Below are positions 1 to 64,000 of a stretch of 64,000 nt of DNA, in pieces; the first letter of the stretch is position 1, and the number at the start of each line of letters is the position of its first letter. Both the position numbers and the translations under genes were made by a program. The notes under the pieces are model-generated. The model saw nothing but the letters and a program-made list of their open reading frames with translations. It did no database searches and was not told the DNA's origin. The DNA is from Silvimonas amylolytica (lineage in GTDB: Bacteria; Pseudomonadota; Gammaproteobacteria; Burkholderiales; Chitinibacteraceae), in assembly GCF_014645555.1 (NCBI RefSeq), contig NZ_BMLY01000001.1, positions 887,939 to 951,938 of the forward strand, written 5' to 3'.

Positions 1-224
1 ACTCCGGCGGCCGGCTGACGATCACCATCGAGGCGCCCGACGATGCCCAACTGTTTGTGCGTTTCACCTACAACACACCGCTGCCGGAAACCGTCGCGCC
101 GGGCAGCGACGATGCCAGTGATGCGTACTTTGCTTCTTATGTGAAATCCGCATACCACGCCGCGGATGTCGATACGGTTCGACGCATTCGTGAACTCGCC
201 GCCGCTGGCCAGCTCAGGTCTTGA
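1..224 (+). CDS. C-terminal end of an unidentified protein (5' truncated)
   Basis: An open frame runs in from the left edge and stops with TGA at 222-224, giving about 73 residues. The visible part begins with a beta-strand-like stretch (LTITIEAPDD, then LFVRFTYN) and ends in a charged helical segment (VRRIRELAAAGQLRS). I do not recognise the family. The reading frame is supported by codon usage like that of its neighbours and by a factor-independent terminator 27 bases after the stop. Confidence 0.5.
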   Translation, partial: SGGRLTITIEAPDDAQLFVRFTYNTPLPETVAPGSDDASDAYFASYVKSAYHAADVDTVRRIRELAAAGQLRS

Positions 225-250
225 GATCAAGCAATACTTAATCCAGCAAG

Positions 251-276
251 GCCGGGCTTAATACCCGGCTTTTTTT
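251..276 (+). terminator. Rho-independent terminator of the left-edge gene
   Basis: GCCGGG (251-256) pairs with CCCGGC (264-269) around a 7-base loop and is followed by seven T residues. It ends the partial gene at 1-224 and argues that rarD is transcribed separately. Confidence 0.8.
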
Positions 277-298
277 GACTCTGCAAAAAAGACAAATC

Positions 299-1174
299 AT
301 GCGTCAAGGCGCTATCCAAGCATCGCTGGCTTACCTGATCTGGGGCCTGCTGCCGCTTTATCTCAAATCACTGCACGGCGTTGCGCCACTGGAAATTCTC
401 CTGTGCCGTATGGTCTGGGCGTTGTTTTTCCTGATTGGCGTGTTGCTCTGGCGCCGCCATTGGGCATGGCTAGGTCAGGCCGTACGCCAGCCACGGTTGA
501 TCGGCATTTTCATGCTGAGTGCGCTACTGCTGTCGACCAACTGGTTTTTGTATATCTGGGCGGTTACTCATAACCAGGTCATTGATGCCAGCCTGGGGTA
601 CTTCATTAATCCGTTGATCAGTGTGCTGCTGGGCGTGGTGTTTCTGCATGAACGCTTGCGAGTGGGTCAATGGACCGCCATCGCCGTGGCCGCAGCGGGC
701 GTGGTCTGGCTGACGCTCCAGGCGGGCCATTTACCATGGATTGCGCTGGGTCTGGCGGGTTCTTTCGGCGTGTATGGTTTGCTGCGCAAGACCGCACCAC
801 TGGGTGCGCTGGAAGGCCTGACACTGGAGACGCTGGTGCTGTTCCCGTTTGCGCTGATCTGGTTGAGCGTGTTGGCCAGCAAGGACCAAAGTGCGTTAGT
901 GGGCGGCGCGCCCCTCTTGCAGGGGCTACTGGTGCTGGCTGGCCCGATTACCGCCATCCCGCTGCTGCTGTTTGCCGCTGGTGCGCGCAAGATTCCGCTC
1001 TCGCTGCTGGGGCTGCTGCAATATATCGGCCCGACTGTTCAGCTGTTGCTGGGTGCATTGCTCTGGCATGAGCCATTCTCAGGCCCGCGTTTGCTGGGCT
1101 TTAGCGTGATCTGGCTGGCCTTGGTGCTCTACACTGCGGAAGGATTTTTTGTGGCGCGGATGAAAAAAGCCTGA
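299..1174 (+). CDS. rarD: EamA/DMT-family transporter RarD
   Basis: Ten-helix inner-membrane permease of the drug/metabolite transporter superfamily, RarD subfamily (named in E. coli for chloramphenicol sensitivity; substrate not established). The opening ASLAYLIWGLLPLYLKSL, the internal NWFLYIWAV and the ASLGYFINPLISVLLG segments are typical of RarD, and the 291-residue length fits. The ATG at 299 is preferred over an in-frame TTG at 275, because that TTG sits in the T-run of the upstream terminator. It is a single-gene unit convergent with the dehydrogenase at 1199-2083. Confidence 0.85.
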   Translation: MRQGAIQASLAYLIWGLLPLYLKSLHGVAPLEILLCRMVWALFFLIGVLLWRRHWAWLGQAVRQPRLIGIFMLSALLLSTNWFLYIWAVTHNQVIDASLGYFINPLISVLLGVVFLHERLRVGQWTAIAVAAAGVVWLTLQAGHLPWIALGLAGSFGVYGLLRKTAPLGALEGLTLETLVLFPFALIWLSVLASKDQSALVGGAPLLQGLLVLAGPITAIPLLLFAAGARKIPLSLLGLLQYIGPTVQLLLGALLWHEPFSGPRLLGFSVIWLALVLYTAEGFFVARMKKA

Positions 1175-1198
1175 GCCTGATTCATCCGCCTGTGTCGC

Positions 1199-2083
1199 TT
1201 AGTGCTTCAACCCCGCGTCTTCTCGCGCCAGACGGGCAATGGCCGACCAGTCAGCACCAGACAGCCCTTGCGCCATGCCACGCACGAAACGATCACGCAC
1301 GACGCTGGCAAACGGCAAAGGCACATCATGCGCTTCGGCCGCCTGCAGCACCAACCGGTTATCTTTCGCGCCCAGGGGGAGCGCAAAGCCGGGTTTCATG
1401 TAACCCCCCGTGGCGATGAGGTTGCCGTAAATCTGGTAGACCGGGGCACCAAAGATTGAACCAGTCAGGACTTCCAGCAGTTTTTCCGGTGCCACCCCGG
1501 CTTTCTCTGCCAGCGCTGCGCCCTCGCCCAGACCTTCGATCACGCAACTGATCAGAAAGTTACCAATCAGTTTGACCACGGCAGCTTGTGGCGGCTGTTC
1601 ACCCACCTCAAACAGTTTCTGCCCGACAGCTTCCAGTACTGGCCGCACTTGGGTAATGTGCTCCGCTTTGCCTGCAGCAGCGACAAACAGCTTGCCTGCC
1701 GCAGCCGCATCCGGACGACCAAACACGGGTGCAGAAACCAGCCCGGAACCATGCCGCTCGTGCACGGCAACCAGTGACTCGACCAATGCCTGGCTGACCG
1801 TGCTCATGCTGATGTGGATGGCATTCTGGCCCAGTCCTGCCAGCAAACCCTCCTCACCCAGCGTCACCGCCTGCAACGCGTTGTCATCTGCCACCATGGT
1901 GATCACAGCGTCCTGCCCTTGCGCCAGGGCACGGGGGCTGGCCGCCCAGATTGCACCTTCGGCCAGCAAACTGTCTGCCTTGTCTTTGCTGCGGTTGTAA
2001 ACCGTCAGCGTATGGCCAGCCTTCAAGATATTGTGAGCAATGCCCACGCCCATGCTACCCAAGCCAATCAGCCCGATTTTCAT
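1199..2083 (-). CDS. NAD(P)-dependent 3-hydroxyisobutyrate dehydrogenase-family oxidoreductase (GarR-like)
   Basis: Beta-hydroxyacid dehydrogenase of 294 residues. An N-terminal Rossmann motif GLIGLGSMG (residues 4-12) binds NAD(P), and the catalytic lysine is K171 in VVKLIGNF, followed by the C-terminal all-helical domain. Family members include tartronate-semialdehyde reductase, 3-hydroxyisobutyrate dehydrogenase and succinic semialdehyde reductase; the sequence alone does not fix the substrate. It starts 18 bases after the old yellow enzyme gene on the same strand, so the two form a probable operon under the operator at 3225-3250. A role in reducing or detoxifying carbonyl compounds is an inference from that pairing. 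Confidence 0.85.
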   Translation of the reverse strand: MKIGLIGLGSMGVGIAHNILKAGHTLTVYNRSKDKADSLLAEGAIWAASPRALAQGQDAVITMVADDNALQAVTLGEEGLLAGLGQNAIHISMSTVSQALVESLVAVHERHGSGLVSAPVFGRPDAAAAGKLFVAAAGKAEHITQVRPVLEAVGQKLFEVGEQPPQAAVVKLIGNFLISCVIEGLGEGAALAEKAGVAPEKLLEVLTGSIFGAPVYQIYGNLIATGGYMKPGFALPLGAKDNRLVLQAAEAHDVPLPFASVVRDRFVRGMAQGLSGADWSAIARLAREDAGLKH

Positions 2084-2101
2084 CGCGGTATCTCCGTTAT
2101 T

Positions 2102-3250
<1,149 letters not shown>

Positions 3251-3396
3251 GTCAAGCGTTTTTCGCGATGCAGCACGACCTCAGTGTAGATATTGCACAA
3301 GCCCGTATTTATGCCAGGAGCAACTTGCGCCAACGCAAAGGTGAGTTGTCAGGCGACCAGTACATTTTTGATTCTTTGATAATTCAGGAATGTGAC

Positions 3397-4110
3397 ATGC
3401 CGCCAGATACCACTACCGCCCTGCCCCTTGTCGATCCTGATTACGATGGCGTACCTGAATACCTGATCGACGTTTACGACTGGGCCTATGTCAACCCGCG
3501 CCAGGTCAAGCGACTGGACCACAACTGGGTTGTGAAAACGCTCCTGTTTGGTAACGATCAACGCCTGATGCGCGCTTACCTTAACGAGGTAAAACCGGGC
3601 GACACCGTCTGGCAAGTGGCGCACGTTTATGGCGACCTGGTGCAGCGTGTCGCGCAAAAAGTAGGCCCGACCGGAACCTTTCACCTGACCGACGTCACAC
3701 CGGCCCAGGTCCGGCATGGCAACGCCAAACTTTCGGGTTTGCCATGGGCCCATGTATTCCGGGCCGATGCCGCCAGTTTTGCCAGCCATGCCACTTATGA
3801 CGTGGTTTGCAGCTTCTTTTTGTTGCATGAGGTGCCGGAATCCAAAAAACAGGCGATCGTCGATCACATGCTGGCACGCGTACCGCCCGGCGGAAAAGCC
3901 GTGTTCGTGGACTACCACCGCCCTCGACCCTGGCAACCTGTGGGCTGGTTGTTGCGCCTTGTCAACGCGTGGCTGGAGCCGTTTGCCTTTGCGCTCTGGA
4001 ACAAGAGCATCCCCGAATATGCCCGCCACAGCGGAGACTTTTGCTGGACGCGCCGCACGTTTTTTGGCGGTGTTTACCAGTGCACCGTCGCCACACGCCC
4101 CCACCGCTGA
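3397..4110 (+). CDS. rquA: RquA, rhodoquinone biosynthesis enzyme (class I methyltransferase fold)
   Basis: 237-residue protein resembling RquA, which converts ubiquinone to rhodoquinone for low-potential anaerobic electron transport. Visible family marks are VPEYLIDVYDWAYVNP near the N-terminus, LLFGNDQRLMRAYL, and a SAM-binding loop reading QVAHVYGDL in place of the usual GxGxG of methyltransferases. Further on come FFLLHEVPESKKQ, GGKAVFVDYHRPRPWQP and LEPFAFALW. A longer frame reaches back to 3268, but the ATG at 3397 has a CAGGAA ribosome-binding site and gives the expected family start. It stands alone, divergent from the old yellow enzyme. Recognition is from remembered family motifs, not a search. 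Confidence 0.8.
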   Translation: MPPDTTTALPLVDPDYDGVPEYLIDVYDWAYVNPRQVKRLDHNWVVKTLLFGNDQRLMRAYLNEVKPGDTVWQVAHVYGDLVQRVAQKVGPTGTFHLTDVTPAQVRHGNAKLSGLPWAHVFRADAASFASHATYDVVCSFFLLHEVPESKKQAIVDHMLARVPPGGKAVFVDYHRPRPWQPVGWLLRLVNAWLEPFAFALWNKSIPEYARHSGDFCWTRRTFFGGVYQCTVATRPHR

Positions 4111-4412
4111 ACCCACCTTGATCAACGCGTCGCCATGACTCTCTGTCGAAACCCCTCGACTCATGGCGTCGCTTGCGTATAATGTGCTTTCGCGTAGTTT
4201 GCTAGCCGGTCTCAATTTCTGATCGTAGCCTGTGCAATCGCATATCCGCCCTGCCGAGTGACACTCGCCTGACCGGCAACCGCTCCAGGAATCTTCGGAA
4301 CTACGCAGAGCGCATCCAGTCTTCGCTGTTCCCACACACGACATTCCTGTATCCGCCACCGGACTGGCGCAGCTATTGCTGCAATGGCCGATACACGCTC
4401 TGGAGTTAATTA
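4111..4412 (+). promoter_or_regulatory. rhlE promoter and long 5' leader
   Basis: This 302-base gap carries a likely sigma-70 promoter: TCGACT (4156-4161), a 16-base spacer, then a perfect TATAAT (4178-4183). Transcription from here leaves a leader of about 220 bases before the rhlE ATG. Long leaders are known on cold-induced DEAD-box helicase mRNAs; whether this one is regulatory is inference. No open frame in it looks like a gene. Confidence 0.55.
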
Positions 4413-6251
4413 ATGACTTTTTCCGCTTTAGGACTTGCGGACGAACTTGTGCGTGCCGTGACCGAACTTGGTTACACGGACCCAACCCCTATTCAGACAC
4501 AGGCAATCCCCGCCATTCTGGCCGGCCAGGACGTAATGGCAGGTGCCCAGACTGGTACGGGTAAAACGGCAGGCTTTACGCTGCCTATCCTGCAAAAGCT
4601 GTTGGCCAGCCCGATCAAGGTCAAGCGTGGTGAACACGCTCCGATCCGTGCTCTGGTGCTGACTCCGACGCGAGAACTCGCGGCGCAGGTTGAAGAAAGC
4701 GTGCAGGAATACGGCAAGTACGCCGGGCAAAAATCCCTCGCCATGTTTGGCGGCGTCAGCATCAATCCGCAGATCAAGGCACTGAAAGGCCGCGTGGATA
4801 TCCTGGTATCCACCCCGGGGCGTCTGCTGGATCACGCCCAGCAAGGCACGATTGATCTGTCGACTATCGAAATCCTGGTGCTCGACGAAGCCGACCGCAT
4901 GCTGGACATGGGTTTTATCCACGATATCAAGAAAGTGCTGGCCCTGTTGCCGGCACAGCGCCAGAACCTCTTGTTCTCAGCCACGTATTCGGACGAGATC
5001 AAACAACTGGCCGACAACCTGCTCAACAGCCCGGTGCTGATTGAAGTCGCACGGCGCAATGCCACGGTCGAAGCCATCACGCAGAAAATCGTGCTGGTTG
5101 ATCGCGAGAAAAAACGCCACCTGCTGGCGCACCTGATCAAGGAACACAACTGGTTCCAGGTATTGGTGTTTACGCGTACCAAGCATGGTGCTAACCGCCT
5201 GGCCGAACAGTTGACCAAGGAAGAAATTCCGGCACTGGCCATCCACGGCAACAAGAGCCAGTCGGCCCGTACTCGCGCACTGACCGAATTCAAGGCCGGC
5301 ACCTTGCAAGTACTGGTGGCGACCGACATCGCCGCACGCGGTATTGATATCGAAGAACTGCCGCACGTGATCAATTTCGAGTTACCGATGGTGGCCGAAG
5401 ACTACGTGCACCGCATTGGCCGTACCGGCCGCGCCGGCGCTGAAGGTGAGGCGTTGTCGCTGGTCTGCGTCGACGAAATGCGTCTGCTGTCTGACATTGA
5501 AAAACTGATCAAACGCGCTCTGCCGCGCGAGATCATCACCGGTTTCGAACCGGACCCGAACGCCAAGCCGGAACCGATCGAATCCGGTCGTCGTGGTCGT
5601 CAGCAGCAACAGCAAGGTCGTGGCCGCAATCAGCAACAACAGCGCCGCGAGCGTCCACAACGCGAACGCGCACCGGCCGAAGCCAGTGCTGAAGGCGCTG
5701 TGGAAGCCAGCTCGAACGCCGAAGGCGCTGCGCCGGCCCGTGAAGGTGGCGACAACCGCCGACGCCAGAACCCGCGCAACAACAATCGCAATGGCAAGCC
5801 GCGTCAGGAAGGCCAGGGCGGTAGTCAGAATGGCGGTCAGGGCGGTCAACGCGCTGAAGGTCAGCAACGCCGACAGGGGCAGCAAAGCCAGGGCCGCAAC
5901 GGCAGCAATGGTCAGCAGCGTGATGGCCAACAGCGTGACGGTCAGCCGCGCGGCGAAGGTGGCAATCGTGGCAATAATGGCCAGCAACAGGGCCGTCGCA
6001 ATGATCGTCAACAGCAAGGTCAAGGTCAGGGCCAGAATCGCAGCGGCGGTACCGGTGGTGGCCAGCGCGACAACAATCGCAGTGGTGGCAATAACAGCAA
6101 CCGCAGCACCGCCAGCGGCCAGGGTCAGAAAACCGACAAGAACCTGCGCGAAGCGATCATGCGTGGCGACGCCCAGCCGACTTCTAACGAGAACACCCCC
6201 GTTTCGGCATGGTTCGACCAACCACGCCGTACACACGGGCGTCATCGCTGA
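4413..6251 (+). CDS. rhlE: DEAD-box ATP-dependent RNA helicase RhlE
   Basis: 612-residue helicase that remodels RNA in ribosome assembly and mRNA turnover. The two RecA-like domains show the Q motif [10 protein letters not shown] (21-30), Walker A AQTGTGKT (45-52), PTRELA, TPGR, DEAD (158-161), [13 protein letters not shown] and [10 protein letters not shown]. From about residue 390 the chain becomes a roughly 200-residue low-complexity tail of Q, R, G and N repeats, as in many betaproteobacterial RhlE proteins, where the tail probably binds RNA and may promote condensates (inference). It ends with a short ordered motif, [17 protein letters not shown]. Single-gene unit with its own promoter and terminator. 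Confidence 0.93.
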
Positions 6252-6271
6252 TCGGTGAGGACTTCTGCTTC

Positions 6272-6300
6272 AAAAAACCCGGCCCCGGCCGGGTTTTTTT
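6272..6300 (+). terminator. Rho-independent terminator of rhlE
   Basis: An AAAAAACCCGG arm pairs with CCGGGTTTTTTT 21 bases after the rhlE stop. The hairpin is rich in A before and T after, so it could act on both strands. Confidence 0.85.
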
Positions 6301-6753
6301 ATATCTGCCCCTCCCACTTCGTCTTCCCTTCATACCTCAGAATCCAGCACGCCTGCCGCAGGTGCGTTGTCGTTGACACACTCCTTTCCGCGCCTGGATT
6401 TCTGCGTCCACAAGCAGGATAAATCAAGCGTCTGCCAGCTTGTCACTGCTTTCCGCCGTAACCATTTTGTCCGCCTCCATTTGGCGGTTTCGTCCATCCC
6501 CTTGTTGCACTGCACTCAGCCAACCCCAGCGTTCACGGGCATTGCGGCGATGCAGCTTGCGCCACCCCGGTGCACAGGTGTCCTGTTTTGTGCATTGATT
6601 CAGCAGAAAATTACATTGGTATAAGGATTGCCCTGGAGCACGATTTGCCAAGCTTTTGATCACCGAAAGCTGATCCGGCCACATCGGGCAAAACCTACGC
6701 TTTGCCCCAAAAAAGTGCCGGCAAATAACCCACTGAAAATGAAGGAGTTGATG
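6301..6753 (+). promoter_or_regulatory. Gene-free region with ytfQ promoter
   Basis: About 450 bases with no credible gene. Near its right end an extended -10 promoter is visible: TTGATT (6595-6600), a 19-base spacer, and TGG-TATAAG (6617-6625). The AAGGAG ribosome-binding site at 6742-6747 selects the ytfQ start at 6754. I could not find a copy of the LacI-1 operator (TTTACACG type) in this stretch. Confidence 0.5.
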
Positions 6754-7719
6754 ATGAATAAATCGGGCACGCGCGTATTGGCCACGTTGATGGTCGCCGC
6801 AGGAGTCATGCTCTGTAGCACGTTCTCTCACGCAGCAGACAAGCTGGTATTGGGTTTTGCGCAAGTTGGGGCAGAAAGCGAATGGCGTACTGCCAATACC
6901 GAGTCGATCAAGAGCAGCGCCAAAGAAGCTGGCGTGGATCTGAAATTCTCTGATGCGCAGCAAAAACAGGAAAACCAGATCAAGGCTATCCGTTCCTACA
7001 TTGCGCAGAAGGTAGATGTCATTGCGTTCTCGCCGGTAGTTGAGTCGGGCTGGGAGCCGGTGCTGCGTGAAGCCAAAGCGGCCAAGATCCCGGTGATCCT
7101 GACCGACCGCGCCATCAAGGTGTCGGATGACTCGCTGTACACCGCGTTTATTGGTTCAGACTTCCTGGAAGAAGGTCGTCGTGGTGGTCGCTGGCTGGAA
7201 GACCATTACAAGGGCGCACAAGGTCCAATCAATATTGCTGAACTGCAAGGCACCGTGGGTTCTGCACCGGCCATTGACCGCCATAACGGTCTGATGGAAG
7301 TGATCAAGAGCGATGATCGCTTCAAGATCCTGGCCAGCCAAAGCGGCGACTTCACCCGTGCCGGTGGCAAGCAAGTGATGGAAGCCATGCTCAAGTCTTA
7401 TGGCAAGCAAATCCAGGTGGTGTACTCGCACAATGACGATATGGCCATTGGCGCGATTCAGGCCATTGAAGAAGCGGGCCTGAAGCCGGGCAAGGACATC
7501 ATCATTGTGTCGTTTGACGCAACCAAGGGCGGCTTCCAGGCCATGATGGCCGGCAAGATGAACGTTTCTGTCGAGTGCAGCCCGCTGCTGGGTCCGCAGT
7601 TGATGGAAACCGCCAAGCTGGTCGCCGCTGGCAAGTCGGTTCCCAAGCGCATCGTGACCAAAGAAACCGTGTTCCCGATGGAAACCGCTGCGGCTGCCTT
7701 CCCGTCGCGCAAGTATTGA
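6754..7719 (+). CDS. ytfQ: Galactofuranose-type ABC transporter, periplasmic binding protein YtfQ
   Basis: 321-residue periplasmic sugar-binding protein (type 1 fold). A Sec signal peptide runs to about residue 26 (LCSTFSHA/AD). The sequence follows E. coli YtfQ closely: LGFAQVGAESEWRTANT, QQKQENQIKAIRSYIAQKVD, GWEPVLREAK, ELQGTVGSAPAIDRHNG, SQSGDFTR and YSHNDDMAIGAIQAIEEAGLKPGKD. E. coli YtfQ binds galactofuranose and related sugars. It is the first gene of a four-gene operon and is followed by a strong hairpin. ATG 6754 sits 6 bases from AAGGAG; ATG 6751 is an alternative. Confidence 0.9.
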   Translation: MNKSGTRVLATLMVAAGVMLCSTFSHAADKLVLGFAQVGAESEWRTANTESIKSSAKEAGVDLKFSDAQQKQENQIKAIRSYIAQKVDVIAFSPVVESGWEPVLREAKAAKIPVILTDRAIKVSDDSLYTAFIGSDFLEEGRRGGRWLEDHYKGAQGPINIAELQGTVGSAPAIDRHNGLMEVIKSDDRFKILASQSGDFTRAGGKQVMEAMLKSYGKQIQVVYSHNDDMAIGAIQAIEEAGLKPGKDIIIVSFDATKGGFQAMMAGKMNVSVECSPLLGPQLMETAKLVAAGKSVPKRIVTKETVFPMETAAAAFPSRKY

Positions 7720-7743
7720 TCGCGCCGTTCGCACAACGCTGAC

Positions 7744-7790
7744 TGACAAGTGTCCGGGGACGGTGCAAACCGTCCCCGAATACCTTGTCA
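7744..7790 (+). promoter_or_regulatory. Two-tier hairpin between ytfQ and ytfR
   Basis: Inner arms CGGGGACGG (7755-7763) and CCGTCCCCG (7770-7778) are nested within TGACAAG (7744-7750) and CTTGTCA (7784-7790). No T-run follows, so it looks like an mRNA 3'-end stabiliser or processing site that keeps the binding-protein message more abundant than the ATPase and permeases, as known for other binding-protein operons. Confidence 0.65.
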
Positions 7791-7830
7791 TCCGCCTGTT
7801 TATTGAGGTTTGTGCCACAAGGACCGCACG

Positions 7831-9369
7831 ATGAATGCTGCCGCCTCTGACCTGCCGCACCAGAATACGGGTGAGGCCATCTTGCACATGACCGGGATCG
7901 AGAAACGGTTCCCTGGCGTGCATGCACTCAAACAAGTTGAGTTTCGCCTGTTTCCTGGCGAAATCCACACGCTTATGGGCCAGAACGGCGCCGGTAAATC
8001 CACGCTGATCAAAGTGCTCACCGGCGTGCACCCGGCTGATGCTGGCCAGATTGTTTTCGCGGGTAACGCCGTCAAGCTCGACTCGCCCGAAGCGGCCGAA
8101 GCCGCCGGTATCCGCACCGTTTACCAGGAAGTAAACCTCTGCCCCAACCTTTCGGTGGCAGAGAACATCTATATTGGCCGTTTTCCGCGCAAGGCCGGTC
8201 GGATCGACTGGCCCACAATGCATGAGAACGCCCGCACGTTGCTGGCCACGCTCTCGCTGGATCTGGATGTCACCCGCGCACTGGATGCCTACCCGATTGC
8301 AATCCAGCAAATGGTGGCCATTGCGCGTGCGCTCAGTGTCGACGCCAAAGTACTGATTCTGGATGAACCGACCTCCAGCCTGGATGAAGATGAAGTCCAG
8401 AAGCTGTTTACCCTGCTGCGACAATTGAAAGCGCGGGGCATGGCGATCCTGTTTGTGACGCACTTTCTGGAACAAACCTACGCCGTATCAGACCGCATTA
8501 CCGTGCTGCGCAACGGCGAGCGCGAAGGCGAGTATCTGGCGCGTGATCTGCCACGGCTGACGCTGATCCACAAAATGGTAGGGCGAGAGATCGATCCTGA
8601 TCAACTGGCCAAACCACAATGGGCCGACAGCAAACCTGGCGACACCTTCATCAACGCGCAAAGCATCAGCCGGCGCGGCAGCATGCAAGCACTGGATCTG
8701 GATATTCGCGCAGGCGAAGTACTGGGCCTGGGCGGCTTGCTGGGATCAGGGCGCACTGAAACCGCCCGGCTGCTGTTTGGCGTAGACAAATGTGAAAGCG
8801 GCGATCTGAACGTGGGCGGTCAAACCGCCAGGTTCTCTTCCCCGCGTGATGCCATCAAGGCGGGCATTGGTTATTGCCCGGAAGACCGCAAGTCTGAAGG
8901 GATCATTGCCGACCTCTCGGTGCGCGAGAACATCATCCTGGCACTGCAGGCTCGTCAGGGGTTGTTTCGTTATCTGCCACGCAAACGGCAAGAAGCCATT
9001 GCCAACGATTACATCCAGCATCTTGGGATCAAAACGCCGCATGCCGAACAACCGATCGGTCTGTTGTCTGGCGGCAACCAGCAAAAAGCCCTGCTGGCAC
9101 GGTGGCTGGCCACTGACCCAAAAATGCTGATCCTGGATGAACCCACACGCGGCATCGATATGGCCGCCAAGCTGGAGATCATGGATCAGGTGCTGGCTTT
9201 GTGCCGCAAAGGTTTGGCGATCTTGTTCATTTCTTCCGAGATGAGCGAGGTGGTGCGGGTCAGCAACCGCATTGCGGTGCTGCGTGATCGTCACAAAGTG
9301 GGCGAGCTCCCTGCTGGTCAGACGAATGAACACGCAGTCTTTCACATGATTGCCGGAGGCGAACAATGA
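7831..9369 (+). CDS. ytfR: Galactofuranose-type ABC transporter, double ATPase subunit YtfR
   Basis: 512-residue sugar-importer ATPase with two fused nucleotide-binding domains (CUT2 class). Domain 1 has Walker A GQNGAGKST (residues 50-58), Walker B LILDEPTSSLD and KRFPGV near the start. Domain 2 has the usual degenerate P-loop GLLGSGRTE, the signature [15 protein letters not shown] and a second Walker [12 protein letters not shown]. The ATG at 7831 has AAGGA 7 bases upstream and is preferred to a TTG at 7810. The stop overlaps the next start by 4 bases. Confidence 0.92.
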   Translation: MNAAASDLPHQNTGEAILHMTGIEKRFPGVHALKQVEFRLFPGEIHTLMGQNGAGKSTLIKVLTGVHPADAGQIVFAGNAVKLDSPEAAEAAGIRTVYQEVNLCPNLSVAENIYIGRFPRKAGRIDWPTMHENARTLLATLSLDLDVTRALDAYPIAIQQMVAIARALSVDAKVLILDEPTSSLDEDEVQKLFTLLRQLKARGMAILFVTHFLEQTYAVSDRITVLRNGEREGEYLARDLPRLTLIHKMVGREIDPDQLAKPQWADSKPGDTFINAQSISRRGSMQALDLDIRAGEVLGLGGLLGSGRTETARLLFGVDKCESGDLNVGGQTARFSSPRDAIKAGIGYCPEDRKSEGIIADLSVRENIILALQARQGLFRYLPRKRQEAIANDYIQHLGIKTPHAEQPIGLLSGGNQQKALLARWLATDPKMLILDEPTRGIDMAAKLEIMDQVLALCRKGLAILFISSEMSEVVRVSNRIAVLRDRHKVGELPAGQTNEHAVFHMIAGGEQ

Positions 9370-10433
9370 ACACGGCCACGACTGAGGCCACCGGCTGGCA
9401 CAAAGTGCTGGTACGGCACCCGCTGTTTTTGCCGGTGCTGACACTGATTGTGCTGTTGCTGGTGAACCGTGCGTTCAACGCGCATTTTTTTCATATTGAG
9501 AACAAGGATGGCCACCTGTTTGGCAGTCTGATCGACATCCTCAACCGCGCTTCGCCGCTGGCACTCGTGGCCCTGGGCATGACACCCGTGATTGCCACGC
9601 GCGGGGTAGATGTGTCAGTGGGTGCGATCGTCGCCATTAGTGCCGCTACGGCGGCGGTACTGATTGGCGGGCAGATGCATATCGTCAATGGTGTCGAGGT
9701 TTACGTCAGCAATGTGCCGTTGCCGGTCGCCATTGCCGGTGCGCTGGCTGTAGGTTTGCTGTGCGGCTTGTGGAATGGCGCACTGGTGGCCTACGTGGGC
9801 ATGCAGCCCATCATTGCCACATTGATCCTGATGGTAGCCGGACGCGGCATTGCGCAATTGCTGACAGCCGGGCAGATCATTACCATCTACTACCAGCCCT
9901 ATTTCTTCCTGGGAGCGGGTTTCCTGGGCGGATTGCCGTTTGCGCTGTATATCGTCGCGGCGGTGGGAGTGGTGTTGTGGTTCTTCACACAACGCACTGC
10001 ACTGGGCCTGTTTGTGACCGCCATTGGCATCAACCCGACCGCATCTTACTTTGCCGGGATCAAGGCCCGCGCCATCATGCTGTGCGTGTATGGTTTCTCT
10101 GGCCTGATGGCGGGCGCTGCAGGGTTGATCATCAGCTCCAATGTGAAAAGCGCCGACGGCAACAACGCCGGCTTGCTGATGGAACTGGATGCCATTCTGG
10201 CGGTGACATTGGGTGGCACCTCCCTGGCGGGCGGGCGTTTTAGCCTCGTGGGCTCTTTGATTGGTGCGTTGATCATCCAGACGCTGACCTACACCACGTA
10301 TTCCATCGGTGTCCCTCCAGAAGCCAATCTGGTGGTCAAGGCCGTGGTGGTGTTCATTGTCTGCGTGGTGCAGTCCGAACCCATGCGCAAGCTGATCATC
10401 CGTGATCCGATCCTGCAGGGAGCCAGCCGATGA
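9366..10433 (+). CDS. ytfT: Galactofuranose-type ABC transporter permease YtfT
   Basis: 355-residue inner-membrane permease of the ribose/galactofuranose (CUT2) class. The family marks are GMTPVIATRGVDVSVGAIVAIS, GLWNGALVAYVGMQPIIATLILM, and the cytoplasmic coupling region GINPTASYFAGIKARAIML. It overlaps ytfR by ATGA at its start and yjfF by 4 bases at its end, indicating translational coupling. Together with YjfF it forms the heterodimeric membrane channel. Confidence 0.9.
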   Translation: MNTATTEATGWHKVLVRHPLFLPVLTLIVLLLVNRAFNAHFFHIENKDGHLFGSLIDILNRASPLALVALGMTPVIATRGVDVSVGAIVAISAATAAVLIGGQMHIVNGVEVYVSNVPLPVAIAGALAVGLLCGLWNGALVAYVGMQPIIATLILMVAGRGIAQLLTAGQIITIYYQPYFFLGAGFLGGLPFALYIVAAVGVVLWFFTQRTALGLFVTAIGINPTASYFAGIKARAIMLCVYGFSGLMAGAAGLIISSNVKSADGNNAGLLMELDAILAVTLGGTSLAGGRFSLVGSLIGALIIQTLTYTTYSIGVPPEANLVVKAVVVFIVCVVQSEPMRKLIIRDPILQGASR

Positions 10434-11503
10434 ACAAGCCCTCACTCTCAACCCGTCTGACTGACCCGCGAACCTTGCCGTTGTTGATCACACTGGGGCT
10501 TTTTTTGCTGATGTTTGGCTATGGCTCCGTCGCGTATCGCGGTTTTTTCTCTGCCCAGGTGTTCTGTAACCTGTTTATCGACAACGCCTTTTTGCTGATC
10601 GTGGCGATCGGAATGACCTTTGTGGTGATTTCTGGCGGCATTGATCTGTCCGTCGGCGGGTTGGTAGCGGTCACCACCATGATCTCGGCCACCCTGGTGC
10701 AGTCGCATCACTGGCCAATCTGGGTGGTGACGCCACTGGTCTTGCTGCTGGGCGCATTGTTCGGCGCTTTCCAGGGCGTGTTGATCCAGTATTTCCGGCT
10801 GCAGCCTTTTATTGTCACGCTGGGCGGTTTGTTCCTCACCCGTGGGCTATGCTTTCTGATCAACATTGAGTCCATCACCATTTCTGATCCGGCCTATACG
10901 GCGGTGTCGGAATTCCGGCTGCATCTGCCGTATGCGGATATATCGGCCAATGTGCTGATTGCGGCCGTGGTGTTTGTCGGTGCCTTGTGGCTAGCGCATT
11001 ACAGCGAGTTCGGTCGCGTGGTGTATGCCATTGGCGGGAGCGAGCGTTCTGCCCTGCTGATGGGCCTGCCCGTGGCGCGCACCAAAGTGCTGGTCTACAC
11101 GCTCTCTGGCTTTTGCGCAGCGTTAGGCGGCGTAACCTTCACCTTTTACATGCTTTCCGGCTACGGCCTGCATGCTCAAGGAATGGAGCTGGACGCCATT
11201 GCAGCGACGGTGATTGGGGGTACGTTGCTCACCGGTGGTGTGGGGTATGTGACGGGCACGCTGTTTGGTGTCTTGATCCTGGGCGTCATCCAGACCCTGA
11301 TCACCTTCGACGGTACGCTCAGTTCCTGGTGGACGCGCATTGTGATTGGCGCGTTGCTGTGCGTGTTCTGCGTGCTGCAACGATTGCTGGATAGCCATGC
11401 CAGCAAACGCCGCACCGGGCGAGCGGCCGTGGGTAAGACAGTTGCCCCGGCAGTGGCCGCCGGGGATGCCACACCAGCAGAGATGGTGGCGCAGCAGCAT
11501 TAG
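10430..11503 (+). CDS. yjfF: Galactofuranose-type ABC transporter permease YjfF
   Basis: Second permease of the system, 357 residues. It shows GMTFVVISGGIDLSVGGLVAVTTM, a YFRLQPFIVTLGGLFLTRG segment close to E. coli YjfF, and a coupling region AIGGSERSALLMGLPVARTKVL. The C-terminal tail after about residue 325 is basic and then alanine-rich, and longer than in E. coli. It is the last gene of the operon and is followed within 10 bases by an inverted repeat. Confidence 0.9.
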   Translation: MNKPSLSTRLTDPRTLPLLITLGLFLLMFGYGSVAYRGFFSAQVFCNLFIDNAFLLIVAIGMTFVVISGGIDLSVGGLVAVTTMISATLVQSHHWPIWVVTPLVLLLGALFGAFQGVLIQYFRLQPFIVTLGGLFLTRGLCFLINIESITISDPAYTAVSEFRLHLPYADISANVLIAAVVFVGALWLAHYSEFGRVVYAIGGSERSALLMGLPVARTKVLVYTLSGFCAALGGVTFTFYMLSGYGLHAQGMELDAIAATVIGGTLLTGGVGYVTGTLFGVLILGVIQTLITFDGTLSSWWTRIVIGALLCVFCVLQRLLDSHASKRRTGRAAVGKTVAPAVAAGDATPAEMVAQQH

Positions 11504-11512
11504 TCACCCTGC

Positions 11513-11579
11513 AGGGTGGATTCGCGTAGTAATCCACCAGAGCGACGGCGGATTGCCGCTATCGCTCCGAATCCACCCT
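11513..11579. repeat. Interspersed palindromic element between convergent genes
   Basis: Perfect 12-base outer arms AGGGTGGATTCG (11513-11524) and CGAATCCACCCT (11568-11579) enclose a second imperfect hairpin (AGCGACGGC paired with GCCGCTATCGCT). The GGTGGATT/AATCCACC core recurs at 26671-26704. It lies between the yjfF stop and the 3' end of the outer-membrane protein gene, where it could act as a bidirectional terminator. Confidence 0.7.
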
Positions 11580-11585
11580 ACCTCA

Positions 11586-12716
11586 TCAGTTGGTCAACAA
11601 CTTCAGCGACAACACGGTCTCCGCCGTATACGCCGTGCCATCCATGAAATTGTCCCCCACGATCCGCTCCAGTGAGATTGATGGCATGACCATCGGGCGC
11701 GAACCATCTTTGTTGGGTGCCAGCGAGTAATCCACACCAAAGCGCGTCAGGTGGGACGAGCGCCGGTTCAATCCTGACGTCGTCACCAGATCTCTGCCGG
11801 TAAGGTAAGAGGCGTGAAACTTCAAGCGCCACAAATAACCGCCAGGGTAGTAGTCCGCCGTCATCCCGGCATAACCGCCCGTTGCAGTACCCGGGCTCTG
11901 CCCCGCCTCTACCCTTGCCAGATGATCCACGTACACGCCGCCCAACGGGTAAACAAACCAGGAGGGGCCGCCGGAGTCATAGGGTTTACCCACCACCAGC
12001 AAGTCCGGCAGGATCAGCCGCGTGTCAAACGCCAGCCCCTGTGAGAGCGTGTCGTTCTGGGCGTCTTCTTTCACGTTGACGTTGATGGAACTACCCAGCG
12101 CAAAGCCATCTTTTTTGGCATCAAACAAGGTACCTGCCGCACCCAGTTGCGCCCCGCGCGAGTTGTATGGGTTGTCACTGGCGGTGTTCATATTCATCCA
12201 GATGGCCGAATACCAGCGCCAGCCCCAGTCAGTGAGCGTATCGGGCAAAAACCGTTTACCCATGCGCCAGGTCAGGCCGGCCTGGACCAATGACGAGGAA
12301 TTATCAGAACCATGGGTAATGGCCAGTACGGCCGGGTTGGTCGCATTGGGGCCGGGGCCGTCGCGTAATGCGAAGTCATTCCAGAAATGATGGGGTGGTA
12401 CGGCCACCGCAGAGGCCTCGGCCGGCGCGGGTTTGGCCATCGCGACGCCCGAGGCCGTCGCAGCACCGCTGGCGTTTTGCTCAGTGGGTTTGGCTGTTGC
12501 GACCGTGCTGGCCGCGGTAGCTGCCGGTTGAGTGGCCTGGGCTGCATTGGCAAGATCAGCCGCATCTTCAGGCGCCGTTTCCGGGCGCCCGAACAACTCG
12601 TCATAGCAAGCAAGGCGGGCCTTGTTGTTGACGATGCTTTGGCAAGGGGCAGCAAAGGCCGGTGAAATGTTCACCGCAAAGAACGCGATGGCCGCAGAAA
12701 ACAACAAAGTCCGCAT
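11586..12716 (-). CDS. Predicted outer-membrane beta-barrel protein of unknown function
   Basis: 376 residues with a clear signal peptide ending near AFA/APC (residue 22). A short N-terminal cysteine motif follows (CQSIVNNKARLACYDELFG), of the 'CxxI..xxRLxCYD' kind found in envelope proteins. Next is an alanine/threonine/proline-rich linker (about residues 50-105), then alternating amphipathic strands to the C-terminus (for example WRWYSAIWMNMNTASDN, FDTRLILPDLLVV, YLWRLKFHASYLTG). The barrel half recalls phospholipase A1-like or other monomeric barrels, but I cannot assign a function. It lies between a sugar transporter operon and its presumed regulator, so a role in sugar entry across the outer membrane is possible (inference). 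Confidence 0.6.
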   Translation of the reverse strand: MRTLLFSAAIAFFAVNISPAFAAPCQSIVNNKARLACYDELFGRPETAPEDAADLANAAQATQPAATAASTVATAKPTEQNASGAATASGVAMAKPAPAEASAVAVPPHHFWNDFALRDGPGPNATNPAVLAITHGSDNSSSLVQAGLTWRMGKRFLPDTLTDWGWRWYSAIWMNMNTASDNPYNSRGAQLGAAGTLFDAKKDGFALGSSINVNVKEDAQNDTLSQGLAFDTRLILPDLLVVGKPYDSGGPSWFVYPLGGVYVDHLARVEAGQSPGTATGGYAGMTADYYPGGYLWRLKFHASYLTGRDLVTTSGLNRRSSHLTRFGVDYSLAPNKDGSRPMVMPSISLERIVGDNFMDGTAYTAETVLSLKLLTN

Positions 12717-12846
12717 GGGCGATACGGCTTGCGCCCGGGCCAGATGGCACGGACGGCGGGCGCCGAAGTATGGATACTGCCCGATTCTGGCAAAAAAAGC
12801 GGCCGCTGTTTGTCCGCGTCAGGACTACATTTTGTGGGAAAACACC

Positions 12847-13902
12847 TCAGGCCGACTCACGGATCACCAATCTGCCAGGAAAGCGCTGCTGGTAAAAGCG
12901 CCCGCCCAGTTCAGCCGGATCAAGCTGGATAAAGTGCATGGCGGCATGGCTGATGCGTTCAATATCCTGATGCACCGTGGTCAATTGCGGGTCCATGTAT
13001 TCGCAGATATCCAGATTATCGTGACCGGCCAGCAGCATGTCTTTGCCCGGATGCCGGCCAAACTTGCGCAGCGCCTTGGCCGCGCCGAAAGCCATCCGGT
13101 CTGTGGTACACATGATGCCGCCAGCACCGGAATCCCGCAGACCGCCCTGCCCGCACCAGTTCAAAAGCTGCTCATAGGCAAACGCTTCAAACTGCCAGGT
13201 CGGTGTATCCACCGCAACGGGGATCACTTCCGGTGTTTCGCCCGCAGCTTTCATGGCGGCCACATAACCGGCCAGGCGCTCCGGGCGGGAAGGATTGGCA
13301 ATGCGCGGCGTACCCAGATAGGCCGGGCGCACATTGCGGCTTAACAGGTAGTTCACCATCAGGCCGATGCTTTGCTGGTTGTCGTTCATGACGAAATGGC
13401 AGTTTTCGTCCATGAAACTATCCAGAAAGACGATGCGCATTTCTTTTTGCAAGCTGGCCAGCAAAGCGCGGTTATCGTCCGATTCAATCGGCGTGAGGAT
13501 AATGCCGTGCACCTTCATGGCCCGCAGCGCCATCAGGGCTGCGGCTTCGCGGCGGGTGTCGTTATTGGAGGCTTGAATGACGATCTGCAAACCCAGTGCA
13601 GCGGCCTCACGCTCCATCAATTGCAGCACCTTGCCAAAGAAAGGTTCGGCAATAAATGGCAGCACCACGCCCACAAGGTTCGACCGCCCGGTCACAAGAC
13701 TGACAGCGTGCAGGTCAGGCACATAGTTAAGTGCCCGGCAGGCACGCTCGATTTTCTCGCGGGTGTCGGGCTTGAGTGTTGCGCTGCCGTTGAAATATTT
13801 GCTCACCGTGGTGCGGGACAACCCCGCCGCTGCGGCGACGTCGTTCATGGTAACGACACCCGAAAAACCATCGGGTCTGGCAACGTTTTCATTCTCTGCC
13901 AC
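12847..13902 (-). CDS. LacI-family transcriptional regulator (LacI-1)
   Basis: 351 residues. The LacI helix-turn-helix is at about residues 18-40 (VTMNDVAAAAGLSRTTVSKYFNG), followed by the hinge RACRALNYVPDLHAVSLVTGRSN and a periplasmic-binding-protein-like sensor domain ending LVIRESA. Translation starts at GTG 13902 with AGGAA 8 bases upstream. It is divergent from the aldose-epimerase-like gene at 14240, with two matching palindromes in the space between, so autoregulation and control of the epimerase gene are likely. Its effector is probably a sugar of the YtfQ system (inference). Confidence 0.88.
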   Translation of the reverse strand: MAENENVARPDGFSGVVTMNDVAAAAGLSRTTVSKYFNGSATLKPDTREKIERACRALNYVPDLHAVSLVTGRSNLVGVVLPFIAEPFFGKVLQLMEREAAALGLQIVIQASNNDTRREAAALMALRAMKVHGIILTPIESDDNRALLASLQKEMRIVFLDSFMDENCHFVMNDNQQSIGLMVNYLLSRNVRPAYLGTPRIANPSRPERLAGYVAAMKAAGETPEVIPVAVDTPTWQFEAFAYEQLLNWCGQGGLRDSGAGGIMCTTDRMAFGAAKALRKFGRHPGKDMLLAGHDNLDICEYMDPQLTTVHQDIERISHAAMHFIQLDPAELGGRFYQQRFPGRLVIRESA

Positions 13903-14239
13903 GGCAAGCGTTCCTGAGCTGATTTATTGTCTGGATTCAATGTGTACGCGTGTAAAGCATAGTGTACACAATTTGCGCAAATGCAGCCGCAACGCCCTTC
14001 AGAACGACCGTTTGAATTGCCGCAATGCACCATAATGACGTAATAAAAACACCTTACTCCACTTGTCGGCGCACTATTGAGGCGGACTCGCATTCAAAAT
14101 TTTACACGTGTACATTTATTGACAAAGGGATAGCCAACAAGCCATCACGAACAGATTCTCCGACCAGACCAGGAAGCGGGCATCATGTCAGCGCACAATT
14201 CAACCTCATTGGCGCCCGCCAGCAAGAACGGGGCTCAAC
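13903..14239. promoter_or_regulatory. Divergent regulatory region with two LacI-1 operator candidates
   Basis: The 337-base intergenic region carries TGTGTACGCGTGTAAA (13941-13956) and, inverted, TTTACACGTGTACATT (14101-14116). Both fit the dyad TTTACACGYGTACA with a CG centre, typical of LacI-family operators. A further half-site-like TGTACACA is at 13963-13970. TTGACA (14119-14124) directly follows the right-hand operator and could be the -35 of the epimerase promoter; no good -10 is visible. Confidence 0.65.
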
Positions 14240-15253
14240 ATGCAGCGTGACGACGCCACCCGTTGCCTGCTGGTCTGGGCACATGGTACCGCCTGTATCG
14301 AGAAACTCGGCGGCATGCTGGGTCCTGTGCATTTCCGGCTGCCAGATAATCATGATTTCCAGCCGTTCTACGTCGCGCCCTGGGCCGACGACCCCGCCCT
14401 TCCCGGCTTGTTGCGCACGATGCGTGGTGAATGGCCGTGTGTGCCCTTTAGCCGAACCGAAACACCCCAGGAGATCGCACCTGGCTGGCGAGAACATGTC
14501 CCTGCCGATTCGGCTTATGCCGCGATACACGGCCCGGGCGCCAACCAGGCCTGGCAAGTACTTGATCGTGATGCACTGGGTATTACGCTGGGGATCGAAT
14601 ACCCGCGCGACTCGGCGATTGCCTTGTTGCGCCGGGAAATCCGCGCTGACCCGAACGCACCGGCACTCGACATCAGCCTGACCATCTATCCGCGGCGCGA
14701 TACGGTCATGCCGGTCGCCTTGCATCCCACGTTTCGCCTGCCCAAGGCAGAAGGCAGCTTGCTACTGAAACCCGGCGCATTCAAAACCGTGCTGACGTTT
14801 CCAACCGCTTTCGAGCCTTCGTCGCGCCTTGCGCATGGTGCGACAGCGCCTGATCTCTCAGTGTTACCTGGCAAAGACGGGCACACGATAGACCTGTCGT
14901 TACTGCCCCTTGCCACACCATGCGAAGAACTGGTGCAGCTCTTCAACACCGAGGGGCACTTTGAACTCGTGTATCGCAAAGAACAGGCACGCGTATTACT
15001 GAACTGGGATGCTGCAGCACTCCCGGATGTCGTCCTCTGGATCAGCAATGGCGGGCGCCCGCACGCCCCCTGGCTGGGTCGCAACTTCGCGTTGGGGGTC
15101 GAACCCGTGAACGGCGTCTTTGAACTTGGCGGTGTGTTACAACCGCCAGAGAACCATCCGCTAGCGAAGCGCGGGCTTGCGCTACAAGCAGGCGTAACCC
15201 GCACGATTCACTACCGGATTTCTGTAGAAAATATTGCTGCCGATGATTGCTAA
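14240..15253 (+). CDS. Aldose 1-epimerase-like protein (galactose mutarotase superfamily)
   Basis: 337 residues with a mutarotase-like beta-sandwich pattern: MLGPVHFRL near the start, LHPTFRLPKAEG (a histidine-proline motif where mutarotases have GHPYF), PDVVLWISNGGRP and FALGVEPVNG with a late glutamate near the end. Sequence match to classical GalM is weak, so the substrate and even catalytic competence are uncertain; some relatives act on sugar acids or disaccharides. It is divergent from lacI-1 across a region with paired operators, mirroring the lacI/epimerase pair at 31650-33880. An anomer-converting step for the imported sugar is the natural inference. Confidence 0.6.
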   Translation: MQRDDATRCLLVWAHGTACIEKLGGMLGPVHFRLPDNHDFQPFYVAPWADDPALPGLLRTMRGEWPCVPFSRTETPQEIAPGWREHVPADSAYAAIHGPGANQAWQVLDRDALGITLGIEYPRDSAIALLRREIRADPNAPALDISLTIYPRRDTVMPVALHPTFRLPKAEGSLLLKPGAFKTVLTFPTAFEPSSRLAHGATAPDLSVLPGKDGHTIDLSLLPLATPCEELVQLFNTEGHFELVYRKEQARVLLNWDAAALPDVVLWISNGGRPHAPWLGRNFALGVEPVNGVFELGGVLQPPENHPLAKRGLALQAGVTRTIHYRISVENIAADDC

Positions 15254-15359
15254 GCAGTCAATATTGTGGGGCTTGCGCCACCACTAACGCACTTGCCTGT
15301 AGACGAAGCTCCCGAAGTAACGCAATCTATCTGGCATCAACCGCTTTTGCTGCGCTGCA

Positions 15360-16313
15360 ATGCCTCAGATCCGCGTCAATAAAATCGCCATCGAATACGA
15401 AACCTTCGGCCAACCTGATCGCCCTGCCGTCTTGCTGATCATGGGTCTGGGCATGCAATTGCTCGGCTGGCCTGAAGATTTCTGCCAGGTTCTCGCGAAC
15501 CAGGGTTACTACGTGATCCGCTTTGATAACCGTGACATCGGTCTGTCATCGCACATGGATTGCTGCGGCAAGCCCAATCTGATGTGGGCCGCCATGAAGC
15601 ACAAGCTCGGTTTGCCCCTCAAGCCACCCTACACGCTGGCCGACATGGCCGACGATGCGATTGGTTTGATGGATGTGCTGGGTCTGCAAAGCGCACACGT
15701 GGTGGGCGCATCCATGGGTGGGATGATCGCCCAGATTGTGGCGTCCAAAGCGCCTGCGCGCGTGATCAGTCTAACCAGCATCATGAGCAGTTCCGGCGCA
15801 CCCGGCCTGCCCGGCCCCAATGCCGCCGCGCAAGCTGCGTTGCTCAAGCGCGCACCGCCCTCCCTGTATCGCCCGCAACACCGCGAAGCACTGATCGACT
15901 TCCTGCACCAGAATTGGCAAGTGCTGCACAGCCCGGGCTTTCCAACGCCAGAGGTCGTGCAACGTGAACGGATCCGCCGTAGTCTGGACCGCGCCATCTA
16001 CCCGCAAGGGGTTGTTCGCCAGCTCATGGCCGTGGTTGCCGGCCCGGATCGCAGTGCTCTGCTGGGCAAACTCAAAGTGCCGTCATTGATCATTCATGGC
16101 TGTGACGATCCGCTGATCCCGCTGGCCTGCGGTCAAGATACGGCCAGCAAGATTCCTGGGGCACGGTTTGAAGAAGTTCCTGGCATGGCGCATGATCTGG
16201 CGCCGGGCGTTTGCGCCCTGCTACTTGATCGCTTGCCACCCCATTTCGAGGCCGCAGCCGCCCTGCGCGATATGCAGGAAAGTGCGCTGAGCGACGCAGC
16301 AGCCAACGCCTGA
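15360..16313 (+). CDS. Alpha/beta-fold hydrolase
   Basis: 317-residue cytoplasmic hydrolase. The nucleophile elbow is GASMGG (S118), the oxyanion region is LLIMGLGMQLLGWP, the acid is likely the Asp in LIIHGCDDPLIP, and the histidine lies in GMAHDL near the C-terminus. The DNRDIGLSSHMD segment and overall layout resemble the methylesterase/RdmC-like group often annotated as 'alpha/beta hydrolase'. Substrate unknown. It stands alone, 106 bases after the epimerase-like gene. Confidence 0.85.
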   Translation: MPQIRVNKIAIEYETFGQPDRPAVLLIMGLGMQLLGWPEDFCQVLANQGYYVIRFDNRDIGLSSHMDCCGKPNLMWAAMKHKLGLPLKPPYTLADMADDAIGLMDVLGLQSAHVVGASMGGMIAQIVASKAPARVISLTSIMSSSGAPGLPGPNAAAQAALLKRAPPSLYRPQHREALIDFLHQNWQVLHSPGFPTPEVVQRERIRRSLDRAIYPQGVVRQLMAVVAGPDRSALLGKLKVPSLIIHGCDDPLIPLACGQDTASKIPGARFEEVPGMAHDLAPGVCALLLDRLPPHFEAAAALRDMQESALSDAAANA

Positions 16314-16721
16314 AGCCTTGCCTTCCGGGCATTTCTGACAGCTCAGGGACAGCCTGGAGAGACACTCTCGTCAGCCCCATCGGGGTTCATGCTTTTCCGG
16401 CGCAAAAACTACCGTATGTCGGAATGCCTCCAGCATCCATGCGGGCCAGGCGCGAGTCTCTCTATCGACCCATGCCAGGCCCCTCGTTCCCTGGCTATAA
16501 ATCAAATCAGAAAGAAAACAGTCTGGCCATCAATGCGCCGGGCTGCATAAAAAAACGCCTGTACCGGCAAGCCGGCCAGGCGTTGGGAATATGGAGTTGT
16601 TCCTTGCCCGCCACCGAGCTGCTACAGGCTGCCGGTGAGACGGGCCTTCGGCATCTGCCGTACCATCCTGCGGGCGCTATCCGCGCCTGAACATGGCTTT
16701 TGGCAAGATCGGGAGACAAAC
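16314..16721. other. Gene-free region containing an orphan minus-strand terminator
   Basis: About 400 bases without a convincing gene on either strand. Its main feature is the strong minus-strand terminator at 16549-16584. A minus-strand mini-frame upstream of it (MVRQMPKARLTGSL then stop, about 16628-16672) could be a leader peptide or chance. A small RNA on the minus strand is possible. Confidence 0.4.
16549..16584 (-). terminator. Strong minus-strand Rho-independent terminator without an obvious gene
   Basis: AACGCCTG (16554-16561) pairs with CAGGCGTT (16577-16584), with an inner CCGGC/GCCGG stem. Read on the minus strand, the hairpin is followed by seven T residues (complement of A 16549-16555). 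No minus-strand protein gene ends just before it. Confidence 0.75.
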
Positions 16722-16946
16722 ATGACGCTTACACGCTGGTCCAGAACCTGGAGAAAGGACGAAGGGTACGAACTGCGCGAACGCATCCATGAAGATGAAA
16801 CGGGTATCGGCCGTTTTGCAGGCTTGTATCTGTTTCAGAATGGCGAGGAAATTGGTGGTCCTTACCCCAGTATGCGCAAGGCAGAAGATGTGCTGTTGCA
16901 CATGACCGCACGTGGCGCGGATCTGCAATTGCAACTGGCACGCTGA
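16722..16946 (+). CDS. Small conserved-looking hypothetical protein (74 aa)
   Basis: 74 residues, MTLTRWSRTWRKDEGYELRE at the start and GGPYPSMRKAEDVLLHMTAR in the second half, with no signal peptide or membrane segment. A GGGAG ribosome-binding site lies about 8 bases before the ATG, and a terminator follows at 16984. The segment LYLFQNGEEIGGPYPSMRKAED looks like a small alpha/beta domain. Function unknown. Confidence 0.6.
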   Translation: MTLTRWSRTWRKDEGYELRERIHEDETGIGRFAGLYLFQNGEEIGGPYPSMRKAEDVLLHMTARGADLQLQLAR

Positions 16947-16983
16947 CAGCGGCCAGTTTGCGTCGCGGTGGGACACACAATGC

Positions 16984-17009
16984 AAGGCGGACCCGATGGT
17001 CCGCCTTTT
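16984..17009 (+). terminator. Rho-independent terminator
   Basis: AAGGCGGACC (16984-16993) pairs with GGTCCGCCTT (16998-17007) around a 4-base loop and continues into TT. It ends the 74-residue gene and also lies 3' of the minus-strand gene at 17048. Confidence 0.75.
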
Positions 17010-17047
17010 ACATGGCTCAGATGCCAACGCACCAATCAGCGAGGCAA

Positions 17048-17308
17048 TCAGGCGGTACGGCCGGCCCCCTGGCGCGGCGGTGGCAAGCGGCCGGATTCAA
17101 TGATGAAACGTGCGACGCGCAAGGCTTCAGCATTGGCGGCGGCTTCAGAGAAATATTGCGAAGGCCGCGACACCCGTTGCCAAGGAAATACCAGTTGCGG
17201 GTCTACGCCTTCTGTCGCCAGGCCAATCGTCAGCGTGGGGTACCACTCCAGCGTTTCAAGATCCAGCTCAGCGCTGGTTTCAATCAGATATCCACGGTGC
17301 TGTTGCAT
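17048..17308 (-). CDS. Small hypothetical protein (86 aa)
   Basis: 86 residues beginning MQQHRGYLIETSAELDLETL and ending in a basic, proline-rich tail (SGRLPPPRQGAGRTA). The ATG at 17308 has GGAGG 8 bases upstream; the frame is open further upstream but without a better site. The pattern of short strands (YPTLTIGLATEG) and a helix (SEAAANAEALRVARFIIE) suggests a small alpha/beta protein. No family recognised. Confidence 0.55.
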   Translation of the reverse strand: MQQHRGYLIETSAELDLETLEWYPTLTIGLATEGVDPQLVFPWQRVSRPSQYFSEAAANAEALRVARFIIESGRLPPPRQGAGRTA

Positions 17309-17604
17309 GATGCGTGCCTCCTTGCACAAACCACATAACCCCCAGCTCATCGCACTTATTGCGCGCCCGGTTGTCGCAGTGGGCAAAGCTGGGTCCGTAC
17401 TCAGCTTGACCCTACGCTACTTTATTGCTGCAATGCAACATATCGAGTCCGCAATCATGTGTCTGTAGGGGTTTGCACGTAAACATTTGTTTGAAATACG
17501 AGATTCAAATCGCAGTAACGGCGCGGCCTGGCGCGCGATCTGCTGATTGGCTGACCGCATGTCGTCTGGTTTGTGCTGTACTGCACCGACAAGGAGACCT
17601 ACGC

Positions 17605-17859
17605 ATGTCCTGGCAAGGTGGCAGTGAGCTTTTTGAAGACCTGATCGTTGCAGCGCAAAAAGCCGTGACGGATAAAGATCTGCGACGCGACTTTTACCTG
17701 GAAATGATCGAGTCCTTTGAGCGGGAAGGCTGGGATCAGCCTGAATACTGCCGGGGACTGGACACCGCGTATGACGAGGCACTGGAGATCCTGCACCCGG
17801 AACTCGAAGAAGACGAAGAACTGGACGACGATGACATAGAAGACAGCGACTGGTCCTGA
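17605..17859 (+). CDS. Small acidic hypothetical protein (84 aa)
   Basis: 84 residues with a strong AAGGAG site (17591-17596) before the ATG. The first two thirds are predicted helical (MSWQGGSELFEDLIVAAQKA, then RRDFYLEMIESFEREGWDQ). The C-terminus is very acidic (HPELEEDEELDDDDIEDSD), as in some small chaperone-like or DNA-mimic proteins, but no function can be assigned. It is followed 85 bases later by the FMN reductase on the same strand. Confidence 0.6.
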   Translation: MSWQGGSELFEDLIVAAQKAVTDKDLRRDFYLEMIESFEREGWDQPEYCRGLDTAYDEALEILHPELEEDEELDDDDIEDSDWS

Positions 17860-17944
17860 CCTGTCGCGTTTTGCGTTGTTGTGTAACCCGTTACCGCAAC
17901 GGGTTGGCACGTTGCACCCCTCATCATGACAAGGAGCTTTATCC

Positions 17945-18502
17945 ATGAGTACTGTCCGTCACGTTGCCGTACTGGTTGGCAGCTTGCGCAAGGCCTCGCT
18001 GAACCGTAAAACCGCACTGGCACTGGCCGAACTGGCGCCCCCATCACTGAAGCTCCAGATTGTCGAGATTGGGGACCTGCCGCTGTACAACGAAGATATT
18101 GATGTCGACCCACCGGCAGCCTATGTGCGCTTTCGCCGCGAGATGAAAGCCGCCGATGCCGTGCTGTTTGTAACGCCGGAGTACAACCGTTCTGTGCCGG
18201 CCGCCCTGAAAAATGCGATTGACGTGGGCTCGCGCCCGCGTGGAGAGGCGGTCTGGAGTGGCAAGCCCGGTGCGGTGGTCAGTGTCTCGCCTGGGGCAGT
18301 CGGTGGCTTTGGTGCCAACCACCACCTGCGCCAGTCCCTGGTCTTCCTCGACGTGCCCTGCATGCAGCAACCGGAAGCTTATGTGGGCAATGCAGGCGAT
18401 ATGTTCGATGCCGAGGGCAAACTCACTAGCGAGCGCAGCCGTGAATTTCTGCAAAAATTCATTGATGGTTATGCCGCATGGGTAGAAAAACAGCTGGGCT
18501 AA
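17945..18502 (+). CDS. NADPH-dependent FMN reductase / quinone reductase (ChrR/YieF type)
   Basis: 185-residue flavodoxin-fold oxidoreductase. The phosphate-binding loop is VLVGSLRKASLNRKTA (FMN), the family signature is TPEYNRSVPAALKNAIDVGSR, and the motif PGAVGGFGANHHLRQ follows. Members (ChrR, YieF, AzoR-like) reduce quinones, chromate and azo compounds with NAD(P)H by two-electron transfer, limiting oxidative stress. AAGGAG precedes the ATG and a terminator follows. Confidence 0.9.
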   Translation: MSTVRHVAVLVGSLRKASLNRKTALALAELAPPSLKLQIVEIGDLPLYNEDIDVDPPAAYVRFRREMKAADAVLFVTPEYNRSVPAALKNAIDVGSRPRGEAVWSGKPGAVVSVSPGAVGGFGANHHLRQSLVFLDVPCMQQPEAYVGNAGDMFDAEGKLTSERSREFLQKFIDGYAAWVEKQLG

Positions 18503-18525
18503 GCCAGCATGCCGCGCTGACAAAG

Positions 18526-18556
18526 AAAAAGGCGAACCTTGCAGTTCGCCTTTTTT
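18526..18556 (+). terminator. Rho-independent terminator of the FMN reductase gene
   Basis: GGCGAAC (18531-18537) and GTTCGCC (18544-18550) form the stem, with A5 before and T6 after. It may serve both this gene and the convergent minus-strand cluster. Confidence 0.85.
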
Positions 18557-18590
18557 GTTGGCCACGTCGTGGCCGGGACGGCCAATACCC

Positions 18591-18761
18591 TTAAACGCGC
18601 ACGTTCACGGATGAATTGCTGCCAGCAGGTGCCGCAGCGGTCGTCGGTGCAGCGCTGGCAGCAGGCGCAGTTTCAGTGCGCTGCGGCTGTGTAGCGGCCG
18701 GGTGGCTGCTTGCCGCGGGCCGCGCGGTGGGCGGCAAAGATGAACCAACAGTCATAGACAT
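18591..18761 (-). CDS. Small Ala/Pro/Thr-rich protein (56 aa)
   Basis: 56 residues, MSMTVGSSLPPTARPAASSH at the start and GSNSSVNVRV at the end, low-complexity and likely disordered. A GGAG site lies about 7 bases before the ATG at 18761, supporting translation. It is the third minus-strand gene after flgH and the lipoprotein, 79 bases downstream of the latter. Function unknown. Confidence 0.45.
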   Translation of the reverse strand: MSMTVGSSLPPTARPAASSHPAATQPQRTETAPAASAAPTTAAAPAGSNSSVNVRV

Positions 18762-18840
18762 ACAGACTCTCCAGGTTAAAAACGCGCCAGGGGCGCAAAA
18801 TGGCAGCCGGCAAACAGATACAACACACTGGCCACCAGTT

Positions 18841-19395
18841 TTAATTGCCCGCCAGCAAGGTATCGACCACGGGTGCCAGCTTGGCGCCTGTGTTCTTCCA
18901 TTTGTCGAACCCGAAGTTCCCCGCCTCGTAAGTGGCACTCCCCAACAACTGGCCATTGCGGCGCAAGGTCAGCGAGGCGCTGGCCAGGTAGGAGGAATCT
19001 TCATCACGACCATAGCGGCGTTCCCATTTGCGGCTAGCGGTGTAGGTCAGTTCTGCACAACCGGTGGGGGCAGTGCCCGGCGAATACACGCGGCTGTCCA
19101 CGCCGTAGCGCTTGAGCAGCAATTGCAGGGACGGTACGAAATCCGGCACCGCGACCACTTCATTCCAGTCGATGCAGACTTCTTTCAGGGAGAGATACGG
19201 CCGGACATACTCAAACGGCGCACCGCTGTTGCCACCGGAAGCAGCCGATGTCACCGTCGCGATGCCATCGGCTGCCGCAGTAACAATCTCACCGACCGGA
19301 ATCGTCGGCACCACAATGCAGCCGCTCAACATCAACAAAACACTCAGTGCACAGCACAGTCGCAGCATGGCGAAACGAATCCACAGGCACCGCAT
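18841..19395 (-). CDS. Predicted lipoprotein of unknown function
   Basis: 184 residues with a signal peptide and lipobox LMLSGC (lipidated Cys26). The mature part has two further cysteines (KEVCIDW, TGCAELTY), suggesting a disulphide, and a strand-rich body (ASASLTLRRNGQLLGSATYE). The start ATG overlaps the flgH stop (ATGA), so translation is coupled to FlgH. The layout recalls small envelope lipoproteins of the Sbal_3080 type; I am not certain. Confidence 0.65.
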   Translation of the reverse strand: MRCLWIRFAMLRLCCALSVLLMLSGCIVVPTIPVGEIVTAAADGIATVTSAASGGNSGAPFEYVRPYLSLKEVCIDWNEVVAVPDFVPSLQLLLKRYGVDSRVYSPGTAPTGCAELTYTASRKWERRYGRDEDSSYLASASLTLRRNGQLLGSATYEAGNFGFDKWKNTGAKLAPVVDTLLAGN

Positions 19396-20102
19396 CAGTC
19401 GAAACCCAGTACGCTCATGAAGGTGCGCTGCAACCAGCCCACCGTATTGGCGTCAGCCACAACACCGCGTCCAACTTGTTCCAGCTGCACGTCTGCCACT
19501 TTCTGGGAGGACACCACGTTGCCTGCCTTGATGTCGCGCTTTTTCACCAGGCCGGAGAACCGCAGCTGGTTCAAGTCGCCGTTGACAGCAATGCGTTTGC
19601 TCCCCGCGATTTCCAGCAGTCCATTGGGGAGTACGTCAATCACGGACACCGACAAGGTACCCGTCATGGAGTTGGCGTTATCGGTCTGACCAGAGCCCTT
19701 GAAGGTATCCGAGCCGGTCGAGGTGACATTCAGGTCAAACAGTTCTTTGATCACACCGCCCATGGATGACGTCGATCCAGGTCCTTTGAAGGCCACCTCA
19801 CCGTTCTTGCTGGCATTGGTGGTGGACTTGTTGCTGCCGGTCAGGCTTTCCTGGATCTGGATGGTGAGCGTATCGCCCACGCGGCTGGCAACGGCCTCTT
19901 CAAACAACATCTGGGCGGTCGCGTTCTGGAAGATGGAACCCTGGTTATCCATGCTCATCAGGGTGGGCTGTGGCAAGGCGCGGGTAGGACGGGTCACGAT
20001 GGATGCAGGCTCACTAGCGCATCCGGCCAGGGCCAGCAGGCCCAGTATGCATGCGGCCTGGCAGATGCGGTGTCTGACATCGCTGAAGTCCTGGTTTGCC
20101 AC
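19395..20102 (-). CDS. flgH: Flagellar L-ring protein FlgH
   Basis: 235-residue outer-membrane lipoprotein that forms the L ring around the flagellar rod. The lipobox is LALAGC (Cys28). Family features are GSIFQNATAQMLFEEAVASRVGDTLTIQIQE, TGTLSVSVIDVLPNGLLEIAGSK and VNGDLNQLRFSGLVKKRDI. Start is GTG at 20102 with GAGG upstream. It is unusual that no other flagellar gene (flgG, flgI) adjoins it, so this may be a second copy or a relocated gene. Confidence 0.88.
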   Translation of the reverse strand: MANQDFSDVRHRICQAACILGLLALAGCASEPASIVTRPTRALPQPTLMSMDNQGSIFQNATAQMLFEEAVASRVGDTLTIQIQESLTGSNKSTTNASKNGEVAFKGPGSTSSMGGVIKELFDLNVTSTGSDTFKGSGQTDNANSMTGTLSVSVIDVLPNGLLEIAGSKRIAVNGDLNQLRFSGLVKKRDIKAGNVVSSQKVADVQLEQVGRGVVADANTVGWLQRTFMSVLGFD

Positions 20103-20224
20103 GGTCTGCCTCGCTCCACAATCCGGGCCGACGGCCCATTACGCTTTGCCCGAAGTGTGCAAAGCAATTGCGCAGCAAATGTGCAAACAATGTGAAAGTC
20201 GCGCCCGGACAGCGCAAATGGCAA

Positions 20225-20941
20225 TCAGACCAGACAGCTCTGGCCGGCCGGTGCCAGCGCGCCAGCACGGCGTGGTGCAGCCTCGAAACGGTAACCTGCA
20301 CCGTAGGCAGACTGGATGAACTCCTGGCCGGGCGCGACTGCGGCCAGTTTCTGGCGAATTTTGCGGATATGGCTATCAACCGTGCGTTCGGTCACTACAC
20401 GGCCGTCGGCATACATGCCATCAATCAACTGTGCACGAGAAAACAAGCGCCCTGGTCGCACCGCCATCAACCGCAGCAACTGGTATTCGACCACGGTCAG
20501 CTGCACATCACGCCCCCCAATCTGCGCACGACCGGAGTCATCGTCCAGTGTCAGCGTATCGCGCACTGCCGGCGCGGGCTGACCGCGACGCAACACGGTG
20601 CGCACGCGCGCTGCGACTTCACGCAGGCTGAACGGCTTGCAGACGTAATCGTCCGCGCCCAGCTCCAGCCCCAGCACCCGGTCCATTTCGGTATCGCGGC
20701 CGGTCAGCATGATGATCGGCAAGCCGGAAGCCTGCCGCACGCGACGACAGATCTCCATACCCGGGATATCAGGCAGGCCCAGATCAAGTAGCACCAGCGC
20801 GGCCTCGTTATGCGCCAGCCAGGCCAATGCATCGCCACCGGTTTGCTGCCAGACCGGCTCAAAACCATCATTACGCAGATAGTCGAACAGCAGACTGGCC
20901 ACCGGGGCTTCGTCTTCAACCAGCAACACCACTGGCTTCAT
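20225..20941 (-). CDS. OmpR-family response regulator (BaeR/CreB-like)
   Basis: 238 residues: receiver domain with phosphoacceptor D53 in LLDLGLP and conserved K in DYVCKPFSLREV, then a winged-helix DNA-binding domain (ERTVDSHIRKIRQKL, AYGAGYRFE). The DYVCKPFSLREVAARVRTVLRR stretch is close to BaeR, an envelope-stress regulator. It is the second gene of a two-gene unit, its start lying 26 bases inside the kinase gene; AGAGGA precedes the ATG. Confidence 0.9.
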   Translation of the reverse strand: MKPVVLLVEDEAPVASLLFDYLRNDGFEPVWQQTGGDALAWLAHNEAALVLLDLGLPDIPGMEICRRVRQASGLPIIMLTGRDTEMDRVLGLELGADDYVCKPFSLREVAARVRTVLRRGQPAPAVRDTLTLDDDSGRAQIGGRDVQLTVVEYQLLRLMAVRPGRLFSRAQLIDGMYADGRVVTERTVDSHIRKIRQKLAAVAPGQEFIQSAYGAGYRFEAAPRRAGALAPAGQSCLV

Positions 20942-21917
20942 GGATCATTTCCTCTTGAGCAGCTTCAATACGCAAAACCCAACACAAACCACCCAACTGA
21001 CTGTGCCGCGCATGCAGCGTTGCACTGTGGGCTTCAGCAATGGCGCGGGCAATGGCCAAACCAAGCCCGCTGGCATGCGGATGACGGACACCATGACCCG
21101 GCACACGATAAAAACGTTCGGTCAGACGCGGCAGATGCTGCCCTGAAACACCGGGCGAGCTATCTTCCCAGGTCACCTGCACGGTGCCATCAAACGTGCC
21201 CTCTATCCGGATCACGATCTGGCCAGGCGAATCGGTATAGCGCAGGCTGTTTTGCAACAAATTGGTGAAGAGTTGCTCAAGCCGCAGCAAGTCGCCTGCC
21301 ACGCTCGGCGCTGGTTGGCGTGAGAGCGTGACCGTCAACCCGGCCCGCTGCAATGCCAGCCGATGTCGTTGCAGCAACTGTTCGATCAGATGACCGACAT
21401 CAATGATCTGCGCCGACATACCTTCAGCAGGCTGAGTGTGCCCCAGCAGACGATCCAGATCCTGCAGCAAGCGGGACAAGCGCTGCACCTCCCCTGCCAT
21501 GGCATCCAGAGTCTGGGCATCGGGCTGACGCAGGCCGATTTGCATGGCTTCAATCTCGCCGGCCAGGACTGTCAGCGGTGAACGCAGCTCATGGGCCAGA
21601 TCAGCCAGCGGGCCTGCATCGGCAGCCGTAGCCAGATTTGGCGGCGTGACCTCATCCGCGCGCTGGCGCCGTGCCTGGAGAAAAAACATGGCCAGCACCA
21701 GTTCAGCCAGCACGATCAGTTCGACCGCCAATCGCACGCCGTACCTGTCGGCCAGCGCCCACAGCACGATCAACAACGCCATGTTGAATGGGGCCAGCGC
21801 GACCAGCCGGAACGAGCGCCCCAACCCTGATCTCAAGCCTGATCTGTTTTGTGCATGCATATTGTTTGAATTTTTGCCAAGGACATGTGCGCGGGCGGCT
21901 GCCCGGGCGGGGCGCAT
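20916..21917 (-). CDS. Sensor histidine kinase with minimal periplasmic part
   Basis: Up to 333 residues. Two closely spaced membrane segments (MALLIVLWALADRYG and LIVLAELVLAMFFLQ) leave almost no periplasmic loop, and no HAMP domain is evident. The H box is LAHELRSPLTVLAGE, the N box LLQNSLRYT, and the G boxes DSSPGV and GLGLAIARAIAEAH. It likely senses a signal within the membrane or through a partner. A second start at 21860 (MHAQNRSG) is equally plausible, since no strong ribosome-binding site is visible for either. Its partner is the downstream regulator. Confidence 0.87.
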   Translation of the reverse strand: MRPARAAARAHVLGKNSNNMHAQNRSGLRSGLGRSFRLVALAPFNMALLIVLWALADRYGVRLAVELIVLAELVLAMFFLQARRQRADEVTPPNLATAADAGPLADLAHELRSPLTVLAGEIEAMQIGLRQPDAQTLDAMAGEVQRLSRLLQDLDRLLGHTQPAEGMSAQIIDVGHLIEQLLQRHRLALQRAGLTVTLSRQPAPSVAGDLLRLEQLFTNLLQNSLRYTDSPGQIVIRIEGTFDGTVQVTWEDSSPGVSGQHLPRLTERFYRVPGHGVRHPHASGLGLAIARAIAEAHSATLHARHSQLGGLCWVLRIEAAQEEMIHEASGVAG

Positions 21918-22225
21918 TATGCAATGTGTGTTGAAGCTGACAATCGCGTAAATGTAGCGCCGAATGTCGTGTGCGTCTTTGACACAAAGAGGTACAAATT
22001 TAGCGCCGCCCGGTTACAAAACAGAGGCTGGCGTGTCAACACTGATGCTTTTTACATGTTTGCACATGTCATCTTTTCTTGCATCAATCATGCAAAACAG
22101 GAAAAACCAGGCAAAAACAGCGGCAAAATCCGTTTGAAACAGGCAAAAAATCTTGCACATTCATTCACGTTAATGCACGATCAGTGGAATCTGGTTGTGT
22201 TTGTAATCACCAATGGAAGTTTGCC
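21918..22225. promoter_or_regulatory. Divergent region between the kinase and the DeoR gene, with a palindrome
   Basis: A 308-base region without genes. ACATGT (22054-22059) and ACATGT (22064-22069) form a perfect dyad around TTGC. The stretch 22085-22155 has repeated short A-tracts (GCAAAA, GGCAAAAA), which may bend DNA. GGAAG at 22215-22219 is the ribosome-binding site of the DeoR gene. Confidence 0.4.
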
Positions 22226-23047
22226 ATGAGCGTCGATTTACGCCGTGAACGTTTTAAGTCAGGCACCGCATTACCGATAGACCGACACCAGATTATTCGC
22301 GAACGCTTACAACGTGATGGTCGCGTTCTGGCCGCAGAACTGGCTACGGAATTCGCGGTTTCTGAAGACTCGATCCGCCGTGACCTGCGTGAAATGGCCG
22401 CCGCGGGCGAGTGCCAGCGGGTCTACGGTGGTGCCATCGCCATGTCCGCCACCGGCAAACCCATTGCCGAGCGCAATGTTGAAAATCTGGCCCGCAAAGA
22501 ACGCCTGGCACGTACCGCAGTACGCCTGGTACAAGGTGGTCAGTTTGTATTTCTGGACGCCGGGAGCACCAACCTGGCCATCGCCCGCCTGCTGCCAGAG
22601 GACATTGGCGTGACCGTTGCCACCAACTCCCCCGCCATTGCTGCGGCGCTGGTGGGGAGAGAAGACCTGCGGGTGATCATGATTGGCGGGACGCTGGATC
22701 ACCAGACCGGCGGCACGCTGGGCGGCAGCGCCCTGCTGGACGTGCAACAAATGCGGCCAGATCTGTGTTTTCTGGGCATTTGCGCGATCAGCGCAGAATC
22801 TGGCCTGGGGGGTGGACACATGGAAGATGTCGCCTTCAAACGGCAATTGGTGGCCAGCAGCGGCGCCATTGTCGCGGTTGCGACGAATGAGAAGCTTGGC
22901 ACAGGCGCGCCGTTTGGCATTGCGCCGCTCTCTGAAGTCACACATCTCGTGATCGAGTACGACGCTGACATGCAGATTCTGCAACGCCTGGCTGAATCAG
23001 GAACAAGTTTGGCTGATGCAGGAATCAATGTGCTTCGTGCCGAATAA
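22226..23047 (+). CDS. DeoR/GlpR-family transcriptional regulator
   Basis: 273 residues. The N-terminal winged helix (RHQIIRERLQRDGRVLAAEL, then FAVSEDSIRRDLREM) is followed by the DeoR hallmark RVYGGA and a sugar-phosphate-isomerase-like sensor domain (FLDAGSTNLAIARLL, TNSPAIAAAL, MIGGTLDHQTGGTLGG). Such regulators respond to phosphorylated sugars. ATG 22226 is chosen because GGAAG lies 6 bases upstream and the family start fits. The MFS sugar permease follows by 97 bases and is the likely target. Confidence 0.88.
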   Translation: MSVDLRRERFKSGTALPIDRHQIIRERLQRDGRVLAAELATEFAVSEDSIRRDLREMAAAGECQRVYGGAIAMSATGKPIAERNVENLARKERLARTAVRLVQGGQFVFLDAGSTNLAIARLLPEDIGVTVATNSPAIAAALVGREDLRVIMIGGTLDHQTGGTLGGSALLDVQQMRPDLCFLGICAISAESGLGGGHMEDVAFKRQLVASSGAIVAVATNEKLGTGAPFGIAPLSEVTHLVIEYDADMQILQRLAESGTSLADAGINVLRAE

Positions 23048-23144
23048 GAATATGTCAAATGCAAGAGAATCCATCGCTTGCACCAACAAAAGCGGCGTTG
23101 CAGCCGCTTGAAACCGGGTACACGCCCACCGCACTGGAAATCGT

Positions 23145-24323
23145 ATGAAACCGAAAGACACTGCCAGCGCTCTTGACTGGAAACCTTCTTGCACTGCCAC
23201 ACGTTTGCTGTTTTTGCTGACGGGCATTGCCAATGCCACCTGGGCGGCGATGGTGCCGTTTGCCAAGTTGCGCCTGAACCTGAACGATGCCGCGCTCGGT
23301 AGTGTATTGCTCGCGCTAGGTTGCGGCGCGATGCTGGCCATGCCTGCGACGGGCTGGCTGATGAAGCGCTATGGCAGCGGCAAGGTATTGCTGGTCTCCG
23401 GGGCGGCGATGGTGGTGTCCGTGCCCTTGCTGGCCATCGCTCCAAACCCTGTCATGCTGGCAGCCGCGCTCTTTTTGTTTGGCGCGCTGCTGGGGATGGT
23501 CGATGTGGCCATGAATAACCAGGCCGTGTTTGTCGAGCTGCAGGCTGGCAAACCGCTGATGTCCTCCTTCCATGGCTTGTTCTCACTCGGCGGCTTGCTA
23601 GGCGGCGTGGGCGTTGCGGCACTGTTGAAAGTGGGCCTTTCGATGACGCTGATCGCGACAGTCGTCGGCATTGCGTTTACCGTGGTGACCATTCAGCAGT
23701 CCCACCGCTTTTTGCCGCACGAACAAACTGAACCGGAACACGAAGAACACCAGCGTTTCCGCATGCCGCACGGGATCATCTGGCTCCTTGGCATGTTGTG
23801 TTTCTTCGGCTTTTTGACCGAAGGCGCCATGCTGGACTGGGGCGCCGTGTTCCTGCGGTTTGAGCGCGGCATGGATGAAGCCGGCGCAGGTCTGGGCTAC
23901 GCGGCGTTCTCGCTGGCGATGACCGGCGGCCGCCTCACGGGCGACTGGATCAACCATCACCTTGGCCCGCAAAAGATCGTGTTTATTGGCGGTTTGCTGG
24001 CCGCGATGGGGCTAGGTGTGATTGTGCTGGCACCATGGGTCTGGCTGAGCCTGTGCGGCTTTGTGCTGGTCGGCATGGGCGCATCTAACGTGGTACCTGT
24101 ACTTTTCAGCGCATCGGCGCGTATTCCTGGTGTACCGGCCAGTACCGCCATGCCCCTGGTGACCATGTGCGGCTACAGCGGCATTCTGGCCGGCCCGGCG
24201 GCGATTGGTTTTCTCTCCCGCGCCACCTCGCTGCCCATCGCCCTGGGTTGTACCGGCTTGCTGATGGCCTTTGTGGCGTTCAATGCGTGGATTGTGAAGC
24301 CAACGCCCGTTAAGGTGAGCTGA
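23145..24323 (+). CDS. MFS transporter, fucose-permease-like (YbjJ type)
   Basis: 392-residue major-facilitator protein with about 12 membrane segments. The first half has ANATWAAMVPFAKLRLNL, GWLMKRYGSGKVLL (MFS loop 2-3 motif) and MNNQAVFVELQAGKPLMSSFHGLFSLGGLLG. This FHG and MSSFH region is typical of the FucP/YbjJ branch. The central loop (HEQTEPEHEEHQ) is acidic and histidine-rich. Substrate is likely a sugar or derivative, given the DeoR regulator directly upstream. A terminator follows at 24357. Confidence 0.82.
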   Translation: MKPKDTASALDWKPSCTATRLLFLLTGIANATWAAMVPFAKLRLNLNDAALGSVLLALGCGAMLAMPATGWLMKRYGSGKVLLVSGAAMVVSVPLLAIAPNPVMLAAALFLFGALLGMVDVAMNNQAVFVELQAGKPLMSSFHGLFSLGGLLGGVGVAALLKVGLSMTLIATVVGIAFTVVTIQQSHRFLPHEQTEPEHEEHQRFRMPHGIIWLLGMLCFFGFLTEGAMLDWGAVFLRFERGMDEAGAGLGYAAFSLAMTGGRLTGDWINHHLGPQKIVFIGGLLAAMGLGVIVLAPWVWLSLCGFVLVGMGASNVVPVLFSASARIPGVPASTAMPLVTMCGYSGILAGPAAIGFLSRATSLPIALGCTGLLMAFVAFNAWIVKPTPVKVS

Positions 24324-24356
24324 TCTAGCTATCAACAGCATTGATCTTGCAAACTA

Positions 24357-24386
24357 GAAAAGCGGACCATCTGGTCCGCTTTTTTG
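24357..24386. terminator. Bidirectional Rho-independent terminator
   Basis: AGCGGACC (24361-24368) and GGTCCGCT (24373-24380) form a stem flanked by A4 and T5. It separates the MFS gene from the convergent cupin gene. Confidence 0.85.
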
Positions 24387-24399
24387 TCTCTTCCCTGCT

Positions 24400-24915
24400 C
24401 TAGAACGGCCCGTTCGACTCACGCAGTTGGTCAGGCAAACCATCGTGATCGCCTTTCAGCCGGGTCGGTGCCTCTGCCCAGTGATCATCACCAATGCTCG
24501 CATTACGTGCCGGGTGCAGCGGGTAATGCACCTGATTATCGGGACGCTTGTGCTCACCCACCACCAACAAGCGCACAGGTTCTTCTGTGTTGTTGATGAA
24601 CACATGGGCAATGCCGGTTCCCGGTTTGAAACCCACCGCATCGCCGGCTTTGAGCCGATGCAACACGCCGTCAATCCACGCATCCGGCGTACCTTCAATT
24701 ACATAGACAAACTCTTCTTCGGTTTTCTCCGCATGCGGCCAACAGGAACGGCGGCCGGGCGGCAACACTTCATGATGAATACCAATGCGCGCCAGCCCGA
24801 ATACGGGGCTGAACGAGGACGAGAGTGTAAAAACCTCCTGACTATCCGGATAAGAAGCACCTTCGGCAGGCTTCTGGATTTCTTGCCAGTGTTTGATGAA
24901 ATCGGGTCGGGTCAT
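24400..24915 (-). CDS. Cupin-domain protein
   Basis: 171-residue single-domain cupin. The metal-site pattern is visible as HHEVLPPGRRSCWPHAEKTEEEFVYVIEG (motif 1, histidines and glutamate) and GDAVGFKPGTGIAHVFINNTEEPVRLLVVGE (motif 2 with a histidine). The C-terminal extension contains HYPLHPARNASIGDDHW. Many such proteins are sugar isomerases or small dioxygenases, but nothing fixes the reaction here. It overlaps the aquaglyceroporin gene by 4 bases and is last in a four-gene unit. Confidence 0.8.
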   Translation of the reverse strand: MTRPDFIKHWQEIQKPAEGASYPDSQEVFTLSSSFSPVFGLARIGIHHEVLPPGRRSCWPHAEKTEEEFVYVIEGTPDAWIDGVLHRLKAGDAVGFKPGTGIAHVFINNTEEPVRLLVVGEHKRPDNQVHYPLHPARNASIGDDHWAEAPTRLKGDHDGLPDQLRESNGPF

Positions 24916-25712
24916 GATGAACCTCGCTCTTCAGATAACACGGTTTGAGCACTTGCCTGCTGCAGCGCACGGCCAATCAGCCGGTCATACAATATGCCGC
25001 CGAGGCATCCGCCAATCAGCGGGCCAACCACCGGAACCAGCCAGACACCCTCTGCGAACCCGGTGTGCTGGAACCCCACCAGCCATACCAGGATGCGTGG
25101 CCCCAGATCCCGTGCTGGATTGATGGCGTAGCCATGCATGCCACCCAACCCAATGCCGATGACAATGATGAGCAAACAGACTGCCCCGGGCATAAGCCAC
25201 ATCACCTGTTTGGGCGGCAACAGATCAGCCAGGCCGAACAGCACGGCCACCAGCAACGCTGTCCCCACCACCTGGTCAATCAGGCCCGGCCAAAGACTGG
25301 TCGTGATGGCGGGGAATGTGGTCAGAATATTGGCGGTATAAGCCAGACCCGGATCGTATTGGTGCCATTTGGCGTAGTAAACGACAAACGCCAGTGCCGC
25401 CCCCAGAAAAGCGCCAATGAATTGCCCCGCCACGTAATGCGGCAACTTGCGCCAGGAGAAACGGCCGGTCACCGCCAGCGCCAGTGATACCGCCGGGTTC
25501 AAATGGGCGCCGCTGATGCGAATGCTCATCACCACACCAAACATGACGGACAGCCCCCAACCAATCACGCTGTTGGTATAGCCGCCATTCACCAGCGTAC
25601 CGACCTGGCTGGAAAACAGGGTCACCATGCAGTTGGTGCCACTACCCAGAAAAATCAGCACAAACGTGCCGAGCAACTCGGCTACAAACTCTTGTTTTCG
25701 CGAAAAAATCAT
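24912..25712 (-). CDS. glpF: Aquaglyceroporin (MIP family, GlpF-like)
   Basis: 266-residue six-helix channel. Two NPA boxes are present: SGAHLNPAVS (NPA at 72-74) and GYAINPARDLGPR (198-200). The Asp after the second NPAR is the marker of glycerol-conducting GlpF-type channels, as opposed to strict aquaporins. The ATG at 25712 is chosen to match the family start (KQEFVAELLGTFVLIFLG); an upstream TTG at 25748 overlaps the previous stop. No glycerol kinase lies nearby; instead it sits between two cupin genes. Confidence 0.87.
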   Translation of the reverse strand: MIFSRKQEFVAELLGTFVLIFLGSGTNCMVTLFSSQVGTLVNGGYTNSVIGWGLSVMFGVVMSIRISGAHLNPAVSLALAVTGRFSWRKLPHYVAGQFIGAFLGAALAFVVYYAKWHQYDPGLAYTANILTTFPAITTSLWPGLIDQVVGTALLVAVLFGLADLLPPKQVMWLMPGAVCLLIIVIGIGLGGMHGYAINPARDLGPRILVWLVGFQHTGFAEGVWLVPVVGPLIGGCLGGILYDRLIGRALQQASAQTVLSEERGSS

Positions 25713-25744
25713 AAAGAAATCAAAACTTCCAGTCCGGGTACGGC

Positions 25745-26074
25745 TCAATCCACAATAAACAACCGCGCGCCTACATCCGTATATGAGCGGTGCGGTTCAG
25801 CGTTATCTGCCACCTGGTAGCTCACGCCGGGCCTCAGCGTAAACACGCGGCCATCGTCCAGTTCTGTGTGCAATTCGCCCTCAAGACACAAGAGAATGTG
25901 CCCTTTCACGCACCAATGATCGGCCAGGTAACCGGGCGTGTATTCGACCATGCGCACACGGATATCGCCGAAATGCTGCGTACGCCAGAGCGCCTTGCCG
26001 CGCTCTCCGGGGTGTTCAGTTGGTGTAATGGCAGACCAGTCGGTCGTGCCAAAGGGAATATTGTTCAGATGCAT
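25745..26074 (-). CDS. DHCW-motif cupin-fold protein
   Basis: 109-residue small cupin. The family name motif appears as ADHWCVKGHILLCLEGEL (residues near 50-67), with LRPGVSYQVADNAEPHRSYT as the second cupin strand pair. Function unknown in the family. Its start overlaps the GNAT gene by 10 bases and its stop is 32 bases before the aquaglyceroporin start. Confidence 0.82.
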   Translation of the reverse strand: MHLNNIPFGTTDWSAITPTEHPGERGKALWRTQHFGDIRVRMVEYTPGYLADHWCVKGHILLCLEGELHTELDDGRVFTLRPGVSYQVADNAEPHRSYTDVGARLFIVD

Positions 26075-26595
26075 ATGCCATCCGCCGGGGTGTACAGCAG
26101 CATGTCTTCATCAATGGCCGCCAGCCGCACGTTGGCGGTGTGGCGCAGGCCGAGTTTTTCCAGCAGCCGCATCGAGGCCGGGTTGTCGTCAGAAGTAATC
26201 GCCACAATGCGTGGCAAACGCAATGTCTGATAACCGTAGTCCAGCACGGCCAGTGAGGACTCCAATGCATAGCCTTGCGACCAGTATTGCGGCATGAAGC
26301 CATAGCCAATATCCACATCGTCCAGCCCGTCGCGCTTGATCAGGCCACACAAACCCAGCGACGCACCATCTTCTTTGCGCTCGACCAGGTACAAGCCATG
26401 GCCGCAACGCTCATACATGGCAATCGGCCCGGTTTCGATGTAATTGTGCGCATCTTCGACGGATTTGAAGCCCTTATCGCCGATGTATTGCAGCCAGGAG
26501 GGATTGGTCAACAGGTCAAAAATGAAGGGCGCATCAGCCGGCGTGAGCCAGCGCAGCGTGAGGCGCTCGGTACTAATCAGAGGGGATGCAGACAA
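26065..26595 (-). CDS. GNAT-family N-acetyltransferase (RimJ/RimL type)
   Basis: 176 residues. ISTERLTLRWLTPADAPFIFDLL opens the acetyltransferase domain. IGYGFMPQYWSQGYALESS is the acetyl-CoA-binding region (R/Q-x-x-G-x-A form) and DDNPASMRLLEKLGL the C-terminal helix motif, all as in RimJ/RimL-like enzymes. Acceptor unknown. First gene of the overlapping unit running to 24400. Confidence 0.87.
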   Translation of the reverse strand: MSASPLISTERLTLRWLTPADAPFIFDLLTNPSWLQYIGDKGFKSVEDAHNYIETGPIAMYERCGHGLYLVERKEDGASLGLCGLIKRDGLDDVDIGYGFMPQYWSQGYALESSLAVLDYGYQTLRLPRIVAITSDDNPASMRLLEKLGLRHTANVRLAAIDEDMLLYTPADGICI

Positions 26596-26670
26596 GATAG
26601 CCGGTTCCGCAGTGTGGACCCGGTGATTCTAGCTGGTTCGGCGGCGGTGTGAGATGCGCAAGTGCAACTG

Positions 26671-26704
26671 CGCAAGGTGGATTTGGGAAGCAATCCACCT
26701 TGCG
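26671..26704. repeat. Perfect palindromic element, GGTGGATT family
   Basis: Arms CGCAAGGTGGATT (26671-26683) and AATCCACCTTGCG (26692-26704) are 13 bases each and perfectly complementary around an 8-base loop. The core is shared with 11513-11579 and partly with 55925-55966. It lies 14 bases after the end of the permease gene at 26718, where it may end that operon. Confidence 0.7.
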
Positions 26705-26717
26705 GATGATAAAACGA

Positions 26718-27746
26718 CTACAAGTCTTTCTCTTTGCGTGCCAGCCGCGCTTGCAAGATCACCACAATCAGCAAGAACACGCCGCGAATCACCGACTGCC
26801 AGTAAGCCGACAGGCTGATCACACCCTTGCCGTTTTCAAAGTTCAGGATGTTGAAGATCAAACCCAGCAGCAGCACGCCGGACAACGTGGCGCCAATCGA
26901 GCCCTCACCGCCCGTCAGCCGCGTGCCACCCACCACCACGGCCGCGATGGCGAACAACTCCCAGCCATTGCCTTCGTTGGGCTGGCCCGCACCAAATTGC
27001 GAGGCCAGGATCACGCCAGCCAGACCAGCTAACGCACCGCTCAACACATAGACGAAGAACTTCACCCGCTCTACCGGCAAACCCATCAAACGGGCCGCTT
27101 CTTCATTGCCGCCAATGGCCAGCACGGTGCGGCCAAAGCCGCTGAAGTTCAGGGCGATGGAGCCCCCAATAAACGCCAGACCACCAATCCAGGCCGGGAT
27201 CGGAAACCCCAGGAAATCGCCCTGACCGAAATCAGTAAAGCCACTCTCCCAGGACACAGACACCGACTGGTTACCGGCAAACAGCAAGGCCAGGCCGTGG
27301 GCTGCCAGAAAGGTACACAGCGTGACAATGAACGGCAGGATTTTCAGGCGGGTAATTGCCAGACCATTCACAAGGCCAATCACCAGCCCTGCCCCCACGC
27401 CACCCGCCAACCCCAGCCAGATACCATGGGGGCTAAGCGTGGCAGAGATCACGCTGGAGAGTGCTGCGGTCGTGCCAACTGAAAGATCAATCCCGCCCGT
27501 CATGATGACAAACGCCATACCCACCGCGATCAACCCGAACATGGTGTTGTAACGCAAGAGCGTGAGCACGTTGTACGCACCCAGGAAGTTGTCATAGCGG
27601 CAAGCGCCAAAGATCAACAACAGAATCAGCGCGACCAGCACCCCTTGGGTACGCAGGAAATGCAGCCTTTTGCGCTGCGCAGATTGCGGCGGGCCAGAGA
27701 GCGCACCCAGCGCTTCACCCGCTGCCACTTGCAAGGATTTCGACAT
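26718..27746 (-). CDS. Sugar ABC transporter permease (YjfF-like), second system
   Basis: 342-residue CUT2 permease. Family marks are GMAFVIMTGGIDLSVGTTAALS, GLVNGLAITRLKILPFIVTLCTFLAAHG and AIGGNEEAARLMGLPVERVK. It pairs with the upstream permease, which ends 7 bases before this start. The ATG at 27746 (MSKSLQVAAG) is chosen because it follows the upstream stop; longer frames would overlap. Last gene of the second galactofuranose-type operon. Confidence 0.87.
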   Translation of the reverse strand: MSKSLQVAAGEALGALSGPPQSAQRKRLHFLRTQGVLVALILLLIFGACRYDNFLGAYNVLTLLRYNTMFGLIAVGMAFVIMTGGIDLSVGTTAALSSVISATLSPHGIWLGLAGGVGAGLVIGLVNGLAITRLKILPFIVTLCTFLAAHGLALLFAGNQSVSVSWESGFTDFGQGDFLGFPIPAWIGGLAFIGGSIALNFSGFGRTVLAIGGNEEAARLMGLPVERVKFFVYVLSGALAGLAGVILASQFGAGQPNEGNGWELFAIAAVVVGGTRLTGGEGSIGATLSGVLLLGLIFNILNFENGKGVISLSAYWQSVIRGVFLLIVVILQARLARKEKDL

Positions 27747-27753
27747 CACTTGG

Positions 27754-28722
27754 TTACTCCCGCTTTTGCAGGTAAACGGCGGCCAGGATAATGGCAGCCT
27801 TGACGACCAGTGCCGCAGCATCGGGCACTCCATGAGCCAGCAAGGTGTAGCGCACCAGTTGAATGATCAGCGCGCCGATCAGCGTCCCTAAAATACGGGC
27901 GCGGCCACCAGTCAAAAGCGTGCCGCCGACGGCCACCGCGGCAATGGCATCCAGCTCGATCCCCATGCCGATCAGGTTGGCATCAGCCGAAGAATTGATG
28001 GCGATGACCAGCAAACCAGCAAGGCCAGAGAGCGCACCACAGATCACGTACACCGCCATCTTCACCCGGGTGACCGGCACACCCGCCAGGCGTGCTGCCC
28101 GCTCATTGCCGCCAGTGGCCAGGATGTAACGACCAAACAATGTGGCCCGCATCACCCAGGCGGCAATCGCCACGATGATCAACATGATGATCACCTGTGC
28201 CGGCACACCAAGCACCTTGCCCAGCCCTAGCCAGTGAAAGGTGTCATTGCTGAAGGTTTGCAGATTGCCATTGGTCAGCACCTGCGCAATGCCACGGCCG
28301 GCAATGAAGAGGATCAGCGTCGCCACAATGGGCTGAATGCGAAATCGCGTCACCAGCGTGCCATTGAGCGCACCGCCAGCCGATGCCGCCAGGATCGGCA
28401 ACACGATTGCGCAAGCCATCCCCAGCACCGGTACGGCAAACAACCCGCTATGGGCGCCAAAGATCAGCGGTGCCAGTGCGCCAGAGATCGCCATCAAAGA
28501 GCCCACGGACAAATCAATGCCGCCCGTGGCGATCACCATGGTCATACCTACCGCCACGATCACAATGGTGGAGACCTGCGTCAGGTTGATGTTGAAGGTT
28601 TGCAGGGACAAAAAGTTTTGAGTGAATGCCAGATTGAACACCACCAGCAACACCAGACCCAGCAAAGCGCCGGAGGGAATCAGACGGCGGCTTTGGCCAA
28701 GCCGCAAGGCAAGCGCGGTCAT
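27754..28722 (-). CDS. Sugar ABC transporter permease (YtfT-like), second system
   Basis: 322-residue CUT2 permease with GMTMVIATGGIDLSVGSLMAIS, GALNGTLVTRFRIQPIVATLILFIAGRGIAQVL (very close to the YtfT segment of the first system) and ATGGNERAARLAGVPVTRVK. Its start overlaps the ATPase stop by 4 bases (ATGA). The substrate is predicted to be the same class as for YtfQRT-YjfF. Confidence 0.88.
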   Translation of the reverse strand: MTALALRLGQSRRLIPSGALLGLVLLVVFNLAFTQNFLSLQTFNINLTQVSTIVIVAVGMTMVIATGGIDLSVGSLMAISGALAPLIFGAHSGLFAVPVLGMACAIVLPILAASAGGALNGTLVTRFRIQPIVATLILFIAGRGIAQVLTNGNLQTFSNDTFHWLGLGKVLGVPAQVIIMLIIVAIAAWVMRATLFGRYILATGGNERAARLAGVPVTRVKMAVYVICGALSGLAGLLVIAINSSADANLIGMGIELDAIAAVAVGGTLLTGGRARILGTLIGALIIQLVRYTLLAHGVPDAAALVVKAAIILAAVYLQKRE

Positions 28723-30269
28723 GGGGCTCTCTCCGCTTGTGTATTGTCTTTGGCGGTGGCATTGGCCATGGCCGCCATGATGTTGTCTTCGTTGATCTGG
28801 CTGCCAGACAACTCGCGCACGGTGTAACCATCGCGCAGTACCACCACGCGCTGAGCGTAGGCCGTGAGTTCTTCAAGCTCGGAGGCGATCATCAGCACAC
28901 CCAGCCCGTCATCGGCCAGTTCGCGGATCAAGGTCAGGATTTCCGCCTTGGCGCCCACATCAATGCCGCGCGTGGGTTCATCCAGCATCAGGAAGTCGAT
29001 CTTTGCGCACAGCCAGCGCGCCAGCAGCACCTTTTGCTGATTGCCGCCCGAAAGCTCCCGGATTTTTTGCTTCGGGCCAGCCGTTTTGATCTGCAGACGT
29101 TCGATAAACCGCTGGACGATCGCATGCTGCTGCTTGCGATCCACCACGCCCAGTTTCACGAGGCGTGGCAATAGCACCAGCGTCAGGTTTTCCTCGACCG
29201 ACATATCGGGAATGATGCCTTCGATCTTGCGATCTTCAGACAGATAGGCCACACCGTGGGCAATGGCGTCAGAAGGCGATTGCCATGCCCTCTTCTTGCC
29301 CTTGAGCAATATCTCGCCCTGATCAACGCGGTCTGCGCCAAATAAACAGCGTGCCAGTTCCGTCCGGCCAGCGCCCAGCAACCCGGCCAGACCGACGATC
29401 TCGCCAGGGTATACAGCCATGCTGGCGTCATTGACGCGTACACCACTTTTGAGCGCGCGCGTCTCTACAGTCGGGGTACGCGTTTCGTCCGGCTTGATGT
29501 CTTCACTGGCGGCCTGTGCCACCGTACTGGCCAACTCGCGACCCAGCATGGTCGTTACCAGTTGCAGTTTGTCCATTTCCTGCATGGATTTTTCGGCAAC
29601 CGTTTGTCCATCCCGCATGACGGTGACGCGATCACACACCGCGTAAAGTTCATCGAGCCGGTGACTGACAAAAATCACCGATACCCCATCGGCCTTGAGT
29701 TGGCGAATGACCCGGAAGAGCGTTTCGACTTCTTGTTCATCCAGCGAGGACGTGGGTTCGTCCATGATCACCAGCCGGGCATGCAACGATACGGCACGTG
29801 CAATCGCTACCATCTGTTGTGTGGCCGTGTTGCACTGATTCAGCGGTAGACGCACATCCGCCACAATGCCGAGTTTATCCAGCAATGCGGCGGCATCCGC
29901 ATGAATGCGTGGCCAGTCGATCAAACCGAATTTGCGTGGTTCGCGCCCCAGAAAGATGTTCTCTGCCACGCTTCTGAGCGGGATCAGGTTGAGTTCCTGA
30001 TAAATGGTGCTGATGCCGCCCTTCTGCGCTTGCAGCGGGGTGGTGAAATGAACGACCTGGCCGCCAAACAGGATCTCGCCCGCATCGCGTTTGTAGGCGC
30101 CAGTCAAAATTTTGATCAATGTGGATTTACCCGCGCCGTTCTGGCCGATCAGCGCGTGAACCTCACCCGGGGCAATGGAAAGCCGCGCCTGTTTGAGTGC
30201 AGGCACACCTGAAAACGCCTTGCTGATGTCGCGCATCTCCAGCAACGGCGCCGTGACTGTCTGCGTCAT
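28719..30269 (-). CDS. Sugar ABC transporter double ATPase (YtfR-like), second system
   Basis: 516 residues with two nucleotide-binding domains. Domain 1: SKAFSGVPALKQ, Walker A GQNGAGKST, DEPTSSLDEQEVETL. Domain 2: degenerate [35 protein letters not shown]. The domain order and spacing match the first system. It is separated from its binding-protein gene by 304 bases containing two hairpins, one a terminator. Confidence 0.9.
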   Translation of the reverse strand: MTQTVTAPLLEMRDISKAFSGVPALKQARLSIAPGEVHALIGQNGAGKSTLIKILTGAYKRDAGEILFGGQVVHFTTPLQAQKGGISTIYQELNLIPLRSVAENIFLGREPRKFGLIDWPRIHADAAALLDKLGIVADVRLPLNQCNTATQQMVAIARAVSLHARLVIMDEPTSSLDEQEVETLFRVIRQLKADGVSVIFVSHRLDELYAVCDRVTVMRDGQTVAEKSMQEMDKLQLVTTMLGRELASTVAQAASEDIKPDETRTPTVETRALKSGVRVNDASMAVYPGEIVGLAGLLGAGRTELARCLFGADRVDQGEILLKGKKRAWQSPSDAIAHGVAYLSEDRKIEGIIPDMSVEENLTLVLLPRLVKLGVVDRKQQHAIVQRFIERLQIKTAGPKQKIRELSGGNQQKVLLARWLCAKIDFLMLDEPTRGIDVGAKAEILTLIRELADDGLGVLMIASELEELTAYAQRVVVLRDGYTVRELSGSQINEDNIMAAMANATAKDNTQAERAP

Positions 30270-30573
30270 GGTTTATGAATCCTCCAGCCTTGTGGCTGCA
30301 TGCCGCCGTAACGGCGTGTCTATGCGGTGTAGCGCCAGGCAATGGCACTACACATGGCGTGCAGGTTTTACTGTTGTTCTGATTGATTATGGTCTGACGG
30401 GACTGCTTTGCTATCCGCTATGGACGTTTCGATCGCTCAGCCCGCTACCGGGTAAAAAAATGGCCGGCAAGCCGGCCTGAGAGAGGAAGACAGAACCGGC
30501 CTGTGCTGTCACCCGACCCGACATCGGGCATGCGCCAGTCCGTCTTGCCGGGGCCGTAGCCCCGGCCGACCGA
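30270..30573 (-). promoter_or_regulatory. Attenuating spacer between binding-protein and ATPase genes
   Basis: No gene in these 304 bases. On the minus strand a hairpin without T-run comes first (GCCGGGGC 30547-30554 with GCCCCGGC 30559-30566), followed by the terminator at 30454-30477. The layout should let the binding-protein message end here in most rounds while some polymerase continues into the transporter genes. Confidence 0.55.
30454..30477 (-). terminator. Intra-operon terminator after the second binding-protein gene
   Basis: GGCCGGC (30462-30468) pairs with GCCGGCC (30471-30477) around two bases; the minus-strand transcript then reads CATTTTTTT (complement of A7 at 30454-30460). Confidence 0.75.
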
Positions 30574-31551
30574 TTAGAATGCGTTCGCCAGATTTTCCTT
30601 GGCATTGCTCTTGTCAAAGAACTTGTCTTCAACCTTTACCCATGCCGGAATCTTCTTGCCTGCAGCGTAATCCTGCGCAGTCTTGCAGGAGATCGGGCCA
30701 AAGAACGGGCTGGACTGAACGGTGGCGCCCAGCTTGCCATCGATAATGGCTTGCAGTGCATCCTTGGTGCCATCAATCGACACCACGATCACGTCTTTAC
30801 CTGGCTTCTTGCCGGCGGCTTCCAGCGCGGCAATAGCGCCCATCGCCATTTCGTCATTGTGGGCGTACACGGCGGTTACATCCGGGTGCGCCTGCAGCAG
30901 GGATTCCATCACCTGGCGACCCTTGTCGCGGGCAAAGTCACCGTCCTGGCTGGCAATGATCTGCATGCCGGCTTGTTTCTTGACGGTATCGTCAAAACCC
31001 TTCTTGCGGTTATTGGCCGGGGAAGAACCAGTGGTGCCTTCCAGTTCAATGATCTTGCCCTTGCCGCCGGTGGCCTTGATCAGCCATTCCGCTGCACGGT
31101 GGCCTTGATCGACAAAGTCAGAACCAATGAAGGTCACGTAATCGCGACCTGGCTTGGCCACGCTCTGGTCCAGATCGCGGTCAATAGCGATCACTGGAAT
31201 ACCCGCTTTCTTGGCGGCCATGACAGCCGGGACCAGCGGTTTTTCTTCGCGCGGGGCCAGCACAATCAGGTCAACCTTTTGCGCAATCATGCTTTGCACA
31301 TCAGCGACCTGCTTGGAAGCAGAACTGGCAGCGTCGGTATAGACCAGCGTCCAGCCACACTTGCCGGCAATGTCTTTCAGGCTTTGGGTTTCGGCAATGC
31401 GCCAGGGGTTGTTGCTTTCAGTCTGGGCAAAACCGACTTTGTAGCTGGCTTTCTGGGGCAGCTTGGGCACACCGTCAGCCATGGCGCTGGCCGTAGCCAA
31501 TGCAAAACTGGCAACCAGAACGGCCAGACCAGCAGATCGTACTCGCATCAT
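30574..31551 (-). CDS. Sugar ABC transporter periplasmic binding protein (YtfQ-like), second system
   Basis: 325 residues with signal peptide (LATASAMA/DG, about residue 25). The YtfQ-like body shows KVGFAQTESNNPWRIAETQS, DVQSMIAQKVDLIVLAP, ELEGTTGSSPANNRKKGF, SQDGDFARDKGRQVMESLL and YAHNDEMAMGAIAALEAAGKKPGKD. It differs from the first system's YtfQ in the ligand-contacting loop (KPLVPAVMAAKK instead of GWEPVLREAK), so its sugar may differ. AGGAGG lies upstream; ATG 31548 is an alternative start. A perfect AT-rich palindrome lies 74 bases before the start. Confidence 0.88.
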   Translation of the reverse strand: MMRVRSAGLAVLVASFALATASAMADGVPKLPQKASYKVGFAQTESNNPWRIAETQSLKDIAGKCGWTLVYTDAASSASKQVADVQSMIAQKVDLIVLAPREEKPLVPAVMAAKKAGIPVIAIDRDLDQSVAKPGRDYVTFIGSDFVDQGHRAAEWLIKATGGKGKIIELEGTTGSSPANNRKKGFDDTVKKQAGMQIIASQDGDFARDKGRQVMESLLQAHPDVTAVYAHNDEMAMGAIAALEAAGKKPGKDVIVVSIDGTKDALQAIIDGKLGATVQSSPFFGPISCKTAQDYAAGKKIPAWVKVEDKFFDKSNAKENLANAF

Positions 31552-31624
31552 GAACCTCCTCGGGGAACGTCATTCGCAAAATGTACTTCTTGTTTTTGGA
31601 CTACGAGGTGATTCTTGGTTCATT

Positions 31625-31647
31625 AATAATATTTGTCAAATATTATT
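31625..31647. promoter_or_regulatory. LacI-2 operator upstream of the second sugar operon
   Basis: AATAATATTT (31625-31634) and AAATATTATT (31638-31647) are perfect 10-base arms around GTC. The site touches the 3' end of the lacI-2 gene and lies in front of the binding-protein gene. A related site is at 32858-32877. Confidence 0.7.
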
Positions 31648-31649
31648 GA

Positions 31650-32738
31650 TCAGGCCTGATCAGATTGCGGGCACGCCACTGATTCCCGCACCACAAGCGG
31701 GCATTCCATCTTGATATGACGCTTGCGCTGCGCCCCTTGCGTGGCCGCGTCTTCCGGCGATGCAGCCTCTGCAATCAACGTATCTACAGCCCAGCGGCCC
31801 ATCTCATAGTTGGGCAGCAATACGGTGGTCAGGGGCGGATGCGTATGGCGGGCGATTTCCTGGTCGTCATAGCCCATGATGGCGACATCATCTGGCGCCT
31901 TCAAACCTAGCTGTTTCAAGGCTTCCAGCGCACCCAGCGCCATCAGGTCATTGGCGCAGAAGATGGCCGTGGGCGGGCGCGGTTCTGCCATCAAAGACAG
32001 CGTTTGTTCAAAGCCGGTACCGCTCATCCAGTCGCCATCGCGCACGAGGCGCGGATCAAACGGCAGATCGGCAGTGGCCAGTGCCTGGCGATAACCCTTG
32101 AAGCGATCCTTGGCCGCATCCATCCACGGTTCACCATTAATAAAGCCAATGCGCGTATGCCCCTCATTAATAAGGTATTCCGTGGCGTTATGGCCGCCGC
32201 CGACCTCGCCTGGTTCTACGTGACTGAAATTGCGTTCATCGGTGTAGCAATTGAGCAACACGGTCGGCACCCGCCCCAGGGCTTCGGGCACTTCGACCTT
32301 GCGGGTGAAGATGGTCGAGTACACCACACCCACCAGCGTCGGGTTCGCCAGCAGTGCATTGATGGTGGCTTCTTCGACTTCCGGATCGCCTCGCGTGGCA
32401 AACACAGAGAGTACGCAATCGTGTTCCCACGCGGCGTCTCGGGCACCATCAACGCTCACCACCGGATGCGGACTTGTTGAAATGGAATCAACGATATAGC
32501 CAATCATATTGCGCCCGCGCTGGGGCGCTGCGGTGGTGCGATGCGTCAGCCGATAACCCAACTCCGACGCAATTTTCAGCACTTTCGCACGGGTTTTTTC
32601 AGAGAGCTTGGCGCTGCCCACATTGTTGTTGAGCACCAGCGATACAGTCGATTGCGACACCCCTGCCAGCTTGGCGATGTCGGTCATGGTCGGCCGCCGT
32701 TGCGGCAGTTTTTCTGTTTTTCGGGTTGGACTGGCCAT
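31650..32738 (-). CDS. LacI-family transcriptional regulator (LacI-2)
   Basis: 362 residues. Helix-turn-helix MTDIAKLAGVSQSTVSLVLNN (about residues 18-38 from the ATG at 32738) is followed by a hinge and a sensor domain (MIGYIVDSIST, TAIFCANDLMALGALEAL, VAIMGYDDQEIARHTHPPLTTV). AGGATC lies 8 bases before the ATG. It sits between the second YtfQ-like operon and the divergent aldose 1-epimerase, each preceded by an AATATTATT-type palindrome. The natural reading is repression of both units until the sugar is present. Confidence 0.88.
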   Translation of the reverse strand: MASPTRKTEKLPQRRPTMTDIAKLAGVSQSTVSLVLNNNVGSAKLSEKTRAKVLKIASELGYRLTHRTTAAPQRGRNMIGYIVDSISTSPHPVVSVDGARDAAWEHDCVLSVFATRGDPEVEEATINALLANPTLVGVVYSTIFTRKVEVPEALGRVPTVLLNCYTDERNFSHVEPGEVGGGHNATEYLINEGHTRIGFINGEPWMDAAKDRFKGYRQALATADLPFDPRLVRDGDWMSGTGFEQTLSLMAEPRPPTAIFCANDLMALGALEALKQLGLKAPDDVAIMGYDDQEIARHTHPPLTTVLLPNYEMGRWAVDTLIAEAASPEDAATQGAQRKRHIKMECPLVVRESVACPQSDQA

Positions 32739-32857
32739 TGAGCGATCCTGGTATGAACCGGCAAACATCAGCGCCGGCGCGCTGTTTTCACACGCAATGA
32801 TATGCGATTACCCCGGTTTTTTCCGCTCTATTGCTGATATGCGCACCACATACAACC

Positions 32858-32877
32858 AATATTATTAGTAATAATTT
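32858..32877. promoter_or_regulatory. Second LacI-2 operator, between lacI-2 and the epimerase gene
   Basis: AATATTATT (32858-32866), AGT, then AATAATTT (32870-32877) form an imperfect dyad with the same core as the site at 31625. It sits in the divergent lacI-2/epimerase space. Confidence 0.6.
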
Positions 32878-32947
32878 ATCAAAACATTGTTAGAATCCAC
32901 ATCAAGAACGCCATAAATGGCTCCCATACCCAAAGTGGACTCTGCCC

Positions 32948-33880
32948 ATGCCCCTCACCGCATCCTCTGAAACCGCCACCGTGGCCCCCACGGTGATCCG
33001 GCTATCCTGCACCGAACAGACCTTGCTGCTGGCACCCGCGGTGGGCGGCAGTATCTATCGGTATTTTTCGATGCGGCAGGGGCAGGAGATCCATTGGTTG
33101 CGGCCAGGCACAGTGCAAAGCCTGGATGAGGCCAACCCTTTGTTGATGAGCAGCTTTCCGTTGCTGCCCTTTTGCAACCGCATCCGCAATGGCCACGCCC
33201 CGGTCGGCGAGCGGCCACTGAATATGGCGGCCAACATGAGTGACTCGCCCCATACGCTGCATGGCCACGGCTGGCGACTGCCATGGCAAGTGAGCACGCT
33301 GGCGGTTGACTCCGCCACGCTTGACCTTGACTACCCAAGGGGGGACTGGCCCTGGTCCTTTCATGCCCGCCAGCGTTTTGAGCTCACCCCAAAGGGGTTG
33401 ACGGTCCGCATGACGCTCACCAATACCGACACGGCCCCCATGCCTGCGGGTCTGGGTCATCATCCCTACTTTTTACGCGCAGCGGACACCGTGGTGCAGA
33501 CCGATGTAGAAGCCATGTGGGCTGCTGACGCAGAAATCATGCCTACCCATCTGGAACAACCCAACCTGCTGGAGGCGTTGCGGCAAGGGCAATTGATCGA
33601 CAACGTGATGCTGGATAACAACTTCACAGGCTGGAGTCGCAGTGCCAGCGTGACCTGGCCACAAAAAAATGCGCGCGTGGTCATGCATGCTGACGCACCA
33701 CTGGATTTTTTTGTGCTGTACGTGCCGCCGGGGCTGGATCACTTTTGCATGGAACCGGTCAGCAACTGCACCGACTGGCTCAACCTGGCTGAGCAACACC
33801 CCGGCAAGGTGGGTGGTACATGGCTACAACCCGGAGAAACGCTGTCGGTACGGTTTGTGCTGGAACCGCAATGGTCGTAG
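32948..33880 (+). CDS. Aldose 1-epimerase (galactose mutarotase family)
   Basis: 310 residues interconverting alpha and beta anomers of an aldose. The family motifs are FPLLPFCNRIRNG (the NRI arginine), DSPHTLHGHGWRLPW (first catalytic histidine), AGLGHHPYF (second histidine) and FFVLYVPPGLDHFCMEPVSNC with the catalytic glutamate. It is divergent from lacI-2 with an operator between them, and presumably processes the sugar imported by the adjacent ABC system. A terminator at 33925 follows. Confidence 0.87.
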   Translation: MPLTASSETATVAPTVIRLSCTEQTLLLAPAVGGSIYRYFSMRQGQEIHWLRPGTVQSLDEANPLLMSSFPLLPFCNRIRNGHAPVGERPLNMAANMSDSPHTLHGHGWRLPWQVSTLAVDSATLDLDYPRGDWPWSFHARQRFELTPKGLTVRMTLTNTDTAPMPAGLGHHPYFLRAADTVVQTDVEAMWAADAEIMPTHLEQPNLLEALRQGQLIDNVMLDNNFTGWSRSASVTWPQKNARVVMHADAPLDFFVLYVPPGLDHFCMEPVSNCTDWLNLAEQHPGKVGGTWLQPGETLSVRFVLEPQWS

Positions 33881-33924
33881 CGCGTGGGGCGAGCCCAATG
33901 AGGTATCTGGAGCAGGCATCAAGC

Positions 33925-33966
33925 TCGCAAGGCTTATTGTTGTTCTAACCCGGCCTTGCGATTTTT
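33925..33966 (+). terminator. Terminator of the epimerase gene, overlapping the convergent small gene
   Basis: TCGCAAGGC (33925-33933) pairs with GCCTTGCGA (33953-33961), followed by T5. The right arm lies inside the last codons of the minus-strand 62-residue gene. Confidence 0.7.
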
Positions 33967-34122
33967 CCGGTCGTAATATTTTTCCAGAAGCTGTGCCGCC
34001 ACGCCAGCGACCAGCAAAGAAAACACGCTCCCGAGGTAATGATCTTGCATTGCTTCAGGCTGAGGCACCTGACCTGGATTGGCCGCCGGTGTATCGGCGT
34101 GGGCGTGATATGAGCCGGGCAT
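33934..34122 (-). CDS. Small single-pass membrane protein (62 aa), unknown
   Basis: 62 residues from the ATG at 34122, preceded by an AGAGGTG ribosome-binding site. A hydrophilic N-terminal third precedes one membrane segment (YLGSVFSLLVAGVAAQLLEKYY), and a basic tail ends KAGLEQQ. The tail orientation suggests a cytoplasmic C-terminus. No family recognised. Confidence 0.5.
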   Translation of the reverse strand: MPGSYHAHADTPAANPGQVPQPEAMQDHYLGSVFSLLVAGVAAQLLEKYYDRKNRKAGLEQQ

Positions 34123-34240
34123 TGAACACCTCTGAAAGATGAGCGAAAACGCACTGTCTGCTTGAAGCACAAAGACAGACTAGCACCGTTTCCAACACTG
34201 CACCGAGGGTAAGCACTCTGCCGCCCCCGCAGCCGGTAAC

Positions 34241-34714
34241 ATGGCGGCATCCACCGATGCTGACCGCGCAATGATCTGGACTATCCGCCCCGCTACGCCC
34301 GCAGATGCCACCACGCTGGCCGAAATTTATCTGCACACCCGACAACAATCTTTTGTCTGGCAGAGCCCGGCAGACTTCCTGCTCACAGACTTTGCCGCGC
34401 AAACAGAGGGCGAAGAGATCTGGCTGGCGCAGGACACCCAGGGCGGCATCGCCGGATTTGTGTCCATCTGGGCGCCAAGCCATTTCATTCACATGCTGTA
34501 CGTGCAGCCCGCTTTTCACGGTCAGGGCATAGGCTCGGCGCTACTGACCCATTTACCTGGCTGGGCAAACCGGCCCTGGCAACTCAAATGCCTGATCCAC
34601 AACGGACGGGCCCGCCGTTTTTACGCGAACCACGGGTTTATTGTGACCAGCCAGGGGCAATCTGCTGATGGCGACTTTGTACTGATGGTTCGACCTTCAT
34701 TCGCGGACGACTAG
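34241..34714 (+). CDS. GNAT-family N-acetyltransferase
   Basis: Up to 157 residues. IRPATPADATTLAEIYLHTRQQSF opens the domain, MLYVQPAFHGQGIGSALLTHL is the acetyl-CoA P-loop (QGIGSA), and NGRARRFYANHGFIVTSQG is the C-terminal motif. Acceptor unknown. The first ATG is used here, but the second (34271, MIWTIRPATPAD) fits the family start equally well; neither has a strong ribosome-binding site. Confidence 0.83.
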   Translation: MAASTDADRAMIWTIRPATPADATTLAEIYLHTRQQSFVWQSPADFLLTDFAAQTEGEEIWLAQDTQGGIAGFVSIWAPSHFIHMLYVQPAFHGQGIGSALLTHLPGWANRPWQLKCLIHNGRARRFYANHGFIVTSQGQSADGDFVLMVRPSFADD

Positions 34715-34870
34715 CAATGCACTTGCAGTCCGCCGCAGTGGCGCACGGAGCAACCGCTTCAACGCTATAATCAGTCTCATTATGCGGACACCGCTCCGCT
34801 TATCAGCAAGCCGCACCTGATACTGGGCACCGCCTCAGCAGGTTGCCGTCTTGCCTGCAAGGAGCGTCCT

Positions 34871-35254
34871 GTGACTTCCCCTGTCTTGCCCCCGCACGCC
34901 ATCACCTTCGGCCGTATCGCCCCCACATTGCCCGTGACTGATATGGAGCAGGCCGTGGCCTTCTATACCCGGCTGTTGGGTTTTACCAAGGTCTTCGAGA
35001 ACGGGAGTCCGGTCGGCTTTGTCATTCTGAAAAAGGATGATGCAGAGCTTCATCTGACCCTGGACAAACAACATAAAGCCCCGTCACGCAACGTCGCGCA
35101 TTTGCTGGTGCGCGATGCCAGCGCGCTGTATCAGCACCTGGTACAGCATGATGTACGCATGATCAAGTCACTACGCGATGCAGACTTTGGCATGCGCTGC
35201 TTTGTCTTTGCCGATCTGGATGGCAACCGGATTGATGTGGGCGAAAACCTCTAA
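34871..35254 (+). CDS. VOC (glyoxalase/bleomycin resistance) family protein
   Basis: 127-residue vicinal-oxygen-chelate fold protein. The pattern is PTLPVTDMEQAVAFYTRLLGFTKVFENGSPVGFVIL (first beta-alpha-beta-beta-beta unit) and DADFGMRCFVFADLDGNRIDVGENL (second unit, with the metal glutamate). A bleomycin-binding-like or dioxygenase role cannot be told apart. GTG start at 34871 with AAGGAG upstream. A TATAAT at 34766-34771 may be its -10. Confidence 0.85.
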   Translation: MTSPVLPPHAITFGRIAPTLPVTDMEQAVAFYTRLLGFTKVFENGSPVGFVILKKDDAELHLTLDKQHKAPSRNVAHLLVRDASALYQHLVQHDVRMIKSLRDADFGMRCFVFADLDGNRIDVGENL

Positions 35255-35307
35255 TCTGGTCCAGTACCGGCGTCAGCCCCACAAGCTGGCGCCTTGCACA
35301 CATCTGT

Positions 35308-35670
35308 TTACTTACGATCCGTTTCGTAATCACGCGCGGCCCAGAGGCGGTCCAGTTCGGTCTCCAGCGCACGCTTGAGCGCTACGGCACGGCGTAAACC
35401 ATCCACCGTTTGTTCGTCCAGGTTCAGTCCGGTGGTGTTCAACAGACTCTCGGCATCAGAATGGTGTCGGCGCAATCCATCCAGCCGATGGCGGATACGG
35501 CCGATGGCGCGGATTTTGAATTCTTCCAGCAGTTCTTCATCCGGCAGCGTATCAACCAGCGCATCGAAACTCAGTTGCATCAACTCCATCTGCACTCGCA
35601 GTTTGTCAATCTGCCGCTGCAGGCGATCTATCGTGCGGTTTTCAGCATCGTCCACTCTGGTTGGCCCCAT
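35308..35670 (-). CDS. Coiled-coil hypothetical protein (120 aa)
   Basis: 120 residues, almost wholly helical and charged. Residues 10-40 (IDRLQRQIDKLRVQMELMQL) show heptad leucines and methionines of a coiled coil. The rest, for example EEFKIRAIGRIRHRLDGLRR and ALKRALETELDRLWAARD, is also helical. No signal peptide. Function unknown. Confidence 0.55.
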   Translation of the reverse strand: MGPTRVDDAENRTIDRLQRQIDKLRVQMELMQLSFDALVDTLPDEELLEEFKIRAIGRIRHRLDGLRRHHSDAESLLNTTGLNLDEQTVDGLRRAVALKRALETELDRLWAARDYETDRK

Positions 35671-35844
35671 TGTCGCGCGTAATCTGATAATGGGTCACCG
35701 GCGGGCAGACACCAAGTGCTGCGCGAATATCTGGTGTCATATCCGGCAGTTTCGGGGCTGCACACCGCTTGTTAGCATGTAAAGCGCCCTTGTCCGCACG
35801 ACCCTGACAAAAAGAATTCGCATCTGTGCCAATGCACGTGTCAC

Positions 35845-36228
35845 TCAGCCAGCGCAGACGCGCATGACACCTTCGAGTGTCACATCAAACGCATTCTCTG
35901 TGCCTGTGATAATCAGTTCCAGCGTAAAGACAGACACCGCATCACGGGCGATGCATTCGATAGTCGCAACCAGCCCGGTAGCATTGGGCGTGAGAAACGT
36001 TACCGAAATGGTTCCAACCGGATCGATGTCTTGATCCAGCAAGCCCACCGCGACAGGCGCCAGCGCCAGATCTTCACGAATGGCCGTGGCCAGATCACGG
36101 CCAAATGCAACTGCATAGCCAAATCGCTGAGCCAACCCGGCAAAGTCCTGCGCTTGCAGCTGTTGTATCGCCTCTTGCCCCAACTGTTTCAGGGCTTGTG
36201 TTTCAAGCGATTCGACCGAAATGCGCAT
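35845..36228 (-). CDS. Hypothetical protein (127 aa)
   Basis: 127 residues. The first half is helical and glutamine-rich (LETQALKQLGQEAIQQLQAQ), the second half beta-rich (GTISVTFLTPNATGLVATIE and VFTLELIITGTENAF). No signal peptide or membrane segment. It lies 17 bases downstream of the exported protein gene on the same strand, so the two probably form an operon. No family recognised. Confidence 0.5.
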   Translation of the reverse strand: MRISVESLETQALKQLGQEAIQQLQAQDFAGLAQRFGYAVAFGRDLATAIREDLALAPVAVGLLDQDIDPVGTISVTFLTPNATGLVATIECIARDAVSVFTLELIITGTENAFDVTLEGVMRVCAG

Positions 36229-36245
36229 AGAGATGACTCACCGGG

Positions 36246-36908
36246 CTACAGGAAATTGCCCGTGCATGCTTTATAGCTGCCATCACACAGCCGGCTGGCC
36301 TTGATGGCCTCCAGGTACTGGACGGTTTTCTGTTTGGGTAGACGCATGGGCTTGTTGGCGCTGGCCTCAAACGCACTGCCCGGCCGCCACGAATACTGCA
36401 CTTTGTGCAAAAAATCCTTGCCTTCAATGAACGCCACAAACTGCCCTTCACCAAAGGGTGCTGCGGGTTCCAGTTTGTCGCAGAAGCCCCCGCTCACCGC
36501 AAACAAAAGTCCATCAATCTGGTTCAACCCATGTGGCATTTCGTCGCGCTTGCCGCCGCAGCCGGCTTGCGTGGCGCTCATGAACTGACTGAGTGCCACT
36601 TCAGAGATATGCACTTTCTTTTCCGTCATCTGCTTGAGCACGGTCGCAGACGGGTATGGAAAACGCGCAATGGCCAGATATTCGCCGCGCCAGTGGTTGA
36701 TGTCCTCGCCTTCGGGCAGGTATTCGGCCATGAAGCCGCCAGCAGGATCACCCTGCATCCAGGCCAGTTTCCAGCCCTTGGGGATTTGCGTGGTCACGCG
36801 CTCACCCGTCACGGCAAACGGTGCGCCGACCGTGGGTGCGACAGGGGCGGCGTGAATGGGGGTGGCGCACACCAGAGTGAGCAGGCCAGTCAGGGCAAAA
36901 CGGGGCAT
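36246..36908 (-). CDS. Exported hypothetical protein (220 aa)
   Basis: 220 residues from the ATG at 36908 with a signal peptide (MPRFALTGLLTLVCATPIHA, cleavage about residue 20). The mature part reads like a stress-response or lipid-handling periplasmic protein (ITTQ-like TTQIPKGWKLAWMQGDPAGG, YLPEGEDINHWRGEYLAIARF). It has conserved-looking cysteines (AGCGGKRDE, SGGFCDKLE, SRLCDGSYKACTG). No family recognised with confidence. The TGGA upstream of 36908 is a modest ribosome-binding site; a start at 36929 is possible. Confidence 0.55.
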   Translation of the reverse strand: MPRFALTGLLTLVCATPIHAAPVAPTVGAPFAVTGERVTTQIPKGWKLAWMQGDPAGGFMAEYLPEGEDINHWRGEYLAIARFPYPSATVLKQMTEKKVHISEVALSQFMSATQAGCGGKRDEMPHGLNQIDGLLFAVSGGFCDKLEPAAPFGEGQFVAFIEGKDFLHKVQYSWRPGSAFEASANKPMRLPKQKTVQYLEAIKASRLCDGSYKACTGNFL

Positions 36909-37066
36909 GTCATGTCCAGCAAAAAACATCAAAGTATTCCGGCAAATCCAGGATGGTGGCAAAGCGGCCCGATGGTAAGGCGCGCGCGAACGCCGACAGT
37001 ACACGGGGTACGGCAAGTGAGTGCAACGAAGCCCGCGGGCTGCTACGTCACAATCGAGCATCATAA

Positions 37067-37094
37067 AGAAAAAGCCCCGCGATTGCGGGGCCTT
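37067..37094 (-). terminator. Terminator at the end of the beta-glucoside operon
   Basis: GCCCCGC (37074-37080) pairs with GCGGGGC (37085-37091). On the minus strand the stem is followed by TTTTTC. It lies 25 bases after the ATPase stop. Confidence 0.75.
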
Positions 37095-37118
37095 GCATGA
37101 TACGAAACAACACGCCGA

Positions 37119-38210
37119 TCAGGCCAGTTCCAGCGCCCGGCCGCCGCGGTCGAACAACAACGCACGGCTGGCTTCAATGTGCAGACCCACCGTGTCGCCC
37201 ACGCGCGGCACGTCCACATCACCCGGCAAGCGGATGGAGAACGGCTCGGCGCAGCCGGCCACAGCGGTGTGCACCAATTGCGTATCGCCCAGGTTTTCTA
37301 CCAGATCAACCCGCGCTTGCAGGCCTTCACCAGCACCAACCACACGCACATGCTCCGGACGGATACCCAGAGTAACGTCACCTGGCATTTCGCCAGCTGC
37401 AGCACGATCCAGCGTCAGGCGTTGCTCGCTACCCACCTTGAGCAGCAGGTTGCCAGCAACACCACCGGCCGTCTGGCAGGCCAGGAAGTTCATCTTGGGC
37501 GAACCCAGGAAACCGGCCACGAAAGTGCTCTTGGGCTCTTTGTAGAGCTCAATCGGCGCACCAACTTGCTCCAGCTTGCCCTGGTTGAACACGGCAATAC
37601 GGTTGCCCAGCGTCATGGCTTCCACCTGATCGTGCGTAACGTAGACCATGGTGGTGCCCAGTTCGCGGTGCAGGCGGGCCAGTTCGATCCGCATCTGTAC
37701 GCGCAACGAGGCATCCAGGTTGGACAACGGCTCGTCAAACAAGAACACCTTGGGCTGACGCACAATGGCGCGACCAATGGCCACACGTTGACGCTGACCA
37801 CCCGAGAGCGCGGCCGGCTTGCGGTGCAAAAGGTGCGTGATGTGCAGCACTTCGGCGGCACGGCCCACGGCCTCTTTGATCTTGTTCTTGTCCATGCCGG
37901 AGAGCTTGAGCGCAAAGCCCATGTTCTCACCCACCGTCATATGCGGGTACAGTGCGTAGCTCTGGAACACCATGGCAATGCCGCGCTCGGACGGATGCAG
38001 ATCGTTGGCGCGCTCGCCCTCGATAAAGAGGTCACCACCGGTGATGTCTTCCAGACCGGCAATCATGCGCAAGAGCGTGGATTTGCCGCAGCCGGACGGG
38101 CCGACGAACACGACAAATTCGCCCTTTTTGACTTCCAGATCCAGGCCATCAATCACCGGCGCGTTATCGCCGTAGGCCTTCTTGATGTTCTTCAGTGAAA
38201 TGGCAGACAT
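37119..38210 (-). CDS. CUT1 sugar ABC transporter ATPase (UgpC/MsmK-like)
   Basis: 363 residues. Walker A GPSGCGKST (37-45), Q-loop, signature LSGGQRQRVAIGR, Walker B VFLFDEPLSNLD, H-loop YVTHDQVEAMTLG, then C-terminal TOBE/MalK-type regulatory domains (LGIRPEHVRV). Such ATPases energise oligosaccharide importers and can be shared between systems. It is the last gene of the beta-glucoside operon, 5 bases after the beta-glucosidase, with a paralogue at 61756. Confidence 0.9.
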   Translation of the reverse strand: MSAISLKNIKKAYGDNAPVIDGLDLEVKKGEFVVFVGPSGCGKSTLLRMIAGLEDITGGDLFIEGERANDLHPSERGIAMVFQSYALYPHMTVGENMGFALKLSGMDKNKIKEAVGRAAEVLHITHLLHRKPAALSGGQRQRVAIGRAIVRQPKVFLFDEPLSNLDASLRVQMRIELARLHRELGTTMVYVTHDQVEAMTLGNRIAVFNQGKLEQVGAPIELYKEPKSTFVAGFLGSPKMNFLACQTAGGVAGNLLLKVGSEQRLTLDRAAAGEMPGDVTLGIRPEHVRVVGAGEGLQARVDLVENLGDTQLVHTAVAGCAEPFSIRLPGDVDVPRVGDTVGLHIEASRALLFDRGGRALELA

Positions 38211-38215
38211 GATGC

Positions 38216-39541
38216 TCAGCCTTTTTTCTGTTGGCTGATGAATTCACGGTACCAGTGTGCGCTGTCTTTGAGCGTACGCTTCTGGGTCTGGTAATCCACA
38301 TGCACGATACCGAAACGCTTGGACAGGCCCGAATCCCATTCAAAGTTATCCAGCAGGCTCCACTCAAAGTAACCGCGGATGTCCACACCAGCATCCATCG
38401 CATCTTTCAGTGCGGAGAGGTGGCGTTGCAGGAAGTCGATGCGTTGCGGATCGTTGACTGCGCCATCCTTGATGCTGTCCGGGTTGGCCATGCCGTTTTC
38501 GGTGATCAGGATCGGTGGCAGATCAGCGTATTCGCGCTTCAGGCGCAGCAGCAAGTCAGTCAAACCCTTCGGATAGATTTCCCAACCCATGTCAGTACGG
38601 CCCAGTTCGCACGGTTCCGGAATCTTCGGCGTATCGGTCGAGCACCAGGCGCGGAAGTAGTAGTTCACGCCCAGGAAGTCGATCTTCTGGCCGATGATTT
38701 CAAAGTCGCCATCCTGCACTTTCGGGGCGGCATCGCCATATACTTCCAGCGCCAGCGGCGGGTAGTGGCCCTTGAAGATCGGGTCCATGAACCAGCCGGT
38801 GAAGTTTTCGTATTCCAGTTGAGCCTGGCGCTTGTCAGCGGCGCTATCGGTCGCCGGATCAGCATCAGACTGGTTCAGCACGATACCCAGTTGGGCGGAG
38901 ATGTTCAGTGCGCGCAGCGCCTTGATGGCTTCGCCGTGCGACAGCAGCAAATGGTGCGAAACCTGGTTCGCCAGTGCCACATCCTTGAAGCCCGGAGCAA
39001 AACGGCCCAGATGGTTGCCCAGATACGCCGTGCACCACGGTTCGTTGTGGGTAGCAATGGAAGCAACACGATTACCGAAGCGACGGCCGACTTCAGCGGC
39101 GTATTCAGCAAACAGTTTCACGGTTTCACGGTTGGCCCAGCCGCCGCGATCTTGCAGCGCTTGCGGCAGATCCCAGTGGTAAAGGGTGATGTGCGGCTTG
39201 ATACCCTTGGCTTCCAGCTCGGAAATCAGGTTCTCGTAGAATTTGAAGCCGGCTTCGTTCCACTCGCCAAAACCCTTGGCCTGCACACGCGGCCAGGCAA
39301 TCGAGAAACGGTAGGCATCAAGGCCCAGGCTCGCCATGATGGCGACGTCTTCTTTGTAGCGGTGATAGTGGTCGCACACCACGGTGCCATCGCTGCCATC
39401 GCTGATCTTGCCTGGGGTAGCGCAGAACGTGTCCCAAATAGACGGGCCGCGGCCGTCAACGTCAGTAGCGCCTTCGATCTGGAAAGAACTGGTGGCAGTG
39501 CCCCAGATAAAGTCGCGGGGGAAATTCAGGGTAGTCATGGC
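38216..39541 (-). CDS. GH1 beta-glucosidase
   Basis: 441-residue cytoplasmic glycoside hydrolase family 1 enzyme releasing glucose from cellobiose and other beta-glucosides. The N-terminal signature is FPRDFIWGTATSSFQIEGA, the acid/base is E166 in ATHNEPW, and the nucleophile is E347 in LITENG. The length is normal for the family and there is no signal peptide. The ATG at 39541 has CGGAG about 6 bases upstream. A perfect 16-base palindrome (39634-39649) lies 93 bases before the start, so this gene and the ATPase may have their own LacI-controlled promoter inside the operon. Confidence 0.93.
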   Translation of the reverse strand, partial: AMTTLNFPRDFIWGTATSSFQIEGATDVDGRGPSIWDTFCATPGKISDGSDGTVVCDHYHRYKEDVAIMASLGLDAYRFSIAWPRVQAKGFGEWNEAGFKFYENLISELEAKGIKPHITLYHWDLPQALQDRGGWANRETVKLFAEYAAEVGRRFGNRVASIATHNEPWCTAYLGNHLGRFAPGFKDVALANQVSHHLLLSHGEAIKALRALNISAQLGIVLNQSDADPATDSAADKRQAQLEYENFTGWFMDPIFKGHYPPLALEVYGDAAPKVQDGDFEIIGQKIDFLGVNYYFRAWCSTDTPKIPEPCELGRTDMGWEIYPKGLTDLLLRLKREYADLPPILITENGMANPDSIKDGAVNDPQRIDFLQRHLSALKDAMDAGVDIRGYFEWSLLDNFEWDSGLSKRFGIVHVDYQTQKRTLKDSAHWYREFISQQKKG

Positions 39542-39633
39542 AACTCCGTTTGGATTCAAAATTCAATCAATCAGGTGGTGCGCCTGCCAACGTCACCTTC
39601 GGTTACTTCGTTCAAATCATTCGACCAACCAGA

Positions 39634-39649
39634 CTGAAAACGTTTTCAG
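39634..39649. promoter_or_regulatory. LacI-3 operator upstream of the beta-glucosidase gene
   Basis: CTGAAAACGTTTTCAG is a perfect 16-base palindrome with a central CG, in the LacI/PurR style. Two relatives lie before the binding-protein gene (43145 and 43196). It marks the 216-base space between the second permease and the beta-glucosidase. Confidence 0.75.
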
Positions 39650-39757
39650 GGCAGTTTGCAAAAACACCCTCCCTGCCCGACCAATGGCCGGGTGGGACGT
39701 ATACGGTGTTTTGAAAACGGAAAAGTCTGGTGGTGTTGGTATCTGGTACTTCGTCAG

Positions 39758-40597
39758 TTAGCCCTTCACGGCGCCGGCAGTCAGACCTGCAATCAAGCGA
39801 CGCGAGAACAAGGCAAACAGAATCAACAGCGGCAGCACTGCAATGGCAGAACCCGCCATCACCGCGCCCCAGTCCGTGTTGGTCGGGCTTTGCATGGAGC
39901 GCAAGGCCACCGGCACGGTAAAGCTTTCGGGCGAGTGCATGATCACGAGTGGCTGCAAGAAGCTGTTCCAGCTGCTGATGAAGGTGATCAGACCCAGCGT
40001 ACCCAGTGCCGGACCAATCAGCGGCAGGACCACGTTCCAGTAAATACGGAACTCGCCACAACCATCAATCCGTGCAGCTTCCATCAGTTCTTTGGGCACC
40101 GCCGAGCTGATGTACTGGCGCATCAAAAAGATGCCAAACGCAGCGGCCGCAGCCGGCAGGTACAGTGCACGCGGTTGATCCAGCCAGCCAATGAAGTTCA
40201 TCAGCATGAAGGTAGGGATCAGCCCCAGGAACGGCGGCAACAGCATGCTGCCCAGCACGATGGTGAACAGCGCCTTCTTGAAGCGGAACTCGTACATGGC
40301 AAAGGCGTAACCGGCCATGGAGCAAAAGAACAGCGCCAGTACGGTGGTCATCACGGCCACGTAAAAGCTCATGCCCAGGTTGTGCCAGTACGGAATCATG
40401 TCCGTCAGCGTATGGATGTTCTTCATCAGATTCGTGCCAAACCACATGGGTGGCGGAATCTGGTAAATGCGGTCACGCGGTTGCGTAGCCAGCACAAAGG
40501 TGAAGAAGAACGGTGCCAGCATCAGTACGGCACCCACCAACACAATGGCCCAGGCGATGGGCCGCGCGTAAGTCTTGCGGGTATTGACCATGGCCAT
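39758..40597 (-). CDS. CUT1 sugar ABC transporter permease (MalG-like)
   Basis: 279 residues with six membrane segments. The EAA coupling loop reads ELMEAARIDGCGEFRIYWNVVLPLIGPALGTLG, as in MalG-type permeases, and the N-terminal segment is IAWAIVLVGAVLMLAPFFFTFVLA. Translation from 40597 (AAGGAGG upstream) starts just past the stop of the other permease gene (40600), so the two are coupled. Confidence 0.9.
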   Translation of the reverse strand: MAMVNTRKTYARPIAWAIVLVGAVLMLAPFFFTFVLATQPRDRIYQIPPPMWFGTNLMKNIHTLTDMIPYWHNLGMSFYVAVMTTVLALFFCSMAGYAFAMYEFRFKKALFTIVLGSMLLPPFLGLIPTFMLMNFIGWLDQPRALYLPAAAAAFGIFLMRQYISSAVPKELMEAARIDGCGEFRIYWNVVLPLIGPALGTLGLITFISSWNSFLQPLVIMHSPESFTVPVALRSMQSPTNTDWGAVMAGSAIAVLPLLILFALFSRRLIAGLTAGAVKG

Positions 40598-40599
40598 GA

Positions 40600-41571
40600 T
40601 TATTCCTCCTTGCCGCCGGCAAGGGCGAATAGCTTGTGGTTGCCATAAGAGAGCACGGCAATCACGATGAACATCACCCAGGAAATGGCACACGCCGTAC
40701 CAAAATCACTGAAATAGAACGCAGTACGATACATATACATGGCAGTAGTCATACCGGCCTGACCAATACCACCGTTGTCGCCCAGCAAAATGAACGGCTC
40801 TTCAAACAGCTGCAGGTTGTTGATCAGCGTCAGTGAGACGGCAAAGAACATCATCGGACGGATCATCGGCAGTGTGATGTGCCAGAACTTGCGGAAGGTG
40901 CCGGCGCCATCGAGCGTGGCGGCTTCGTACAGGTCTTCCGGAATGGTCTGCATGGCCGCAAGGTACAGCACGGTATTCCAGCCTACATAACGCCAGAACA
41001 CCACAAAGCTCACGGTCGGCTTCACGAGGGAGGTATCGAGCAACCAGTCAATCTTGTGATCCGGGAAGATGATCCCGATGCCCGGCACGTTGTGCAGCCA
41101 CATCAGGATGGCGTTAATGGCGCCAAAATCTTTGGAGAACAAGGAGCTGAAAATCAGCGCAATGGCAACGCTCGAGGTAATAAACGGCATGAAGTACGCG
41201 CCCAGGACCGCATTGCGGCCACGGATAACGGTACTGAGGAATGCCGCAAACGGAATCGCCACAAGGTGTTGCGGCAAGCCCGAAGCAATGGCGATATAGA
41301 CCGTGTTCCCAAGCGACTTCCAGAACCACGAATCGGTCAGCACAAACTTGTAGTTATCGAAGTGAATCCACTTGATGGCACCAAAACCGGCTGCCGGATC
41401 CCACTGGGCAAATGACAGCGTGGCCGAGAACACCAGCGGGAAAATGCCAAACACACAGAAGATAATCAGGAAGGGACTGATAAACAGATACGGGGCCCAT
41501 TTCCAGGCCTGTATACGCTTTTTACGCGGCCGCGTTTCAACACTGGCGGCGGGGGACAACACGGATTCCAT
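40600..41571 (-). CDS. CUT1 sugar ABC transporter permease (MalF-like)
   Basis: 323 residues. Six membrane segments start at PYLFISPFLIIFCVFGIFPLVFS, and the EAA loop is DLYEAATLDGAGTFRKFWHITLPMIRPMMFF. The basic N-terminus (RPRKKRIQAWKW) is cytoplasmic. ATG 41571 follows GGAGC. It is separated from the binding-protein gene by 283 bases with a hairpin. Confidence 0.9.
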   Translation of the reverse strand: MESVLSPAASVETRPRKKRIQAWKWAPYLFISPFLIIFCVFGIFPLVFSATLSFAQWDPAAGFGAIKWIHFDNYKFVLTDSWFWKSLGNTVYIAIASGLPQHLVAIPFAAFLSTVIRGRNAVLGAYFMPFITSSVAIALIFSSLFSKDFGAINAILMWLHNVPGIGIIFPDHKIDWLLDTSLVKPTVSFVVFWRYVGWNTVLYLAAMQTIPEDLYEAATLDGAGTFRKFWHITLPMIRPMMFFAVSLTLINNLQLFEEPFILLGDNGGIGQAGMTTAMYMYRTAFYFSDFGTACAISWVMFIVIAVLSYGNHKLFALAGGKEE

Positions 41572-41800
41572 CAAACTTGCTCCGGCGTTCCGGTAATAAA
41601 CAGCCAAAGGAACGGAACTGCCCTTCGACCCTGTAACGGGCACCCTGTAAACAGGTTGCGGGACGCTTGCAAAACACCCTGCCCTGCCGGCCTGCGTGGT
41701 TTTCCCCTCGGTGGCAGCCTCGGTTGGATCACGTCACCGGCAAAGCCGCATCTGCATCACGTTCCCGCAACACCCAGGAAAATGCAAACCCGGTCAAACA

Positions 41801-41832
41801 GGCGGCAGGCCAGGTTTCCCCTGCCCGCCGCC
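41801..41832 (-). promoter_or_regulatory. Hairpin between binding-protein and permease genes
   Basis: GGCGGCAGG (41801-41809) can pair with the CCTGCCCGCCGCC stretch (41820-41832) with one bulge. Only a short T-run (GTTTG) follows on the minus strand, so partial termination or message stabilisation is more likely than a full stop. The remaining bases of the 41572-41854 gap show no gene. Confidence 0.5.
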
Positions 41833-41854
41833 TTGTAGTACTCAACTCAAACGC

Positions 41855-43108
41855 TTAGCGACGAGCGCGACGTTCGATGTCAGCCTGGGCATCAGCCAGA
41901 GCGGCCTTGATGTCCTTGTTTTGATGCACAACTTGATCGAGCTGGTCGTTGATGATGTCTTCAGCAACGCCGTCGTTCTTGTTGATCGGGATTTCCGGGA
42001 TGTGCTTGGCAGCTTCACGCCACATTTCACGTGCCTTCTGGCCACCCAGGTACGGCAGCGGCTCGGACATGATCGGGTCGTCTTGAGCAGACTTCAGCGA
42101 CGGGAAGGCATCCATTTCCTTGAACGTAGCCAGTTGTTGCTCGCGGTTCAGGGTCAGGAACTTCAGGAACTCATAAGCCTCGGTCTTGTGCGTGCTCTTG
42201 GCCGGGATGGCGTAGAACGAACCGCCCCACGATGCATAAGCACCTTGCGGCAGGTTGGTCGCGCGCCACTTGCCGCCTTCATCCGGAGCCAGCCAGTGAG
42301 CCAGGTGACCATTCAGCCATGCGCCGATCGGCTGGGTAGCGATCTGGTCATGCTGAAAGCCTGCAGCCCAGTCGTTGGTCCACTGCTTGATGTTGCCGGC
42401 GATGCCAGCGTCCTGGGCTTCTTTAGCCAGCTTGAAGGCGTTTTCGAAGCGCGGGTTGCCGGCCACAATGACCTTGCCGCTCTTGTCAAAGTAGATGCCT
42501 TCGCCGTTCTTCAGGTTGGAACGGATGTAGATGTCCTTGATGTCCACCGGGCTGGCAACGAGGTAAGCGCCAGTCGCAGCCTTCACCTTCTTGCCTGCGG
42601 CCAGGTAGCTTTCCCAGGACTTGTTCAGATCGGCTTCCGAAACGCCGGCCTTGTCCATCAAGTCTTTGCGGTAGAACATCGTGCCCGGACCAATATCAAC
42701 CGGAATGGCGTACTGGTCGCCATTCGGGCCCTTGGCTTGTGCCCAGGAATAACCAGTGACCTGGCTTTGGTACTGACCGACGTTGTACGGTGCCTTGGAG
42801 AGGTCTTCCAGACCGCCAGAAGCGACAAAGCGGCCCACGAAGCCGATTTCCAGACCAACAAGGTCAGGCAGGCCGGTACCGGATGCCAGTTGGGTGGTCA
42901 CGGCGTTCACATGGTCAACGCGTTCGCGGCTCACCAGTTTGATTTCGACTTCAGGGTGAATCTTCTTGTACAGCGGGATGGCAACTTTGATGTCACGATC
43001 CAGATCCGGGAAGCTGGCAACAGTCAGGGTTACCGGCGTTGCGGACAGGGCCGGTACTGCGGCGGCCAGCAGAGCACCCATTACTGCGAGTCGTACTACT
43101 TTGTTCAT
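41855..43108 (-). CDS. CUT1 sugar ABC transporter solute-binding protein (family 1)
   Basis: 417-residue periplasmic binding protein for an oligosaccharide, most likely a beta-glucoside such as cellobiose given the GH1 enzyme in the operon. The signal peptide is VVRLAVMGALLAAAVPALSA (about residue 22). Typical family-1 features include LTVASFPDLDRDIKVAIPLY, LPDLVGLEIGFVGRFV and KVKAATGAYL, and it ends in a basic ERRARR. TGGAG precedes the ATG at 43108. First gene of the operon, divergent from lacI-3. Confidence 0.9.
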   Translation of the reverse strand: MNKVVRLAVMGALLAAAVPALSATPVTLTVASFPDLDRDIKVAIPLYKKIHPEVEIKLVSRERVDHVNAVTTQLASGTGLPDLVGLEIGFVGRFVASGGLEDLSKAPYNVGQYQSQVTGYSWAQAKGPNGDQYAIPVDIGPGTMFYRKDLMDKAGVSEADLNKSWESYLAAGKKVKAATGAYLVASPVDIKDIYIRSNLKNGEGIYFDKSGKVIVAGNPRFENAFKLAKEAQDAGIAGNIKQWTNDWAAGFQHDQIATQPIGAWLNGHLAHWLAPDEGGKWRATNLPQGAYASWGGSFYAIPAKSTHKTEAYEFLKFLTLNREQQLATFKEMDAFPSLKSAQDDPIMSEPLPYLGGQKAREMWREAAKHIPEIPINKNDGVAEDIINDQLDQVVHQNKDIKAALADAQADIERRARR

Positions 43109-43478
43109 CGCTCTCTCCAACGACTTGGGGGTTGTAGTAACATTGAAATCGATTTCGCGATTGCAGCATTTTCAAGCGTGTTTCGCTGATTTTTTTGAAA
43201 TCGTTTTCAGTTTCAGGCATCCTTTTTACCAGGGCAATAAGTGGTTTCATGTAGGTGCAGCGTTTGCACTACAACAAGGCAACCCAAAACCCTTGCCTGG
43301 CGTTACTGTGACAAGGCAAGCACAATAAGTCAGGCAAATAATTGATTTAGCTGGTTATAAAACAGTAAACACGATCATTCAATGCGCTGATTGCAAAACC
43401 GTTAAACTTGATAACAACAGACAGTTTGCGCACAAAAATAGTGCAGCACGGTGTAGTCAAACCAACAACAGAAGCAAA
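43109..43478. promoter_or_regulatory. Divergent regulatory region with two LacI-3 operators
   Basis: No gene in these 370 bases. GAAATCGATTTC (43145-43156, perfect 12-base dyad) lies 37 bases before the binding-protein start, and TGAAATCGTTTTCA (43196-43209) lies 41 bases further up. With the site at 39634 they define a consensus TGAAAWCGWTTTCA. The spacing of about four helical turns between the two suits looping or cooperative binding. Confidence 0.7.
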
Positions 43479-44498
43479 ATGGAAGACCAATCTGCAAAAA
43501 AAGACAATGTGACGGTGCAGGATGTCGCGCGTGAGGCGGGGGTATCGGCCAGCACGGTGTCACGCTATCTGACTGGCGTGACAGGTGTCTCCAAAATCAA
43601 GCAGGAGGCAATCTCCCGCGCGATCGACCTGTTGAACTTCACGCCTAATGTACTGGCGCAAAGCCTGAAAACAGGCAGCACCAAGACCATCGGCATCATT
43701 ACCCAGGATCTGGGCTCCCCTTTCTTTGGTGAAGAACTCAAAGGGGTGGAACACGCCATTTCAGGTACTGGCTACGCGCTCTTGATCGTGAGTGGCCATT
43801 GGCAATCCCGTGAGGAAAAAGATCACGCGGAATTGCTCATCGGCCGAAGAGTGGATGGCATCATCATCTTTACGACCACCTCCAGCGACAAGCAGATCCT
43901 GGCATTATCAAGACAAGTACCCGTGGTGATCACGGGTCGCCGTCTGGATGCCCTGCCCCGTGCGCTGGGTCTGGCAGTCGATAACGAGATGGCTGCATTT
44001 GAGGCGACGCAATACCTGCTCAGTCAGGGACACCGCCGCATTGCGCATATCTGTGGCCGTCTGGGTCAGCCTGATGCGGAAGAGCGCCTGCAAGGTTACA
44101 AGCGCGCACTGCAGGAAGCCGGCATTGCGGTAGACCAGCGTTTGATTGCCAGCGGCGATTTCACCGAAACCGGCGGCGTACTGGCGATCAATCAGTTACT
44201 GGAATCGCGCAGCCCGTTTACTGCCATCTTTGCGGCCAACGACCAGAGCGCCCTGGGCGCGCGGTTGGGGTTGTATCGCCGGGGGATTCGCGTACCGGAA
44301 GAAATCTCATTGATCGGGTTTGACGATCTGGCGGTTTCCAATTACATGCTGCCGCCCTTGACCACGATCCGTCAGCCCACATTTGATCTAGGGCGGCTGG
44401 CCGGGCAAACATTGCTGGGCATGCTGCAAGGTTCGACCACACCGGTCGTGCAACCGCAGTTCGAACTGGTGAAGCGCGAATCCGTCCGACGGATCTGA
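43479..44498 (+). CDS. LacI-family transcriptional regulator (LacI-3) of the beta-glucoside operon
   Basis: 339 residues. Helix-turn-helix VTVQDVAREAGVSASTVSRYL (about residues 10-30), hinge LNFTPNVLAQSLKTGSTKTIG, and a sensor domain with SPFFGEELKGVEHAI, IFAANDQSALGARLGLYRRG and DDLAVSNYMLPPLTTIRQP. It is divergent from the transporter operon, and three shared palindromes identify it as the likely repressor of that operon and of the beta-glucosidase. Confidence 0.9.
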   Translation: MEDQSAKKDNVTVQDVAREAGVSASTVSRYLTGVTGVSKIKQEAISRAIDLLNFTPNVLAQSLKTGSTKTIGIITQDLGSPFFGEELKGVEHAISGTGYALLIVSGHWQSREEKDHAELLIGRRVDGIIIFTTTSSDKQILALSRQVPVVITGRRLDALPRALGLAVDNEMAAFEATQYLLSQGHRRIAHICGRLGQPDAEERLQGYKRALQEAGIAVDQRLIASGDFTETGGVLAINQLLESRSPFTAIFAANDQSALGARLGLYRRGIRVPEEISLIGFDDLAVSNYMLPPLTTIRQPTFDLGRLAGQTLLGMLQGSTTPVVQPQFELVKRESVRRI

Positions 44499-44530
44499 AA
44501 CACCTGTTATTTGAAGTTGTTACAATGCCG

Positions 44531-44570
44531 CAGCGGCCTGGATCTGATGATCCGGCCGCTGTTGTTTTTT
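44531..44570 (+). terminator. Terminator after lacI-3
   Basis: CAGCGGCC (44531-44538) pairs with GGCCGCTG (44554-44561), with an inner GGATC/GATCC stem, followed by TTGTTTTTT. An extended -10 (TGT-TACAAT, 44518-44526) lies just before it and could start a separate short transcript. Confidence 0.75.
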
Positions 44571-44592
44571 AATCAGCACAGGAAGATGAACC

Positions 44593-44826
44593 ATGAAAAC
44601 CCGAGGCAAAACCCTGGTGCCGCGCAATCCGTTTGCGCTGGCAGCCAGCCAGCGACACGCCGGCGCGCACGACAAGCGCCACAAGATTAAACGGCGTGAC
44701 GACAAACAAGCGCTCAAGCGCGAATTGCTCGAACGCGGGTCGTCGCAAATGAAAAAGGGAGGCAGTTTTGTGCCTCCCTTTCTTTTTGCCCATCGTTTTC
44801 CACAAAGTGCTGTTTCAGCGCGGTAA
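44593..44826 (+). CDS. Small basic protein with a terminator inside its reading frame (nonstop-type gene; possible ribosome-rescue factor)
   Basis: The frame encodes 77 residues, but a perfect 11-base terminator hairpin (44754-44781) sits before the stop codon, so most transcripts should end inside the frame and lack a stop. The expected product is about 55-63 residues and strongly basic: MKTRGKTLVPRNPFALAASQ, then RHAGAHDKRHKIKRRDDKQ and ALKRELLERG. AGGAAG lies 7 bases before the ATG. E. coli arfA and relatives use the same logic: their mRNA is cut or terminated before the stop, so the factor accumulates only when trans-translation fails. The protein is not clearly an ArfA homologue. The last 12 bases overlap the convergent gene at 44815. 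Confidence 0.6.
   Translation: MKTRGKTLVPRNPFALAASQRHAGAHDKRHKIKRRDDKQALKRELLERGSSQMKKGGSFVPPFLFAHRFPQSAVSAR
44754..44786. terminator. Bidirectional terminator within the small basic gene
   Basis: AAAGGGAGGCA (44754-44764) and TGCCTCCCTTT (44771-44781) form a perfect 11-base stem with loop GTTTTG. CTTTTT follows on the plus strand and TTTTTC on the minus strand. It serves the convergent gene at 44815 and truncates the plus-strand message. Confidence 0.85.
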
Positions 44827-45387
44827 AGCCGGTAGCGGCACCGGATTGATCGCCGGTGTGTGGGCCGCATTCAGCATCATCACCATCCCCGTAAAGTAAC
44901 CGATCAACCCCACCAGTTCGACAACCCCTTGTTCTTGCCACTGTGTCAGTGCGCGCTGCCAGGTGAGATCGCTGATGCCCTTGTTGCGCATCAGCTCCAT
45001 GGTGAAGTCATAAGCCAGCGCTTCATCCACAGCCATCTGCTGTGGGCGGGCACCCTGTGCCAGTTCATCCAGCGTGGCTTGAGCCACACCTGCATCGCGT
45101 GCCAGCGGGTAATGCACCGACCACTCAAATGGCTCACTCCATTCACGCGCCACAATCGCTGTCACCCATTCGTTGATCCGTCGCGGCAAGATGCTGTCGT
45201 AGCGCAGGTATTCACCGACGCGCTGAATGCGATCCATCAGTTCCGGGCTGCGCAGCAAAGGCACAAACGGGCCTTTTACACCTTTGCGCGGGCCGTCGAT
45301 CAGGGCTTGGGCCGCTTTGCGCTGGGCCTCGTTGAGCTCATCCATGGCCAGTGGCGGTAGCCGGTCGGGCCTTGTGTGATCGTTCAT
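44815..45387 (-). CDS. Carboxymuconolactone decarboxylase (CMD) family protein
   Basis: 190-residue all-helical protein. The CMD core runs from RINEWVTAIVAREWSEPFEWSVHYPLARDAGV through DEALAYDFTMELMRNKGISD and VVELVGLIGYFTGMVMMLNAA. The EWSVHYPLARDAG segment lacks the CxxC pair of AhpD-type peroxidase members, so a thiol peroxidase role is unlikely. Reaction unknown. It starts 52 bases downstream of the AlaX gene on the same strand. Confidence 0.85.
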   Translation of the reverse strand: MNDHTRPDRLPPLAMDELNEAQRKAAQALIDGPRKGVKGPFVPLLRSPELMDRIQRVGEYLRYDSILPRRINEWVTAIVAREWSEPFEWSVHYPLARDAGVAQATLDELAQGARPQQMAVDEALAYDFTMELMRNKGISDLTWQRALTQWQEQGVVELVGLIGYFTGMVMMLNAAHTPAINPVPLPALPR

Positions 45388-45439
45388 TAGACACTCCAGA
45401 TTTCGTCAAGGTTGTACCACACCTGCCGCCATTGACCCG

Positions 45440-46147
45440 TCATGCAAGCGCCACCACCACGCGCTTGTTGCGAGCACCTTTGCTTTCAATCTTTTTGACG
45501 ATCACGGGGCCAATCTCACCGGTACGCGCCACATGCGTACCACCACAGGGCTGCAGATCAACGCCTTCAATTTCAATCAGCCGGATTTCCGGCAAGTGCA
45601 GCGGCGGCGTCACAGACATGGTCTTGATCAGCTCTGGTTGGCGTTGCAGCGCCTCGCCACTGGTCATCTGTACGCGCACCTGCCGATCCTCGGCAATCAG
45701 CCGGTTCAGTTCAGCCTCGATGTGATCTTTGTCTAGCTCCATATCTTCAGGCAGATCGAAATCCAGCCGGCCGGATTCTGCCGTGAGATTCCCGCCCGTG
45801 ACACCGGCTTTAATCACCACCGACAATAAGTGCAGACAGGTATGCACACGCATGTGCGCGTGGCGCCGTTGCCAATCCAGCGTAAGCGTCACCGGGGTGT
45901 CTGGTGCCAGCGGTGCAGCGCCAGCACCTAACACGTGATGGATCTCGCGTGTTTCCTTGTCCCGGCGGGTGTCGGTAATGGTCAATTGCGTGCCATCGGC
46001 CAGGGTGAGCGTACCGGTATCGCCAGGCTGACCGCCACCCAAGGGGTAAAACAGGGTTTCACTGAGTACCACCCCGCTTTCATCGTGCCGCACAACCGTC
46101 GCCGTCAGCGTTTGCTGGTATGGATCAAAATAAAAGCGCTCTTGCAT
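45440..46147 (-). CDS. Alanyl-tRNA editing protein AlaX (AlaX-M type)
   Basis: 235-residue free-standing editing domain that hydrolyses Ser- or Gly-charged tRNA-Ala. The catalytic zinc motif is HMRVHTCLHLL (HxxxH), with the second pair in LQPCGGTHVARTGEIG (CxxxH). The N-terminal glycine-rich segment FYPLGGGQPGDTG identifies the longer AlaX-M form. It complements AlaRS proofreading. Start ATG at 46147; it is divergent from glaH. Confidence 0.92.
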   Translation of the reverse strand: MQERFYFDPYQQTLTATVVRHDESGVVLSETLFYPLGGGQPGDTGTLTLADGTQLTITDTRRDKETREIHHVLGAGAAPLAPDTPVTLTLDWQRRHAHMRVHTCLHLLSVVIKAGVTGGNLTAESGRLDFDLPEDMELDKDHIEAELNRLIAEDRQVRVQMTSGEALQRQPELIKTMSVTPPLHLPEIRLIEIEGVDLQPCGGTHVARTGEIGPVIVKKIESKGARNKRVVVALA

Positions 46148-46296
46148 GGGTGTCTCCGGTTTGCACTACGAGATAAGGCGAGCTTAGTCCACCCGTTTCG
46201 GACTGTGTCAGATACACCGTCTGCCCGGATTGGCCCACACACCTGCGCCGATGCCATGGGCGATTCGAAAACGGACGCAAAAACGACTCCTGCAAC

Positions 46297-46315
46297 AATT
46301 CAGTTTTACTGAATT
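46297..46315. promoter_or_regulatory. LysR-type box upstream of glaH
   Basis: AATTCAGT (46297-46304) and ACTGAATT (46308-46315) form a perfect dyad around TTT. Read as TTCAG-N5-CTGAA it contains the T-N11-A pattern of LysR-family binding sites. It is 80 bases before the glaH start, and a LysR gene lies at the end of the operon. Confidence 0.6.
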
Positions 46316-46394
46316 AAATGGGGCTGCCGCGAGATTGTCCGGCATCAAACCCGCGCCTAGACTCGGTTGCATTCCCCCAAGGAGTCTGCACGCG

Positions 46395-47345
46395 ATGAAT
46401 GCCCCGCTCTCGTTGTCTGCTCGTCCAGCCCGTTATCTGACCGAAAACCCTAACTGGTGTGTGAAGGCCCACGCGCACCACGCACGGCTGTATCACATTG
46501 AGATTGCGCCAGCCCTGTTGCAGCAATTCATGACAGCAACGGCTGACATCGACCCGCAACGGCTGGAATACGTCCCTTATATGCGTTTTATCCTGGCGCA
46601 AAAGCTGGACGACTTGCTCGGTCACGCATTTCGTACGCATTTGCGAGACATCCTCCATGACCGTGAATCGGGTGGTTTTACGCTGGGTATGCGTGGCACC
46701 ACGGAACTACCGGCAGAATTCGTCAAATTCGGCACGGCCATTGCGCACCTTTTGGGTGTAGCCAATTTTGACTCCATGTCGGGTACTTTCTACGCACGGT
46801 TTACCGTCAAAGACACAGACAGCAGCGATTCTTACCTGCGTCAGGCCTATCGACTGTTTACGCTGCACACAGACGGGACATTTGTGGACGAGCCCACAGA
46901 CTGGCTGTTGATGATGAAATTTGCCGAGCACAATGCCCGTGGCGGTGAGTCACGCATTCTGCATCTGGACGACTGGGAATCACTGAATACCTTCAGCACG
47001 CACGCGTTTGCCAGCCACGCCTTTACCTATAAGGCACCTTCCAGCAAGAACGTGGGGCAAACCATCCAGCGGCAGACTTTCTTCCTGCGCAACAACCGCC
47101 CATGCATCTGTTTTATTGACCAGTTTGTCTATCCGCAAACCGTCGCCGAGGCGCAATGGTTAAACGCGCTGTCTGAGTCCATGGAGTCCTCTTCCGGCAC
47201 CGTGGCGTTGCCGCTGCCGGCGGGCGATCTGATCGTCCTCAATAACCTGTTCTGGCTGCACGGACGCGCCCCTTTCGAGAAAGATCCGGCACTGCACCGG
47301 GAACTGATGCGGATCAGAGGTGAATTTGCGGAGGATGCCGCGTGA
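46395..47345 (+). CDS. glaH: Glutarate 2-hydroxylase GlaH (CsiD)
   Basis: 316-residue Fe(II)/2-oxoglutarate-dependent dioxygenase converting glutarate to L-2-hydroxyglutarate, a step of lysine degradation. The iron triad is H158 and D160 in FTLHTDGTF and H289 in FWLHGRAPF. MKFAEHNARGGESRILHLDDW and LNNLFWLHGRAPFEKDP are family stretches. The ATG at 46395 has AAGGAG upstream and is preferred to longer frames. Its stop overlaps the lhgO start by 4 bases (GTGA). Confidence 0.92.
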   Translation: MNAPLSLSARPARYLTENPNWCVKAHAHHARLYHIEIAPALLQQFMTATADIDPQRLEYVPYMRFILAQKLDDLLGHAFRTHLRDILHDRESGGFTLGMRGTTELPAEFVKFGTAIAHLLGVANFDSMSGTFYARFTVKDTDSSDSYLRQAYRLFTLHTDGTFVDEPTDWLLMMKFAEHNARGGESRILHLDDWESLNTFSTHAFASHAFTYKAPSSKNVGQTIQRQTFFLRNNRPCICFIDQFVYPQTVAEAQWLNALSESMESSSGTVALPLPAGDLIVLNNLFWLHGRAPFEKDPALHRELMRIRGEFAEDAA

Positions 47346-48547
47346 CCGGTTCCAGCACTGTGTTCGACTTTGTCATTGTGGGCGGCGGGATTGTCGGTTT
47401 GTCTTCTGCCGTTGCGTTGCAAGCCCGCTTTCCCAAGGCCCGGGTCATCGTCCTGGAAAAAGAAAACGGTTTGGCACAGCACCAGACCGGGCATAACAGT
47501 GGCGTGATCCATTCCGGTATCTATTACAAGCCGGGCAGCTTCAAGGCGCGCTTTGCACGTGCGGGCAATCAATCCATGGTGGCGTTTTGTCGCGAGCATG
47601 AGATTGAACATGAACTGTGCGGCAAGGTGATCGTTGCCACACGCCCGGAAGAATTGCCACAGCTGGAAAAGCTCTTTCAGCGCGGCCTTGATAACGAACT
47701 GGACGTCCAGCGGATCGGCCCGCAAGCGCTGCAAGAGATCGAACCCCACGTCCGCGGACTGGGTGCAATCCGGGTGCCTTCAGCCGGCATTGTCAATTAC
47801 CGTCAGGTCTGTCTGAAATACGCAGAACTGATAGAAGCCTCCGGCGGAATAATCCGCCTTGGCTCGGCCGTGCGGCAAGTCATCGAAAAAACGGATCAAC
47901 TGGAGGTGGTCACGCAAGCTGGCGAGGTGATACGCGGCCGCTTTCTGATCAACTGCGCCGGTTTGCACAGCGACCGCGTTGCGAAACTGGGCGGCGTGGA
48001 TGCCGGCATGCAGATTGTGCCGTTCCGGGGTGAGTACTTTGAGATCAAGCCGGACAAGCGCTATCTGGTCAAACACCTGATTTACCCGGTGCCAGACCCG
48101 GCGTTTCCGTTTCTGGGTGTGCACTACACACGCATGATTGGCGGCCACGTTGAAGCTGGCCCCAACGCGGTGCTGGCCTTTGCCCGCGAGGGCTATGAGA
48201 AAACCGACTTCAATCTGGGTGATTTCTCCGAGGTCATGCGCTATCCAGGGTTCTGGAAATTATCGGCGCGGTACTGGCGGGAAGGTGCTCAGGAAATGCT
48301 CCGTTCCTGGAGCAAAGCCGCGTTCGTGCGCAGCCTGCAACAATTGATCCCCGAAATTACCGCGGATGATCTGGTGCCCGCCCCGGCCGGCATCCGCGCA
48401 CAGGGGCTCAAAGCCAACGGTGATCTGGTTGATGATTTCCAGATCGTACCAGGACACCGTAGTATCCACGTCTGCAACGCGCCTTCACCTGCGGCAACGG
48501 CCTCGATCGAGATCGGCCGCTACGTGGCCGGATGCGTCCCGGCGTAG
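47342..48547 (+). CDS. lhgO: L-2-hydroxyglutarate oxidase/dehydrogenase LhgO
   Basis: 401-residue FAD enzyme of the DAO family that oxidises L-2-hydroxyglutarate to 2-oxoglutarate and feeds electrons to the quinone pool. The Rossmann motif is DFVIVGGGIVGLSSAVALQ, with GHNSGVIHSGIYYKPGS and HLIYPVPDPAFPFLGVHYT typical of LhgO. GTG start overlaps the glaH stop. The pair regenerates 2-oxoglutarate used by GlaH. Confidence 0.93.
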   Translation: MTGSSTVFDFVIVGGGIVGLSSAVALQARFPKARVIVLEKENGLAQHQTGHNSGVIHSGIYYKPGSFKARFARAGNQSMVAFCREHEIEHELCGKVIVATRPEELPQLEKLFQRGLDNELDVQRIGPQALQEIEPHVRGLGAIRVPSAGIVNYRQVCLKYAELIEASGGIIRLGSAVRQVIEKTDQLEVVTQAGEVIRGRFLINCAGLHSDRVAKLGGVDAGMQIVPFRGEYFEIKPDKRYLVKHLIYPVPDPAFPFLGVHYTRMIGGHVEAGPNAVLAFAREGYEKTDFNLGDFSEVMRYPGFWKLSARYWREGAQEMLRSWSKAAFVRSLQQLIPEITADDLVPAPAGIRAQGLKANGDLVDDFQIVPGHRSIHVCNAPSPAATASIEIGRYVAGCVPA

Positions 48548-48598
48548 CCTGGGTCGGGGCCGGCGCGATATGCATAGGGTCACGATGGGAGACGTGGA

Positions 48599-49492
48599 TT
48601 GGAACTCAGGCAACTGCGCTACTTTGTGGCGATTGCGGAACATTTGCATTTTGCCAGAGCAGCAGAATCGCTCGATCTGGCGCCTTCGGCCCTGACCATG
48701 CAGTTGCAGGCGCTGGAGCGGGAACTGGGTGTGCAACTGGTCGCGCGAACCAAGCGATCTGTTGCACTGACCAGCGCAGGTCAATCGTTTCTTGCTGAAG
48801 CCCGCAGCACATTGCAGCAGGCACACAGAACCGAGATGGTGGCGCGCCAGGCCGGACGCGGTGAAATAGGCAGTTTGCAATTGGGCTATGTGATCTCGGC
48901 AGCCTGTGCGGGCGTGGTACAGCAACTGCTGGCGGCCTATCGTTGCAAATATCCCGAGGTCCAGGTCACGTTGCAGGAGCTGGAAAGCCCGCTGCAAATC
49001 CAGCTTCTGGATCAGGGCCAACTGGACGCTTGCATTGTGCGGACTGTTGCTGGCGCACCAGAGGCATTTGACCAGTTGCCTTTGCAGCAAGACACCTTGC
49101 TGGTCGCCCTTCCCCACCAACATCCGTTACTGGCGCAAACCGCAGTGCGTGCGAGCGAACTCATGAACGAGCGCTTTATCACGCCACAGTTCCAACGGGA
49201 TTTCGGCTTCACCCGACATCTGCTGGCCATCGGTCAGGCCGCAGGTTTTACCCCGCATGTGGGCGTGCCAACCCGAGATTTCATGACTGCACTGACCCTG
49301 GTCGCCAGTGGTTTCGGGGTGGCGATCATCCCTGCCGCAGTCAGCGTGCTCGCCATTCCCGGTGTAGCCTTCCGGCCATTGCTGGATGTAACAGAGACTT
49401 CTCCGCTCACCATGGTGTTTCGGCGCAACGAACGCTCCCCACTGATCATTCATTTGCGCGATGAAGCAAGAAAACTGGCGCAGACCGGCTGA
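48599..49492 (+). CDS. LysR-family transcriptional regulator
   Basis: 297 residues starting with TTG at 48599, chosen because the product then begins with the canonical MELRQLRYFVAIAEHLHFAR and GGGAG lies 7 bases upstream. The helix-turn-helix is AAESLDLAPSALTMQLQALE, followed by the periplasmic-binding-protein-like effector domain (SLQLGYVISAACAGVVQQLL, VASGFGVAIIPAAV). It lies 51 bases after lhgO in the same direction and is the likely regulator of glaH-lhgO. In E. coli and Pseudomonas that role is filled by a GntR-type protein (CsiR). Confidence 0.88.
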   Translation: MELRQLRYFVAIAEHLHFARAAESLDLAPSALTMQLQALERELGVQLVARTKRSVALTSAGQSFLAEARSTLQQAHRTEMVARQAGRGEIGSLQLGYVISAACAGVVQQLLAAYRCKYPEVQVTLQELESPLQIQLLDQGQLDACIVRTVAGAPEAFDQLPLQQDTLLVALPHQHPLLAQTAVRASELMNERFITPQFQRDFGFTRHLLAIGQAAGFTPHVGVPTRDFMTALTLVASGFGVAIIPAAVSVLAIPGVAFRPLLDVTETSPLTMVFRRNERSPLIIHLRDEARKLAQTG

Positions 49493-49532
49493 AATCATGC
49501 CCGGTATGACTGATGGTGACTTGAGGTTGCGC

Positions 49533-49892
49533 TCAGGCCACTAGCACCGCGCCTAACGCCAGGATGGCGGGCACGGCTTGTACATAGAGGATTTTCTTGC
49601 CCACCGTGATCGCGCCATAGACCCCGGCCACAATCACGCACAGCAAAAAGAAGACTTTGACCCCAAGGCCCGCAGCGCCCAGCGTCAGCCCCCAGAGCAG
49701 GCCAGCGGCCAGAAAGCCGTTATACAAACCCTGATTGGCGGCGAGCGTTCTGGACGCTTCGGCAAACTCCGGCGTCAGCCGGAACACCTTGCGGCCGAGT
49801 GGTTTGGTCCAGAAAAACATTTCCAGCACCAGAAAATACAAGTGCAGCACGGCGACCAGCGCCACCAGCAAACTGGCAATCAATATCATCAA
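49533..49892 (-). CDS. DUF1304-family membrane protein
   Basis: 119 residues with four predicted membrane segments, beginning MILIASLLVALVAVLHLYFL. The family stretch LEMFFWTKPLGRKVFRLTPEF is followed by ANQGLYNGFLAAGL and CVIVAGVYGAITVGKK, all typical of DUF1304. Function unknown. AGGAAGG precedes the two possible ATG starts (49892 and 49889). Confidence 0.88.
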   Translation of the reverse strand: MMILIASLLVALVAVLHLYFLVLEMFFWTKPLGRKVFRLTPEFAEASRTLAANQGLYNGFLAAGLLWGLTLGAAGLGVKVFFLLCVIVAGVYGAITVGKKILYVQAVPAILALGAVLVA

Positions 49893-49938
49893 CCTTCCTG
49901 GCTCTTGTTGTAATCAATAAAGCAACGAAACGGCGGGT

Positions 49939-51138
49939 TCAGCGTTTGCTGGCGTAACCAGCCAGCGAGGTTTCGATATCCGTAATCAGATCGCTGACCG
50001 CTTCAATACCAACAGAGAGCCTGACCAGCGTTTCGGTGACGCCTTGTCGTTCACGTTCTTCTGCGGCCAGGTTGGCATGTGTTTGCAAGGCAGGCACGGT
50101 AATCAGGCTTTCCACTCCGCCCAGACTTTCGGCATAGGCAATCAGGCGGGTTTGCTCAATCAGCCGAGCCAGGGTGCCAACGCTATCTACTTCAAACGAG
50201 ACAATCGCCCCTGCCCCTCCGGCAAATTGTTTAAGTAGCCGGTGGCCTGCGTCATCTGGCAGCCCGGGGTAATACACCTTTTTCACAAAGGGTTGCTGAC
50301 CCAACCATTGCGCGAGCGTCTCAGCGGATGACTGTTGTTGCTCCAGCCGCAACGCCAGTGTTTTCAGGCCACGCAAAGTAAGCCAGGCATCTTGCGGGCC
50401 GAGCACCGCGCCCATGGCGTTTTGCAGATAACCAACACGGCTGGCCAGTTCAGCCTCGCGCACGCTGAGCACACCGGCAATGGTGTCGTTATGCCCAGCC
50501 AGGTATTTGGACGCACTATGAATGACAAGGTCAGCCCCCAACTCCAGTGGCCGCAGCCAATAGGGTGTGAGGAACGTGTTATCGACCCACAATTGCACAT
50601 TGCGTGACCGGGCCAGATTCACCAGCGCCGGTAAATCGGGTACTTCCTGCAACGGGTTAGAGAGGCTTTCGACAATCAATGCCTTGGTATGCGGATTGAT
50701 GGCCGAGGCAAAGGCATCCAGTTGGGTCACCGGTACGTAGGTAACCGTCAGGCCAAACCGGGCGAACACCTGATCCAGCAAACGCTGGGTGCCGCCGTAA
50801 CACCCTTCCGCCACCACCAGATGATCCCCCTGGTTGAAAAGGCTCAGTGCGGTGGTAATGGCCGCAAGACCACTGGCAAAAGCAAACGAGGCCGCTGCGC
50901 CATCCAGGCGTGCCATGGTGGTTTCCAGCGCGGCACGGGTAGGGTTGCTGCTGCGGCTGTAGTCGTAGCCAGTACTTTGACCCAGTGCCGGATGGGCAAA
51001 GGTAGCGGTCTGGTAAATCGGCATGCTGATCGCCCCGGTAACGGGGTCGAGACTGGAGCCGGCCTGGGCCAGCAGCGTTCTGATATCGGGCATCTGGGCG
51101 TCCGCAAAGCGCGAGGGTGGCGTATCAGTGTATGACAC
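49939..51138 (-). CDS. Trans-sulfuration PLP enzyme (cystathionine gamma-synthase/beta-lyase family)
   Basis: 399 residues. The PLP lysine is K211 in IHSASKYLAGHND, with the YDYSRSSNPTRAALE motif near residue 60 and ESLSNPLQEVPDL for cofactor contacts. The overall sequence resembles the MetI/CGS branch that makes cystathionine or homocysteine from an activated homoserine; a cystathionine lyase or methionine gamma-lyase role cannot be excluded. It stands alone. A second start at 51093 (MPDIRTLLAQAG) is possible. Confidence 0.82.
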   Translation of the reverse strand: MSYTDTPPSRFADAQMPDIRTLLAQAGSSLDPVTGAISMPIYQTATFAHPALGQSTGYDYSRSSNPTRAALETTMARLDGAAASFAFASGLAAITTALSLFNQGDHLVVAEGCYGGTQRLLDQVFARFGLTVTYVPVTQLDAFASAINPHTKALIVESLSNPLQEVPDLPALVNLARSRNVQLWVDNTFLTPYWLRPLELGADLVIHSASKYLAGHNDTIAGVLSVREAELASRVGYLQNAMGAVLGPQDAWLTLRGLKTLALRLEQQQSSAETLAQWLGQQPFVKKVYYPGLPDDAGHRLLKQFAGGAGAIVSFEVDSVGTLARLIEQTRLIAYAESLGGVESLITVPALQTHANLAAEERERQGVTETLVRLSVGIEAVSDLITDIETSLAGYASKR

Positions 51139-51252
51139 GATGGGACCGGCGTGTCACCTGTCCGCTTTTCCAGGTGTGGCGTTACAGCGCACGGACCTGG
51201 CGCTACCCATTGTAGTCAGTCTTTGCTGACATGTTCGGCCGCGCTGGTAGGG

Positions 51253-52104
51253 TCAGATCAGCACGCCTGGCAGAATTTCGGTCTGCAGGAAGTGCGCAAT
51301 GGCGTCGGTATCGTGATCGCCAATCACCCGGGCAGCGCGGCTTTGCACCGCGGCTTCGGCATTGCCCATGGCGACACCCAGTCCGACGCCTTGCAGCATG
51401 GAAATATCGTTGTGGTTGTCACCAAATGCCACGGTTGCGCTGGCGGGTATACCCGCTGTCGCCAGCCATTTCTGCAAGAGCGCACCTTTGCTGTTACCCG
51501 CGCTGGCCACATCCACACGGTTCGGGCCAGAACGCTCGCACGCCAGCCCCAGTTCACTTTTCACGCGTGCGATAAAGGGCTCGATGCGGTCATCCACCTG
51601 GCTGGATACCGCATACTTCCAGATCAGGGGCTCAGCCTGCACCAGTGGCAACAGATCAGGCACATGGACCAGTTCTGGCCGCACGCTGGCGGGTAGCGTT
51701 TCCGCCCAGGCCAGAAGATGTGCCAGATGTGGCTCCATATCTGAATACGCTTGTGCCCGACGCAGGTACAACAACGCGTGTACATCGAATTCGCGCGTCA
51801 ATTCCAGCACACGTAACGCCTCGGCGGCGGTCAGCGGACGGGCAAAGCCGGGCTCGTCACGCGCGAAATCCCATGCGTAGGTGCCGTTGCAAGCCAGCAG
51901 TGGCGTATCTAGCTTCAGTTGCTGGTGATAGGCCTTGGCCATGATGTGATGACGGCCAGTCACCAGAATCACCGTCAAACCAGCCGCGCGTGCGTCGTTG
52001 ATGGCGCTCATGGATGCAGGCCTGATCTGTAGATCGCGGCCCAACAGCGTGCCATCCAGATCAAACGCCAACACACGATATGGCAACACGCCGGCCTGGC
52101 TCAC
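51253..52104 (-). CDS. ybhA: Pyridoxal phosphate phosphatase YbhA (HAD family, Cof type)
   Basis: 283-residue HAD phosphatase. Catalytic D15 and D17 lie in [10 protein letters not shown]. The stretches [45 protein letters not shown] and [11 protein letters not shown] match E. coli YbhA, which dephosphorylates pyridoxal phosphate and some sugar phosphates. GTG start at 52104 overlaps the araC stop by 4 bases, so it is translationally coupled to araC, an unusual pairing suggesting that in this genus it may act on an arabinose-pathway phosphate (inference). Confidence 0.87.
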
Positions 52105-53060
52105 AGATAGAACTCCATCCCGTTGTCAGGCACGTCGATGTCCATATGCGGCCAATCCATATTGGGCGTGCGATATGGGTACAGCGGTTCACCACTGGTT
52201 TTGCGGAATTCACTCGGGCTAACCCCCACACGTTTGCGGAACACGCGGGAGAAATACAACTGGTCTTCATAACCCACTGTGCCGGCGATGCGTGCGATCG
52301 GCGTGCGGGTGCTGTGCAGTAGATGCTTGGCCAGAATAATGCGTTGGTCTTCACGCCAGCGCAGGATGTTCACGCCCACTTGGTCCCGGAACAAATGCGC
52401 CAGTCGCGATGGCGACAAGCACACATGGCGCGCAATTTCTTCCAGGCCAATTTCCTGGCCCAGGTGACGCGTAATGTATTGGCAGGCTTCCTGCACCCGG
52501 CTGTCCAGCGGCTTGGGCAGATTCTCTGGCGAGATCTCATACGCGCGGATCAGCAAGCGCTCCAGCAGGTTGATCGCCAGCTCTTCACTGGTCACCCGGC
52601 CTTCGCGGTGTGTGCGGTCGATCAACTGAAAGAGTTCGTCAAACTCAGTGACCAGGGTTTTGTCCGGCAAGCTCAGTTTGCCGACTTTGCGGATCTGGTC
52701 CTGCCATTTGAGCCACGGCGCCCAATAAGCACGCGGGCGAAAGTAAATCCAGCGGTGATACCAGTTAGGGCTGGCCGGCGCGCGGCCGTAGTAATGCACG
52801 GTTTCAGGCGAGAACATCAACATGTCGCCCGGGTTGACGTAAAACGCTTCGTCCCCGTCAAACACCTTGCCCTGCCCCGCGACGGTCATGTTGATGATGT
52901 AGCCCTGCATGCCATTGGGGCGATCAATGATGAAATCCAGCGGGCCGTTCTCGATGATCGGCGTGATCCCGGCCACCAGGTACAGGTTGAACGAGTACCC
53001 CGGCATGAGCGGGTCAAGATTCTGTTTGGTCGCAGGCGGATCAAGATGTAGAGGTTGCAT
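52101..53060 (-). CDS. araC: Arabinose operon regulator AraC
   Basis: 319 residues. N-terminal arabinose-binding cupin ([55 protein letters not shown]) and C-terminal pair of helix-turn-helices ([40 protein letters not shown]) follow E. coli AraC residue by residue over long stretches. It activates or represses the araBDA and araFGH units. It lies 134 bases after araH on the same strand, and ybhA overlaps its end. Confidence 0.95.
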
Positions 53061-53194
53061 GAGGGCCTTCAGACTGAATCAGACACAGTGGATGGCGCGT
53101 GTTGATTAACCCGCCGCGCTTCAGTGTTATCAAGACATGACTTGCCAGACCCTGCAGCACGCCTGGCGCGGCCACAGGATCGTGTGTGCGGCAA

Positions 53195-54202
53195 TCAAAC
53201 TCGCGACGCACTCTTTTGCTTGTAGCGGTCAAAGATCACCGCCGCCAGCAGAATCAGGCCACGCACCACGTACTGGGCAAACGGCGAGATATTCAACAGG
53301 TTCATAGCGTTTTCGACCGTGCCCAGGATCAACACACCCGCGACCACATAACTGATTTTGCCCACACCGCCCTTGAGCGACACGCCACCCAGCACGCAGG
53401 CAGAGATCACGGTCAGTTCCAGACCCAATGAGGTCATCGGCTGGCCGGAGGTCATACGCGAGGCCAGCACCACACCGGCAAAGGCAGAGATCACGCCAGA
53501 CAAGGTGAAGATGGCGATCTTGTTGCGCACCACGTTCACACCGGCCAGACGTGCTGCTTCTTCGTTGCCGCCAATGGCCAGAGTGTTACGGCCAAACAGG
53601 GTGCGGCGCATGACAAAACCGAACACCAGGAAGCAGGCAACGGTCAGCCACACCGGTACTGGCAAACCAAACCAGCTGGTGTTGCCCAGGGTGAAGAAGC
53701 TTTCCTGGTCCACCCCCACGGCCTTGCCGTCAGAAATGATGTACGCCATACCACGGGCGATCTGCATGCTGGCCAGCGTGGTGATCAGGGCGTTAATACC
53801 CAGCCAGGCCACGATGACGCCATTGAGAAAACCAAACACCAGGCCCGTGGCCAGACCGGCCAGCACACCCATAGTCACACTGCTGGTCATGTTGATGACG
53901 GTCGCGCACGCTACGCCGGCACACGCCACGACGGAGCCGACCGAGAGGTCGAAGTCGCCAGCGGCCAGGCAGAACAACATGCCGCAGCCGACCATACCGG
54001 CCAGCGAGACCGCCAACCCCAGGCCGCGCATGTTCTGGAATGACAAGAAGTTAGGCACCAGTGCGGAACAGGCAATAAACAGCACCAGGAACACCAGCAA
54101 CATGCCGTAGGTATCCCACAGGCGGGCAAAGGCAGAGCGGCCCGGCGCCAGGGTGATTTCCGGCACGCCGCCAACAGCCGGGTTTGCAGAAGCTTTGGAC
54201 AT
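53195..54202 (-). CDS. araH: L-arabinose ABC transporter permease AraH
   Basis: 335-residue CUT2 permease, sole permease of the AraFGH importer (homodimer). It is very close to E. coli AraH: GLGLAVSLAGMVGCGMLFCLAAGDFDLSVGSV, TLASMQIARGMAYIISDGKAVG, ASRMTSGQPMTSLGLELTVISACVLGG and a C-terminus LLNISPFAQYVVRGLILLA. It starts 45 bases after araG. Confidence 0.95.
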   Translation of the reverse strand: MSKASANPAVGGVPEITLAPGRSAFARLWDTYGMLLVFLVLFIACSALVPNFLSFQNMRGLGLAVSLAGMVGCGMLFCLAAGDFDLSVGSVVACAGVACATVINMTSSVTMGVLAGLATGLVFGFLNGVIVAWLGINALITTLASMQIARGMAYIISDGKAVGVDQESFFTLGNTSWFGLPVPVWLTVACFLVFGFVMRRTLFGRNTLAIGGNEEAARLAGVNVVRNKIAIFTLSGVISAFAGVVLASRMTSGQPMTSLGLELTVISACVLGGVSLKGGVGKISYVVAGVLILGTVENAMNLLNISPFAQYVVRGLILLAAVIFDRYKQKSASRV

Positions 54203-54247
54203 TTCAACTTTCCTTCAATTGCAAGTGACAGGAACGAACCGGAGCGC

Positions 54248-55774
54248 TTACGCGACTTCGACGGTCTGGGCAGGCTGGCGCAACATGGCCAGAGCCAGCG
54301 CTTTTTGTTCTGTGGCTTCATCGTGAGCGAGTTCGCCCACAATGCGGCCTTCACGCATGATGACGACGCGGTCCGCCAGACCCAGCGCCTCAGGCAGATC
54401 GCTGGAAGCAAACAGGATGGAAATCCCGTGTTCGGCCAGGTCGTACATCACACGATAAATTTCATGCTTGGCGCCCACGTCGATCCCGCGGGTGGGTTCG
54501 TCCAGCAACATGACCTTCATGTCCTCTGATAACCAGCGGCCCAGAATGGCCTTTTGCTGGTTGCCGCCAGACAGGTTCATGATCAGTTGCTGGTCAGACG
54601 GCGTGCGTACGTTCAGCTCTTTGACCATCTTGGCGCCATTGGCACGCTCCCAGCTTTCATCGACCAGACACCCCGCCTTGACCGTGCGGCGGCGGGCGCT
54701 GATGTTGATGTTGTCGCGCACCGAATGCACCGGCACGATGCCTTCGGCCTTGCGATCTTCCGGGCACAGCGTAATGCCGGCGGCAATGGCATCACCCGGG
54801 CGGCGGATGCGCAGCACCTGACCATCCACGCTCACCTGCCCGGCAAACACCGGGGTGGCTCCGAAAATGGCTTTCATCAATTCAGAACGGCCTGCACCCA
54901 CGAGGCCAAACAGACCGACGATTTCACCGCGGCGCACTTGCAGCGACGCCGGTTCACGCAGGCCTGGTGCCAGCAAGTCACGGACATCCAGCCGTACTTC
55001 GCCATGCTCACGCGGGCGGTAGTCGTAAATATCGCCCAGTTCACGGCCAACCATCGCCTGTACCAACTGGTCATGCGTGACGGCGGACATATCGTTCCAG
55101 GTGTTGACGTAACGGCCATCCTTGAACACGGTCACGGCATCGCACATGCGGAAGATTTCTTCCATACGGTGCGAGACATACAAAATCACACGGCCTTCGG
55201 CCTTGAGTTCGTTGATGACACGGAACAGTTGCTCGATCTCTCGCGCAGAAAGCGAACTGGTGGGCTCGTCAAACGCAATAATGCGGGCGTTACGGGTCAG
55301 CGCCTTGGCGATTTCAACCATCTGCCACTGCGCAATCGACAAGCGCCGCAGCGGCGTATCCGGGCTGATGTCCATACCCAGATATTTGAGTTTTTCTGCG
55401 GCCATGCTGCGCAGCGTGGTGCGATCAACTACGCCAAAGCGGTGCGGTAACTGGCCCAGATAGATGTTCTCTGCCACCGTCATGTCCGGTGCCAGATGCA
55501 ATTCCTGATAAATAATGGCCACACCAGCCTTGAGTGCATCCTGGGCGTGGTTGAACTGGACCGGCTGCCCGCCGATCTCGATCTGGCCGCTGCTGGGCTG
55601 ATACATGCCCGAGAGGATTTTCAGCAGCGTGGATTTGCCGGCGCCATTCTCGCCCATGAGGGCGTGCACCGAGCCTTGCTGGCAACCAAAGGAAATATCC
55701 TGCAGCGCTTTCACGCCAGGAAACACCTTGCCGATGCCCTTGAACGCCAGATACGGTTTTGCGGATTCAGTCAT
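54248..55774 (-). CDS. araG: L-arabinose ABC transporter ATPase AraG
   Basis: 508-residue double ATPase. Domain 1: [15 protein letters not shown], Walker [25 protein letters not shown]. Domain 2: degenerate P-loop [11 protein letters not shown], signature [16 protein letters not shown], second Walker [16 protein letters not shown] 55774 ([13 protein letters not shown]) is chosen from family length. It follows araF after a 202-base spacer with a hairpin. Confidence 0.94.
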
Positions 55775-55924
55775 ACGTGCTGCTCGCAAGAAGCGGTGAA
55801 GCGGCAAACAAGCGGAGGAAACACGCCCGCGCCCTCTTCTACTTCATCAAATGTCATCAAATGCATGTCACCCGGAGCACGCCACACGGTTTGCTCCGGG
55901 CAACAAAAGACCAGGTCGTGCAGC

Positions 55925-55966
55925 CCGCAGGGTGGATGGTCACTGTGTTCCGGACCCGCCCTGCGG
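55925..55966 (-). promoter_or_regulatory. Hairpin between araF and araG
   Basis: CCGCAGGG (55925-55932) and CCCTGCGG (55959-55966) form a stem over a 26-base loop; part of it (GCAGGGTGGAT) resembles the repeat at 11513. It lies 11 bases after the araF stop and likely adjusts araF against araGH expression. The remaining bases up to 55775 show no gene. Confidence 0.55.
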
Positions 55967-55976
55967 CCACATCAAC

Positions 55977-56954
55977 TTACAGGCCCTTCTTCTTCAGCTC
56001 GTCTTTGTAGTTGTCGCGGGTAATCAGCACCACGTCGCTCACCTCAGTGAACTTCGGCGGCTGCTTACCGTTGGCAACCCATTCATGCAGCATCTTGATG
56101 GACTGATAGCCGTGAACATCCGGGCTAGGCAGCAGCGAGCCATAGAAACCGGTGGCTTGCGCCTTGCCCAGTTCGTTTTTGGCATCCACACCATTGATAC
56201 CCACACCGATCACGTTCGGAGCCTTGAAGCCCTGACCTTCGGTGGCGCGAACGCCGCCCAGCACGGTGTTGTCGTTCATGCCGATCACCAGCCAGTTCTT
56301 CACATTCGGGTGTTGCACCAGCATGGAGTTAGCCGCATCCAGCGCGCCCGGGATGTCGTTGGACTTGGTCGGTACGGTGTAGATTTGGCCAGCGGGGAAG
56401 CCGTCAGCCTTCAGTGCACCCATCGAGCCATCAGTACGGCGGCGGGCGGTATCCAGTTCGTTGGCGGTAATGGCCAGGACACCGGTGTCCTTCACGTTCC
56501 AGTTACGCTTTTTCATTTCCTTGTACAGCTCTTGACCCTGACGCTCGCCCACTTTGGAGGCAGCCATCATCAGCAGCGGTACTTCGGTCATCGGCTGACC
56601 CTTGGCGTTGACGAACTGGTCATCCACGGTCACCACTTTCAGGCCCAGCGCGTTGGCCTTGGCCATGATGGCCGGGCCCAGTTTGGGATCCGGTGTGCAG
56701 ATCACGAAGCCCTTGGCGCCGCTGGCAGCCAGGGTGTCGATGGCATTCAGGGTTTTCTCACCATCCGGTACGGCGATCTTGATCACCTCAAAGCCCATAT
56801 CCTTGCCAGCCTTCTCGGCAAATGCCCATTCGGTCTGGAACCAGGGCTCTTCTGGTTGCTTGACCAGATAACCCAGTTTTTCTGCGGCATATGCACTGCC
56901 CACTGCACCGAACATTACACAGCTCAAAGTGAGCAATTTGACCATTTTGTTCAT
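55977..56954 (-). CDS. araF: L-arabinose periplasmic binding protein AraF
   Basis: 325 residues with signal peptide (SCVMFGAVGSAYA/AE, about residue 23). The mature sequence follows AraF: KLGYLVKQPEEPWFQTEWAFAEKAGKDMGFEVIKI, ICTPDPKLGPAIMAKA, DDQFVNAKGQPM and NDNTVLGGVRATEGQGF. GGAG lies 7 bases before the ATG. First gene of araFGH, divergent from araB. Confidence 0.95.
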   Translation of the reverse strand: MNKMVKLLTLSCVMFGAVGSAYAAEKLGYLVKQPEEPWFQTEWAFAEKAGKDMGFEVIKIAVPDGEKTLNAIDTLAASGAKGFVICTPDPKLGPAIMAKANALGLKVVTVDDQFVNAKGQPMTEVPLLMMAASKVGERQGQELYKEMKKRNWNVKDTGVLAITANELDTARRRTDGSMGALKADGFPAGQIYTVPTKSNDIPGALDAANSMLVQHPNVKNWLVIGMNDNTVLGGVRATEGQGFKAPNVIGVGINGVDAKNELGKAQATGFYGSLLPSPDVHGYQSIKMLHEWVANGKQPPKFTEVSDVVLITRDNYKDELKKKGL

Positions 56955-57319
56955 ATCTGACTCCGTTATATTTGCGTTTCGCTATAGGTCGTACCTGGAA
57001 CAACGTACTTACAAATACCAGCCACTTAGCCGTGCGATGCAGCAAACATGCGGATACAGAGTCGCTTTTTTTGCTGCCGGCTGAAGTTGTGGCGATTATA
57101 TGGCCGGGTTTTTCGTAGCGACTTAGTCCAAATTACAGTTTAGCGACTTAATCCATATGTTCGGCAAGAAAGTGCGGGTTTGTCCATGCCGGACTGGGTC
57201 AGATACCACACAAAGGTGATTTGTCCATATTCTTGACCAGCGCCTCCTTATAGACCTTGGCCACAGCGCCCTATTCTTCGGGAAAACCTGAACAGCCACC
57301 CGAAAAGGCGCACTTCCTC
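56955..57319. promoter_or_regulatory. Divergent araF/araB control region
   Basis: No gene in these 365 bases. Two AraC-type sites are at 57116-57157 (own entry). Additional TCCAT half elements occur at 57183 and 57224, the latter next to a TTGACC (57233-57238) that may belong to the araB promoter. No ideal -10 can be named. Confidence 0.5.
57116..57157 (+). promoter_or_regulatory. Tandem AraC-binding sites
   Basis: TAGCGACTTAGTCCAAA (57116-57132) and TAGCGACTTAATCCATA (57141-57157) are direct repeats fitting the E. coli AraC I1 pattern TAGC-N7-TCCATA, in the same orientation relative to araB. Their spacing is 25 bases start to start, against 21 for E. coli I1-I2. Confidence 0.75.
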
Positions 57320-59005
57320 ATGTCAGTAGATATATCCATAGGTCTGGACTTTGGTAGCGATTCCGTCCGCGCGCTGGCGGTGGATTGCCACACAGGCGCC
57401 GAGCTGGCTACCGCCGTTGCGTACTATCCGCGCTGGAGCAAGGGCGAATTTTGCGTGCCGACGGCCAATCAGTTTCGTCATCACCCGCTGGACTACATCG
57501 AGTCCATGCAGACTGCCGTGCGCAATGTTGTTGCCCAGTTGAGCCCAGCCCAGCGTGAGGGCATCAAGGGGCTGGGTGTGGACACAACGGGCTCGACACC
57601 CGCGCCAGTCAACGCTTCTGGCGATGTTCTGGCCTTGACACCCGCCTTTGCCGACAACCCCAACGCCATGTTCGTGCTGTGGAAAGACCACACTGCGATT
57701 GCCGAAGCCGAAGCCATTACCAAACTGGCGCAAGACGGTAGCGCAGCGGGTTTGTACCCGGATTACACGCGCTACATTGGCGGTATTTATTCTTCTGAGT
57801 GGTTCTGGGCCAAGGCCTTGCACGTGTCACGTGCAGACCCGGCTGTGGCCAAAGCAGCCACCAGTTGGGTCGAGCTGGCGGACTGGGTGCCGGCCTTGTT
57901 AAGTGGCACAACACGCGCCGATCAACTCAAACGTGGCCGCTGCAGCGCCGGGCATAAATCGCTGTGGCATGAAAGCTGGGGCGGCGTACCCGGCAAGGTA
58001 TTTCTGAACAAGCTGGACCCGCTGCTGCTGGAAAACCTTGATCAGCCGCTGTTTACAGATACGTTCACAGCAGATGTGCCGGTTGGCCGCATCACCGCTG
58101 AATGGGCCAGCAAGCTGGAACTACCGGAACACGTGATCATTTCTGGCGGCGCGTTTGACTGCCATATGGGCGCGGTCGGTGCGGGCGCGGGCGACAACAC
58201 CCTGGTGAAGGTCATTGGCACCTCGACCTGTGACATCCTGATTGCGGACCCGGCCGACATTGGCGATCGCGCTGTGGCTGGTATCTGCGGCCAGGTCGAT
58301 GGCAGCGTGGTGCCAGGCAAAATTGGCCTGGAAGCTGGCCAGTCTGCCTTCGGCGACATGTATGCCTGGCTGGCCAAACTGTTGAGCTGGCCGCTGCAAC
58401 AGGCCGCAAAGCAACAACCAGAACTCGCCCCCGCGCTGAACAAGCTGCAGGAAGACTTGTTACCCACGCTGACCGAAGCGTTTGCTGCGCGGCCGGACAT
58501 TGACCACCTGCCGCTGGTGCTGGACTGGCTCAATGGCCGTCGCACGCCGTATGCCAATCAACGGCTCAAAGGCGTGGTCGGCGGGCTGGATCTGGGCTCG
58601 GACGCTCCCGCGTTGTTTGGTGGCTTCATTGCCGCCACCGCCTGTGGTGCGCGCGCCATCATGGAATGCTTTACCAGCCAGGACATCGCCGTAAACAGTG
58701 TGTTGGCGCTGGGTGGCATTGCCCGCAAATCCCCCACGGTGATGCAGGTGTGCGCTGATGTCATGAACCGCCAGGTCGATGTGGTCGGCTCGGACCAATG
58801 TTGCGCCCTGGGCGCGGCCATCTTTGGCGCGGTTGCCGCTGGCATCCACCCGGATGTCGCCACCGCCCAGCAGCACATGGCCAGCAAGATCGAACGCAGC
58901 TACCAGCCCGATCCGGCTGCGGCCGCCAAATACGAAGCGTACTACCAGCGCTATCAGGCCTGGTCGGCCGCGACGGAACCGCTCTACGCCGCAGGGGAGC
59001 ACTAA
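57320..59005 (+). CDS. araB: L-ribulokinase AraB
   Basis: 561-residue FGGY kinase phosphorylating L-ribulose at O5. N-terminal [16 protein letters not shown] is the phosphate-binding motif, followed by [16 protein letters not shown] and [28 protein letters not shown]. The C-terminal FGGY domain contains [31 protein letters not shown]. The ATG at 57320 gives the family start; an upstream TTG at 57257 would add 21 unlikely residues. First gene of araBDA. Confidence 0.95.
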
Positions 59006-59006
59006 C

Positions 59007-59744
59007 ATGCCGACCCTCCTGCAACTGAAAGAAGAAGTCCTGGCTGCCAACCTGGAGCTGCCCAAACACGGGCTGGTGACCTTTACCTGGGGCAATGTCA
59101 GCGGTATTGATCGCGAACGCAATCTGGTGGCGATCAAGCCCAGTGGTGTGAGCTACGAGCGCATGAAGGTTGAAGACATTGTGGTGCTCGATCTCAATGG
59201 TGAACGCATTGAAGGCACATTGCGCCCGTCATCAGACACACCCACCCACCTGGCGCTCTACAACCAGTACCCGCAGATTGGCGGCATCGTGCATACGCAT
59301 TCCACCCACGCCACCTCCTGGGCCCAGGCCTGCCGCGATATCCCGGCGCTGGGCACCACGCATGCCGATTACTTCTACGGCGCCATCCCCTGCACCCGCG
59401 CCTTGAGCGCTGCAGAGATCGAGAACGCGTATGAGGCCAATACCGGCAAGGTGATTATCGAAACGATCGGCAATGGCGACGTCATGGCCATCCCCGGCAT
59501 TCTGGTCAGCGAACACGCGCCATTTGCCTGGGGCAAAGATGCCGAGAACGCCGTGCACAACGCGGTGGTGCTGGAAGAAGTCGCACGCATGGCGCTCTTT
59601 ACCGTGATGCTCAACGCCAGCCAGCACGCCATTCCCGATCACCTGCTGAACAAACACTACCTGCGCAAGCACGGCAGCAATGCGTACTACGGTCAGGGCA
59701 CACCGCCTGACACCGCACCCGCCAAGCCGCGCCGCGTGGCCTGA
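59007..59744 (+). CDS. araD: L-ribulose-5-phosphate 4-epimerase AraD
   Basis: 245-residue class II aldolase-fold enzyme giving D-xylulose 5-phosphate. Zinc ligands are seen in [13 protein letters not shown] (HxH), and the [25 protein letters not shown] and [15 protein letters not shown] motifs are typical. It starts one base after the araB stop with GGGGAG as ribosome-binding site. The C-terminus is about 14 residues longer than in E. coli and basic. Confidence 0.95.
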
Positions 59745-59776
59745 ACAACCCACTCACTGAATACGAGAACGATCAC

Positions 59777-61282
59777 ATGGAATTCTTCAAAGAACTGGAA
59801 GTCTGGTTTGTCGTTGGCAGTCAGCATCTGTACGGCAAAAAAACCCTGGCCCAAGTGGCCGAAAACGCCGAGCGCATTGTCAAAGGCCTGAACGCAGAAG
59901 CCAATCTGCCGGTGAAGCTGGTCATCAAGGAAACCGTGACTTCGCAAGAAGGCATTCTGCAACTGTGCCGCGATGCCAATTACGCCAAAAACTGTATTGG
60001 TCTGGTGACCTGGCTGCACACCTTCAGCCCCGCCAAGATGTGGATCAACGGTTTGGCCGTCCTGGAAAAACCGATGATGCAACTGCATACGCAGTTCAAC
60101 TCGGTGGTGCCCTGGAACAGCATGGATATGGACTTCATGAACCTGAACCAGACCGCGCACGGCGGCCGTGAGTTCGGCTTCATTGGCGCCCGTATGCGCA
60201 AGCAATACCACGTGGTCGTCGGCCACTGGCAAGACCCGGCTGTCGCCACCCAGTTGGGCGACTGGATTCGCGTTGCCGCCGCCGTACATGACAGCCGCAA
60301 TCTGAAAGTGGCCCGCTTTGGCGACAATATGCGCGAAGTGGCCGTGACCGAAGGCGACAAGGTCGCCGCGCAAATCCGCTTTGGTTATGCCGTGCATGCC
60401 TATGGCCTGGGTGATCTCGTCAAATCGGTCGAAGCCGTCACGCAAGAAGAACTGGATGCGCTGATCGCCGTTTACGAATCCAGCTACACGCTGTCCGACG
60501 CCGTGAAAAACAGCGGCGACAAGCGCAGCCACCTGATTGACGCCGCCCGCATTGAACTGGGTATCAAGAACTTCCTGGACAAGGGCGGCTTTCATGCCTT
60601 TACCACGACCTTTGAAAACCTCTATGGTCTGACGCAACTGCCGGGTCTGGCCGTACAGCGGCTGATGCAACAGGGTTACGGCTTTGGTGCAGAAGGTGAC
60701 TGGAAGACCTCTGCCCTGCTGCGCGCCATCAAGGTAATGAGCGCTGGCCAGCAAGGTGGCGCGTCGTTCATGGAGGACTACACCTACGACTTCACGCCGG
60801 GCAACGAGTTGGTGATTGGTGCCCACATGCTGGAAGTCTGTCCGTCCATTGCCAACGATGAAAAACCGCTGCTGGATGTCCAGCCGCTGTCGATCGGCAA
60901 GAAGGCTGATCCGGCACGCCTGGTGTTCAGTGCCCGTCCTGGCCCGGCCATCAACGTCACGCTGATCGATATGGGCAACCGCTTCCGCCTGATCGCCAAT
61001 GATCTGGAAACCGTCGAGCAACCCAAGCCGCTGCCGGCCCTGCCGGTCGCCCGCGCGGTGTGGAAGGCCCTGCCGAACCTGCAAACCAGCGCAGCCGCCT
61101 GGATTTACGCCGGTGGCGCCCACCATGCCGTGTACACACAAGGCGTGACGCAAGAACAACTGCGTTTGTTTGCCGAAATGACCGGCATTGAATACGTGCA
61201 AATCGGCAAGAACACCGAGATTGGCGCGTTCAAGAATGAACTCAACTGGAACGAAGTGTTCTTCAACTTCTGCAAGCAGTAA
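59777..61282 (+). CDS. araA: L-arabinose isomerase AraA
   Basis: 501-residue isomerase converting L-arabinose to L-ribulose. [13 protein letters not shown] at the N-terminus, [47 protein letters not shown] and the metal-site region [21 protein letters not shown] and [10 protein letters not shown] are diagnostic. It is the last gene of araB-araD-araA, which differs from the E. coli order BAD. Confidence 0.96.
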
Positions 61283-61755
61283 TCCAGCGCTTCACCGTGT
61301 TGTCGGGCCGGTCGGGAATTGCGTTGCCAGACCGGTCCTGGAGTATCGCCGCAACGCGTCATTCGCAAAATCTTTGGTCTGAAGGACATCTGTGCCTTCC
61401 AGTGGTCAGCTTCATGCTGTTTGCGGCAATCTCCTCTGCCGCACCGGCTGTGCCGCCTTCACGGCAATGGGGCTGACCACTGCTCCTTTCTTTGTGCCCG
61501 GGCTATATGTCGCGTCTTGCGCCAGACCCACCCTCCGCGTGCCCCCCTCGCACCTGCCTGCCCAACGAAGTGACGCACATAAACAAAGCAATGCCGCGTG
61601 CCAGGGTCAATGCAAAGTGCAGCGGCGATCCATCGATACAAAAGCGAGCTATCGCACCCCGTAGCCCGGACGTCGCAAAAAAAACAGCACCACATGGGTG
61701 CTGTTCAATCACTGCAAGAGGAGACCTTCAACTACCCTTCCAAACCCTTACCCCA
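61283..61755. other. Gene-free convergent region with a minus-strand terminator
   Basis: 473 bases between araA and the MalK-like gene. The only structure found is the terminator at 61677-61705 on the minus strand: AACAGCACC (61683-61691) with GGTGCTGTT (61697-61705), followed on the minus strand by eight T. No obvious plus-strand terminator for araA is visible. Confidence 0.5.
61677..61705 (-). terminator. Terminator of the MalK-like/alpha-glucosidase unit
   Basis: AACAGCACC (61683-61691) and GGTGCTGTT (61697-61705) form a 9-base perfect stem, followed by a T-run on the minus strand. It lies about 50 bases after the ATPase stop. Confidence 0.85.
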
Positions 61756-62877
61756 TCAAGCCGTCGCTTCCTGTACCGCTGTACGCTTGTGCGCATCGCC
61801 CTTGGCATCAAACAGATGCATGGCATGTGCCGGCAGTGTAAACGCGACGGTCTCACCCAGCTTCACGTCTTCCCGTGGGGTTTTGGCGATCAGCGCTGAA
61901 GGCGATAACGGCGTTTGCAGGTGCAGGTAAGTGTGTTCGCCCAGTGGTTCCAGGTGCATGACCTTACCGCTGAGATTGCCGCTGCCCACCTGGATATGCT
62001 CCGGACGAATACCCAATGTCACGGGGGCACCCTCTGTCAGACCAGCGCCTTCGACCGAGGCGGACAACTCACCGCCAGCTACGGCCACTTCTACTGATGA
62101 CAGATTGATCGCCCGCACCGTGCCCTCGAAGAAGTTCATCGAAGGTGAGCCGATGAAACCCGCGACAAAACGGTTGGCAGGATGGTGGTACAACTCGAGC
62201 GGGTGGCCCACTTGCGCCACGCTGGGCAAATCATCCTGACCAGAGAGCGGGCGCAGCAGTACGATCTTGTCACCCAGCGTCATGGCTTCAACCTGATCAT
62301 GAGTCACGTAGATCATGCTGACATCCGGCAAGCTGTGGTGCAGCTTGGCGATCTCTACACGCGTTTTTACGCGCAGCGCGGCATCCAGGTTAGAGAGCGG
62401 TTCATCAAACAGAAAAACCTTGGGTTTGCGCACAATGGCGCGGCCAATGGCTACACGCTGACGCTGACCACCAGAGAGTTCTTTGGGCTTGCGCTTCAAG
62501 AGATTGGTCAGGTTCAGCGCCTGTGCGGCTGTGGCAAGGCGCTGTTCAATCTCCCCCGCGGGCAGGTTGAGGTGACGCAGGCCAAAGGCCATGTTTTCCT
62601 CGACGGTCATGTGCGGATAGAGCGCGTAGCTCTGGAACACCATGGCGATGTCGCGCTTGGCGGGCAGCACGTCGTTCACGCGCGTTTCACCAATAAAAAG
62701 ATCACCGGCCGTGGGTGCTTCCAGCCCGGCAATGATGCGCAACAACGTGGATTTGCCGCAGCCAGACGGGCCGATAAACACGCAAAACTCGCCGTGTTTG
62801 ATGTCCAGATCGACATCAGACAGCACCACCGTATCGCCAAACTTTTTCTGCAGACCTTTGAGCTGGATATGGCTCAT
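61756..62877 (-). CDS. CUT1 sugar ABC transporter ATPase (MalK/UgpC-like)
   Basis: 373 residues. Walker A GPSGCGKST (36-44), signature LSGGQRQRVAIGR, Walker B VFLFDEPLSNLDAALR, H-loop YVTHDQVEAMTLG, and a TOBE/regulatory domain (LGIRPEHIQVGSG, VAFTLPAHAMHLFDAKGD). A 13-residue insert (RPLSGQDDLPSVA) after the H-loop is unusual. It follows the alpha-glucosidase on the same strand by 63 bases and likely powers maltose or other alpha-glucoside import, with the permease genes beyond the window edge. Confidence 0.9.
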   Translation of the reverse strand: MSHIQLKGLQKKFGDTVVLSDVDLDIKHGEFCVFIGPSGCGKSTLLRIIAGLEAPTAGDLFIGETRVNDVLPAKRDIAMVFQSYALYPHMTVEENMAFGLRHLNLPAGEIEQRLATAAQALNLTNLLKRKPKELSGGQRQRVAIGRAIVRKPKVFLFDEPLSNLDAALRVKTRVEIAKLHHSLPDVSMIYVTHDQVEAMTLGDKIVLLRPLSGQDDLPSVAQVGHPLELYHHPANRFVAGFIGSPSMNFFEGTVRAINLSSVEVAVAGGELSASVEGAGLTEGAPVTLGIRPEHIQVGSGNLSGKVMHLEPLGEHTYLHLQTPLSPSALIAKTPREDVKLGETVAFTLPAHAMHLFDAKGDAHKRTAVQEATA

Positions 62878-62940
62878 ATGCTTGTCTCCCCGGTGCTGGC
62901 AGGCACAACCGCGTGCCCGCCACGCCAGTACTATTCTGGT

Positions 62941-64000
62941 TTAAACGCCTGTGACACGCGCAAAGCATGCCTGTAATGGGCCCAGGTCAATCTGGCCGTG
63001 ACCCAGATGCCCGCTGAAGTCATGACCGCCGATATTGCTACCCTGCACACCCGCCGGCAGTTTGAACGTAGCCGGTTTGTCCGACAGGTTGAACGCGCAC
63101 AGCGTGGTTTCATCACCGTGCTGGCGGACAAAGGCCACCACTTGATCGTGCGCATCCAGCAGTTGCAGATTGCCAAACTGCACGGCCGGTTGGGTCTTGC
63201 GCCAGCTGATAAAACGGCGGTAGTCATTCATGACCGAACCGACATCCGTTTCCTGGTCGGCCACGGTCTTGTTGCCGTGCGCTTCACCCAGCGGCAGCCA
63301 CGGCGTGCCGGTGGTAAAGCCCAGGTGCGCGCTGTGATCCCACGGCATGGGCGTGCGGCAGCCGTCACGGCCTTTGAATTCTGGCCACATGGTGATGCCG
63401 TACGGGTCTTGCATCAGTTCAAACGGGACGTCCACATCCGTCAGGCCCAGTTCTTCGCCTTCATAAATACACACCGCACCCGGCAAAGACATCAAGAACG
63501 CGCCAAGGAGGTTGGCGCGCTGGCGTTCATCGCCGCCCAACGCGGCCCAGCGCGTGACCAGACGCGGTACGTCGTGATTGCCCAAAGACCAGCACACATA
63601 TGCGTTGCCAGCATCACGCAGGTATTCGGCCAGCACACCGTGCAGGTATTTCGGTTCGCACATTTCGGTCAGCAGCGCGAACACATAGGCCATATGCAGG
63701 CGATTGTTGCCTTCGGTGTACTGGGCCAGAGTCTGGTATTGGTGATCGTCGCCGATCTCGCCAATGGTGGTGATGTCGTCGTACTTGTCGCACAGCGCGC
63801 GCAGCTTTTGCAGGAACAAGAGGTTCTCAGGCTGCGTTTTATCGTGCACATGTTGCTGGCGGGTATACGGATTCACCATCGGCGCTGTGTTGGAGATATT
63901 GCCGCGCGGCATGGGCGGGTTATCGCGCAGTTGTTTGTCATGTACGTAGAAGTTGACGGTATCCAGGCGGAAACCATCTACGCCCCGATCCAGCCAGAAC
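62941..64000 (-). CDS. GH13 alpha-glucosidase (5' end beyond window)
   Basis: The reading frame stays open from 62941 to the right edge, so 353 or more C-terminal residues are present. Region II is DGFRLDTVNFY with the nucleophile Asp (codons near 63960), the general acid lies in TTIGEIGDDHQ, and region IV is WSLGNHDVPRLV. The WPEFKGRDGCRTPMPWD segment is characteristic of oligo-1,6-glucosidase and alpha-glucosidase relatives. The enzyme would cleave glucose from maltose or isomaltose-type sugars in the cytoplasm. The apparent start at 63912 is an internal methionine. Confidence 0.9.
   Translation of the reverse strand, partial: FWLDRGVDGFRLDTVNFYVHDKQLRDNPPMPRGNISNTAPMVNPYTRQQHVHDKTQPENLLFLQKLRALCDKYDDITTIGEIGDDHQYQTLAQYTEGNNRLHMAYVFALLTEMCEPKYLHGVLAEYLRDAGNAYVCWSLGNHDVPRLVTRWAALGGDERQRANLLGAFLMSLPGAVCIYEGEELGLTDVDVPFELMQDPYGITMWPEFKGRDGCRTPMPWDHSAHLGFTTGTPWLPLGEAHGNKTVADQETDVGSVMNDYRRFISWRKTQPAVQFGNLQLLDAHDQVVAFVRQHGDETTLCAFNLSDKPATFKLPAGVQGSNIGGHDFSGHLGHGQIDLGPLQACFARVTGV

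Follow-up and report, generated by a model that had tools for sequence, protein, structure and literature searches.

The small gene at 44593-44826 (+ strand; ATG start, 77 codons, 77 aa) in the window, i.e. the whole stretch of 64,000 nucleotides analysed here, contains an intrinsic terminator within its own reading frame and ahead of its stop codon. Comparison with relatives supports this nonstop design well, and it is very likely to be real and selected. The explanation that best covers the whole, to which we give a probability of roughly 0.6, is that the product is a small basic protein from a family not described before, which would be titrated by tmRNA and would act on stalled ribosomes. 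The regulatory design is already known from ArfA and BrfA, while the protein family appears to be new and is not ArfA by any sequence test made. The family, its breadth and its link to rtcB appear to be undescribed in the literature and family libraries that could be reached, subscription journals lying mostly outside the search.

The terminator inside the reading frame

The earlier note on this DNA, made from the sequence alone, had described a small basic frame with a good ribosome-binding site, and this description held: the ORF is preceded by the Shine-Dalgarno sequence AGGAAG (44580-44585, +), as read from the sequence. Codons 1-46 (44593-44730, +) form the conserved core domain, in which KPRNPxA is followed by an R/K-rich stretch with GxH; in the alignment of the family, GxH is nearly constant and the second half of the core is basic. 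Over codons 1-45, six Silvimonas pairs together showed 73 synonymous and 17 non-synonymous codon differences, indicating that the small protein is under selection.

A perfect 11-base terminator had also been placed within the coding sequence, ahead of the stop codon, and it was recovered there with all 11 pairs and in frame. The hairpin (44754-44781, +; AAAGGGAGGCAGTTTTGTGCCTCCCTTT) has a perfect 11-bp stem with 6 G-C pairs and is directly followed by the U-tract CTTTTTG (44782-44788, +), with which the conserved block of the Silvimonas alignment ends. Folded alone, the 28-nt hairpin reached -19.0 kcal/mol, and the 51-nt region around it reached -24.1 kcal/mol (z = -4.87), with 0 of 200 shuffles as good. 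No Rfam family was detected at gathering score between 44400 and 45000, where four sub-threshold matches overlap the hairpin. Intrinsic terminators release the RNA about 7-8 nt past the stem. In the window the TAA stop starts 43 nt beyond the final stem base, which is well beyond the expected release point. The 3' end of the mRNA is predicted at about 44786-44789, and the nonstop product would comprise approximately the first 64-65 residues. The tail of the ORF including the stop codon (44789-44826, +), which is unconserved from the U-tract up to the end of the convergent gene, is predicted to be mostly untranscribed.

Four Silvimonas genomes were aligned, the nearest named relative found being Silvimonas terrae. 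Conservation of the DNA starts at the ATG, extends through TTTCTTTTTG and then collapses; past the U-tract it resumes only where the convergent gene is reached (44815-45387, - strand; weak carboxymuconolactone-decarboxylase match just below the Pfam cut-off). Within the conserved block the window carries one 15-nt insertion. Within the hairpin, variation is confined to the loop and a single outermost base of the stem, which is still able to pair as G-U, and the distance from stem to stop is 43 nt in two of the genomes and 52 nt in two. The final 12 bases of the small ORF overlap the convergent gene, and the stop codon of the window lies inside that gene, so that it need not be kept as the stop of the small gene. 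In this alignment, selection ceases where the RNA is predicted to end and not at the stop codon, which is the most telling single fact for this gene.

Upstream lies a LacI-family regulator (43479-44498, +; Pfam), and a second terminator-like hairpin (44531-44561) plus TTGTTTTTT occupies 44531-44570 (+) between it and the small gene. The fold of 44526-44575 has -28.1 kcal/mol (z -6.12). This hairpin is shared by the window and S. terrae, was not found in the other two Silvimonas genomes, and probably terminates the transcript of the LacI gene. The sequence TGTTACAAT (44518-44526, +) is a possible extended -10 element for the small gene, inferred by inspection and absent from the promoter-scan output for the window. 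It stands directly ahead of the hairpin, which ends 31 nt before the ATG, so that the transcript might start with an attenuator-like hairpin. Among the 38 nonstop or edge loci (see below), 8 have TTACAAT or CTACAAT at a distance of 25-110 nt upstream; none of the 53 others does.

Recurrence of the design in relatives

Members of the family were recovered from 18 of the 43 genomes in the window's taxonomic family (profile or protein searches), from 49 of the 300 in the order (profile search), and from 26 and 28 of the 369 in the class with two different profiles. The class searched was Gammaproteobacteria of GTDB, which we take to include the former Betaproteobacteria, and taxonomic words attached to genomes with G handles are those that we infer. 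Two profiles with no sequence in common, one built from 13 sequences (the window's family and three MAGs) and the other from 23 sequences mainly outside the order, matched each other with an hhalign probability of 98.6 over 45 columns. Many of the homologues have Shine-Dalgarno sequences. A further test in family f32 (3 of 5 genomes) yielded no new carrier. One genome of the class (G586) has two diverged family genes, L088 and L101.

The terminators were surveyed at 91 loci from the same order and class, with second copies of the same place and L100, which has an internal stop, left out. In the strict terminator scan, 34 of the 91 loci have a terminator with at least 6 nt between its end and the stop codon; this is not an unbiased frequency, because the loci were gathered with profiles partly seeded by nonstop members. 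The terminator lies on or beside the stop at 4 loci and after the stop at 6, and 47 loci show none. The 34 nonstop loci represent 12 numbered families and two of the three Neisseriaceae MAG loci, and the hairpins vary among families (GGCGGGA..TCCCGCC, GGCTCGAAAGAGCC, ACCATCTG..CAGGTGGT and others). Among control ORFs of at least 100 codons, which were non-overlapping, called mechanically and taken from the same loci and the window, only 3 of 310 had a strict terminator before the stop (Fisher p 2e-21), and two of these three are family hairpins viewed from an overlapping or opposite ORF. When the downstream DNA was shuffled, a mean of 0.25 of the 91 loci was nonstop over 20 rounds. By these sequence comparisons the in-frame terminator is not due to chance. 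Two of the 47 loci without a terminator (L045 and L047) pass a looser scan, which also flags 49 of 397 control ORFs, overlapping spurious ORFs included.

It had been proposed in the earlier note that the transcript is probably nonstop, following the design of arfA, and the recurrence of this arrangement with differing hairpins, together with the end of conservation at the U-tract, bears the proposal out. Homologues with a stop codon before the hairpin, which the note had named in advance as refuting it, do exist: they are the 6 loci with the terminator after the stop, and they show that only some members of the family have the nonstop design. Since 57 of the 91 loci lie outside the strict nonstop class, control by tmRNA is not a constant trait across the family.

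Mapped onto a tree of the core protein sequences, the nonstop state requires 15 changes, compared with a mean of 27.7 for shuffled states, a clustering to which near-copies contribute. Well-supported branches force at least 4 changes of state; the tree rests on only 46 columns, so that the order of gains and losses cannot be given. At the four edge loci (L004, L022, L044 and L089) the stop codon is on or directly beside the terminator, and these genes are possible intermediates between the ordinary and the nonstop form.

Known rescue factors and the rtcB neighbourhood

No Pfam, NCBIfam or PHROG family was found over cut-off for the window protein. The 23 gamma-type members gave no Pfam match at E 1, and 32 other members matched nine Pfam families, each in one or two members, with a best E of 0.0057. 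The family profile had no match among PDB sequences. Searches of phages and of viral contigs with one member as query each, and of plasmids with three members as queries, found no relatives. The window protein has neither a match to a hydrolase domain of the ArfB or release-factor type nor the GGQ motif. In an AlphaFold2 model made from a 5-sequence alignment, residues 13-55 form one helix (mean pLDDT 67, pTM 0.30); this single-helix model of low confidence is a hint at most and gives no information on function, and a basic core with one helix would be compatible with a peptide that binds ribosomes or RNA.

Two candidate identities were rejected. The peptide had been described as not clearly an ArfA homologue, and ArfA identity is now excluded, as the ArfA profile (PF03889) matched neither in the window's own genome nor in the scanned proteins, and profile comparison by hhalign gave probabilities of 0.9 and 0.1 per cent. 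The KGKGS motif is missing from the window protein and from the family consensus. Mimicry of the SmpB tail was considered for a superficial likeness, HDKRxxxK (window protein hmmscan E 0.022), that occurs in 1 of the 32 members of set A3. It was dismissed, as 426, 660 and 728 of 1000 shuffled tails matched or beat the real tail of the own genome's SmpB with three family profiles.

The genome of the window (4.56 Mb) has one tmRNA gene (E 3e-80) with the tag ANDETYALAA, and SmpB (E 4e-54), so that tagging and destruction should be the normal fate of the small product, as they are for ArfA and BrfA. It also encodes a protein of the ArfB type (NF006718, E 3e-53), which means that an additional rescue factor is not obviously needed. 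In the order, ArfB was found in 180 of 300 genomes and ArfA in 4, all of one genus; none of these 4 is among the 49 carriers of the family, and 4 genomes are too few to prove mutual exclusion. Absence of ArfB was not significantly enriched in carriers of nonstop members, whether these were defined strictly (11/22 vs 109/278, p 0.37) or more loosely (13/24 vs 107/276, p 0.19). One genome of genus g189 (G383; L132 381-1103) has a PF03889 match with KGKGSYQRK and is not a carrier, and another genome of that genus (G521) carries the small-protein family.

As a positive control, the four ArfA loci of genus g54, presumably Neisseria, were analysed in the same way, and a terminator before the stop was found in 4/4 by folding and in 3/4 by the strict scan. 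No such terminator was seen at L131, the fifth ArfA locus, which comes from a different family. Schaub et al. are said to have reported in 2012 on nonstop mRNAs of ArfA, with a terminator result for Neisseria gonorrhoeae. ArfA has KGKGS as its mRNA-channel motif, recruits RF2 to nonstop ribosomes and is essential without tmRNA. At the sequence level, the small family resembles the form of ArfA with a terminator in the ORF, being likewise small and basic with an intrinsic terminator before the stop, but differs in having no PF03889 match, no KGKGS and no profile relation. The C-termini of ArfA that are encoded by the terminator read PPFL or PPFF (two of the four loci each), and the C-terminus of the window type looks alike, a similarity that the shared coding constraint would lead one to expect. 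Nonstop arfA mRNA arises via termination or through RNase III (PMC8012679).

The best documented parallel is BrfA of Bacillus subtilis, which resembles the window gene in design. Its active product of about 62 residues is made from a nonstop mRNA that arises through a Rho-independent terminator inside the ORF; this terminator was demonstrated by reporters, and the protein accumulates without SmpB (PMC6881298). BrfA is described as limited to Bacillus (PMC8874680). ArfT of Francisella tularensis is also a small basic peptide; the string KKGGS is found both in its published charged stretch KKGGSTNKK (PMC6299226) and in MKKGGSF of the window protein, a comparison of motifs only. In the family this string is not part of the conserved core; in the window protein most of it is encoded by the terminator, and it is present only in that protein and some relatives. 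The arfT gene has no terminator before its stop (PMC6299226), whereas the window gene does.

An rtcB gene lies upstream on the same strand at 22 of the 91 loci (12 families), 7 of which have nonstop and 15 ordinary-stop members. One of these proteins was identified as RtcB with PF01139 (E 3e-130) and the others by similarity to it. The one RtcB tested against TIGR03073 ("release_rtcB"), which was taken as the prfH-linked form from the name of the model only, scored 154.8 bits, below the cut-off of 271.8. RtcB-type ligases repair cut RNA. In the rtcB2-prfH pair, an RtcB paralogue works with the release factor homologue PrfH, and the targets are ribosomes with cut or damaged RNA in the 16S decoding centre (PMC9223846). 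The small gene likewise adjoins a gene for an RtcB-family ligase, but its product has about 60 residues and no release-factor domain. The genome of the window has no rtcB, and 62 of the 91 loci have neither rtcB nor protein X (described below) in the stretch examined. In G062 and G563 rtcB appears in two frames. At one locus (G384; L149 1543-1698), all that is left of RtcB is a stretch matching its last 52 residues, and the family gene downstream of it is intact and has its terminator in frame, so that an adjacent intact rtcB is seemingly unneeded there. In two families, f7 and f9, ordinary-stop members follow hslU at 39-69 nt (L041, L042, L050-L053 and L059); hslU was identified with TIGR00390 (E 5e-204) for L052, and at the other loci by a like C-terminal sequence.

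At 6 of the 22 rtcB loci a protein of about 320 residues, here called X, is encoded between rtcB and the family gene, and in G679 it is upstream of rtcB. At seven further loci X is upstream and there is no rtcB in the stretch examined, L144, L146 and L154 having been viewed over longer stretches. At six loci the reading frames of X and of the family gene share 4 nt. Two X proteins were scanned, and neither had a Pfam or NCBIfam match. From this gene order, X may be a new component of RtcB repair operons. Examples are L142 3685-4659, L145 1310-2263 and L147 3871-4821, with motifs like LIEEIQxDWxREA and PPRSLYTDLPRQFCF.

Proposed function and alternatives

The mechanism that we infer, which includes the mRNA 3' end, tagging, induction, ribosome binding and the partner of the small protein, would operate as follows. 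The mRNA of the small gene would end in the U-tract, inside its own coding sequence, and ribosomes would reach this 3' end and stall. Tagging with ANDETYALAA by tmRNA-SmpB would then lead to destruction of the product. When trans-translation is absent, inhibited or overloaded, an untagged protein of about 64 residues would escape and accumulate, and its likeliest task would be to deal with the very problem that allows its appearance. Through its basic core it may bind ribosomes whose mRNA channel is empty or damaged and promote the release of these ribosomes, probably together with a release factor in the manner of ArfA and BrfA. That rtcB is so often a neighbour suggests that the problem includes ribosomes with cut RNA.

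The best reading of the sequence data is that the family would be a new, widespread, tmRNA-titrated factor of ribosome rescue or ribosome damage. Taken by itself, action of the product in ribosome rescue is reasonably probable, and cooperation with RNA repair is possible, with the odds slightly against it. Equally tentative is a wider proposal: the proteins might be a separate and widespread beta-/gammaproteobacterial family of rescue peptides, controlled by tmRNA, in lineages without detected ArfA and within the RtcB repair pathway. Such a peptide would appear once the cutting of mRNA saturates trans-translation, and would clear ribosomes with cut mRNA or rRNA, or mark them for repair by RtcB.

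The ORF is short and without a database family over cut-off, as would be expected if there were no protein gene here at all and a small RNA ended at the terminator, with the frame open by chance. This is barely credible, given the purifying selection seen codon by codon, the recovery by protein profiles of homologues across the class, many with their own ribosome-binding sites, and the lack of any Rfam family over cut-off. The alternative offered in the earlier note is that the hairpin belongs mainly to the convergent gene and that read-through is common; in this case, or with a bidirectional terminator, the late stop would be a harmless drift. This explanation draws on the A- and T-runs that flank the hairpin on both sides, and on the nearest downstream ORF, which in the window and at 22 of the 34 nonstop loci is convergent and frequently no more than 40 nt away. 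At 11 nonstop loci, however, this ORF is co-directional (one locus has none in the stretch examined), so that a convergent gene cannot explain the whole pattern and the alternative fails as a general account. Differing hairpins recur in 12 numbered families, control ORFs almost never show the arrangement, and conservation stops exactly at the U-tract of the + strand. We therefore regard this explanation as very unlikely; the hairpin may also serve the convergent gene in the window.

The architecture speaks equally for a product that is titrated by tmRNA and has another job, such as a signal, an inhibitor or an RNA-binding regulator (e.g. an accessory of RtcB repair or a peptide that protects ribosomes), made when trans-translation is saturated. 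The linkage to rtcB, and that of ordinary-stop members to hslU in other lineages, would fit such a role, as would the failure to find ArfA similarity or a match to any family model over its cut-off. Against it, ArfA and BrfA, the compared proteins of the same design, are both rescue factors, and the family gene is intact with its in-frame terminator at the G384 locus, where only a remnant of RtcB is left. Another job is thus rather unlikely, and action on stalled ribosomes is preferred.

In an order where ArfA is rare and ArfB is found in 180 of 300 genomes, the family is a directly testable candidate for a backup of trans-translation. The link to rtcB joins the fields of ribosome rescue and RNA repair, as already shown for rtcB2-prfH. 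The family was found through its architecture, a nonstop design that would sense its own conditions of need, which suggests a general search for rescue factors among small genes with a terminator ahead of the stop codon.

Past the convergent gene, 45440-46147 (- strand) encodes a protein similar to the alanyl-tRNA editing protein AlaXM (NF040865, E 3e-62, below the cut-off of that model), another translation quality-control gene nearby.
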